Shown: positions 1-36,272, numbered from the stretch's first letter. The stretch is 36,272 nt of DNA from Lentisphaera araneosa HTCC2155 (GCA_945877655.1 CAMCSH010000005.1:1-36272), one strand, 5' to 3'. Translations and numbers: made by a program. Notes: generated from the letters alone by a model not told the origin.

Positions 1-7
1 ACGATAT

Positions 8-62
8 CTCTGGCGCTGTGCTCGCTGCTCTGCTGCTTAATTGAGGAAGAACAGCGCCAGAG
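8..62. repeat. 12-bp perfect inverted repeat
   Basis: CTCTGGCGCTGT at 8-19 is repeated in exact reverse complement at 51-62, with a 31-nt spacer. There is no T-tract after it, so it is not a canonical intrinsic terminator for the methyltransferase gene that ends at 109. It could be an mRNA 3' hairpin or an intergenic palindrome. Nothing else is recognisable in bases 1-108. Confidence 0.5.
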
Positions 63-108
63 GGCTGGCGCGCTCCCAGGGGAACTCACGTCCTGGGCAA
101 AAATGCCC

Positions 109-747
109 CTATCTCTTGCGGAAGGCGCAAAGCCGTTCGCGCCCGGCCCGCTTGTCGTGCGAATCGGCGGGAGTCTCGAAGTGAATTGGATCGAAACCGC
201 CGCGCGCCATCAGCTCGAGCAGACGGGCTTCGGAAAGGGAATACGGGGGGCCCTCGGCGTCGGGCGGATCGAAGCGATACCAGAGGCCGAAGAGAATCCC
301 GCCCGGCGACAAAAGCGCCGCCACTCCGGCAACGTAGTCGGGACGCTGCTGCGGTGCCAGAGCGCAAAAACAGGTGTGCTCCAAGACCAGCTCGAAGGTG
401 CCGCGCAAGTCGACCGCAGGAGCGGTGATGTCGCAGGCAGCGAAGTCGAGTCCGGGCACCGCGCCGTAGAGTCCGCGAGCTTCTTCCAGGGCCAGCGGCG
501 CGAAGTCGAGGCCGGTGACCCGGTAGCCCGCGAGGGCGAAACGCGCAGCATCGTGGCCTCGTCCGCAGCCCAGGGCGGCGAGGCGTCGTCCCTGCAACCA
601 AGAAGGGGGATGCGAGATCAGGCTTTCAAATGGCGGAGCCGCCCGGCCCATGTCCCAGCCGGTGTCGCCGGTGAGGTAGTGGCGGTTCCAATCGACGGCC
701 TGGCGGACCACGCCGGCGGGGGCTTCATCGGGGTGACGGATGCGCAT
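109..747 (-). CDS. class I SAM methyltransferase, thiopurine-methyltransferase-like
   Basis: A 212-aa soluble protein predicted to transfer a methyl group from S-adenosylmethionine to a small molecule. The SAM-binding loop is visible as LGCGRGHDAARFALAGY, followed by the acidic strand end GLDFAP. The segment EHTCFCAL and the later LSPGGILFGLWY are typical of the TPMT-like branch (PF05724-type) of class I methyltransferases. The ORF track extends to 1383, but that extension is antisense to the SET gene. The ATG at 745-747, followed by MRIRHPDEAP, gives the normal family length of about 200 aa. It is divergent from the SET-domain gene across a 129-bp gap that must hold both promoters. The substrate cannot be read from sequence; thiopurine, halide and sulfide methylation all occur in this family. 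Confidence 0.85.
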   Translation of the reverse strand: MRIRHPDEAPAGVVRQAVDWNRHYLTGDTGWDMGRAAPPFESLISHPPSWLQGRRLAALGCGRGHDAARFALAGYRVTGLDFAPLALEEARGLYGAVPGLDFAACDITAPAVDLRGTFELVLEHTCFCALAPQQRPDYVAGVAALLSPGGILFGLWYRFDPPDAEGPPYSLSEARLLELMARGGFDPIHFETPADSHDKRAGRERLCAFRKR

Positions 748-876
748 CGGGAAATCTCTCGGGCTGGCTGGGGTTTCATCGAAACGACACCGGGAAAGCG
801 AATCTGCAAGAGGCCAAGGCCCTTGCCTTCCGCGCTCCGGCGTGTATTGCGGAGAACGCAAAACCCGAGGCCGATC

Positions 877-1275
877 ATGATCGTCATTCCCTGTTCCATC
901 GCCCCCAGCCGCATTCACGGCACAGGAGTCTTCGCCAGCAGCTTCGTCGCCAAAGGCGCAGTGATCTGGAAGTTCGATCCCCGCTTCGACATCGTCATCA
1001 GCCCCGAAGCCTTCGATGCCTTGCCCGAAGGTGTCCGCGACGATGTCGAAAACTACAGCTACCGCCCCGACGCCAAGGGCCCCTACATCTTCGAGTCGAC
1101 CCTTGGCCGCTACATGAACCACTCGCCGCGCCCCAATGTCGATTATTCGCAGCACGATCTCGGCATCGCCCTGTGCGACATCCCGGCCGGCGAAGAACTC
1201 ACTTGCGACTACCGCCAGATCCTTGGCGATTGGCAGCACCTCGACCACGTCGCCAAAGACGGCAGGGCGGAATAG
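877..1275 (+). CDS. small SET-domain protein (putative lysine methyltransferase)
   Basis: A 132-aa protein that is essentially one SET domain. The N-terminal SRIHGTGVFA matches the start of SET domains. NHSPRPN corresponds to the conserved NHS-x-x-PN SAM-binding motif, and GEELTCDYRQI to the catalytic GEEL-x-x-DY motif. SET proteins methylate lysine side chains using SAM; free-standing bacterial ones are usually short like this and their targets are mostly unknown. ATG 877 is preceded by GAGG at a 6-nt spacing, whereas the longer ORF in the track (from 103) is antisense to the upstream methyltransferase and is not real. The gene converges on the next methyltransferase, whose stop lies 13 bp beyond its own stop. 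There is no post-SET cysteine cluster, so zinc binding is not expected. Confidence 0.88.
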   Translation: MIVIPCSIAPSRIHGTGVFASSFVAKGAVIWKFDPRFDIVISPEAFDALPEGVRDDVENYSYRPDAKGPYIFESTLGRYMNHSPRPNVDYSQHDLGIALCDIPAGEELTCDYRQILGDWQHLDHVAKDGRAE

Positions 1276-1288
1276 AGAGTTCAGGGAC

Positions 1289-2092
1289 TCACTTCCCCGC
1301 CACCAGCACCAATCCGTGCGGCGCCCGGCGGATCTGCGACTCGAGCTGCGTCCAATGCTCGCCGCGATAAGGTGCTTCAACAAAACGCGACGCGGGCAAA
1401 GGCTCGGGCTCGTAGAGGCCGTCGATGCGCAGGCCGGCGGCGATCGCGGCGTTGATCAAGGTCGAGGGAGTCAGGGCGCGGGGAACGCAAAAATGCTCGC
1501 CGTCGAGACTCTGCCGCGGCGCAAAAACCGGACGGAAATAATCGGGAAGGAAGAGGCCCTCGCCATCCTCCAGCTCGATCCATTCCGCCGCCGCCAAGGG
1601 ATGGGCGCTGACCAGGAGAAGGCGTCCGCCAGGCGCCAGCCAGGAGGCGCAGCGCTGCAAGAATTTTTGCGGATCGCGCGAAAACGGCAGGGCCCAGACG
1701 CTGTGGATGAAGTCCCAGCAGCCTTCGCTAGCCAGATTTGCGGGAGGCGCATCGAAGTCGCCTTCGATAAGCTCCAAGCTCAGGCCTAATTCCGTGGCGC
1801 GATTGCGCGCCGCCTCCAGCATCGCGGGAGCGAGGTCGAGCGCGGTGCAGAGGGCGCCGCGACGGGCTAGCGAGATCGAGTTCTGCGCCGCGCCAGAGCC
1901 CAGCTCGAGGCAGCGTAGACCGCGCGGATCGGAGGGCAAGAGACCGAGCTCTTCGCCGGAAGGCAGCAGGGGGCCGAGGTGAAAGGACTCGTCGCTGATT
2001 TGATTTTGCGCCAGATAATCGGCAGAAAGCGCCTGCCAGAAGGCGCGAAGCGCTTCCGCTGAGCCGGGACGGTGTTGACGGGTGGAATCCAT
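1289..2092 (-). CDS. class I SAM-dependent methyltransferase
   Basis: A 267-aa protein with a Rossmann-type methyltransferase fold. Motif I is CLELGSGAAQNSISLA, motif II is ALDLAPAMLEAAR, and the post-I acidic segment EGDFDAPP follows. A C-terminal region of about 100 residues (EHFCVPRALTPSTLINA onward) resembles the lid of UbiE/Methyltransf_11-like enzymes. I chose the ATG at 2090-2092 (MDSTRQHRPG) over the GTG at 2113 because the upstream extension is short and unlike the family. It is divergently arranged with trpS: the starts are about 40 bp apart and the trpS ribosome-binding region is included in that gap. The substrate is unknown, and nothing nearby points to a pathway. Confidence 0.85.
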   Translation of the reverse strand: MDSTRQHRPGSAEALRAFWQALSADYLAQNQISDESFHLGPLLPSGEELGLLPSDPRGLRCLELGSGAAQNSISLARRGALCTALDLAPAMLEAARNRATELGLSLELIEGDFDAPPANLASEGCWDFIHSVWALPFSRDPQKFLQRCASWLAPGGRLLLVSAHPLAAAEWIELEDGEGLFLPDYFRPVFAPRQSLDGEHFCVPRALTPSTLINAAIAAGLRIDGLYEPEPLPASRFVEAPYRGEHWTQLESQIRRAPHGLVLVAGK

Positions 2093-2133
2093 GTGGCATC
2101 CTAGCACCTTCACGAAAATTTGGAGAGGTTTTT

Positions 2134-3135
2134 ATGGCAGGAAAAGTGGTTCTCACCGGCATCAAGCCCACCGGCATTCCCCACATCGGCAATTATTTCG
2201 GCGCCATCCGTCCGGCCCTCGGCTTGGCCGACAACTTCGAGGCGCGCTATTTCATCGCCGACTACCACGCGCTCAACTCGGTGCAAGACTCCGCCACCAT
2301 GCGCGACTACACCTACCAGATCGCCGCCACCTGGATCGCCTGCGGCCTCGACCCGAAAAAGGTCCTCCTCTACCGCCAGTCCGACGTGCCCGAGACCTTC
2401 GAGCTCTCCACCTTCCTCATGGCCTTCACCGCCAAGGGACTGATGAACCGCGCCCACGCTTATAAAGACGCCTTCTCCAAGAATCTCGAAAAAGGTGTCG
2501 ACCAGGACCACGAGATCAACATGGGCCTCTTCACCTACCCAGTGCTGATGGCCGCCGACATCCTGCTCTTCGACACCGATCTGGTACCCGTCGGCCGCGA
2601 CCAGAAGCAGCACATCGAGATCGCCTGCGACATCGCCCAGCGGATCAACCACAACTACGGCGCCGAACTTTTGCGCGTGCCGCAACCGGTGATCTCCAGC
2701 ACCCTCGACCTCATCCCCGGCCTCGACGGCCGCAAGATGAGCAAATCCTACGGCAACACCATCCCCCTCTGGCTGTCGTCGAAAGAGCTGCGCAAGCTGT
2801 TGATGAAGATCACCACCAACTCGCAAGGTGTCGAAGAGGTCAAGGATCCCGACACCTGCAACATCTTCGCCCTCTTCAAGCTTTTCAGCACCGAAGAGCA
2901 GCAAGCCGAACTCGCAGCCCGCTACCGCGTCGGCGGCCTCGGCTGGGGCCACGCCAAACAAGCGCTCTTCGAAGTCGTCGACGCCCACCTCGCCCCGATG
3001 CGCGAAAAGTACGACGCCCTGATCGCCGACAAAGCGGCCCTCGACGCCATCCTCGACGAAGGCGCGAGCCGCGCCCGCGTCATCTCCGCCGCCACCATGG
3101 GCCGCCTGCGCAAAGCGGCGGGCCTCGGACGCTGA
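2134..3135 (+). CDS. trpS: tryptophanyl-tRNA synthetase
   Basis: A 333-aa class Ic aminoacyl-tRNA synthetase that charges tRNA-Trp with tryptophan using ATP, in the cytosol. The class I HIGH motif appears as PTGIPHIGNYFG near residue 15 and the KMSKS loop as GRKMSKSYGN near residue 200. The segment MAADILLFDTDLVPVGRDQKQHIE, with the conserved GxDQxxHxE core, is diagnostic for TrpRS. Length matches the bacterial family (about 330 aa). ATG 2134 is preceded by GGAGAGG at a good spacing. The gene stands alone, with repeat-rich intergenic DNA downstream before bcp. No leader peptide rich in Trp codons and no T-box-like element is evident upstream, because the gap to the divergent methyltransferase is only about 40 bp. 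Confidence 0.98.
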   Translation: MAGKVVLTGIKPTGIPHIGNYFGAIRPALGLADNFEARYFIADYHALNSVQDSATMRDYTYQIAATWIACGLDPKKVLLYRQSDVPETFELSTFLMAFTAKGLMNRAHAYKDAFSKNLEKGVDQDHEINMGLFTYPVLMAADILLFDTDLVPVGRDQKQHIEIACDIAQRINHNYGAELLRVPQPVISSTLDLIPGLDGRKMSKSYGNTIPLWLSSKELRKLLMKITTNSQGVEEVKDPDTCNIFALFKLFSTEEQQAELAARYRVGGLGWGHAKQALFEVVDAHLAPMREKYDALIADKAALDAILDEGASRARVISAATMGRLRKAAGLGR

Positions 3136-3137
3136 GC

Positions 3138-3227
3138 AATTAAGAATTAAGAGTTAAGAGTTAAGAATTGAGCGCCTCCTCTGATCGGTCCGATCTGACT
3201 GATCCGACCGATCTGCTGATCTGCTGC
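3138..3227. repeat. 7-bp tandem repeats plus GATC-rich palindromes
   Basis: Directly after trpS there are five consecutive 7-mers (AATTAAG, AATTAAG, AGTTAAG, AGTTAAG, AATTGAG; 3138-3172). A run of CTGATC/GATCGG words follows to about 3227, including the palindrome GATCGGTCCGATC. No coding signal is present. This is minisatellite-like intergenic DNA of a kind seen again elsewhere in the window. Confidence 0.8.
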
Positions 3228-3297
3228 GGGAGTGTAAGGCATTCGCTTCTTTTGCGTATTCCTTTAACCCACACCCAAACAAAAACGGAGCTCCCAC

Positions 3298-3762
3298 ATG
3301 TCCCTGACCATCGGCAAAAATGCCCCCGACTTCTCGCTGCCCGACGCTCACGGCAAGGTCCACACCTTGGCCAGCTTCAAGGGCAAAACCACGGTGATCT
3401 ATTTCTACCCTCGCGACAACACGCCCGGCTGCACCAAGGAGGCTTGCGGTTTCCGCGACGCCGAAGCCCGGCTCCTCAAGGCCGGTGTGGTGGTCGTCGG
3501 GGTGTCGCCCGACTCGCCGGCCTCGCACTTGAAATTCATCGCTGAGCAAGAGCTCAACTTCACCCTGCTTGCCGATCCGGAAAAGACCATGATCCTAGCT
3601 TATGGCGCCTGGGGCGAAAAGATGATGTACGGCAAGATCTCCGAAGGCGTCATCCGCTCCACCGTGATCATCGGCGCTGACGGCAAAATCGCTCATCATT
3701 GGCCCAAGGTCGCCAAGGCCGAAGCCCATCCCGACGAAGTGCTGGCGGCTTTGGGGCTTTGA
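3298..3762 (+). CDS. bcp: thiol peroxidase / peroxiredoxin of the Bcp (PrxQ) type
   Basis: A 154-aa thioredoxin-fold peroxidase that reduces hydrogen peroxide and organic hydroperoxides in the cytoplasm and is recycled by thioredoxin. The active-site segment PGCTKEACGFRD carries peroxidatic Cys45 and resolving Cys50 five residues later, the arrangement of the atypical 2-Cys Bcp/PrxQ group. The N-terminal APDFSLPDAHGK and FYPRDNTPGCT are family hallmarks, and length matches. The start ATG is preceded by CGGAGCTCCCAC, which gives a GGAG ribosome site. It is monocistronic in this window, flanked on both sides by repeat-rich spacers. Confidence 0.97.
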   Translation: MSLTIGKNAPDFSLPDAHGKVHTLASFKGKTTVIYFYPRDNTPGCTKEACGFRDAEARLLKAGVVVVGVSPDSPASHLKFIAEQELNFTLLADPEKTMILAYGAWGEKMMYGKISEGVIRSTVIIGADGKIAHHWPKVAKAEAHPDEVLAALGL

Positions 3763-3958
3763 GCGCAAGGGAGTGAGGGAGAAGGGAGTGAGGGAGTGCT
3801 GACTGTTCAGTCTTGGGATCGCTGGCGTCCCGCCGGCTGTGCTCTGAGCTCAACTTCAAACCCAGCCGGCAGGAGGCCGGCTACGGCCTGGGATCGGCGC
3901 TTCAGGGTAGATCAGCAGGGCTCGAGAACAAGGTGCCGCCGAGGCGAAGACGGGCGCT
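3763..3958. repeat. repeat-rich spacer with REP-like palindrome
   Basis: The spacer begins with an imperfect tandem array of GGGAGTGA-type words (about 3769-3798). At 3864-3882 there is a perfect palindrome, AGCCGGC-AGGAG-GCCGGCT. It is preceded by GGCGTCCCGCCGGCTGTG, so two GCCGGC blocks lie about 25 nt apart, a REP-like layout. No ORF here looks genuine. A possible promoter for the next gene follows it. Confidence 0.6.
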
Positions 3959-3986
3959 TTGAATTAAGCGGCACACTTGCTACAAA
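3959..3986 (+). promoter_or_regulatory. possible sigma-70 promoter for the O-antigen-ligase-like gene
   Basis: TTGAAT (3959-3964) and TACAAA (3981-3986) are separated by 16 bp and lie about 70 bp upstream of the start codon at 4058. Both hexamers deviate from consensus at two or more positions, so this is a reasonable guess only. Confidence 0.35.
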
Positions 3987-4057
3987 CGGGTTCTGTTGGG
4001 GTCCCAGTTCTCTCTTTATCACCTTGGCGGCCTTGGGAAACGGGCTTAGCTTGCGGG

Positions 4058-6298
4058 ATGGAAAAAATCATCAACACATCAGACGCGGCTGGATCGGGCC
4101 GGCTTCACGGTCACAACGCTCCGGTCTGGGCGGAGCGGGTGCTCGGCTTTTGGATGGCGGCGCTGGCCTTTCTGCTGCCGCTGAAATTCGGCGCCAGCAC
4201 GAGCCAGAATGCGCCGATCTCGGTGCCCCTGGATGTCCTGTCGATCCTGTTCTGGAACTGGCCGCCGATGTTCCTCTGCGCCGCGTCGGCGGCGGCTCTG
4301 GCGATGAGCGTCATGTTGTGGTCGAAGCGGCATCTGCCAAGTCCGGCGAGTTTCGCCCTCCTGGGCTGGGGAGCGATGGCGGTGGTCGCCATCCTTCTCG
4401 GCCGGAGTTCGGAGCAGGCCGAGCTCTTGAGCTACACCTGGCTGGCGGTGCTGTTTTTCGGTGCCGCCGTCCTCATCGCCCGCCGCCATCATTCCCGCGT
4501 CGCCGATCTCGCCTTGGCGGGTCTGGTGATCGGCACCTTGGTGACCGCACTTTCCGGCTTGTACCAGTATTTCTTCGGCTTCGCCGAGATGCAGCAGCAG
4601 ATGCTGGAGATGAACAACGGCGTCGTACTCGACCCGCGCATCCTCGAAAAAGCCAAGGAGAATCTGGTGAAATGCAATTTCGCCTACTCCAACAGCCTCG
4701 GGGGACACCTTTTGCTCTGCGGTCCCGTCGCCGCCGCCTGGCTCTATGAAAAAGGCCGGGAACGCCCCTGGGGACCAGTCGCCTTCGGCATCGCCGCCGC
4801 CTTGGTGTTGGTCGTTTTCCTGCTCACCAAAAGTCGCGCCGCCGTGATGGCGATGTTATTGGCCGCCGCCTTAGTCGTCATCTGGCGTTATTGCCGCGGC
4901 CAGAAGCTGGCTATCGGTCTCGCCGGGCTGTGCGTCCTGAGCCTGCTCGCCGGCTACCTGGCGACGAAGGTTCCCTCCTTCCAAGTCCGCCTTGATTACT
5001 GGCGCGTCTGCCTCGATCTGTTCCGCCAGTCCCCTCTCACCGGTTGCGGCACCGGCTCCTTCCAGAGCGCCTATCTGGCGGCCAAGGATCCGGGCTTGCA
5101 GGACGCCGTGCTCAGTCACTCTCTGTTGATGGGGCAATTGGCTGAGAACGGCCTTGCCGGGCTACTACCCTGGCTGCTGATCACCGGCAGCCTCGTCGCG
5201 ATCAGCTTCAATGCGTCGCGCCACTCGCTCTATGGTTGCGCCTTCGCCTGGGGCCTGCTCGGCTGGTGGCTGCATGCCCAGGTCGACTTCGACGCCCACA
5301 TCCTCGCCTCCGCCGGAGCCTGTGCCCTGCTGCTTGCCGTGGCACCGCAACATCGCCACGACAACGTCATGCCCAAGGCTGTCTCGAACCTGGTCAACCT
5401 GGGCCTTCTTCTTTCCGCCGCGATCGGCCTTCTCCTCAGCCTGCACAGCTGCGAAGGCTACCGCCGCAGCAGCCTCTACGAACGTGAAATGTTCGGCGAC
5501 TCCTGGGTTGATCTGGTCTATTCGCGCGACTTCGTCCAGATGGAGAAAACCTTCCGGGAACGCCTGGCGGAGCAGAGCTGTCCATTCTGCGGCAACGCCA
5601 AACCCGAGGCCAAGCTATGGAGCGCGCAGGGTCGCTGCAACGAGTGCGGCGCCCGCGCCCACGCCGGCTTGCTGCCCGCTGCTGCAATCCTTACCGAAGC
5701 CGAAAATGCCAAGCGCCTGCTGCCGCTCTCGCATGTGATCGAAGGCGTCACCCTGCACAAGCTCATCTACAGCTGGAAGATCGGCCAGATCCAACACCAG
5801 CTGCGTCTGCCCGGAGCACCTGGCCGGGCCGAAATCGAGGACTTCCTCGCCGCGGCGGAAAGCTACCTGCGGTCCGAGCTCCCCCGTCGCCACAAGGACA
5901 CCCTGCTCGACCTGTCCTCCATCTTGTCTCTCCGCGGCGCTCCGCCGGCCGAAATCGCCGCCCTGCGCCGTCAAGCCTTCGGCCTCCAGCCCTGGAGCCC
6001 GGACGGCGCCAAGCAGAACGCCGAATGGGCTCAGATGATGCTGCAGTTGGACCCGAAGGAAGCAGGCCTGCGCGAACTCCTCATCGTCAGCCGCGCCAGC
6101 AGCCTGTTGCAAAGCTTACGCAGCGAGCTGATCAACCGTCGCTGGGGCCGCGGCGACGACCAAGCAAGCATCGACAAGATCGCCACCGAGTTGCGCCAGA
6201 TTCTGCCGCTGCTGAAACAGGAAGATGCCGCCGACGCCAGGCTGATTATCGAATGGATGTCGCGCACCGAAAAGGAATTTGGAGTCCCCCTGTCATGA
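4058..6298 (+). CDS. O-antigen ligase/polymerase-like membrane protein with a C-terminal zinc ribbon
   Basis: A 746-aa protein. Residues about 25-460 form roughly ten to twelve hydrophobic segments, with the periplasmic-loop motif LTGCGTGSFQSAYL and QVDFDAHILASAGACALLLAV. This is the pattern of the Wzy_C / O-antigen ligase (WaaL-like) family, inner-membrane enzymes that polymerise or transfer lipid-linked glycans. The soluble tail from about residue 480 contains CPFCGN (Cys508, Cys511) and CNECGA (Cys527, Cys530), a four-cysteine zinc ribbon, then about 200 helical residues with no family I recognise. ATG 4058 is preferred over the TTG at 3977 because it sits next to GCGGG and the upstream residues are not membrane-like. 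Its stop overlaps the next start by 4 bp (ATGA), so the two are translationally coupled. The glycan substrate is unknown; no other O-antigen genes are adjacent. Confidence 0.75.
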   Translation: MEKIINTSDAAGSGRLHGHNAPVWAERVLGFWMAALAFLLPLKFGASTSQNAPISVPLDVLSILFWNWPPMFLCAASAAALAMSVMLWSKRHLPSPASFALLGWGAMAVVAILLGRSSEQAELLSYTWLAVLFFGAAVLIARRHHSRVADLALAGLVIGTLVTALSGLYQYFFGFAEMQQQMLEMNNGVVLDPRILEKAKENLVKCNFAYSNSLGGHLLLCGPVAAAWLYEKGRERPWGPVAFGIAAALVLVVFLLTKSRAAVMAMLLAAALVVIWRYCRGQKLAIGLAGLCVLSLLAGYLATKVPSFQVRLDYWRVCLDLFRQSPLTGCGTGSFQSAYLAAKDPGLQDAVLSHSLLMGQLAENGLAGLLPWLLITGSLVAISFNASRHSLYGCAFAWGLLGWWLHAQVDFDAHILASAGACALLLAVAPQHRHDNVMPKAVSNLVNLGLLLSAAIGLLLSLHSCEGYRRSSLYEREMFGDSWVDLVYSRDFVQMEKTFRERLAEQSCPFCGNAKPEAKLWSAQGRCNECGARAHAGLLPAAAILTEAENAKRLLPLSHVIEGVTLHKLIYSWKIGQIQHQLRLPGAPGRAEIEDFLAAAESYLRSELPRRHKDTLLDLSSILSLRGAPPAEIAALRRQAFGLQPWSPDGAKQNAEWAQMMLQLDPKEAGLRELLIVSRASSLLQSLRSELINRRWGRGDDQASIDKIATELRQILPLLKQEDAADARLIIEWMSRTEKEFGVPLS

Positions 6299-6780
6299 AA
6301 TCCGCCGCACCCGCCCCGCTACTCGTCAAAGGCCGCACCGCTCCCCGCATCGCCGGTATCGTCATGGCGGTGATGGGACTGTTTCTCGCCTCGCTCTGGA
6401 TCAACCGCGGCTGCCAGTTCGGCGGCCAAGATCTGCCGATCATCGGCTTCATCGCCATCCTCCTCTTCGGCTGCGTCTACGTCTTCTTCGCCCGCCATCG
6501 CAGCGCCTTCACCTCCGGTGTTCCGGAAGTGCTGATCAACGGCCAGGCACCGAAGGCTTTCGACAACATCACCCTGCTGCGCCGCGACATCATCCTGCCC
6601 TTCTTCGCCCTCGTCCTGATCAAGGGCGAAGAGCGCAGCATCATCATCGAAGATCTGAGCCGCGAAGAAGCTGAAAAACTCCGCCTCGACATCCTCAGCC
6701 ATTGTGGCCTCGAGGACGTAAAGGCCGAAGCTCAGGCCGCCCCGTCCCCAGAAGAGGACGCCGAAGGCAGCGCCGAGTAA
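6295..6780 (+). CDS. two-TM membrane protein of unknown function, coupled to the O-antigen-ligase-like gene
   Basis: A 161-aa protein with two hydrophobic segments near the N-terminus (about residues 20-37 and 45-65: RIAGIVMAVMGLFLASLW and LPIIGFIAILLFGCVYVFFA). A cytoplasmic-looking domain of about 70 residues follows (LLRRDIILPFFALVLIKGEERSIIIEDLS) and then an acidic tail. I do not recognise the family. The start is fixed by the ATGA overlap with the upstream stop. The larger ORF in the track starting at 5617 is out of frame with the upstream gene and only the part from 6295 is real. Coupled translation suggests that it works with, or in equimolar amount to, the upstream membrane protein. 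Confidence 0.7.
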   Translation: MKSAAPAPLLVKGRTAPRIAGIVMAVMGLFLASLWINRGCQFGGQDLPIIGFIAILLFGCVYVFFARHRSAFTSGVPEVLINGQAPKAFDNITLLRRDIILPFFALVLIKGEERSIIIEDLSREEAEKLRLDILSHCGLEDVKAEAQAAPSPEEDAEGSAE

Positions 6781-6844
6781 GCCGACTCGGAGCTCTCCGC
6801 ATGGTTTCAGGCCGCCAGGGACTTCGCCTCCCGGCGGCCTTCAT

Positions 6845-7225
6845 TCATTGATAGACTTGGTGGCAGGCGGCGCAGGCGCGCTCGACCCGATGCCAAGCGG
6901 CGACGCGGGCTTCCGGTTGACTCGCCACCTGCAGCTCTTTCACTGCAGTGAGGTTGAGCTGGTTGAGACGGCGGAACTCAGAGTCAGGATGCTGCAGCTG
7001 CCCGAGTTTCTCGAGCGTCTCGGCGTAGATCGCCAGATTGCGACGGCTCGGCTCGTCGCCAAGCTGGCCGCGGCGGGCGGCCGAACGGAGCTCCACCTCG
7101 GGACCTTGGAGATTCTCCATCAGATGATCGATCTTGACATCCAGGAGGTCGTAGGGACGTGGCGCCTGGCTGCGGCAAGCGACGACAACGAGTAGCAGCG
7201 CAATACAGATTTTGCGGGCGGTCAT
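6845..7225 (-). CDS. lipoprotein with a c'-type (C-terminal CxxCH) heme site
   Basis: A 126-aa predicted lipoprotein. The signal peptide KICIALLLVVVAC ends in a lipobox-like VVAC with Cys17. A helical region (DVKIDHLMENLQ to EARVAAWHRVERAC) ends in CAACH (Cys118, Cys121, His122) just four residues from the C-terminus. A heme-attachment motif at the extreme C-terminus of an all-helical protein of about 120 residues is the layout of cytochrome c' / c-556. The expected role is therefore a periplasmic electron carrier or ligand-binding cytochrome, tethered to a membrane. ATG 7223-7225 has GGAG upstream; the longer ORF in the track runs back into pdxH and is not real. It lies 20 bp downstream of pdxH and is probably co-transcribed, with no obvious shared pathway. 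Confidence 0.75.
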   Translation of the reverse strand: MTARKICIALLLVVVACRSQAPRPYDLLDVKIDHLMENLQGPEVELRSAARRGQLGDEPSRRNLAIYAETLEKLGQLQHPDSEFRRLNQLNLTAVKELQVASQPEARVAAWHRVERACAACHQVYQ

Positions 7226-7245
7226 GTGAAGTTCTCCGTTGGATT

Positions 7246-7839
7246 TCAGGGATAAAGCAGGCCTTCCGACCAGCTGCCATCGGGCTGCAGGTCGTAGCGC
7301 AGGCGCTCGTGCAGGCGAAACTCCTTCTTGCACCAGAACTCCATCCGGTCGGGCTTGACCCGGAAGCCACCCCAATATGCCGGACGCGGCACCTCGCTGT
7401 TGATGAAGCGCTTCGCCAGCTCGACCGTGACTTCCTTGACGAAGGTGGCGTGCGAGGGGAGGGGACGCGACTGCTGCGACGCGGTGGCACCGAGCTTCGA
7501 AATCAGCGGACGCGAATGGAAGTACTTCTCCGATTCCTCAAAGCTGACCTTCTCGACCTTGCCTTCGACCCGGACTTGGACGCCGAGCTTCTCCCACCAG
7601 AAACACAGCGCGGCGAAGGGAAAATTCTCCAGCTCGCGACCCTTGCGGCTCTCGTAGTTGGTGAAGAAGACGAAGCCGTTCTCATCGACTTCCTTGAGCA
7701 GGACGACGCGGCAATCCGGGCGGCCGTCTTCGCCGACAGTGGCTAGGGTCATCCAGTTCGGTTCTTCCCAGATGCCGGTGGCCTCGGCTTCCTTCAAATG
7801 CTGGCGGAATCGGGTGATCAGTTCGCTCGTGGTTTTCAT
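7246..7839 (-). CDS. pdxH: pyridoxamine/pyridoxine 5'-phosphate oxidase
   Basis: A 197-aa FMN-dependent oxidase making pyridoxal 5'-phosphate (vitamin B6) from its pyridoxine or pyridoxamine phosphate precursors, in the cytosol. Recognisable elements are MTLATVGEDGRPDCRVVLLKEVDENGFVFFTNYESRKG (FMN binding), PRPAYWGGFRVKPDRMEFW, and the C-terminal RLHERLRY...W....LYP that closes the active site in this family. Length is close to the usual 200-220 aa. First gene of a two-gene minus-strand unit with the cytochrome-like lipoprotein. The intergenic region upstream (7840 onward) is a large repeat field, so its promoter is probably within the first 100 bp before that field. Confidence 0.97.
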   Translation of the reverse strand: MKTTSELITRFRQHLKEAEATGIWEEPNWMTLATVGEDGRPDCRVVLLKEVDENGFVFFTNYESRKGRELENFPFAALCFWWEKLGVQVRVEGKVEKVSFEESEKYFHSRPLISKLGATASQQSRPLPSHATFVKEVTVELAKRFINSEVPRPAYWGGFRVKPDRMEFWCKKEFRLHERLRYDLQPDGSWSEGLLYP

Positions 7840-8080
7840 CGGCGTCTCCTCGGGTTTTGCTCAGTGCGCAATATGCCTGCAGGAAGAATTTTGACTTGTG
7901 TCTCCGGGGCAGGATCAGGGAGTTGGGGAGGTCGGGGAGTAAGGGAGTAAGGGAGTCGGGAAGTCTGAGATTCCGCAACAGAACGAGTTTTGTGCTCACT
8001 GTTGCTAGACCCCGAAGCGGGTCGAAGATTTTAGCCCTGGGTTGAGCCGCATCGGCGACACCCAGGGTCAGAAGAAGTAT
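7840..8080. repeat. intergenic repeat field, left part
   Basis: There is no credible gene. From about 7910 there is a tandem run of GGGAGTAA/GGGAGTCG words. At 8008-8023 lies the small palindrome GACCCCGAAGCGGGTC. At about 8034-8072 there is a CCCTGGGT...ACCCAGGGT inverted pair enclosing GAGCCGCATCGGCGA. The last word recurs in the right arm of the larger palindromic element immediately downstream, so these are modules of one repeat family. Confidence 0.7.
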
Positions 8081-8432
8081 GATTTCCGACCACGCGTATC
8101 CAAGATAGCCAAATTTGCTCTTGTTCATTTGTTCGACCCCTTGCGGGTCGCACATGGTAGCCCCGGGTCGCCTCGACCCTGGGTTTGTGTTTGAAATGAG
8201 TTCCCGACCCCCTTGCGGGTCGCACAGAGTTCGAGCTAACGCTGTGCGACCCGAAGCGGGTCGGCGGAATGCGGGGATCGCAAACCCAGGGTCATCGCCG
8301 ATGCGGCTCGACCGCTGGGCTACCATGTCCGACCCGCAAGGGGGTCGAGCAACAGGACGACGAGTGTAAAACCTTGCGCGGGGGTTCCCTGCATGTTGGA
8401 TGAGGCGTCTTGGATACGCGTGGATTTCCGAC
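8081..8432. mobile_element. MITE-like palindromic element with terminal inverted repeats and 10-bp flanking direct repeats
   Basis: GATTTCCGAC occurs in direct orientation at 8081-8090 and again at 8423-8432. Immediately inside these, CACGCGTATCCAAG (8091-8104) and CTTGGATACGCGTG (8409-8422) are perfect 14-bp inverted repeats. The interior is itself an imperfect palindrome. A left arm with GACCCC-TTGCGGGTC (8135-8149), CACATGGTAGCCC and GACCCTGGGTTTG is mirrored by a right arm with CAAACCCAGGGTC, GGGCTACCATGT and GACCCGCAAGGGGGTC (8331-8346). At the centre, GGGTCGCACAG and CTGTGCGACCC form a perfect 11-bp pair. There is no transposase. Direct repeats outside inverted repeats are the signature of a non-autonomous inserted element; the alternative is a chromosomal repeat cluster assembled from palindromic modules. 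Confidence 0.6.
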
Positions 8433-8477
8433 CCTGAATGGGTCAAAGGATTCCCGCACTGACTGCGGAATCTAGAG

Positions 8478-10820
8478 TCAGGGAGTGTTCTGATTTACTC
8501 CCTCACTCCCTTCTTCGCCCTTCTTCGCCGCCAAGGGCGATAACAACCAGGCGAAAAGGATTCCGAAAGCAAGAGGCAGTCCGAAGGACCGCAGAGCCGG
8601 AGTCTGCGACAGGGCGAGCAGTCCGAAGGCAAGCAGGGTGCTCAGCGAGGACAGGAAAACCGCCAGCGCCGTCGCCGGGCATTCGGGCTCCTCCGCCGCA
8701 GTGGCGAGGCTGTAGTTGACCCCGAGGCCGAGGACGAGGCTGAGGGACAAGGCGGCGAAGAAATTCAGCGGCTGGCCCAGCAGGGCGCAGGCTCCCAGGG
8801 CGGCGCAGGCGCTGAGCACCGGGATGCCGACCAATTTCAGGCCTTGCCAAGGGCCGTACAGACCGGCGAAGATGACCAGCATCAAGAGCGAGGAGCCACC
8901 AAGAGCAAGCAGGCAGCCGCGGGTCTGACGGCGCAGCAGCTCGGAGTTCTCGGCGATCAAATCGGTGTAGCGGCAGCCCTCGCCCTGACAGGCGGCTGCG
9001 AGCTGCGGCAGGGCCTCCGCCTGGAGCCCGCGCAGGAGGACAAAGGTCGCCGCGTCGCTTTCGGTATCGGTCGCGATGAAGGGGCTGATCAAGCCAGCCG
9101 CTCCGCCTTGGTGAAGCAGCTCAGGCGTGAGGAAGGGCGCGGTCGCGGCGTTCTTGACCGCCTGGTCCCTTGCGCCGGACGCAAATCCGAGATCGTCGAG
9201 GGCGCTCGAGACGCGTCCGTCTTGCGCTGCCCGCAACAAGATCGAGCGGGCGCATTCCTGGCTCAGCCGCGAGGGCAGGAAGCTGGCGCTGCCGATCCAC
9301 GAATGAAGCAGGCCTTTTTCCTGCAGGGGACGCAGTCGCTCGGCCAGAGCTTCTTCGCGCTGCAGGCACTGCTCCAGGTTGGTCCCGCGGATGAGGACGA
9401 AACGTCCCGCTTCAGGGGTGCCGGCGAGGCGCCGGATGGTCGCTTCCGCCGCTGCCAGTTGCGGCGAAGGCGCGTTGAGATGGCGCAGATCGTGATCCTG
9501 CCGGAGCTTGAAGAGGCCAAGGCAGAGCAACGAGGCGATGACAAGAGTCGGCAAGGCGGCGCGGCGGGTCCAGAGCGCGGCGCCGCGTCCCCAGGCGAGC
9601 GGACGGGCGGCGCCGGCGGGCACATGCGGCACCAGCAAGGGGCAGAGGATCGGCGCGGCGAGGAAGGCGCCGAGCAGGCCCAAGGCACCGAGCAACGCGA
9701 TCTGGCGCAGTCCGGGGAAGGGCGCCAGAAGAAGACCGAGATAGGCTGCCAGGCTGGTGCACAGGCCGAGGCTGAGCGGCGGCAGGAGGCGGCGCTCGAG
9801 ATGCTCGCGCGATTCGTCGCCGCAACGCCGCGCCGCCACCCAGTGCTGGACAAAGTCGTCGGCGACACCGATCAGGCTGACCCCGACGGCGAGGGAGATG
9901 GCGTGGATCTGGCCGAGGCAGGCGGCGGCAAGGATGAAGGAGCTGAGGCAGCCGTAGCCGATGACCAGGACGCTGACGGCTAGCGGACGCAGGCCGCGGA
10001 AGACCAGCCAGGCGAGCAGGACGATGCCGAGCAGAGATCCACCGCCGATGATCGCCGTCTCGCGCCTCGCCCGGGCCTCGCTCTCGGCGGCGAATTCGGC
10101 CCCTCCGGCGCTGAGGACGCGGCACGACGGGTCGATGGCCGCTGCCGCTGCTTTCGCCCGCGACAAGGCCGCCAATTGCGCCTCCCGCGGGCCGCTGGAG
10201 AAAGGACTCTCGGCCGCCGCCAGAGTGATCATCACCCAGTCGTGCCCGTGCTCGTCGCGGAGCAGCGGCAGGCCGTTTTTCAGGACCATGCCGCCGAGGA
10301 GGCCTTGTCGCGACATCATCCAGCCGGCGAAGGTGCAGAAGGGATCCTGGGCGGCGAGGCGTCCGGCGAGCGGCTGGGTCGGATCGAGCAGGGCGGCGCC
10401 GACATGTTCGGCGAGGCGTGCAGCGGCGTCGGGCCCTTCCAGTTCGGTGCGCAATTCGGGATCGAGCAGGCCGGCGCGGGCGGCGAAGGCGGCGCGGCCG
10501 AAGGCCTCGGCTTCGGCGGGATTGGCGCCGAGGCGGACTTCGGTGAAGGCGGGTTCGCGGCGCAGCTCTGCCGCAAAGGCCAAAGCCGCCGGCGCCGGAT
10601 CGCCCTCGGCCGAGAGCAGCACCAGGCTGCGGCGTCCGAAGCGTTCCTGGAACAGCCGGGTCGCCTGATTCAAGCTCGGATCGCGCTCCGCCACCGGCAG
10701 CAGCGCCTGCAGATCGGTGTCGATGCGGACGCCCGTTTGCAGCAGACGCAAAGACGCCAAGCCGACCGCGACGAGGTGGAGAATCAACAGGAAAGTGAGA
10801 AGGCGGCGGAGGCGGGGCAT
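8478..10820 (-). CDS. MMPL/RND-type exporter (COG4258-like predicted exporter)
   Basis: A 780-aa inner-membrane protein with the RND/MMPL layout: TM1 at residues about 6-26, a large periplasmic domain (DTDLQALLPVAERDPSLNQ onward), and a block of five TMs at about 255-420 including AVGVSLIGVADDFVQHWVAA. A second periplasmic domain follows, then a second TM block at about 640-770 with LSLSLVLGLGVNYSLATAA. Conserved charged residues in the middle of TM4 (ADDFVQH) fit the proton relay of this superfamily. Proteins like this typically export lipids or lipid-linked products, and relatives sit in fatty-acid, aryl-polyene and hopanoid clusters. Here the only partner is the small membrane protein 27 bp upstream on the same strand. 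The substrate is unknown; acpS elsewhere in the window is not linked. The C-terminal tail (KKGEEGSEGVNQNTP) is made of near-repeat DNA from the adjacent spacer. Confidence 0.85.
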   Translation of the reverse strand: MPRLRRLLTFLLILHLVAVGLASLRLLQTGVRIDTDLQALLPVAERDPSLNQATRLFQERFGRRSLVLLSAEGDPAPAALAFAAELRREPAFTEVRLGANPAEAEAFGRAAFAARAGLLDPELRTELEGPDAAARLAEHVGAALLDPTQPLAGRLAAQDPFCTFAGWMMSRQGLLGGMVLKNGLPLLRDEHGHDWVMITLAAAESPFSSGPREAQLAALSRAKAAAAAIDPSCRVLSAGGAEFAAESEARARRETAIIGGGSLLGIVLLAWLVFRGLRPLAVSVLVIGYGCLSSFILAAACLGQIHAISLAVGVSLIGVADDFVQHWVAARRCGDESREHLERRLLPPLSLGLCTSLAAYLGLLLAPFPGLRQIALLGALGLLGAFLAAPILCPLLVPHVPAGAARPLAWGRGAALWTRRAALPTLVIASLLCLGLFKLRQDHDLRHLNAPSPQLAAAEATIRRLAGTPEAGRFVLIRGTNLEQCLQREEALAERLRPLQEKGLLHSWIGSASFLPSRLSQECARSILLRAAQDGRVSSALDDLGFASGARDQAVKNAATAPFLTPELLHQGGAAGLISPFIATDTESDAATFVLLRGLQAEALPQLAAACQGEGCRYTDLIAENSELLRRQTRGCLLALGGSSLLMLVIFAGLYGPWQGLKLVGIPVLSACAALGACALLGQPLNFFAALSLSLVLGLGVNYSLATAAEEPECPATALAVFLSSLSTLLAFGLLALSQTPALRSFGLPLAFGILFAWLLSPLAAKKGEEGSEGVNQNTP

Positions 10821-10847
10821 TAAAATCTCCTCAGGCCGCGGCTTTGA

Positions 10848-11357
10848 TCACTGCGGGACAGGACGGGCGGATGGAGCCGCGTTGCTCAGGCCGAGACGGT
10901 CGAACTCGGCGCGGACCTGGACCTTGAGGCCCGACTTGATCGCAAAGGATTTGTCCAGGATCAGGACTTCCAAATCGTTGACTTTGCCGCTGCCGTAGCC
11001 GTTGACCACGAGGCTGCTGTGGAAATTGTTTGCAGTCATCGACTTGACTTGGATCTTGGTGCCAGCTGCATCCCCAGCCTTGAGCTCCAGCGACACCAGT
11101 GACGGCAGTTCGAGTTTTTCCAATCCGGCGCCGAAGCTGATAAGGCTGTCAGACTGGGCGGCGCAGGCGCTGATCTTCGGCTCGAGCGGCTGGATCAGGC
11201 GGGCGGCTTCCTGGTTGTCGACCATCCGCGGGGCTTCGGCGATTTTCTTCACGGCGAAGATGCCGAGGGCGGCGCAGCCACCGATGAAGAGGAGGACACA
11301 GGCGGCGCAGCCGAGGAGCAGCTTGCCCCAGGGGAAGGACGAGGAATTGTCGGACAT
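10848..11357 (-). CDS. single-pass membrane protein of unknown function, upstream of the MMPL exporter
   Basis: A 169-aa protein with one N-terminal hydrophobic helix (residues about 12-36, KLLLGCAACVLLFIGGCAALGIFAVKK). A soluble, probably periplasmic domain follows, with alternating hydrophobic residues suggesting beta strands (LVSLELKAGDAAGTKIQVKSMTANNF, SGKVNDLEVLILDKSF). I do not recognise the family. Its stop is 27 bp upstream of the MMPL exporter start on the same strand, so the two are very likely one operon and this may be an accessory or assembly factor of the exporter. The promoter must lie in the 142 bp between this start and the divergent tRNA gene. Confidence 0.65.
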   Translation of the reverse strand: MSDNSSSFPWGKLLLGCAACVLLFIGGCAALGIFAVKKIAEAPRMVDNQEAARLIQPLEPKISACAAQSDSLISFGAGLEKLELPSLVSLELKAGDAAGTKIQVKSMTANNFHSSLVVNGYGSGKVNDLEVLILDKSFAIKSGLKVQVRAEFDRLGLSNAAPSARPVPQ

Positions 11358-11461
11358 GAGGCGACCTTGTTTTGATGTTGAAAGCTCCCTACACTAATCA
11401 GTCGCGGCGCAAGCGCACGGAAGATGGCGAGGAAAAGTCCGCATCCGCCTTACCCTTCCGG

Positions 11462-11489
11462 TTGACTCTGTCGCAGTCGGACCTATACT
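11462..11489 (+). promoter_or_regulatory. sigma-70 promoter of tRNA-Ser
   Basis: TTGACT (11462-11467) and TATACT (11484-11489) are separated by 16 bp and end 10 bp before the mature tRNA 5' end at 11500. Each hexamer differs from consensus at one position, giving a strong promoter with almost no 5' leader. Confidence 0.8.
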
Positions 11490-11499
11490 CCGAGCCGTT

Positions 11500-11587
11500 G
11501 GAAGGGTGGTCGAGTGGTTTATGGCAGCGGTCTTGAAAACCGCCGGGGCGCGAGCCCTCGAGGGTTCGAATCCCTCCCCTTCCGCCA
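11500..11587 (+). tRNA. tRNA-Ser (anticodon UGA), CCA encoded
   Basis: The acceptor stem GGAAGGG (11500-11506) pairs with CCCTTCC (11577-11583), followed by discriminator G and an encoded CCA. The anticodon stem-loop GCGGT-CTTGAAA-ACCGC presents UGA, which reads UCA and related serine codons. A long class II variable arm (GGGCGCGAGCCC region) is typical of tRNA-Ser. The T-arm is GAGGG-TTCGAAT-CCCTC. The total of 88 nt fits a class II tRNA. Confidence 0.97.
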
Positions 11588-11597
11588 ATTGTCAATC

Positions 11598-11630
11598 AAG
11601 GGCTTGCAGAGAAATCTTCAAGCCCTTTTT
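11598..11630 (+). terminator. intrinsic terminator after tRNA-Ser
   Basis: The stem AAGGGCTTG (11598-11606) and CAAGCCCTT (11619-11627) is followed by further T residues, giving five T in a row through 11630. It lies 11 nt after the encoded CCA. Confidence 0.85.
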
Positions 11631-11647
11631 GATGTCCGGATCGGTGC

Positions 11648-11679
11648 AACTGTTTTCGACCTGTGTCACTCCATTTAGG
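11648..11679. repeat. copy A of a 22-bp shared sequence with inverted 10-bp flank
   Basis: The 22 bp at 11658-11679, beginning GACCTGTGTCACTCCATT, occur again identically and in the same orientation at 27778-27799. The 10 bp before it here (AACTGTTTTC) are the exact reverse complement of the 10 bp before the other copy (GAAAACAGTT). It may be the end of a lost insertion sequence. The rest of 11680-11815 shows nothing recognisable. Confidence 0.7.
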
Positions 11680-11815
11680 CGGACTTGATGGGAGGGCTGA
11701 GCTGAAACCGGCCTGAATCCAGCCAAGCCCGCAGACGGCGTCCGCCGCAGCTGTTAAGCTCACACGCCCGCCGACTTTTCCAGGGCCCGCAAAACCGAGT
11801 TGCTATTCAAATAAA

Positions 11816-12418
11816 TCAGTCGCCGCGCTCGGCCGGGTCCTTCCATCGCGTGAACAGATCATGCGGCACATCGAGGAGGTCGAGGGCTTTGCCGGCGACG
11901 AAGTTGACCAGGCCCTGGTAGCTGGTGTCGCCGTGGTAGAAGCCGGGCGAGGCGGGCAGGACGATGCCGCCGGCGAGGGTGACGGCGCGCATGTTGTCGA
12001 TATGGATGAGGGAAATGGGGGTTTCGCGGAAAACCAGGACCAATCGGCGGCGTTCTTTCAGGCAGACGTCGGCGGCGCGTTCGGTGAGGTTCGAGGCGTA
12101 TCCGTGGGCGATGCCGGCGAGGGTCTTGGCGGAGCAGGGGATGATCAGCATGCCGTCGTGGCGGAAGGTGCCGGAGGCGCAGCCGGCGCCGACATCCTGG
12201 TGATTCTGCAATTCGATCAGAGCGCGTTTTTCGGCGGGCAGCGACTCGAGCCAAGCGTTAAAAGCTTCGCCGAGCTCTTCCTGCCAGACCTGACGGGCGA
12301 CTGGCGAGGCGATGAGGAGGACGCGGCGTCCGGCGGCAGTGAGCGCCTCGATCGCCGCGCGGGCGTAAGGAGCGCCGGAAGCGCCGCTGAGGGCGAGGAC
12401 GATGCGGCCGTGAGTCAT
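11816..12418 (-). CDS. ubiX: flavin prenyltransferase
   Basis: A 200-aa UbiX/Pad1-family flavoprotein that joins dimethylallyl phosphate to FMN, making prenyl-FMN for UbiD-type decarboxylases. The N-terminal IVLALSGASGAPYARAAIEAL is the flavin-binding start of the family. MLIIPCSAKTLAGIAHGYASNLTERAADVCLKERRRLVLVFRETP and NMRAVTLAGGIVLPASPGFYHG are highly conserved family blocks. The ATG at 12416-12418 gives the usual length, whereas the 26-residue extension in the track is unlike the family. The start lies 34 bp after the stop of the LysM lipoprotein. No ubiD is present in this window, so the client decarboxylase (quinone biosynthesis or other) must be elsewhere. Confidence 0.95.
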   Translation of the reverse strand: MTHGRIVLALSGASGAPYARAAIEALTAAGRRVLLIASPVARQVWQEELGEAFNAWLESLPAEKRALIELQNHQDVGAGCASGTFRHDGMLIIPCSAKTLAGIAHGYASNLTERAADVCLKERRRLVLVFRETPISLIHIDNMRAVTLAGGIVLPASPGFYHGDTSYQGLVNFVAGKALDLLDVPHDLFTRWKDPAERGD

Positions 12419-12452
12419 TGGAAGCCACGGGGGTGCGGTGAAGCGGGAGGAA

Positions 12453-12866
12453 TTACTTCTTGTTGCACTCTTCACAATCCTCGGCTTCATGACCACCAGC
12501 CGGGATATGAAGGGTCATGCCGGCCTTGGGTTCTACGACGTCGGGATTGAAAGATTTGATCAGCTCGACCGTCGTTTCATATTGCTCGGCGAGGGATTCA
12601 AAGCTGTCACCAGTGACGACGCTGTGATCGACGACTTCGATGTGGTCTTCGCAATTTTCCTCGTGCTCTTCTTCAGGACTGGTGCGGTCGACTTCGGAGC
12701 TGACGTAGAGGGGCAGGAGGCCGCCGGGGGCTTTCGGGCAGTTGCAGGTGGAGCCGAGAAGGCCGAATTCAAAGCGGCTGCCCTGGTCGGTGTGGGTGGT
12801 GCGCGAGTAGGTCAGCGAGCAGCTGCTGGCGAGAATGGTGGTGAGCAGGGCGGTGATGAGTTTCAT
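12453..12866 (-). CDS. LysM-domain lipoprotein, downstream of lptD
   Basis: A 137-aa protein with an N-terminal signal sequence (MKLITALLTTILASSC) ending in a lipobox-like site with Cys16, then an acidic region. A single LysM module at residues about 80-122 (VTGDSFESLAEQYETTVELIKSFNPDVV...AGMTLHIP) should bind peptidoglycan. Four further cysteines (CNC near residue 42, EDCEEC near the C-terminus) could form disulfides. It begins 26 bp after the lptD stop on the same strand, with GGAG before its ATG, so it is co-transcribed with the LPS-insertion protein. A role in anchoring or positioning LptD is an inference from position only. Confidence 0.85.
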   Translation of the reverse strand: MKLITALLTTILASSCSLTYSRTTHTDQGSRFEFGLLGSTCNCPKAPGGLLPLYVSSEVDRTSPEEEHEENCEDHIEVVDHSVVTGDSFESLAEQYETTVELIKSFNPDVVEPKAGMTLHIPAGGHEAEDCEECNKK

Positions 12867-12892
12867 CGGGCTTCTCCTGGAGGTTTATGGGA

Positions 12893-15283
12893 TCAGAGGC
12901 CGACCTTGACGTTGGCGCCAGCTTTCGGGTAGGCGTTGAGGTAGAGCATGAACATGAAGAGCCATTCGTCGGGGCGGACTTCATAGCGGACGCCGCCGGT
13001 CCAGCAGTGGAGCTGGCGCTGGAATTCGATCCAGTTGGCGATGGCGCGGCCATCTTGCAGGTCGAGCTGGGTGCCGACTTCGACGAAGTTCTCGTCCCAG
13101 AGGCGCTTGCGCAGGACGGCGCGGAGATAGTCGCCGGCGTCGTAGCGGCGGGCCCAGGAGCTCACCAGTCCGGCCGAGTTGACGGTCGAGCCGAAGGATT
13201 GCAGGTCGCGCGACACGAAGTCGTTGCGGCGGATCCAGTGGAGGCTGGCCTGGAGGGTGTCGACGGTGCCGACGCGCATGCCGGCGGAGAAGAAGTTGAT
13301 CTGGCCGGTCTTCGAGTCGGCGAGGATGTCCGAGTCGAATTTCAGCCAGGTGCTGGGGATGTATTCGATGCGGGTGCCGAGATCGCCAAAGCCTTCTTCT
13401 CCCTCTTTCGAGTCGAAGTGGAAGTCGACATAGTTGTCGAGGGTGACGAGGCTGTGGATGTTGCCGTCGCGGCGGGTCTCGAGGCGCTGCTGGACGCCGG
13501 TGCGCAGCCAGTGCTGAGCGATCAGGCGGTCGTTCGCATCGAAGTAATGGACGTTGTCGCGGTCGCCGCTGACCACCGGGATGAAGTTGTGGTTGACGTA
13601 GGGCTGGACGACATGGCGGAGCCCGTCGACGCCGAGGGTCTTGTTGTAAGCGTCCATCCAGGAGTTGTAGAACTTGGTCGAGGCTTCGTAGCCGAGTTCG
13701 ATGGCGCCGCGGGTCATCGAGCCGCCGTCGCTGTCGTAATTGCTGAGGGCGGATTTGGGTTCACGGAAGGGGTCGTTGGCGGCGAAGAGGCTGGAGAGCT
13801 CGGCGCCGGTGACTTCGTTCTTGGAGCTGTCGGAGTAGTGCAAGACGCGGAAGCCGGCACGGGGCACCCATTTGAGGCCGAGGGCGTCGAATTCCGAGTA
13901 CAGCACGTGGGCTGTGTCGAGGCGGGTGCTGTCGTAGTCGGCGATTTCCATGTTGGCGGCGATCGGCTTGTCGAACTGGCGCCAGCGGGCGCGCAGGTCG
14001 GCGATGCTGTTGCGGCTGGTGTAGAGGAAGGGCGAATCGCCGAGGCGGAGGCGGGGCAGATCGAAGCGGAGTTCCGGCAGGCGTTCGACGGCGGCTTCCC
14101 AGCGGGCGAGGCGGGGCGAGGCATTGAGCGACAGCGACCAGGCCGGGGTCATATATTCGAGATCGCCGTAGTTGACGGCGGACTCGTAGTCGCGGCGGGT
14201 GTTGAGCATGCGGAAGTCGCGGCGGAAGGCGATGTCGCTTTCGGCGTCGAGGTGCATGCGCCAGCTCAGCTCGGGAGTGATTTCGTATTTCTGGAAGACT
14301 TCGCCGTTCCAGCGACCGTCGTCATCGTTGGTGCGGGAGAAGCGGCCGTACCAATCGCCGCTGCCCTTCATCTCGGCGTAAGGCAGCCAGTAGCCTTGCG
14401 CCTTGGTGAAATGCTTGGGCGATTCGAGATCGAGGCGGACGCCGGCGCCGGGGCCTTGACGGGCGAAATAACCAGTGTCGACAAAGGCGGTGCCCTTCAT
14501 CGGGCCCTTGCGCCAGAGCTTGAACTTGCGGCTGACGGTGACGAAGGGGCCGGTGCGGCTGCCCATGCCGCCGCGGACGATGAAATCGCCGTCGCCGACA
14601 TCAAGGTCGCTGGTCACCCAGGGGAGGTAGAAGAAGGGGACGCTGCCGGCGTAGAACTTGACGCCGTAAGCGGTGATATCGCCTTCCTGGCTGATGACGA
14701 GGCGATCGGCGACGAGGTGGTAGTGGGTCGGCAGGCCTTTGCACAGGTGGTCGCAGGTGGTGAGCACGACGCCGCGTGCTTCCATCGAGCCGTTGGGCAG
14801 GGTCTGGGCTTCGCTGCCGAGGCTGTACCAAGGAGTGGCGTTGATGGCGTTGGCGCCGACGCGGAAGAGTCGGGTGCGGAGGTTGCCGGAGGCTTCTTCG
14901 GCCTTGACTTCAAAATCCTGGGGGACGGCGATGCCCTGGCCGTTAAGCTTGGTGGCATCGGCGGCGGGCGCCTTGCCCTTGGCGACGATGTTGCCTCGGG
15001 CGACGAACTCGAGGTTCTCCGTGTCGATCTCGGCGTAGTCGCAGGAGATCCGGCCCTGGGGCGTAGTGATCAGGACGCCGCCGCGGAGGACGAAGCGCTG
15101 CGTCTTGATCTGATATTCCGAGTGTGCGGCGCTGAGCTGGACGCCGGCGGCGTCGAGGGCCGAGCCGGGGGTGCCTTTTTCAGTGCCGGCTTCGACCGGA
15201 CCTGAGATCACGGGATCGGCAGCCTTGGCAGCGGTGGCGAGCCCAGCGGCAAGAAGGACGGACAAGAATCGGCGCAGAAGCAT
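12893..15283 (-). CDS. lptD: LPS-assembly protein LptD (OstA/Imp family)
   Basis: A 796-aa outer-membrane protein with a signal peptide (MLLRRFLSVLLAAGLATAAKA), close to the usual 780-800 aa. Residues about 45-125 form the OstA jellyroll (HSEYQIKTQRFVLRGGVLITTPQGRISCDYAEIDTENLEFVARGN). The rest is rich in alternating aromatic strands of a large beta-barrel, with the family-typical YGVKFYAGSVPFFYLPWVT segment around residue 225. LptD with the lipoprotein LptE inserts lipopolysaccharide into the outer leaflet. The C-terminus is VKVGL rather than an aromatic residue. ATG 15281-15283 is chosen because the signal peptide begins there; the track start at 15325 adds 14 unrelated residues. Cysteines are sparse but include CDHLCKG, so the disulfide pattern differs from E. 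coli. It lies 95 bp downstream of bioD and 26 bp upstream of the LysM lipoprotein. Confidence 0.92.
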   Translation of the reverse strand: MLLRRFLSVLLAAGLATAAKAADPVISGPVEAGTEKGTPGSALDAAGVQLSAAHSEYQIKTQRFVLRGGVLITTPQGRISCDYAEIDTENLEFVARGNIVAKGKAPAADATKLNGQGIAVPQDFEVKAEEASGNLRTRLFRVGANAINATPWYSLGSEAQTLPNGSMEARGVVLTTCDHLCKGLPTHYHLVADRLVISQEGDITAYGVKFYAGSVPFFYLPWVTSDLDVGDGDFIVRGGMGSRTGPFVTVSRKFKLWRKGPMKGTAFVDTGYFARQGPGAGVRLDLESPKHFTKAQGYWLPYAEMKGSGDWYGRFSRTNDDDGRWNGEVFQKYEITPELSWRMHLDAESDIAFRRDFRMLNTRRDYESAVNYGDLEYMTPAWSLSLNASPRLARWEAAVERLPELRFDLPRLRLGDSPFLYTSRNSIADLRARWRQFDKPIAANMEIADYDSTRLDTAHVLYSEFDALGLKWVPRAGFRVLHYSDSSKNEVTGAELSSLFAANDPFREPKSALSNYDSDGGSMTRGAIELGYEASTKFYNSWMDAYNKTLGVDGLRHVVQPYVNHNFIPVVSGDRDNVHYFDANDRLIAQHWLRTGVQQRLETRRDGNIHSLVTLDNYVDFHFDSKEGEEGFGDLGTRIEYIPSTWLKFDSDILADSKTGQINFFSAGMRVGTVDTLQASLHWIRRNDFVSRDLQSFGSTVNSAGLVSSWARRYDAGDYLRAVLRKRLWDENFVEVGTQLDLQDGRAIANWIEFQRQLHCWTGGVRYEVRPDEWLFMFMLYLNAYPKAGANVKVGL

Positions 15284-15378
15284 GGGGATGGATTCCGGAA
15301 TATTGAAAGGTCGGGATTCCGGCAAGATAGTGGAGTGCCCTGCTTTGCCAAGCTACGCCATCACGCTCGTCCGGGAAT

Positions 15379-16017
15379 TCAAGGACTCTCTGCCTTGGGC
15401 AGGCGCCAGAAGAAGCCGTCACCGGCCATTTTCTCCAGTTCGGCGAGGTTGTCGGCCTCAACCAGATCCGGCTCCGGGCAACAGCCCGAGACGATCAGCC
15501 CGGCAGGAACCACGCCGCGATGGGCCAGATATTCGAGTGCCGTCGCCGTCGCGGACAGGGTTCCCAGACCAGGACTGGCGACCAGGATCACCGGGATTTT
15601 CAGGGCCGCCGCGACATCTCCCATACTGAGTCCAAGCCGCAAAGGCGTGGCGACCCCGCCGGCGCTTTCGACGACAAGAAGCTCCGGCTTCTCCTCTTCG
15701 ACGATGGTGGCGATCGCAGCTGCGACTTCTGCAACCCCGGGGGCTTCCACTCCGGCGACACGGGCGGCAAGGTGCGGCGAGGCGGCCAAGGGATAACGAT
15801 ACGGCGAGGCCATCTCCAGCCGAGCCGGCAGAAGAGCGTCGCCACATTGCTCGCGGACCCACTCGGCATCCCCCGGGACGACGCCGTCGCAACCGGTCTG
15901 CACCGGCTTCAAATAGGCAGTGCGGCGAGCCTGCTCCAAGCCGCGGCGGCAGAGCCAGGCGCTGGCCCAGGTCTTGCCGACGCCGGTGCCGGTGCCGAGA
16001 ATGAAATAGCTTTCCAT
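15379..16017 (-). CDS. bioD: dethiobiotin synthetase
   Basis: A 212-aa ATP-dependent enzyme that closes the ureido ring of biotin by carboxylating 7,8-diaminopelargonic acid. The P-loop GTGTGVGKTWASAWL is at residues about 8-22, the substrate-binding KPVQTG near residue 37, and the second conserved block VVESAGGVATPL near residue 113. The LYLAHRGV / GLIVSGCC region corresponds to the nucleotide-base site. Length is typical for the family. No other biotin genes are in the window, so bioD stands apart from any bio operon here. It follows ribB on the same strand across a 178-bp tandem-repeat spacer and precedes lptD. Confidence 0.95.
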   Translation of the reverse strand: MESYFILGTGTGVGKTWASAWLCRRGLEQARRTAYLKPVQTGCDGVVPGDAEWVREQCGDALLPARLEMASPYRYPLAASPHLAARVAGVEAPGVAEVAAAIATIVEEEKPELLVVESAGGVATPLRLGLSMGDVAAALKIPVILVASPGLGTLSATATALEYLAHRGVVPAGLIVSGCCPEPDLVEADNLAELEKMAGDGFFWRLPKAESP

Positions 16018-16195
16018 AGAGAAGGTTGAAAGGTTGAAAGGTTGAAATGCGGAAGGCGGAAGGCGGAAGGCGGAAGGCGGAAGGCGGAAGGGTTGAAGTA
16101 AAAGGCCTGTAGCGAACCTGAGTCACTGCGTCTCTGGTCATTGCGTCCAGCTGCTAGGTCGCTCGGCTGCTCGCCTTTCAACCTTTCAACCTCCT
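16018..16195. repeat. minisatellite spacer between ribB and bioD
   Basis: Three GGTTGAAA octamers (about 16024-16047) are followed by five and a half GGAAGGC heptamers (16051-16090) and a further GGTTGAAG. At 16177-16195 there is the complementary CCTTTCAACCTTTCAACC, so the octamer block can fold back on itself over about 150 nt. No ORF here is genuine. Confidence 0.85.
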
Positions 16196-16840
16196 TCAAA
16201 CCCCGTGTTTGAGGCGGTATTGAGCCAGATCTTCGACTGAGACGAGGCGGAGATTGTGCTTGACGCAGTAGATCCGCAGATCGGGAAGGCGGGCCATGCT
16301 GCCGTCTTCGTTCATGATCTCGCAGATGACGCCGGAGGGATCGAGACCGGCGAGGCGGGCGAGGTCGACCGAGGCCTCGGTCTGGCCGCGGCGCTCGAGG
16401 ACGCCGCCGGGGCGGGCGACGAGGGGGAAGATGTGGCCGGGGCGGATGAAGTCATCGGGCACCGCCTGCGGGCTGGCGAGGAGGCGGGCGCTGAGGGCCC
16501 GTTCCGCCGCCGAGATGCCGGTGGTGGTGCCTTCGCGGGCATCGACCGAGACGGTGAAGGCGGTGCCTTTCGGGCAGGTGTTGCGGTCGGCCATCGGCAC
16601 CAGGGCGAGCTGCTCGGCCCGCTCGACCGTGATCGGCACGCAGATCAAACCGCGACCCCAGGCGGCCATGAAGTTGATCGTCTCCTGCGTGGCGTGGCAA
16701 GCGGCCATCACCAGGTCGCCTTCGTTCTCACGGTCTTCGTCGTCGACGACGACGATGAGTCGCCCTTGGCGGATGTCGGCGATGGCGTCTTCAATGCGGT
16801 CGAGCACGGCGGGTCCTGGATTCGGATTTTGATCGGCCAA
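16196..16840 (-). CDS. ribB: 3,4-dihydroxy-2-butanone 4-phosphate synthase
   Basis: A 214-aa enzyme converting ribulose 5-phosphate to dihydroxybutanone phosphate and formate for riboflavin synthesis. The active-site segment VVVDDEDRENEGDLVMAA is at residues about 30-47. GTAFTVSVDAREGTTTGISAAER and RPGHIFPLVARPGGVLERRGQTEASVDLARLAGL are the classic conserved blocks. It ends at residue 214 with LAQYRLKHGV, exactly where a GTP cyclohydrolase II domain would begin in the fused RibBA form, so this is the stand-alone type (E. coli RibB is 217 aa). No FMN riboswitch is visible upstream. No other rib genes are in the window. Confidence 0.96.
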   Translation of the reverse strand: MADQNPNPGPAVLDRIEDAIADIRQGRLIVVVDDEDRENEGDLVMAACHATQETINFMAAWGRGLICVPITVERAEQLALVPMADRNTCPKGTAFTVSVDAREGTTTGISAAERALSARLLASPQAVPDDFIRPGHIFPLVARPGGVLERRGQTEASVDLARLAGLDPSGVICEIMNEDGSMARLPDLRIYCVKHNLRLVSVEDLAQYRLKHGV

Positions 16841-17214
16841 GATAAACGCCGCTGCCGTCCTTGACTAGGGCCGCAGCGGCGGAGAAATTAGTCGGGACAC
16901 GACTGGGTATCAATTGGAAGTAGTCAGTAGTCAGGACACAACTGGGAAACAATTGGGACACAGTTGGGACACGACTGGGGAAAAACGGGGAGCGAGCTCA
17001 ACGGGGCAGGGACTTCATTGCAGCGAGCTGATCGTTTAGCTCTCCCAATGGTGTCCCAACTGTTTCCCCGTTGTGTCCCTGTTGTGTCCTAGTGATCCCA
17101 TCTTGATCCGTGAAGGTCGCTTCGACGTCGCGGATCGACAATCCGCGGGCATATCCTCCGATTGCCATCTTCTGGAGCTGCTGGCTGCGCTCTCAAGTCT
17201 TTACAGGAAATTCC
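16841..17214. repeat. non-coding spacer with a 28-bp imperfect inverted repeat
   Basis: The stretch 16934-16961 (starting GGACACAACTGGG) and 17051-17078 (ending CGTTGTGTCC) are reverse complements at 26 of 28 positions, with an 89-nt loop. The GGGACAC-x-ACTGGG word also recurs at 16894 and 16965, so the left arm is built of short tandem units. I see no gene and no known riboswitch. The right end grades into AT-richer DNA with the next ORF. Confidence 0.75.
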
Positions 17215-17541
17215 CTACGGCACCGCTGCATGAGGAAGCGGTTCGTCCAAAGAGGGTGGCGGAGCCCAATTCAAACAACTCAACCCCCAAAGAACAAGCG
17301 CAAAAATCGGGAGAGTAGCCATCTGGATGCACAAGTATTTCCCGTTTGTCTCAAATACTAAAACTGATAAAATAGTTGTGAATATCCATGTCAAGCAAAA
17401 AAATACCCCGCACCAAACAACAAAATCAAAATCTAACCCGAGTATGTTTACTTTATCAAACCCAGGCATTAGGATGATCGGCGATAAAATTAGTGAAAAT
17501 TGAATTATGCACGCATTTTTTGTGAGTTTTATTGTATTCAA
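17215..17541 (-). CDS. AT-rich small membrane protein, possibly foreign
   Basis: A 108-aa ORF with three hydrophobic stretches (IIQFSLILSPIILM, VVWCGVFFCLTWIFTTILSVLVF, CIQMATLPIFALVLWGLSCL) and no family I recognise. It starts with TTG at 17541, preceded by GCAGGAG about ten bases upstream. Codons are strikingly AT-rich (ATA, AAA, TTT, AAT) compared with the GC-rich genes around it, and the flanks are AT-rich too. Either it is a recently acquired gene fragment or a chance ORF in AT-rich DNA. The membrane pattern and ribosome site favour a real gene, but only weakly. Confidence 0.4.
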   Translation of the reverse strand: MNTIKLTKNACIIQFSLILSPIILMPGFDKVNILGLDFDFVVWCGVFFCLTWIFTTILSVLVFETNGKYLCIQMATLPIFALVLWGLSCLNWAPPPSLDEPLPHAAVP

Positions 17542-17602
17542 CTTAGAGTTGCTCCTGCAGTTTTTGTGGGATTTCTGATGTATGAATGAACATGTAGCTA
17601 GC

Positions 17603-17971
17603 TCAGTTATTCGCTTTCAGCATCGACAGCTTCTTGGTGGCGATCTCGGCCCATTGACCCTGGGGGAATTTCTTCAGATAGTCTTCATAAGCCTTGGTGG
17701 CGGCTTGAGTCACGTTGTCCTGACCGAGGGCGTTGGCGCGGCGGTACATGGCTTCTTCTACATGGGCCCCTTCCGGGAAAAGCTTCAGCACCTCGGCGTA
17801 GATCTCGGCCGCTTCATTGTTGCGGAAGGCGACGCCTTTGACCTTCGCCGCCGTCATGCATTTGTCGACGTTCTTTTCAGCATAGCCTTTTTCCGCCCAC
17901 CACGAGGCGGCGGGTGAAATTGAGCCGATGGCGACGACGAGCAGGATGATGCAGATGATCAAAGCGCGCAT
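17603..17971 (-). CDS. exported TPR-like protein
   Basis: A 122-aa protein with an N-terminal signal peptide or anchor (MRALIICIILLVVAIGSISPAAS). One or two tetratricopeptide-like helical pairs follow: NEAAEIYAEVLKLFPEGAHVEEAMYRRANAL and AATKAYEDYLKKFPQGQWAEIATKKLSML. The AxxxYxxxLKxFPxxxxxxxAxxxxA pattern resembles the YbgF/BamD-type TPR, which scaffolds envelope complexes. The start is supported by a strong AAAGGAG ribosome site. It is 77 bp downstream of the 149-aa gene on the same strand. The partner is unknown. Confidence 0.75.
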   Translation of the reverse strand: MRALIICIILLVVAIGSISPAASWWAEKGYAEKNVDKCMTAAKVKGVAFRNNEAAEIYAEVLKLFPEGAHVEEAMYRRANALGQDNVTQAATKAYEDYLKKFPQGQWAEIATKKLSMLKANN

Positions 17972-18048
17972 GGAAATCTCCTTTAAAAGTGGCTGGGTTT
18001 GCCAATTGTATCAAAATCTCCAAGTCGCCGCAAGAGGTCCTGGAAAAA

Positions 18049-18498
18049 TCACTGCCCGCCTTGGGCGCCATAGACTTGTTCTTCCAACAGGCGTTGGAAT
18101 TCCATCATTTCTTCCGGCGTCGGACGGACGGTTTTGTCGGCCATGTTCATGCCGAGGCGGCCGGCGTTGTCGACCCACCACTCGCCCTTCAGGCCGGAGG
18201 CGAAGACGACGTTGCCGGAGAGCATGGCGCCGGGACGGGCGATCTTCGACATCTCGACGCGCGTGCCGGCCGGCTGGGCTTCGCCGGTGCTGTCATCGGC
18301 ATCTTCGGCTTTTTTCACTTCGGGCTTGACCGGGTCGAGCTCTTTCCAGTCGATCTCGGCTTCCGCGGCGAGAAGGCGCAGATCGAGGAAGGTCATGGTC
18401 TGGCCATGCTGGTCGCGCAAGAGACGGTGGATGTCGTTGAGCGAGGTTTTCTTCTTCAGCTCGGTGGCGATGAGTTTTTTCAGAGCGACGGGATCCAT
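18049..18498 (-). CDS. conserved-looking 149-aa protein of unknown function
   Basis: The N-terminal half is helical (DPVALKKLIATELKKKTSLNDIHRLL, then MTFLDLRLLAAEAEIDW). A charged linker follows (about residues 60-85), then a compact beta-looking module GAMLSGNVVFASGLKGEWWVDNAGRLGM and a C-terminal helix PTPEEMMEFQRLLEEQV. No signal peptide is visible, so it should be cytoplasmic. ATG 18496-18498 is chosen because AAGGAG lies at an ideal spacing; the track's longer start is unsupported. I do not recognise a named family. The tryptophan- and glycine-rich module looks like a conserved fold rather than random coding. It follows the 1314-aa gene by 96 bp on the same strand. Confidence 0.65.
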   Translation of the reverse strand: MDPVALKKLIATELKKKTSLNDIHRLLRDQHGQTMTFLDLRLLAAEAEIDWKELDPVKPEVKKAEDADDSTGEAQPAGTRVEMSKIARPGAMLSGNVVFASGLKGEWWVDNAGRLGMNMADKTVRPTPEEMMEFQRLLEEQVYGAQGGQ

Positions 18499-18594
18499 GG
18501 TGAACTCCTTGGGGATTGGCGCCGTCAATTTACCCCGGATTGGGAGGAGTAAACCCATAAAGCGCAAGTTGAGGGGGATTCCATCAAACAGCCC

Positions 18595-21500
18595 TCACTC
18601 CCCGCTGAAGAAGTGCACTTCGCTGAGCTCGCCCTTGCGGCCGCCGGCAGCCGCGACGAGGCGGATCTGCTGGTAGCTTCCGGGGAGGAGGAAGACGAGG
18701 CCGCCGTTGCTGTCCGGGGAGATGCGGACCCAAGCGCCTTGATTGAAGGCTTCGAAGTAGACTTCGCCGCCGCCTTTTTTCAGGACAAAGGCGCGCTTCA
18801 CCGACACCGGCGTCGGGAAGCTCCAGGTGGCCAACGGAGTCACCACGTCGGCCTTCGGCACTTCCACCGAGCTGTCGGGATTCCAGTCGGAAATCGCCTT
18901 CAGATCGGCGCTCAGCGCGTCGTTCTTCAGGGTCGCGCCGGCAGGCTCGTCGAAGCGCGGGTTGCGCACCGCGACGGTGTGGATCGGGACGACGCGCCAA
19001 GGCTGGATCTCGAGCGCGAATTCGGCGCGGACGCCCTTGAGGAGCTGGAAGTCGCCGCCTTCGTCGGGCTTGTAAGTCCGGTTGTTCCACAGCAGGCTGA
19101 TGCGGTCGCCTTCGCGCGGCACCGAGACGGTGTCGATCAGGCCGCCGCCGCTGATGCGGAAGGCGAGGCTGTGGCGGAGGTGGTCGCGGTCGACCGTGCC
19201 CGGGACCCAGAAGACGCGGTTGTTGAGGACGTCGTCGGGCCAGTGGAGATCGCGTTCGTAGCGGTAGGCCTTGCCGCCAATCTGGTAGTCGAAGATGGCG
19301 TGGAAGCTCATCGGCGCGGCATCGGTGGCGAGCTCGATCTTCTCTTGGCGGACATTGGCGCCGAGGGAGGCGTCGTAGCCCTTGGCGCCGAGCTCGAGGA
19401 CGAGATCGTTCTTGACGACTTTGTGCGAGGGATCCTGGAAGGTGATCTTGCCGGTGAGACGGTAGGGGCTGTTGAGCTCGGCGTCTTTGCCGGTGTCGAG
19501 ATCTTCGGCGAAGGGATGCGTGCTCATCAGGCGCAATTCCTCGCACAGCTTGGCGCCGCGGGGGCGGACGAAGTCGATGCGGTGGTCAACGCCGAGGGTC
19601 AGCTCGATCAACTGTGCCTTGGTGCTGGGATTGAGCGGCGACGACTCGACCGCCTTGAGCAGCTCGGGAGCGGCCTTGGAGACGATGGCGAAAATGCGGC
19701 TGCGCATCTTTTCGCCTTCGGATTTTTCCAGATTGCGGAGAGCGCTGATGCTGGCGCCCAGGGAGGCGGGCGCGCTGGAGCCGAGCTGCTGGCGGAGGAT
19801 CTCGTAGCGGGTGGTCCAGGCGAGCCAGACGCGGTGATCGGCGTCGGTGAGTTTCGGCAGGGAGTAGTGCGTCGAGGGGAAGAGGTCGGGACGTCCGGTG
19901 ATGGCGAGTTTTTTCTTCGGCGCATTGAGGAAGATCAGCATGGTGCTGGCTCGGAAGAGGTCGTTCATGACCTCTTCGGCGCCCATGTATTCGAGCGGCT
20001 CGGAGTTCCAGCAGAAGCCGCCGTCGAAGCGTCGCGTGATGGCGATCTGCCAGCCGAAGCGGCGAGCGAACTCGGCGTAGGCCTTGTCGTCACTGCAGGC
20101 GATGCCGATGGTCGAGCCGAAGAGCGAGAAGGTCTTGGTGGCGTGGCCCTGGTCGCCGGAGCCGAGGGTGCGCTCGCAGTAGTGGGCGGTGCATTCCTTG
20201 ATGAAGTGGGCCGGACCGCCATGCAGACGGGCCGCGACGAGATAGGCGCCGCCGCGAGCGCCGTAAGCGCCGCCCTTGTCGATGTCGGTAAACTTGCCGC
20301 CGCCGCGGGTATAAGGGACGTCGCCGTCGGGCGCCATCTGCTGCACCCGCCAGAGCATTTTCTCGAGCAGCTCGGGGCGACCCTTGGCGGGGGTCTTTTC
20401 AAGCAGAGCGAGGGCGAGGCAGAGCTGCGAACCGCCGTAGTTGATGCCGCCGTCGTCGTAGCCCGGGTTGGCGCCGTGGCCGGAGGTGTAGTCGCCGTAG
20501 ATGAAGCGGGCGAGGCCGTCGCCGGACATCCGCAGGAAAGGCAGGACGCTGTCGTCCTGGGTGCGCAGCCAATATTCACAAACGGCAATGACGCTGAAGG
20601 AACTCGCCGCGCTCCAGCCGTCGAAATTAGTGTTGTCGCAGAGGTGCTTCACCGCCTTTTTCACCGCCGGCAGGACGGTGTCGTCGCCGGTGGACATCAG
20701 GGCGAGGCAGCAGATGCCGGTGTCCATCAGGTCGCTGCAATAGCCGGCGCGGCGGGGCCAGGAGCCGTCGGGACGCTGCTGCTTCAGGATCCACTCGGTG
20801 TTCATCGCGGTGATGGTGTCGGTCTTCGGCGAGGTGACGGCAGGGAAACCGCTGGCGAAGCTGCCGATGGCGGGGAGCTTGAGGGCGATCTCCTGGCGCA
20901 GTGCCGACAAGGCGGCGGGCAGCGGCAGTTTCGGCAAGACGCTGATCTTGCACGAGGCCGCAGCGCAAAACAGTCCGCCACGCAGCTTCCAGGCGCCTTC
21001 CGGCAGGAGATAGGTTTCGTTCTGCTCGCCGTGTTTGGCGGGAGTCTTGAGATTGCTCAACGGGATGCGGCGACCCTCGGCGTTTTCGAGGACGAGTTGA
21101 TTCATCGCGACGCGGCTTTTCGGTGGCAGCTCGAGGCGCAGTTCCTGGCCGGCGGGCAGGGCCAGATCGGCATTGAAGTCGGCATCCGGTCCGCCGCTGA
21201 GGGTGAAGTCGATGTCCTGGCAGTAGGCGACCCGAATGCCGGTGGCTTCGAGGCGGACGCAGCCGGGCGGAACGGCGTAGGTGATCGCGGTGGCGACGTG
21301 CGAGGCGATGGCGTGATCGAGAGTTTCCTTCTGCCAGGTGAGGGGATCGCTGGCGCTGGCGCGGCGGATCGAGCCATAGCCGGTGCTGGCGCTCAGCCAT
21401 TCCGACTGAGACAGGTCGATGCTGCTGCCGTCGGCCTTGACCAGGCGCGGATTCTTCCACAGGATCGAGCCGCCGTGGATCTCGCCGCGGCAAGTCGCCT

Positions 21501-22539
21501 CGAGTGTGGCGAATCGGGCGCCGGCAGGCAGGTTCAGGCTGAGGGGCATCTCGGTCTTGTCCTTGCCGGTGAAGGCGGTGACCGAGGCATTGGCGCTGCG
21601 CTTCAATTCACCGGCGGAAATCCAATTGTTGACCGGTGCCTTGACCTGGACTTGTTGCAGCCCGCGCAGCACTTCCAGCCGGATCGAACCACGGCCTTCG
21701 GCCCGGTCGATGAGCCAGCCGGCATGCATCGCCAGGGAGCGGGCATCCTTGGTCTTATAAGCCGTCTCCGGCTCGATCAGCAAGGCGTCTTTAAGCGCTT
21801 CGCCGTCCATGCCGATGATCACGTCGCCGACTTTCACCAGTCCCTCGGCGGGCGAACCTTTCATCACTTCGACGACTTCCAGACCGTCGCGGAAAATGCG
21901 GCCCTCGCTGTCCTTGAGGGCGGCGGGATAATGGGCGTCAAAACCCGGGTGGCGCTGCCACAGCTTGTTGATCGCGGTGCAGCGCAGGCCGAGGGGGCCG
22001 AGCGAGGTGACCCAGCGCTTGGCGCAGTCGATGTTTTCAGGCTCCATGGTGCTGAAGCCCGGGCCGCCGGCGTAGGTGCCCGGCCAGGCCTTGTAGTCAG
22101 CGACGGCGGGCTTGCCGGCGAGGGGCGGCACGACGATTTCAGGCAAAGGCGACAGGTAGAAGCCGCTGGCGAAACGCGGGCCGACAGGGGCGATTTTTGC
22201 GGTTTCCGCAAGAGGAGCCGAACTCAGTCCGGCGGCGTCGCTCTTGACCTCGGCTGCAGCGGCTTGAGCCCGCTTCATCAGATAGCCGCCGATACCGGCG
22301 GTGAAGAGCGCCAGGGCGACGAAGGGCCAGATGATCAAGGGTCGCCGTTTGATTTCGCGGTCGCGGATTTTCGGTGCTGGTTTGGCGGTGAATTTCGGCC
22401 GCGACTCGCCCGGCGGCGCGGCTTCCGGCGGCGGCGCCTCGATCTGAAACTTCTGGCCGCAAGGGCACTGGATCTTCACCGGCAGGGCGGCGTCGCCGAT
22501 GTCGAAGTTCTGTTGGCAGACCGGGCAGGAGACTTTCAT
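18595..22539 (-). CDS. giant membrane-anchored protein: zinc ribbon, PDZ and cyclase-like helical toroid (DUF6288-like)
   Basis: A 1314-aa protein. Residues 1-35 carry a small zinc ribbon (CPVCQQNF with Cys5 and Cys8, CPCGQKF with Cys25 and Cys27). A proline-rich linker leads to one TM helix at about 66-88. Residues about 220-290 look like a PDZ domain (GLEVVEVMKGSPAEGLVKVGDVIIGMDGEAL). Residues about 575-900 contain terpenoid-cyclase/prenyltransferase-type helical repeats (WILKQQRPDGSWPRRAGYC, DTGICCLALMSTGDDTVLP), a pattern I associate with DUF6288 proteins. The C-terminal 300 residues are beta-rich and end in a discoidin-like segment (VKRAFVLKKGGGEVYFEAFNQGAWVRI). I chose the Met just before KVSCPVC; an in-frame Met nine codons earlier is possible. 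The topology suggests a cytoplasmic zinc ribbon and a large extracytoplasmic part. The function is unknown. Confidence 0.8.
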   Translation of the reverse strand: MKVSCPVCQQNFDIGDAALPVKIQCPCGQKFQIEAPPPEAAPPGESRPKFTAKPAPKIRDREIKRRPLIIWPFVALALFTAGIGGYLMKRAQAAAAEVKSDAAGLSSAPLAETAKIAPVGPRFASGFYLSPLPEIVVPPLAGKPAVADYKAWPGTYAGGPGFSTMEPENIDCAKRWVTSLGPLGLRCTAINKLWQRHPGFDAHYPAALKDSEGRIFRDGLEVVEVMKGSPAEGLVKVGDVIIGMDGEALKDALLIEPETAYKTKDARSLAMHAGWLIDRAEGRGSIRLEVLRGLQQVQVKAPVNNWISAGELKRSANASVTAFTGKDKTEMPLSLNLPAGARFATLEATCRGEIHGGSILWKNPRLVKADGSSIDLSQSEWLSASTGYGSIRRASASDPLTWQKETLDHAIASHVATAITYAVPPGCVRLEATGIRVAYCQDIDFTLSGGPDADFNADLALPAGQELRLELPPKSRVAMNQLVLENAEGRRIPLSNLKTPAKHGEQNETYLLPEGAWKLRGGLFCAAASCKISVLPKLPLPAALSALRQEIALKLPAIGSFASGFPAVTSPKTDTITAMNTEWILKQQRPDGSWPRRAGYCSDLMDTGICCLALMSTGDDTVLPAVKKAVKHLCDNTNFDGWSAASSFSVIAVCEYWLRTQDDSVLPFLRMSGDGLARFIYGDYTSGHGANPGYDDGGINYGGSQLCLALALLEKTPAKGRPELLEKMLWRVQQMAPDGDVPYTRGGGKFTDIDKGGAYGARGGAYLVAARLHGGPAHFIKECTAHYCERTLGSGDQGHATKTFSLFGSTIGIACSDDKAYAEFARRFGWQIAITRRFDGGFCWNSEPLEYMGAEEVMNDLFRASTMLIFLNAPKKKLAITGRPDLFPSTHYSLPKLTDADHRVWLAWTTRYEILRQQLGSSAPASLGASISALRNLEKSEGEKMRSRIFAIVSKAAPELLKAVESSPLNPSTKAQLIELTLGVDHRIDFVRPRGAKLCEELRLMSTHPFAEDLDTGKDAELNSPYRLTGKITFQDPSHKVVKNDLVLELGAKGYDASLGANVRQEKIELATDAAPMSFHAIFDYQIGGKAYRYERDLHWPDDVLNNRVFWVPGTVDRDHLRHSLAFRISGGGLIDTVSVPREGDRISLLWNNRTYKPDEGGDFQLLKGVRAEFALEIQPWRVVPIHTVAVRNPRFDEPAGATLKNDALSADLKAISDWNPDSSVEVPKADVVTPLATWSFPTPVSVKRAFVLKKGGGEVYFEAFNQGAWVRISPDSNGGLVFLLPGSYQQIRLVAAAGGRKGELSEVHFFSGE

Positions 22540-22617
22540 GACGGGGATCTCGAGGTTGAAGTGCATTTTGCGAAGCCTATCATCGGCAGATGATAAAGAT
22601 GGTCTTGTGTTCCCTCT

Positions 22618-22642
22618 GAATGTCGAATGTGACGAATGCGAC
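22618..22642. repeat. tandem GAATGYGAC words in a divergent intergenic region
   Basis: Between the 1314-aa gene (minus) and the ATPase gene (plus), GAATGTGAC and GAATGCGAC lie end to end (22625-22642) after a partial GAATGTC (22618-22624). Spacing of 9 bp is close to one helical turn, so a regulator site is possible. It is only a suggestion. Confidence 0.3.
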
Positions 22643-22722
22643 ATGATTTTCATCGGCAAAGACAAGTGCGGGTGAAAAGTTGAAGGACAACTAGTTTTGG
22701 CTTAAAGCCCCAGGAAGCCGCC

Positions 22723-23472
22723 ATGATCTTCAACCAGCAATTCGTCAAGGCCGTCACGCTTGAACGCGAGGCGATCCCCTCATTCAGGACCTATCCCTTT
22801 TCGCTGCCGATGGTGCGCAACCTGGAGTCGTTGGAATTACATCCACGGGTGACCTTCATCGTCGGTGAAAACGGTTCGGGAAAATCGACCTTGCTGGAGG
22901 CCATCGCCGTCGGCCTCGGCTTTAATGCCGAGGGAGGCTCGAAGAACTTCCGTTTCGGCACCCGCGCCTCCCATTCCGAGCTGCATCAGTTTTTGCGCTT
23001 GTCGCGAGGACTGCGGCCGCGCGACGGCTTCTTCCTGCGGGCGGAAAGCTTTTTCAATGTCGCTACCGAGATTGAAAAGCTCGATGACGAGCCTGCTATT
23101 GCCTTGCCGATCATCAAGTCCTATGGCGGTGTCTCTCTCCATGAACAATCCCACGGCGAGTCTTTTTTCACCCTTCTCACCAAGCGCTTCGGCGGTCAGG
23201 GTTTGTACATCCTCGATGAACCGGAAGCGGCCTTGTCCCCGCAGCGGCAGATGGCAGTTCTGGTCCGCTTTCACGATCTGATCAAGTTGAAATCGCAGTT
23301 CATCATCGCCACTCACTCGCCGATACTGATGGCTTACCCCGATGCATGGATCTACGAGTGCAGCTCCGAGGGATTGCGTCGCGTCGCCTACACCGACACC
23401 GAGCACTACAAGGTCAGTAGGCATTTCCTCAATCATCCGGATAGAACCCTGCAGGAACTGCTCAAGGATTGA
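22723..23472 (+). CDS. AAA/ABC-type ATPase (COG3910-like)
   Basis: A 249-aa soluble ATPase with the ABC/RecF-SMC-like layout. Walker A GENGSGKST is at residues 48-56, a signature-like HEQSHGESF near 140, Walker B GLYILDEPEAALS near 165, and the switch histidine ATHSPIL near 204. There is no membrane domain and no room for a coiled coil, which matches the free-standing 'predicted ATPase' family COG3910 whose cellular role is not settled. Some relatives belong to anti-phage or nuclease pairs, but no nuclease neighbour is present here. Its 3' end overlaps the convergent glycosyltransferase gene by 11 bp. Confidence 0.88.
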   Translation: MIFNQQFVKAVTLEREAIPSFRTYPFSLPMVRNLESLELHPRVTFIVGENGSGKSTLLEAIAVGLGFNAEGGSKNFRFGTRASHSELHQFLRLSRGLRPRDGFFLRAESFFNVATEIEKLDDEPAIALPIIKSYGGVSLHEQSHGESFFTLLTKRFGGQGLYILDEPEAALSPQRQMAVLVRFHDLIKLKSQFIIATHSPILMAYPDAWIYECSSEGLRRVAYTDTEHYKVSRHFLNHPDRTLQELLKD

Positions 23473-24697
23473 GCGCCAGCAGCCCCCGGATCTCGCGGCT
23501 CAGTCCCGCTGCGGCGGCGTCCCAGGTGAACTCGGCGGCGCGGAGGCGGGCCTGGACGCCGAGGCGGCGGCGAGCTTCGGGATCGCGATGGAGGGAGAGA
23601 AGCGCCACTACCAAGGCCTCGTCATCGCCGGCAGGCACCAACAAGGCGTCCTGGCCGTGGGTGATGAAGGTGCGTGGTCCGGGCACGTCACTGGCGATCA
23701 CCGGCAGGCCGACGGCCATGGCCTCGAGGGCGGCGAGGCCGAAGGCTTCGTCCCAAAGAGAGGGCATCACGGCGACATCAGCGCTGGCGAGCAGGGAGAG
23801 GAGTCCGGAACGATCGAGCCAGCCGGTTTCGTGCAGCCATTTGGGGCTCTCTGCATGAGGCGGACGGGTCAAGGTGAGACGGGCCGGGACGCCAGCCTCG
23901 CGCAGCTTGGCGACGGCTCGGATCAGCCACGTGGCGCCTTTGGCTGGGTCGTCCATGCGGCCGTGGGCGACGATCGAAAAGTCGCCCTCGGCGGCAGGGG
24001 CAAGGGCTTGCTGAAGGAATTCGGCATCGACCCCGCCGGGCAGGATGACCGGGGCGTGTTGCGGCGCCAGCTCGTTGATCCAGGCGGCGACCTGTTGGTT
24101 CGAGCAGATGACACGGCATTGGCGCAAGGCTTGGCGGACGGCGTCGGGATAATCGGCGTTGAGGACGCGCGCAAGTCCTTGTTCATGGGTCAGGATGTTG
24201 CCATCCGGGCCGCGATGGAGGGCGATGATTTCCTGGTAATCCCGGATGCAACGGCGGCACATTTCGGGGTCGCGCAAAAGCTGATTATGGCAGGGGCGGT
24301 CGTGCTGCCAGCATTCGTTGTTGCGGGGGCAGAACATCTCGAGTGCGTAGAGGCGCAGCAGGGTGGGCCATCGGGCGGCGCAGGCGAGGGCGAGGAAGGG
24401 CTTGAGCATCCAGCCGTCGCCGAGGAAAACCGCGTCGGGCTGCCAGTCTTCGAGGGCGGCGGTGAAGGTTTCGACAATTCCTTCGCGGTCGAGTCGGATG
24501 GGGCAGAGTCGGACTTCCGGGAAGTCCAATTCCAAGGGCGTCGCGGCGCGGGGAAAAGGCTGACCGAGGGCGAGGCGGAAGATGCGGATGTCGCAAAGCC
24601 CTTGCAGGCGGCTGAGGCTGGCGCGCAGGTCGCGAGCGGCGCCGCCGCGGGCCGGGTATTCGCTGGCGATGTCGATGACGGCGAGGCGTTTCATCAT
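23462..24697 (-). CDS. glycosyltransferase, GT4 family
   Basis: A 411-aa GT-B-fold glycosyltransferase. The C-terminal nucleotide-sugar domain shows ADVAVMPSLWDEAFGLAALEAMAVGLPVIASDVPGPRTFI, with the E-x7-E motif of GT4 enzymes. The N-terminal acceptor domain starts IDIASEYPARGGAARDL. An unusual cysteine cluster (CPRNNECW, then C and CRRC within about 35 residues, near residue 130) may bind metal or form disulfides. It starts at ATG 24697, overlapping the acpS stop by one base (TGATG), so it is translationally coupled to acpS; a second ATG follows immediately. Its donor and acceptor are unknown. Coupling to acpS hints only at shared expression. Confidence 0.88.
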   Translation of the reverse strand: MMKRLAVIDIASEYPARGGAARDLRASLSRLQGLCDIRIFRLALGQPFPRAATPLELDFPEVRLCPIRLDREGIVETFTAALEDWQPDAVFLGDGWMLKPFLALACAARWPTLLRLYALEMFCPRNNECWQHDRPCHNQLLRDPEMCRRCIRDYQEIIALHRGPDGNILTHEQGLARVLNADYPDAVRQALRQCRVICSNQQVAAWINELAPQHAPVILPGGVDAEFLQQALAPAAEGDFSIVAHGRMDDPAKGATWLIRAVAKLREAGVPARLTLTRPPHAESPKWLHETGWLDRSGLLSLLASADVAVMPSLWDEAFGLAALEAMAVGLPVIASDVPGPRTFITHGQDALLVPAGDDEALVVALLSLHRDPEARRRLGVQARLRAAEFTWDAAAAGLSREIRGLLALNP

Positions 24698-25080
24698 CAG
24701 GCTTCGGCGACGACGAAGGCGACGGCGTGCTCGCGCTCGTGCGAGATCGACAGGTGCCAGCTAGCGATACCGAGGCTGGTGGCGCGGCGGGCAGCGGCGC
24801 CGCTGAGCTGCAGCAGCGGCGCGCCGCTGGCCTGGCGCAGGACTTCGACATCGCGCCAGCCGCAGTGTTCGCCGATGCCGGTGCCGAGGGCCTTGGACAC
24901 CGCTTCTTTCGCGGCCCAGCGTCCGGCGAAATAGGCAGCCTGGCCGGGCAGGGCGGCGGGTGCCAAGGCTTGCTCCGCGGCGGTGTAGCAGCGCTCCAGG
25001 AAGGCGGCGCGCTTCTCCGGCTCAAGCAGCCGCGCGATGCGGGGCACGGCGCACAGGTCGGTGCCGATGGCGATGATCAT
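24697..25080 (-). CDS. acpS: holo-[acyl-carrier-protein] synthase
   Basis: A 127-aa phosphopantetheinyl transferase that moves 4'-phosphopantetheine from CoA to acyl carrier protein, needed for fatty-acid synthesis. The start IIAIGTDLCAVPRI holds the Mg-binding aspartate, and FAGRWAAKEAVSKALGTGIG is the second catalytic block with the conserved Glu. WHLSISHEREHAVAFVV closes the domain. Length matches the AcpS trimer type (about 125 aa). Its start is 67 bp from the divergent coiled-coil gene. The downstream glycosyltransferase start overlaps its stop. Confidence 0.96.
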   Translation of the reverse strand: MIIAIGTDLCAVPRIARLLEPEKRAAFLERCYTAAEQALAPAALPGQAAYFAGRWAAKEAVSKALGTGIGEHCGWRDVEVLRQASGAPLLQLSGAAARRATSLGIASWHLSISHEREHAVAFVVAEA

Positions 25081-25147
25081 AAAAGGCTCCTGCAGTCAAT
25101 GGATTCCGGCGTATACTACACGAAGAAGCGCTTTCGAGGAGCCCCAC

Positions 25148-26347
25148 ATGAAGACAGTCCCGGCCATTTTGCTGCTGCTCATCCAAACCCTCGCCGCCGA
25201 ACCCTTGCTGGTCAACAGCGACGTCGTCGACCTGGAGAACGTCCAGAATCGCGCCACCGCCCGCGTCTTCCGCGGCGACCTGGTCGACGGCGAGACCGAC
25301 CCCCAGGCGCGCGACCAGGTGACGATCAAGCGTCCCGATGGCAGCGTCCTGCACGCGGCGCGGCGCCTCTTCATCAGCCAAGACGATCTCAATGCGAGCC
25401 TGCGCAAGGAGAAGATCGACGCCGAGGCCAGCTTCAAGACCGAGACCGACCGCAGCCTGCGACTGGCCAGCGAGATCAACGAGCTAGAGCAGTCGATGAT
25501 CGAGACGCAGCGCGACGCCTGCCTGTCGATCCGCAACCTCCGCACCCTGCGCGCCACCACCGGCGAGCTCCTCACCGTCTACGATTACGATCCCCTAATG
25601 AACGCCGCCAAGGCGCGCAAATACGTCAAGGAGACTGGCGTCGCCCTGGTCGACAAGAAAAAAGCCCTGGTCGAGGCCGATTCCCGCTGCGAAAAGGCGA
25701 TGGCCCAGGTGCTCATCCTCGACGCCCGCCTGTCGGCCCTGCCGAGCCTCTTTTCCGGCCGCGGCGCCGGTCTCGCCCTGATCAAGGGCGGCAGCAAGCT
25801 CTACCTCGACAACAACAAGCTCGGCAAGATCATCGCCAACGATCTCGTCCTCAGCGTCCGGCCCCACCCGAGTCATTCCGATTGGCGCCTGGTGACGGTG
25901 GAGGACAAGGTCTACTCCATCGCGACGGCCGATCTGCTGCTCCTGCAGGGCCGCCGCGCCGAGATGGATGCCGGCACCGCTCGCCTCGCGGCGCGTCTCA
26001 GCGCCATCGAGCGCCGCCTCGCCGACCTGAAGCTGGCGACGCTGGTGCGCGAGGCGGTGACCCGCCAGCTCCGTTTCGAGAAGGCGCTTGATGGCAACTA
26101 CAGCGAACTGGCGGCCCTCGAGGTCAAGGTCGACGAGACCCGCAAGCTCAGCGTCCGGGCGCCCCCGGCCGGCTTGATCTATGTCCATCGTCGCGATGCC
26201 GACAAGGCGCTCGCCGTCTACGCCGCCGAGATCAAGGCCGCCGATGCCGAGACAGCCAAGCTCAATGCGGAAGTCGCAAAAGCCCGCAAGCAGATGATCG
26301 ATTTCGAGACCCAGGCCGCCAAGCTCGAGAAGCTGATGGCGCCGTAA
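25148..26347 (+). CDS. exported coiled-coil protein of unknown function
   Basis: A 399-aa protein with a short signal peptide (KTVPAILLLLIQTLAAEP). Long helical stretches with heptad character lie at residues about 75-130 (KEKIDAEASFKTETDRSLRLASEINELEQSM) and about 280-399 (RLAARLSAIERRLADLKLATLVREAV, KAADAETAKLNAEVAKARKQMIDFETQAAKLEKL). Between them, HSDWRLVTVEDKVYSIATADLLLL looks like a small beta domain. I recognise no named family. The start is supported by CGAGGAG at 7-bp spacing; the extension in the track to 25037 runs antisense to acpS. A TATACT at 25112-25117 could be its -10 element. A stem-loop with a T-tract lies 55 bp after the stop. Confidence 0.75.
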   Translation: MKTVPAILLLLIQTLAAEPLLVNSDVVDLENVQNRATARVFRGDLVDGETDPQARDQVTIKRPDGSVLHAARRLFISQDDLNASLRKEKIDAEASFKTETDRSLRLASEINELEQSMIETQRDACLSIRNLRTLRATTGELLTVYDYDPLMNAAKARKYVKETGVALVDKKKALVEADSRCEKAMAQVLILDARLSALPSLFSGRGAGLALIKGGSKLYLDNNKLGKIIANDLVLSVRPHPSHSDWRLVTVEDKVYSIATADLLLLQGRRAEMDAGTARLAARLSAIERRLADLKLATLVREAVTRQLRFEKALDGNYSELAALEVKVDETRKLSVRAPPAGLIYVHRRDADKALAVYAAEIKAADAETAKLNAEVAKARKQMIDFETQAAKLEKLMAP

Positions 26348-26458
26348 CTTGACGTGGCTCGACCATCCTGGTCGAGTGCTGCTCAATTGCGCTCAATGTG
26401 GCTCGATCGTCCCGATCGAGAGCGATTTTTAAGTCATCTCGACCTGGAAGCTCAAGGC
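26348..26458. repeat. CTCGACC-type palindromic repeat element, copy 1
   Basis: It begins CGTGGCTCGACCATCCTGG and contains two palindromes: CTCGACC-ATCCT-GGTCGAG (26358-26376) and CTCGATCG-TCC-CGATCGAG (26402-26420). It ends with CTCGACCTGGAAGCTCAAGG. The same module with the same first 17 bases occurs at 31549-31607. The stop codon of the minus-strand nucleosidase-like gene (26452-26454) lies inside the right end of this element. Confidence 0.75.
26402..26430 (+). terminator. possible intrinsic terminator of the coiled-coil gene
   Basis: The 8-bp stem CTCGATCG / CGATCGAG with a 3-nt loop is followed by AGCGATTTTT. The T-tract starts five bases after the stem, so it is less compact than a canonical terminator. 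Confidence 0.45.
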
Positions 26459-27051
26459 ATGTTTAGCTTCGCTGCAAGATGCTCAAGGGCAATCTGCGCA
26501 TCGCGCAAAAACTCGTCGCGGCTGCGCCGTCGGCAGGGATCGCTGAGCGCCTTGATCAGGCGCGGTTGGATCCCGTGAGCCAAGGCCAGGGCGGCAAAGG
26601 CGTAGCCCTCCATGTCGACCAGGTCGCCGCCGGCAGCTGCCAAGGTGCGGCGCCGTTCTTCTTCCCAAACCGGCGAGCTGACGCTGACCAGGGTGGCGCC
26701 GGCGCCGCAGGAGATCTCCGGCCAGGCGGCTTGCATCAAGGGCGATGAGGAGTCGCCGCCGTGGTCGAAGCGGAGCTTGCCGATCTCGACACAGCGACCC
26801 AGTAAAAAGTCATCGCCGAGCCAGCCGGCGATGCCGCAGTTGACATGCTCGCCGAGGCGATGCGCCGGCGCGGCGCTGAGCCAGGAGGCGTAGCCGGCGG
26901 CGAAGGCGACGGGTCCCATGCCGCAGACCACCAGGGTCGAGCCGTCGCGCAGAGTCCAAGCGCGGTTGGCGGGCGGCGCAGCGAGGACTTGCGCGTCGCG
27001 CAAAAAGGACGCGGCTTCGAATTCGGTGGCGAGGAAGAGGCTGCGTTTCAT
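26452..27051 (-). CDS. nucleoside phosphorylase / nucleosidase-family protein
   Basis: A 199-aa protein of the PNP_UDP_1 fold (MTA/SAH nucleosidase, futalosine hydrolase and similar). Evidence is VVCGMGPVAFAAGYASWL (ribose/phosphate loop), NCGIAGWLGDDFLLGRCVEIGKL, and VDMEGYAFAALALAHGI, which matches the substrate-binding VDME motif, with LIKALSDP replacing the usual SD active-site segment. The start ATG overlaps the ung stop by 4 bp (ATGA), so the two are coupled. It is about 20-30 aa shorter than typical MTA/SAH nucleosidases. The exact substrate is not clear; a hydrolase in menaquinone synthesis or nucleoside salvage are both possible. Its C-terminal codons and stop lie next to a repeat element. 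Confidence 0.8.
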   Translation of the reverse strand: MKRSLFLATEFEAASFLRDAQVLAAPPANRAWTLRDGSTLVVCGMGPVAFAAGYASWLSAAPAHRLGEHVNCGIAGWLGDDFLLGRCVEIGKLRFDHGGDSSSPLMQAAWPEISCGAGATLVSVSSPVWEEERRRTLAAAGGDLVDMEGYAFAALALAHGIQPRLIKALSDPCRRRSRDEFLRDAQIALEHLAAKLNMP

Positions 27052-27707
27052 TTCAGGCTCCAGTCGATCGGGGTTTGGCCGCGGCTGGCGAGCCAGGAGT
27101 TCACCGCGCTGAAGGGTTTCGAGCCGTAGAAGCCGCGGTAGACCGACAGCGGCGAGGGGTGGGCGGAAGTGTGGACGAGGTGGCGGCTGGGATCGAGTAA
27201 TTTCGCCTTCTTCTGGGCCGGGGCACCCCAGAGGATGAAGGCGCAGGGCTCGCGCCCTTGCGCCAGGGCGCGGATCACCGCGTCGCTGAACTCCTCCCAG
27301 CCTTGTTTGGCATGCGAGAAGGGTTCTCCCTGGCGCACCGTCAGAGTCGTGTTGAGGAGCAGCACACCTTGGCGCGCCCAAGGGCTGAGATCGCCGCTGG
27401 AGGGCGTCGCTTGTCCGAGATCGTCCTGCAGTTCCTTGAGGATATTCTTCAGCGACGGCGGCGGCGGCACACCGGGCGGCACCGAGAAACACAGGCCATG
27501 CGCCTGGCCGGGGCCGTGATAGGGGTCCTGCCCCAGGATCACCACCTTCACCGCCTCGAAGGGGCAGAGGTCGAAGGCGGCAAAGACCTCTTCCGGCGCT
27601 GGAAACACCGGGCCGATTTGACGTTCCGCCGCGACGAAGCGCAACAGCCGTTCATGGCGGATGGAGCCGAGTTCTTCGGCGAGGGCCTGGCGCCAATCTG
27701 GGGACAT
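27048..27707 (-). CDS. ung: uracil-DNA glycosylase, family 1
   Basis: A 219-aa DNA-repair enzyme that removes uracil from DNA. VVILGQDPYHGPGQAHGLCFSVP holds the water-activating GQDPYH motif at residues about 58-63, and HTSAHPSPLSVYRGFYGSKPFS the leucine-loop HPSPLS near 180. LLNTTLTVRQGEPFSH is a further family block. I chose the ATG at 27705-27707 because AAGGAG precedes it with a 6-nt spacing; the track start at 27758 adds residues not typical of the family. It is upstream of, and overlaps, the nucleosidase-like gene. The spacer before it holds the hsdR relic. Confidence 0.97.
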   Translation of the reverse strand: MSPDWRQALAEELGSIRHERLLRFVAAERQIGPVFPAPEEVFAAFDLCPFEAVKVVILGQDPYHGPGQAHGLCFSVPPGVPPPPSLKNILKELQDDLGQATPSSGDLSPWARQGVLLLNTTLTVRQGEPFSHAKQGWEEFSDAVIRALAQGREPCAFILWGAPAQKKAKLLDPSRHLVHTSAHPSPLSVYRGFYGSKPFSAVNSWLASRGQTPIDWSLK

Positions 27708-27767
27708 GGAGGACTCCTTGACTGCCATCACTGGAGCTCCGGAAGGAAGGAAGTCCAAGTTGAAGAA

Positions 27768-27799
27768 GAAAACAGTTGACCTGTGTCACTCCATTTAGG
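27768..27799. repeat. copy B of the 22-bp shared sequence with inverted 10-bp flank
   Basis: It is identical over 22 bp (27778-27799) to 11658-11679. The preceding 10 bp, GAAAACAGTT, are the reverse complement of the flank of copy A. It abuts the truncated end of the hsdR relic. Confidence 0.7.
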
Positions 27800-28050
27800 G
27801 GAAGTGGGCGAAGAGCGCGGCGAACACAAGTTCAAACCAAGCACTGCCGGCGGCGCGACACCCAAGGACCCGACCCTGGCCTTCTTCGCCGAACTTCTCG
27901 AAAAGCTCAACGATCTCTTCATCGACGCCAAGCTCAGCGACGAAGACCGCCCACCAGTCGATGGCCACCAGCATCCTTTCCGACGAGCGCATCCTGCAGA
28001 GCTGCGCGGCGGCGATCCTGGATTTATTGATCAAACAGCGTGGGACGTAA
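27800..28050 (+). pseudogene. relic of type I restriction endonuclease subunit R (hsdR C-terminus), internally deleted
   Basis: Reading forward from the 22-bp repeat, one frame gives HKFKPSTAGGATPKDPTLAFF and then AELLEKLNDLF...LSDED. This resembles the 'AELIEKLNDLFG..LTDED' block near the C-terminus of helicase-type HsdR proteins. A +1 shift then gives AHQSMATSILSDERILQSCA and ILDLLIKQRG with a TAA at 28048-28050, resembling the final HsdR segment. In intact relatives these blocks are about 50 residues apart; here they are adjacent and out of frame, so there is an internal deletion, and everything upstream is missing. No hsdM or hsdS is present. Recognition is by motif memory without alignment. 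The rest of 27708-28061 holds only the copy B repeat. Confidence 0.55.
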
Positions 28051-28061
28051 GCTTCAACCCT

Positions 28062-28829
28062 TCACAGCCAGCCGCGGCGGACGCCTTCAAAAAGGAAGAC
28101 GGTGGCGGCCTGGGCGACGTTGAGAGATTCGGCCGCACCGGGCATCGGTATGGTGACCCGTCGGCCGATGCTGAAATCGCTGACCCCGCCGCCTTCTTCG
28201 CCGAAGACCAAGAGGCCGCCGCGGAGATCGAACTCGGGAGCGAAACAGGAGACGCCGTCGCGTGGAGTCGTCAGCCATGCGGTGCGTCCGGCGCAAGTGG
28301 GCAGTGCGGCCAGTTCCTGCAGATTTTCGACCTTGCCGATGGTGAGGCGGAATTGCGCTCCCATGCCGGCCCGGACGGCTTTGGCGTTGTAGGGGTCGAC
28401 GGTGCCTTCGGTGACCACGGCTTCGCGGAGGCCGCAAGCCCAGGCGGTGCGCAGGATGGTGCCGATGTTGCCGGGATCTTGCAGGCCGTCGAGCACCAGG
28501 GTGAAGGCGCCTTGGAATTGCGGCGTGCCGAATTCGGGACGGCGGAGGACGACGATGATGCCTTGCGGGTTCTCGGTCTGGGCGAGTTCCTTGAAGGCGG
28601 CGGCGGCATCGCGGTAGACCGGCAGGCCGGGGGGGAAGGCCGGCAACTTGGTCGGATCGGCGTCGCCATCGACGAGGACGAAGTCGCAAAAGGCGGGCAA
28701 GGCGGCGAGCGCTTCGGCGGCGCAGCGCTGGCCTTCGGCGGTGAAGAGGCCGCTTTTGCGGCGGCCTTGGCGGGTGCCGAGGACGCGCAGGATTTTGCGT
28801 TTTGCTTCGCTGAGGAGAGGGAAATCCAT
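28062..28829 (-). CDS. TrmH/SpoU-family RNA 2'-O-ribose methyltransferase
   Basis: A 255-aa enzyme of the SPOUT (trefoil-knot) class that methylates ribose 2'-OH in tRNA or rRNA using SAM. The three family motifs are present: LDGLQDPGNIGTILRTAWACG, LVFGEEGGGVS, and IPMPGAAESLNVAQAATVFLFE. The N-terminal SpoU substrate-binding-like part (RKILRVLGTRQGRRKSGLFTAEGQRCAAEAL) suggests an rRNA target of the RlmB/TsnR-like type, but which nucleotide is modified cannot be read from the sequence. Its stop is 12 bp past the hsdR-relic stop, with convergent orientation. Confidence 0.93.
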   Translation of the reverse strand: MDFPLLSEAKRKILRVLGTRQGRRKSGLFTAEGQRCAAEALAALPAFCDFVLVDGDADPTKLPAFPPGLPVYRDAAAAFKELAQTENPQGIIVVLRRPEFGTPQFQGAFTLVLDGLQDPGNIGTILRTAWACGLREAVVTEGTVDPYNAKAVRAGMGAQFRLTIGKVENLQELAALPTCAGRTAWLTTPRDGVSCFAPEFDLRGGLLVFGEEGGGVSDFSIGRRVTIPMPGAAESLNVAQAATVFLFEGVRRGWL

Positions 28830-28947
28830 GGAAACGGGTCCGGTGAAAAAAAAATCAGGAAAGGGGAGGCGGTCAAGCTGTGGAGCAAGCTCCGGGACTT
28901 GATCCTAACCTCGCGAGAATCTTTTTCCAAGCCTTTCCCAGAGTCTT

Positions 28948-28976
28948 TTGGCATTCTGCAAGTCCGGCGCTAGAGT
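28948..28976 (+). promoter_or_regulatory. probable sigma-70 promoter of the 813-aa lipoprotein gene
   Basis: TTGGCA (28948-28953) and TAGAGT (28971-28976) are separated by the ideal 17 bp. They lie 76 bp upstream of ATG 29052. The promoter fits a single-gene unit with a strong terminator at the other end. Confidence 0.55.
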
Positions 28977-29051
28977 GTCCGGAACCTGCCGTCTCCGCCG
29001 GAGCCGGCACTCATTTGATCGCCGAACGTCTTATTCAGGGAGCGACGGACC

Positions 29052-31493
29052 ATGATGATGAAGCGCCTTTCAGCCACTGCCCTTCTCGTACTCAGTGCTT
29101 CGGCTTGCCGCAGCCATGACAAGGCCGCAGCCAACTCGGCTAACCCCGAAGTTCCCGCCACCTATCCCGCCAAAGTTGTGGATGTCCGCGACATTGAGTT
29201 CATGACCCCGGCAGAACGCGATGCCAAGCTCGGCATCGACTGGCGTAACAACCGCGCCATCTCGCAGCACCTCACTCCCGACGTTCAGGTAGAGCTCGAC
29301 ATGAGCCAAAGCCGTGAAATCGTCCTCAACTACGAGAAGCAGTTCGCCCTCACCGTCAAGGCCGTCTCGGCCCGCGGCCAAGGCACCGTTTCGATCGGCT
29401 CGAAGTGGGCCAAGGTCGGCGATGTCATCGACTTCGAAGCCCTGGAAGACAACGGCGCCCGCTTCACCGGTTGGGAAGGCGATATCGATGGCGATGGCGT
29501 CAAGGTCGACGGCAAGAAGATCTCGGTCAAGATGGACCGTCCCCGCAACATCCGCGCACTCTTCACCGCGACGAAGGCCGAGCTCGCCTTCTCCAGTGAA
29601 TTCGGCGCCCCCAAAGGCGGCGGCATCTACGAACTCGGCCAGGAAGTCGAGTGGAGCGTCACCTCTCCCTGGCCGGTCAGCGCAGGCGTCCAGATGGTCG
29701 CCACCACCCCTTCCAGCAAAATCAAGCTCGACGCCGATGCCAAAGCCGATCCCGGCTGGAAGCGCCAGGTGCGCGTTGCCGCCTCCAGCGCCGACATCGT
29801 CTCGGGCTCGACCCAAGGCAGCGATGGCTGGGTCGACGCCGACAGCGAAATCTCGGTCAATGCCGTTCCCGCCGATGAATCCTATGGCTTCATCAAGTGG
29901 GATGGCGTGCCTGCCGCCGTCGCCACGCAAAATCCTCTCAAGCTGAAAGTCGACCAGCCGATCAGCCCGATCGCGGTCTTCGAGAAGCAGAAATTCCGCC
30001 TTGCCGTCCTCACCGAATTCGGCAAGATCAACGGCGACGGCCTGCACCCGAAAGACCAGCCTGTCACCTGGTCGGTCGAAACCCCGGTCGAAATCGCTCC
30101 CGGCATCCGCAAGGTCGCCCGCAACGCCGGCGGCACTGTCAAGATGAACACCAACAAGACCTACCGCATCGAATGGGACACTGAAGTCCTCCTCGAAGTG
30201 GCGAAGAAGACCGCCGCCGGCGAAGTCGTCGTCCGCCACGAATGGGTCCCGGCCGGCAAAATGATCAAAGGCATCACCGTCGAACGCACCAAAGACGAAG
30301 CCGCCACCATCGCCCTCTGGGAAGGCACGGTCGAGCGCAATCTCGCCCGTTTAGAAAAACTCGACCTGAAGATGGACCGCCCCCGCCGCCTCGTCGCCAA
30401 CTTCACTCCCGAGCCCAGCACCTTGCTGGCCAAGAGCGAAGGCCAGGTCATCGTCGAGAAGAAGACCTTCAAGCCCGAAGACACCAAAGAGCTCATTCCC
30501 GGCACTCAGTACGCCAGCGCCGTCGAACGCGGCGTTCTGGTTCGCCCCGACCTCGAGAAGCAGCTCGGCAAAGGCGACAAGATCGCCGCCGCCGAAGTCA
30601 ACGTCCTCGAAGGCCAAGCCGCCCGCATCGACACCGGCATCGCCTACGCTGGCTGGAAGAACTGCGTCCGGATGCGCAATGAATACGCCGAGCTGATCAT
30701 CGCCCCCGATATCGGCCGCGTCGTCTACTTCGGCTCCCCCGACGACAGCAGCAACCTGCTCTGGCTTAATGAAGACCTGAAAGGCAAGACCTTCACCCGC
30801 GATGACGCGGCCAAGGCCTACAACGATGTCGGCGGCTCGCGCGTCAACGTCGCCCCCGCCGAAGTCGTCCTGCCCCTCACCGGCAAGGCCTTCCCCCAGC
30901 CTTACGAGATCGACGGCTCGGCCTGCAAGGTCATCCTCGGCGCCAACAAAGTGGTCACCCAGACCTACCCCGAGAAAGCCACCGGCTGCTTCGTCGAGCG
31001 CACCTTCGTCCTGGTGAAGAACAAGCTCCATGTCCACACCGCCTTGGTCGGCATCACCGATCTGAAGCATGACTACTCGGTCGGCCCGCAGACCTTCACC
31101 CAGTTCATCCGTCCCCAGAAGGTTCTCTTCGGCCGTTCGGAAGACCGTGTCGGCCACCCCGCCGGCTACGCCATCCTGAAAGGCACCCCGCCTGAAATCG
31201 TCAAGGATGACGAAGGTCGCATGGCCTTCCCCTTCCCGGAGCAGGCCGCCAGGGAATGGCGCATCGGCACCTATTCGGACTACATCCAGATGGAGTTCAA
31301 GGACTACATCGTCACCGCCAAGGCGATCTACAAGAAAGGCGAAGAGTTCAACGAGCAGAACACCAACCTGCAGCTCTTCTGCCCCGAGAACCCCGTCGAC
31401 TGCATCGAAATCGGCCAGTCCGGCTCGCTCGCCAAGCTGTCCAAAGATTCTCAGACCACCTCTGAAATCATCTGGATCCTGGAAAAGCGCTGA
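29052..31493 (+). CDS. large lipoprotein with InlB-like repeats and a C-terminal mutarotase-like domain
   Basis: An 813-aa predicted lipoprotein: signal peptide MMMKRLSATALLVLSASAC with a lipobox-like SASAC. Residues about 95-460 hold repeats of the divergent InlB B-repeat type (RFTGWEGDIDGDGVKVDGK...MDRPRNIRALFT, then GFIKWDGV...VDQPISPIAVFE, then ALWEGTV...MDRPRRLVANFT). The F-x-x-W-x-G...A-x-F pattern is clear in each. Residues about 535-800 (EYAELIIAPDIGRVVYFGSPD, QTYPEKATGCFVERTFVLV) look like a galactose-mutarotase/DUF4380-type beta-sandwich, suggesting carbohydrate contact. Three ATG codons in a row start the gene; the first follows AGGGAG. It forms its own unit with a promoter at 28948 and a terminator at 31511. 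Codon choice is strongly biased to C-ending codons, which fits high expression. Function unknown. Confidence 0.78.
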   Translation: MMMKRLSATALLVLSASACRSHDKAAANSANPEVPATYPAKVVDVRDIEFMTPAERDAKLGIDWRNNRAISQHLTPDVQVELDMSQSREIVLNYEKQFALTVKAVSARGQGTVSIGSKWAKVGDVIDFEALEDNGARFTGWEGDIDGDGVKVDGKKISVKMDRPRNIRALFTATKAELAFSSEFGAPKGGGIYELGQEVEWSVTSPWPVSAGVQMVATTPSSKIKLDADAKADPGWKRQVRVAASSADIVSGSTQGSDGWVDADSEISVNAVPADESYGFIKWDGVPAAVATQNPLKLKVDQPISPIAVFEKQKFRLAVLTEFGKINGDGLHPKDQPVTWSVETPVEIAPGIRKVARNAGGTVKMNTNKTYRIEWDTEVLLEVAKKTAAGEVVVRHEWVPAGKMIKGITVERTKDEAATIALWEGTVERNLARLEKLDLKMDRPRRLVANFTPEPSTLLAKSEGQVIVEKKTFKPEDTKELIPGTQYASAVERGVLVRPDLEKQLGKGDKIAAAEVNVLEGQAARIDTGIAYAGWKNCVRMRNEYAELIIAPDIGRVVYFGSPDDSSNLLWLNEDLKGKTFTRDDAAKAYNDVGGSRVNVAPAEVVLPLTGKAFPQPYEIDGSACKVILGANKVVTQTYPEKATGCFVERTFVLVKNKLHVHTALVGITDLKHDYSVGPQTFTQFIRPQKVLFGRSEDRVGHPAGYAILKGTPPEIVKDDEGRMAFPFPEQAAREWRIGTYSDYIQMEFKDYIVTAKAIYKKGEEFNEQNTNLQLFCPENPVDCIEIGQSGSLAKLSKDSQTTSEIIWILEKR

Positions 31494-31510
31494 GCCCCAG
31501 ACTCGAACTC

Positions 31511-31542
31511 AAAACCCCGCCGGAGACGGCGGGTTTTTTTTT
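31511..31542 (+). terminator. strong intrinsic terminator of the lipoprotein gene
   Basis: The 7-bp GC stem CCCGCCG / CGGCGGG with a GAGA loop (31516-31533) is flanked by AAAA on the left and nine T on the right. It sits 18 bp past the stop codon. Confidence 0.95.
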
Positions 31543-31548
31543 GCGCTT

Positions 31549-31607
31549 CGTGGCTCGACCATCCTTGGTCGAGTTTGCTCTTTCTCGAGCTGGAAGCTCG
31601 AGCCACG
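31549..31607. repeat. CTCGACC-type palindromic repeat element, copy 2
   Basis: CGTGGCTCGA (31549-31558) and TCGAGCCACG (31598-31607) are a perfect 10-bp inverted pair bounding a 59-bp element. It contains the palindromes CTCGACC-ATCCTT-GGTCGAG and CTCGAGC-TGGAA-GCTCGAG. It shares CGTGGCTCGACCATCCT and TGGAAGCTC with copy 1 at 26348. Confidence 0.8.
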
Positions 31608-31611
31608 GACC

Positions 31612-32505
31612 TCAAGCCCGCGGATGAAACTGCTTGTGGATCGCTTGCAGCCGCGAGGCGTCGACGTGGGTGTAGATCTGGGTGGTGGCGATATCGGCGT
31701 GGCCGAGCAGCTCCTGAATGACCCGCAGGTCGGCGCCGCGGGCCAGCAGGGCGGAGGCGAAGGAGTGGCGCAGCATGTGAGGGTGGAGATGCTTGCCGAG
31801 GCCGGCGGCGATGGCGCTGTCTTGAAGGAAGGCCCAGACCCGGGCCCGGGTCAGGATCTTGCCGGACTTCGACAGGATGAGCTCAGGAGCGCCATGGACA
31901 TCGAGAACCGGGCGCGACTCTTCCAAATAACGCCGCAGCAGCTTTTCCGCAGTGCGGCCGAAAGGCACCATGCGCTCTTTCGAACCCTTGCCGGAAACCC
32001 GCAGGAAGGCGCGGCGGAAATCAATCCCGTCGAGCCGCAGGGTGCACAGCTCGGTGACCCGCAGGCCGCAGGAAAACATCAGCTCGACCGCGAGGTGATT
32101 GCGCAGTCCAAGCACTTGCGTGTCGTCGAAGGAAGCGAGCAGTTTATCGACCTCGGCTGGACTGAGGTGATCGGGAAGAAGCCGCCACAGGCGGGGCGAA
32201 TCCATCACCGCCGTGACGTCGGCCGGAATCAGTTTTTCCTGGGTCATCCAACGCCAGAAAAGCCGCAGAGTGACGAGGCGCCGGGCGAGAGTGGCGGTGA
32301 CCAGGTTGCGCTCCTGCAGCGACTCGAGATATTCGGTCAACTGGCCGCGATCAGCGGCGGCGGCGGCGATGCCGGCCCGTGCCGCCCAGGCATCGTAGTC
32401 GCGCAGGTCGGCGAGATAGGCGTCGATACTCGTCCCGGCGAGGCCGCGATCGAGGATCAGCCAAGCACGGAAGCGCTCGCACAGGTCGCCAAAGTCGTCG
32501 TTCAT
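31612..32505 (-). CDS. xerD: tyrosine recombinase XerD-type
   Basis: A 297-aa site-specific recombinase that, with its partner XerC, resolves chromosome dimers at dif. The catalytic residues are visible: Arg149 (CGLRVTELC), Lys173 (GKGSKER), His243 and Arg246 (HMLRHSFAS), His269 (LLGHADIA) and nucleophile Tyr278 (QIYTHVD). The N-terminal SAM-like domain (RFRAWLILDRGLAGTSIDAYLADL) and total length near 298 aa are standard for XerC/XerD rather than for phage integrases. The closing Q-x-x-H-P-R-A fits XerD better than XerC, but the two are hard to tell apart. It stands alone, 106 bp past the stop of the J-like gene on the same strand. No dif-like site is recognised in the window. Confidence 0.92.
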   Translation of the reverse strand: MNDDFGDLCERFRAWLILDRGLAGTSIDAYLADLRDYDAWAARAGIAAAAADRGQLTEYLESLQERNLVTATLARRLVTLRLFWRWMTQEKLIPADVTAVMDSPRLWRLLPDHLSPAEVDKLLASFDDTQVLGLRNHLAVELMFSCGLRVTELCTLRLDGIDFRRAFLRVSGKGSKERMVPFGRTAEKLLRRYLEESRPVLDVHGAPELILSKSGKILTRARVWAFLQDSAIAAGLGKHLHPHMLRHSFASALLARGADLRVIQELLGHADIATTQIYTHVDASRLQAIHKQFHPRA

Positions 32506-32611
32506 CTCAGCTCAAGCCTCAAGTCGAAATGGGTTGGTGATGAAGGCTCGGCCCTTCGTCGCACAGGACTGCATCTTCGTCCGAATTCCAGCCGCGGCGC
32601 TCCCGCCGGCT

Positions 32612-34570
32612 CTAGTCCTCGCCGCGATTTCTAGGCGCTTCCCAGATCGCTGCGGCGAGGTGGACGTCGCCATTGCTGATCAGAGGACGGGCCATTTTCT
32701 TCTGATTGTCGCTCAGCTTGTGGTGCCACAGATGCAGGCTGAGTTGATGCAGGGCGATGGAGGCGAGGACGCGGGGTTTGGCGCTTTGACGGAAGATGGT
32801 TTCGAAGATTCGGGTGAAGCGGTAATAGAAGCTGTCGTAGATGCCGCGGGCGTTGACGAGGAGGCCGAGTGCGAGCAGATAGAATACGGTGGGTTCCAAG
32901 CGATCAAATCTATGGAGTTTGTCAGAGAGATCCGCAAGGAAAGCCATGGTTTGAATTGCGGTCTGCAGTGAGAAGAAAGCCAGAAAACTGAGCTTGAACG
33001 AAGGGACAAGTGCCTGGATCCAGTTGCGGCAGGTCTCGGAATATTGATAGCCCAGGGCGATGAAAATAATGGCAGCGAACAAGCTGAAGGAGATGAATTC
33101 TGACCAGGAATGACCAGCAGGGCCGCTTTTTTCGTAGCCCATAATGAAGATGGCCATCAGGCCGCAGGCAAGGCCTAGAATTTTTTGCCATAGTTCACGC
33201 AAAGGATTAGCCTGCCAGAAACTTTTGAGTAATGGGATCAAGGAGCTGGCGCGCCAGTGCTCCTTGACTCTTTGAACTACCAGCGGGGCTAGGTAGAACC
33301 ACAAAGCCCCGATGGTGACGAGCCAGAAGGGCAAGGCTTCCGTCGAGTGGAATTGAGTGGAGAGAAACCAGAGGAGCCCGGCGAGCAAAGGAATGGTGAC
33401 CAGGGTGAGATAATGCAGGAACTCGGCGCTGCCTGAACGGATTCCCAGCAAGACCTGCCGTTCCGGTGGCGCGCTCTGGCCGCCGCGCAGATTGCGGCTG
33501 CGGAAGCTGAGCAGACGGCTGGCGGGGAGGAAGAGATCGGATGGGGGTAAAAGCGGCTTGGCGTTCTCTGGGCGTTGCAGGAGGAGTTGGCGGAGATCGT
33601 GGCGGCTGAGGTGCAATTCCGTCAAATCGTGGCGACCCCAGGCTGCGAAGAAATCGAGGAGGCGTCGTGCGGCGGGATCGTCGGTTTTTTCGAGTTCATC
33701 TTGGATCTGAGGCAGCTGCTCGAGGTCGCTGGCGAAACCTTGCAGGGAGGGGCCCCAGATCTGTTCGTAAAACGAGGTCTGGAGGCGGATCCAAGCGGCA
33801 GGCAGGGCGGGGCCGAAACGCATCAGCACTTCGAGGACAAAGGAGGCTTCTTCTTGGTGGGCTTTGCCGTGGGCACGGTGGAGGAAGCGGTCGAGCAAGG
33901 GGCAGAGATTGGCGGCGGGCGCGACTTCGAAGGCATACATCCAGAAGGCGTGGCAGCGGCGGAGGAAATCGGCGTGGTGATGCAGGGTGAGGAGTTCGAC
34001 GCAAAGGGCTTCGACTTCGCGTGCTTGCCACTGGCGGCGCAGCTCGATCAGGAGGGCGTGCCAGAGCTCGGGATCGTCGGCGTGGTGACGCAGGGCTTCG
34101 ATCAGGGTGCGAGCGAAAAGCGCCGGCTCATCGGGATTCTGCGCTTCCCGCAAAGCGGCGAGGAGGAGCCAGTCTCGAGGCTCGAGTCGTCCGAGTTTCT
34201 CTATTTCGGCGAGGGTGGTTTCGACCCCGATTTCGTGCAGCCTAGCGGTCCAATCCAAGCTCGGGGCGGACGGGAAATCGGGGCGCAGACGCGTCGGGGT
34301 TTCGGATTCAGAAGCCGCGGCCGCGGCTTCCGGGCTGCGAAGAAAATGAGCTTGGTCGAGATCGATTGGCGGTGCCTCGAGTTTGAACTCATGTTCCAGC
34401 TCTTCGAAGGCGCGGCGGATCTTCTTGAATTCACTCGGAAATTTGTCCGGCTTCCAGGTCTTGATGAGCCGGGCGTAGGCCCGTTTCAGATCGGTCAAAG
34501 TGGCATCAGCCACGAGGCCGAAAAAGGCGCGCGGATCATCCTCGGCGAGGGACCAGTCGGGGGTGCTCAT
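32612..34570 (-). CDS. membrane protein with a degenerate N-terminal J-domain
   Basis: A 652-aa protein. Residues about 5-65 look like a J-domain (DPRAFFGLVADATLTDLKRAYARLIKTWKPDKFPSEFKKIRRAFEELE), with the helix II / loop / helix III pattern. The catalytic HPD tripeptide, however, is KPD, so stimulation of Hsp70 ATPase is questionable. A middle region of about 300 residues is helical and Leu/Arg-rich. The C-terminal third has about six TM helices (LVTIPLLAGLLWFLS, LVTIGALWFYLAPLVV, ILGLACGLMAIFIMGY, SLFAAIIFIALGYQYS and two more). ATG 34568-34570 is chosen because AGGAG precedes it. It is the last gene of a minus-strand run with a 242-aa membrane protein and an HscC-like Hsp70, resembling the E. 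coli hscC-djlC neighbourhood in kind. Confidence 0.75.
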   Translation of the reverse strand: MSTPDWSLAEDDPRAFFGLVADATLTDLKRAYARLIKTWKPDKFPSEFKKIRRAFEELEHEFKLEAPPIDLDQAHFLRSPEAAAAASESETPTRLRPDFPSAPSLDWTARLHEIGVETTLAEIEKLGRLEPRDWLLLAALREAQNPDEPALFARTLIEALRHHADDPELWHALLIELRRQWQAREVEALCVELLTLHHHADFLRRCHAFWMYAFEVAPAANLCPLLDRFLHRAHGKAHQEEASFVLEVLMRFGPALPAAWIRLQTSFYEQIWGPSLQGFASDLEQLPQIQDELEKTDDPAARRLLDFFAAWGRHDLTELHLSRHDLRQLLLQRPENAKPLLPPSDLFLPASRLLSFRSRNLRGGQSAPPERQVLLGIRSGSAEFLHYLTLVTIPLLAGLLWFLSTQFHSTEALPFWLVTIGALWFYLAPLVVQRVKEHWRASSLIPLLKSFWQANPLRELWQKILGLACGLMAIFIMGYEKSGPAGHSWSEFISFSLFAAIIFIALGYQYSETCRNWIQALVPSFKLSFLAFFSLQTAIQTMAFLADLSDKLHRFDRLEPTVFYLLALGLLVNARGIYDSFYYRFTRIFETIFRQSAKPRVLASIALHQLSLHLWHHKLSDNQKKMARPLISNGDVHLAAAIWEAPRNRGED

Positions 34571-34676
34571 CGAGAATCTCCTGACATTTTTGCCCCAGCG
34601 GGGCAGCAATGGCGACCGAGGACAGCGCTCTGAACGCTTTGTTGGGGCGCAGGACATATCGCTAGATGGGGCTTGC

Positions 34677-35405
34677 TCATCTGGCGCCTGCCGGGGCGGT
34701 CAGTTTGGCGGCATCTAAAGGTTTGGGAGTTGCCTTCAGAAGAGCTGTTTTCGGCTTGGGGCGCGGCCTGATTTCCGGCTGAGTTTCCGGCCAGAAAATC
34801 AGGGCAAGGACAGCGAGGCTGGGGATGAAGATCATGGCAGCTTTGATGTAGACGCCGGCATCGTGCAGGGCTGGTCGAAAAAGCTTTTGCCAGAACCCCA
34901 GGGGCGCCAACTCAGGCAGGAAGCCGAGGAAGCTGGATTCGAGTTGCCACAAGGCCGGGCAGTGACGCTGGACCTGGCGGAGCTGGAGATGGAAATCGAC
35001 CAGGGATGAACCGCGAGTCGAGAAGAATTTATCGATCAGGCGCTGGCGCGATCGGCCGTCGCCGGGGGCGGCGGCGAGGACAATCAGGAAATCCCTGTGC
35101 AGATCGGGCGCCAGGGTCGGGATGCGGCTGACTTCATCGAGATGTGGCTTCAGTTCGCGCAGGCGGGCACGGCAGGGGGCCAAGGCGGGGATGGCCGGCC
35201 ATTTGGCAATTTCGGCTTCGATCTCAGTTTCGCTGAGCAGAGGCAGGCGCTGGATCAGGCCGTCCTGGGACTCGGGCGCCGTGTCGTCATCGGCATCGAC
35301 GCTGCGCAGGGGGAGATTGCGGTCGCGCAGGCGGTGTTGCAGAGCTTCCGTGATGTCGCCCCGGCGGAGGCGTCCGGCGAAGCGGAGGAGCGCCGGCTCA
35401 GCCAT
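34677..35405 (-). CDS. single-pass membrane protein between the Hsp70 and J-like genes
   Basis: A 242-aa protein with a Leu/Arg-rich helical N-terminal 175 residues (ALQHRLRDRNLPLR, CRARLRELKPHLDEV, HLQLRQVQRHCPALWQLE). One TM helix follows near residues 185-207 (YIKAAMIFIPSLAVLALIFW), then a short proline/lysine-rich tail. I recognise no family. ATG 35403-35405 overlaps the Hsp70 stop by 8 bp (ATGGCTGA), so it is translationally coupled. The track's longer version to 35642 is antisense-frame overlap with the Hsp70 gene. Position between a chaperone and a J-like membrane protein suggests a subunit or client of that system, as inference only. Confidence 0.7.
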   Translation of the reverse strand: MAEPALLRFAGRLRRGDITEALQHRLRDRNLPLRSVDADDDTAPESQDGLIQRLPLLSETEIEAEIAKWPAIPALAPCRARLRELKPHLDEVSRIPTLAPDLHRDFLIVLAAAPGDGRSRQRLIDKFFSTRGSSLVDFHLQLRQVQRHCPALWQLESSFLGFLPELAPLGFWQKLFRPALHDAGVYIKAAMIFIPSLAVLALIFWPETQPEIRPRPKPKTALLKATPKPLDAAKLTAPAGAR

Positions 35406-36272
35406 GACCCTCTTCCTCTTGTCGCCAGGGGAGGCCGAGGGATTCGAGGGTGCGGAGCAGGTTGGTGCGGGCTTCGGCGAAGAATTCGCGTTTGCCCGAA
35501 GCCATCGACTGCTCGAAAAGCATGATCGCTCCTTCGAGGGCTTCGCGGCGACGCTGGTCGACTTCGGCGAAGATGCGGTTGCAGTAGCGCAGTAGACGCT
35601 GGTTCTCGGCGTCGTCGCGAGGGTAGAATTTGATCTTGGCAAGACGTTGCATGGCGATGCGCTTGTCGTCCTCCGACAGGCCCTTGGCGTGGTGAGCGAT
35701 GACGGTCTGGTAGCGCTTGCCGGTTTTCGGTACGATCGCCTCGACCTCGAGCAGGCCGCTCATGTCGTAGGAGAAGCGCACCTGCACCTCGGTGGTGTCC
35801 TTGTCGACCGGCAGGCCCTTGACCTCGAGCTTGCCGATGTGAAGGTTGTCCTCGATGCGGCGGCCTTCGCCCTGATAGACTTCGAGATCGACCTGGGTTT
35901 GGCCGGGCTCGCAGGTGCTCACCGATTCCTCGCAAGAAACGGGGATGACGGTGTTGCGGTGGATGATCGGCATGAAGTAGCCGTTTTCGCGACGGCCGTT
36001 GGGGCCAATGCGACGGGAGATTTCGACGCCGAGGGTGAAGGGGCAGACGTCGGTCATCACCATGTCCTCGACCGCCTTGTCGTCGGCGATCAGGGCGGCC
36101 TGGACGGCGGCGCCAAGGGCGACGACGTGGTCGGGGTTGAAACGGCAAAGCGGGTCGCGGCGGAAGTAGTCCTTGACCCATTCCTGGACCAGGGGCGAGC
36201 GGGTGGCGCCGCCGACGAGGACGATGTCGGTGACGGCTTCGGGGCGGAGCTCGGCGTCGCGCAGGGCTCTTG
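35398..36272 (-). CDS. hscC: Hsp70-family chaperone, HscC-like (5' end beyond window)
   Basis: The visible part is the C-terminal about 291 codons. Reading in from the window edge gives DIVLVGGATRSPLVQEWV and NPDHVVALGAAVQAALIAD, the end of the Hsp70 ATPase domain. The substrate-binding beta-domain follows: VMTDVCPFTLGVEI, YFMPIIHRNTVIPVS, and QTQVDLEVYQGEGRRIEDN, then a short helical lid (RRREALEGAIMLFEQSMASGKREFFAEA). The TDVCPFTLGVE and VVALGAAVQA segments and short lid resemble HscC more than DnaK, which carries DVTPLSLGIE here. HscC proteins act in the cytoplasm with membrane-linked J proteins. It is the first visible gene of a three-gene run with the 242-aa and J-like membrane proteins. 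The DnaK-paralogue assignment is by recalled motifs without alignment. Confidence 0.85.
   Translation of the reverse strand, partial: RALRDAELRPEAVTDIVLVGGATRSPLVQEWVKDYFRRDPLCRFNPDHVVALGAAVQAALIADDKAVEDMVMTDVCPFTLGVEISRRIGPNGRRENGYFMPIIHRNTVIPVSCEESVSTCEPGQTQVDLEVYQGEGRRIEDNLHIGKLEVKGLPVDKDTTEVQVRFSYDMSGLLEVEAIVPKTGKRYQTVIAHHAKGLSEDDKRIAMQRLAKIKFYPRDDAENQRLLRYCNRIFAEVDQRRREALEGAIMLFEQSMASGKREFFAEARTNLLRTLESLGLPWRQEEEGHG

Follow-up and report, generated by a model that had tools for sequence, protein, structure and literature searches.

A putative membrane-tethered HscC chaperone system with a K-P-D J-like protein and a conserved third gene in Lentisphaera araneosa

Three consecutive genes of Lentisphaera araneosa HTCC2155, encoding an HscC-type Hsp70, a 242-aa protein with one transmembrane segment (TM), and a 652-aa J-like protein, probably specify a membrane-tethered chaperone system in which HscC is served by a J-like membrane partner and a single-TM adaptor. 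From the genes we infer a biochemical function like that of HscC/DjlC, in a variant form that includes a third, previously undescribed component. The first-pass annotation of this DNA had proposed a membrane-tethered Hsp70 with a non-canonical J-like recruiter, and the gene order, the J fold, and the HscC type of the Hsp70 support that proposal.

The window analyzed here is the whole of contig C5 (36,272 nt), from a genome of 3.9 Mb in 370 contigs. The genes for HscC, the 242-aa protein, and the 652-aa protein follow one another on the minus strand at the right end of the window. The C-terminal 290 codons of hscC are located at 35398–36272 (minus strand), and the product matches Pfam HSP70 with an E value of 1.1e-46. 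The frame (35398–36270, 290 aa) is open at the contig end, and residues 1–292 are found at the end of contig C118 (L009:10859-11734). The two contig ends overlap by 12 bp and the homology is continuous across the junction. The middle gene (34677–35405, minus strand) starts within the 3′ end of hscC, and the 8-bp overlap annotated between the Hsp70 stop and the start of the 242-aa protein is confirmed, with positions 35398–35405 common to both. The J-like gene (32612–34570, minus strand) opens with an ATG at 34570. The 106-bp gap reported between it and the stop of the middle gene agrees with these coordinates, as does the length of 652 aa; with an alternative in-frame start further upstream the protein would be 681 aa long. 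The next gene at the locus, 106 bp further on, encodes an XerC/XerD-like tyrosine recombinase of the phage-integrase type, which lies outside the families conserved around HscC loci. No sigma-70-type promoter site was detected in a promoter scan, which was uninformative. Elsewhere in the window, positions 29052–31493 (plus strand) encode a protein of 813 aa whose N-terminus is lipoprotein-like and which contains a divergent InlB B-repeat domain. Overlapping ORFs of >1300 aa are present on opposite strands at 18613–22593 (plus) and 18595–22665 (minus), and the plus-strand ORF has no Pfam match.

The Hsp70 is of the HscC type. A tree was calculated from 28 HscC sequences, including that of the window, together with E. 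coli DnaK, the genome's own DnaK, and E. coli HscA. The window Hsp70 groups with E. coli HscC in a clade that is split from DnaK/HscA with support of 100/100, which bears out its initial description as HscC-like. It is placed inside a Planctomycetota-type subclade (support 99/97) and is not sister to the HscC of family members G001 and G003; branching within the clade has weak support. This non-sister placement and the patchy distribution described below are compatible with horizontal transfer. The sequence identity is 42% to E. coli HscC and 53% to relatives. When aligned with the genome's own DnaK and E. coli HscC, the window Hsp70 and HscC have in common a deletion in the nucleotide-binding domain (NBD) and a shorter C-terminal region relative to DnaK. 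A signature was observed in the linker region, where T392 (E. coli DnaK numbering) is present in 78 of 78 aligned HscC sequences and C395 in 76 of 78. Both residues appear in the window Hsp70 and neither appears in DnaK or HscA. HscC retains R167, Q378, and P419, which in DnaK contact the J domain, and also D393, and lacks the acidic loop positions 208/211. The ATPase of an HscC-type Hsp70 would be expected to respond to a J protein of the DjlC type rather than to DnaJ, without the need for GrpE.

The 652-aa protein is composed of a J domain (residues ~11–65), a helical TPR-like region (~107–332), and a multi-pass membrane region (~385–578). The N-terminal region, with TWKPDKFPSEF at residues 38–48, is predicted with high confidence to adopt a J fold. 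The single sequence matches Pfam DnaJ weakly (E = 0.0011, below the curated cutoff), and the profile of 35 J-like relatives matches solved J domains in the PDB with an E value of 4.9e-7. The AlphaFold2 model contains helices at residues 25–38 and 45–65 with K40-P41-D42 in the loop between them, and the pLDDT of this block is 93–97. The J-like character first assigned to the N-terminus, and specifically a J fold for residues 5–65, is upheld by the family profile and by this model. A Foldseek search with the full-length model listed weak helical-repeat matches only and no J-domain match, a result that is uninformative for the J domain. The K40-P41-D42 codons (34445–34453, minus strand) occupy the HPD position when the translation is aligned with the KPE of relatives and the HPE of DjlB/DjlC. 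The motif loop is shorter than that of DnaJ, as in DjlB/DjlC (KPDKFPSEF versus HPETDPQGF). As a candidate class C J-domain protein, the 652-aa protein has the predicted J fold and carries KPD (KPE in relatives) instead of HPD. Of about six TMs originally counted, four are found at a strict hydropathy cut and the other two only at a looser cut. The TMs, at least four in number, are well before the C-terminus, and most relatives have two TMs by hydropathy.

The HscC C-terminal profile was used for a single scan of 84,980 species genomes, and the 80 best loci were kept. Of these 80 loci, which come from several phyla, 76 have a J-like gene adjacent to hscC. HPD occurs in 1 of the 82 J-like proteins linked to hscC at the 80 best loci, a tally possibly biased by a search profile trained on non-HPD members, yet the one HPD member (locus L072) was found. 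Most of the others read KPE, HPE, RPD, or RPE. The Planctomycetota-type proteins (n = 28) contain KPE in 23 cases, RPE in 3, and KPD in 2, and the remaining proteins (n = 54) contain HPE (25), RPD (14), RPE (6), KPD (2), NPE (2), HPD (1), QPD (1), or no motif (3). Of the Planctomycetota-type loci, that of Rhodopirellula baltica (L048) has KPD and that of Aeoliella (L040) has KPE. Two J-like genes are present at L043, L051, L061, L079, L081, and L088, and no copy has HPD. HPD is the motif in every one of the 30 other J proteins that were sampled from this genome and from relatives. A non-HPD motif is thus the rule for HscC partners, and the KPD seen here is characteristic of the family rather than of this one genome. 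The premise that HPD is required for J activity does not hold for the HscC-partner family, in which E. coli DjlB and DjlC read HPE. A 2026 review considers HPE, as in DjlB and DjlC, to be seemingly the sole tolerated replacement of HPD; for other deviations, by accident or by selection, the meaning is called unknown (PMC13254874). The motif variation among HscC partners may already be tabulated in the survey of Barriot et al. 2020.

In an alignment of 27 Planctomycetota-type J-like proteins, K40 is present in 25, P41 in 27, and E at position 42 in 25. The K-P-E columns are all within the top 19 of 533 for conservation, which argues for selection and against decay. This conservation, with no sign of drift, bears on an alternative that we regard as unlikely, in which the KPE/KPD J domain is catalytically dead and acts as a membrane anchor or as a brake on HscC, like Pam16 beside Pam18, while another J protein or the client alone stimulates the ATPase. 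Replacing the H of HPD by Q, or its D by N, eliminates activity in all systems that have been tested (PMC8215388), and dead J domains have precedents in the type IV J proteins and Pam16 (PMC13254874). However, an HPD-bearing J-like protein lies beside hscC in only 1 of the 80 best loci, and DjlC, the HPE relative, stimulates HscC when DnaJ, CbpA, and HscB do not (PMC8215388). A motif-less J-like protein at some HscC loci would also fit a dead domain. At L077, L091, and L100 (Proteobacteria), the hscC-adjacent J-like protein has lost a recognizable [HKR]-P-[DE] and kept the rest of the J-like domain, and thus the motif may matter less in the J-like family. A pairing of the Pam16/Pam18 type with an HPD partner in the operon was rejected, as the operon encodes no such partner.

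HscC residues that covary with the first motif position were considered as compensation and rejected, since the top columns follow clades. N170S paired with HPE was rejected for the same reason, and E. coli HscC, which has N170 and HPE partners, breaks the rule. DnaK position 170 is mostly Ser in the HscC proteins with Bacillota HPE partners and Asn in almost all others. The genome to which the window belongs, 92% complete, yielded no canonical DnaJ, probably because of an assembly gap, and the sole J protein over the cutoff is DjlA-like with an HPD motif. Most relatives have a canonical-looking DnaJ.

The conservation of the trio was determined in a survey of 198 genomes of the class, with Hsp70 counted at E <= 1e-170 together with middle-family and full-length J-like proteins. 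Four of the 198 genomes have all three, always as neighbors in one conserved order, and none of the three occurs in any of the other genomes; nine other J-like matches cover the J domain only. The co-occurrence with the adjoining Hsp70 that was to be expected of the 242-aa and 652-aa families is thereby established in this survey. In three relatives, hscC is followed by a 216–218-aa single-TM gene and then by a J-like gene with KPE. Thirty of the 80 best loci are Planctomycetota-type (L022–L051, including one Verrucomicrobiota and one Acidobacteriota record). The middle gene is present in 27 of these 30, all three genes in 25, and a contiguous trio in 24. The predicted conservation of the three-gene order is therefore seen in the three relatives and in 25 of 30 Planctomycetota-type loci. 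The five exceptions are L044, which is cut by a contig end, L029, L034, and L047, which keep one partner, and L025, which keeps neither. L025 is from a Planctomycetaceae MAG in which no J-like or middle gene was detected within 10 kb of hscC, and a nitroreductase-like gene follows directly. The J-like gene of Proteobacteria and Bacillota usually starts a few bases from the hscC stop, and the family HMM did not find the middle gene at the hscC loci of these phyla among the 80 best.

That the trio are neighbors without a shared function, whose order is conserved by hitch-hiking, appears very improbable. The patchy distribution (4 of 198 genomes) suggests horizontal transfer as a block, but the order is kept across Planctomycetota and Verrucomicrobiota, and hscC with the middle gene occurs in one Acidobacteriota genome as well. 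The J-like gene and hscC are also adjacent in Proteobacteria and Bacillota, and the surroundings of the loci contain no further conserved family. Neighbors beyond the trio that might have pointed to a client were looked for, and none is broadly shared. No paper in the literature searched treats the HscC operons of Planctomycetota; a planctomycete sequence is present in the Hsp70 tree of a review (PMC8215388).

The 242-aa protein is helical and, as annotated, has a single TM (residues 185–203). An HMM of the middle family, constructed from 25 proteins with that of the window excluded, scores the window protein at 18.9 bits; the best of 2000 shuffles scores 12.2. The same HMM detects the proteins of L027, L028, L029, and L047 (Acidobacteriota), all outside the training set, and a second copy in L051, where the middle gene is duplicated as well as the J-like gene. 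The window protein is very divergent, with 12–19% identity to its family. No convincing relative of the family was found in Pfam, NCBIfam, or PDB sequences. AlphaFold2 predicts helices throughout and one TM (mean pLDDT 74.6); this model has no fold match among PDB structures, and the protein shows no J-domain match. Assignment to any known Pfam, NCBIfam, PDB-sequence, or PDB-fold relative was rejected as unsupported by these searches. DUF1266 (YbeR/YbeU) was rejected as well, with no Pfam match for the window protein and scores below zero for YbeR/YbeU. Because the middle gene is confined to the 4 of 198 genomes that also carry hscC and the J-like gene, the sequence data support its assignment as a dedicated component of Planctomycetota/Verrucomicrobiota HscC operons, in line with the extra subunit first postulated. 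A function as a nucleotide exchange factor for HscC, in place of an adaptor, is quite improbable. The helical domain with a TM, the start overlapping hscC, and the co-inheritance with hscC are what such a factor might display, but HscC is thought to need none (PMC8215388), the protein resembles no solved fold or Pfam family, and the gene is missing from the HscC systems of Proteobacteria and Bacillota.

Previously, D35 of DnaJ was shown to contact R167 and Q378 of DnaK, and H33 to hydrogen-bond with the linker backbone; DjlB and DjlC are tail-anchored membrane proteins (PMC8215388). In the mechanism proposed for the membrane-tethered system, the J domain of the 652-aa protein would dock on the NBD and linker of HscC and trigger ATP hydrolysis. 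In place of DnaJ D35, D42 (which is E in most relatives) would contact R167 and Q378 of HscC, and K40 (Lys or Arg) would replace the hydrogen bond of H33. The J-like protein would recruit HscC to the membrane, where its helical middle region may bind clients, and the single-TM protein may be a dedicated adaptor in the membrane, holding HscC or the clients close to the J protein. Against this mechanism are the loss of activity on H or D substitution in the systems tested, the three motif-less proteins, the partnerless HscC of L025, and the divergence of a middle protein with no fold match. A bolder reading, possible though we lean somewhat against it, is that HscC operates a rewired J switch. 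The His would not be needed, and selection would have put Lys or Arg in its place as a private activation code isolating HscC from the DnaK network, and the membrane protein would be an obligatory third cofactor in Planctomycetota/Verrucomicrobiota.

HPD is taken to define J proteins and to tolerate almost no change. At HscC loci, where the genetic context is constant and the partner is known, K, R, N, or Q naturally replaces the His in dozens of proteins, and thus the question of accident or selection can be tested. The middle family is a new conserved candidate for a cofactor of Hsp70, and it occurs in bacteria in which HscC seems not to have been studied.

Several known systems may be compared. 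HscA-HscB of iron–sulfur assembly likewise pairs a specialized Hsp70 with a dedicated J protein, but HscB has HPD, and HscA groups with DnaK in the tree, apart from the window Hsp70. As in DnaK-DnaJ, the J domain is expected to dock on the NBD and linker, with R167, Q378, D393, and P419 kept, whereas here HPD is changed, the acidic loop is absent, and the J protein is membrane-bound. Mitochondrial Pam16/Pam18 is a precedent for a membrane-bound J-protein pair in which one motif is degenerate; in contrast, no HPD partner is encoded here and the middle protein lacks a J-domain match. YbeR/YbeU, beside djlB/djlC, also adjoin a J gene and are ~235 aa in length, but they have no similarity to the middle family. 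E. coli DjlB and DjlC differ from the J-like protein in having HPE rather than KPD/KPE and a single C-terminal tail anchor rather than multiple passes, and the full-length proteins, with negative global pairwise scores, have no similarity that could be detected beyond the J domain. In the window, unlike E. coli, the J gene is downstream of hscC on the same strand and a third gene is present. Deletion of djlB and djlC in E. coli is reported to cause sensitivity to Cd2+. The two systems share the same Hsp70 family (T392, C395), adjacent J-protein genes, membrane anchoring, and a J domain whose motif loop is short and does not contain HPD.
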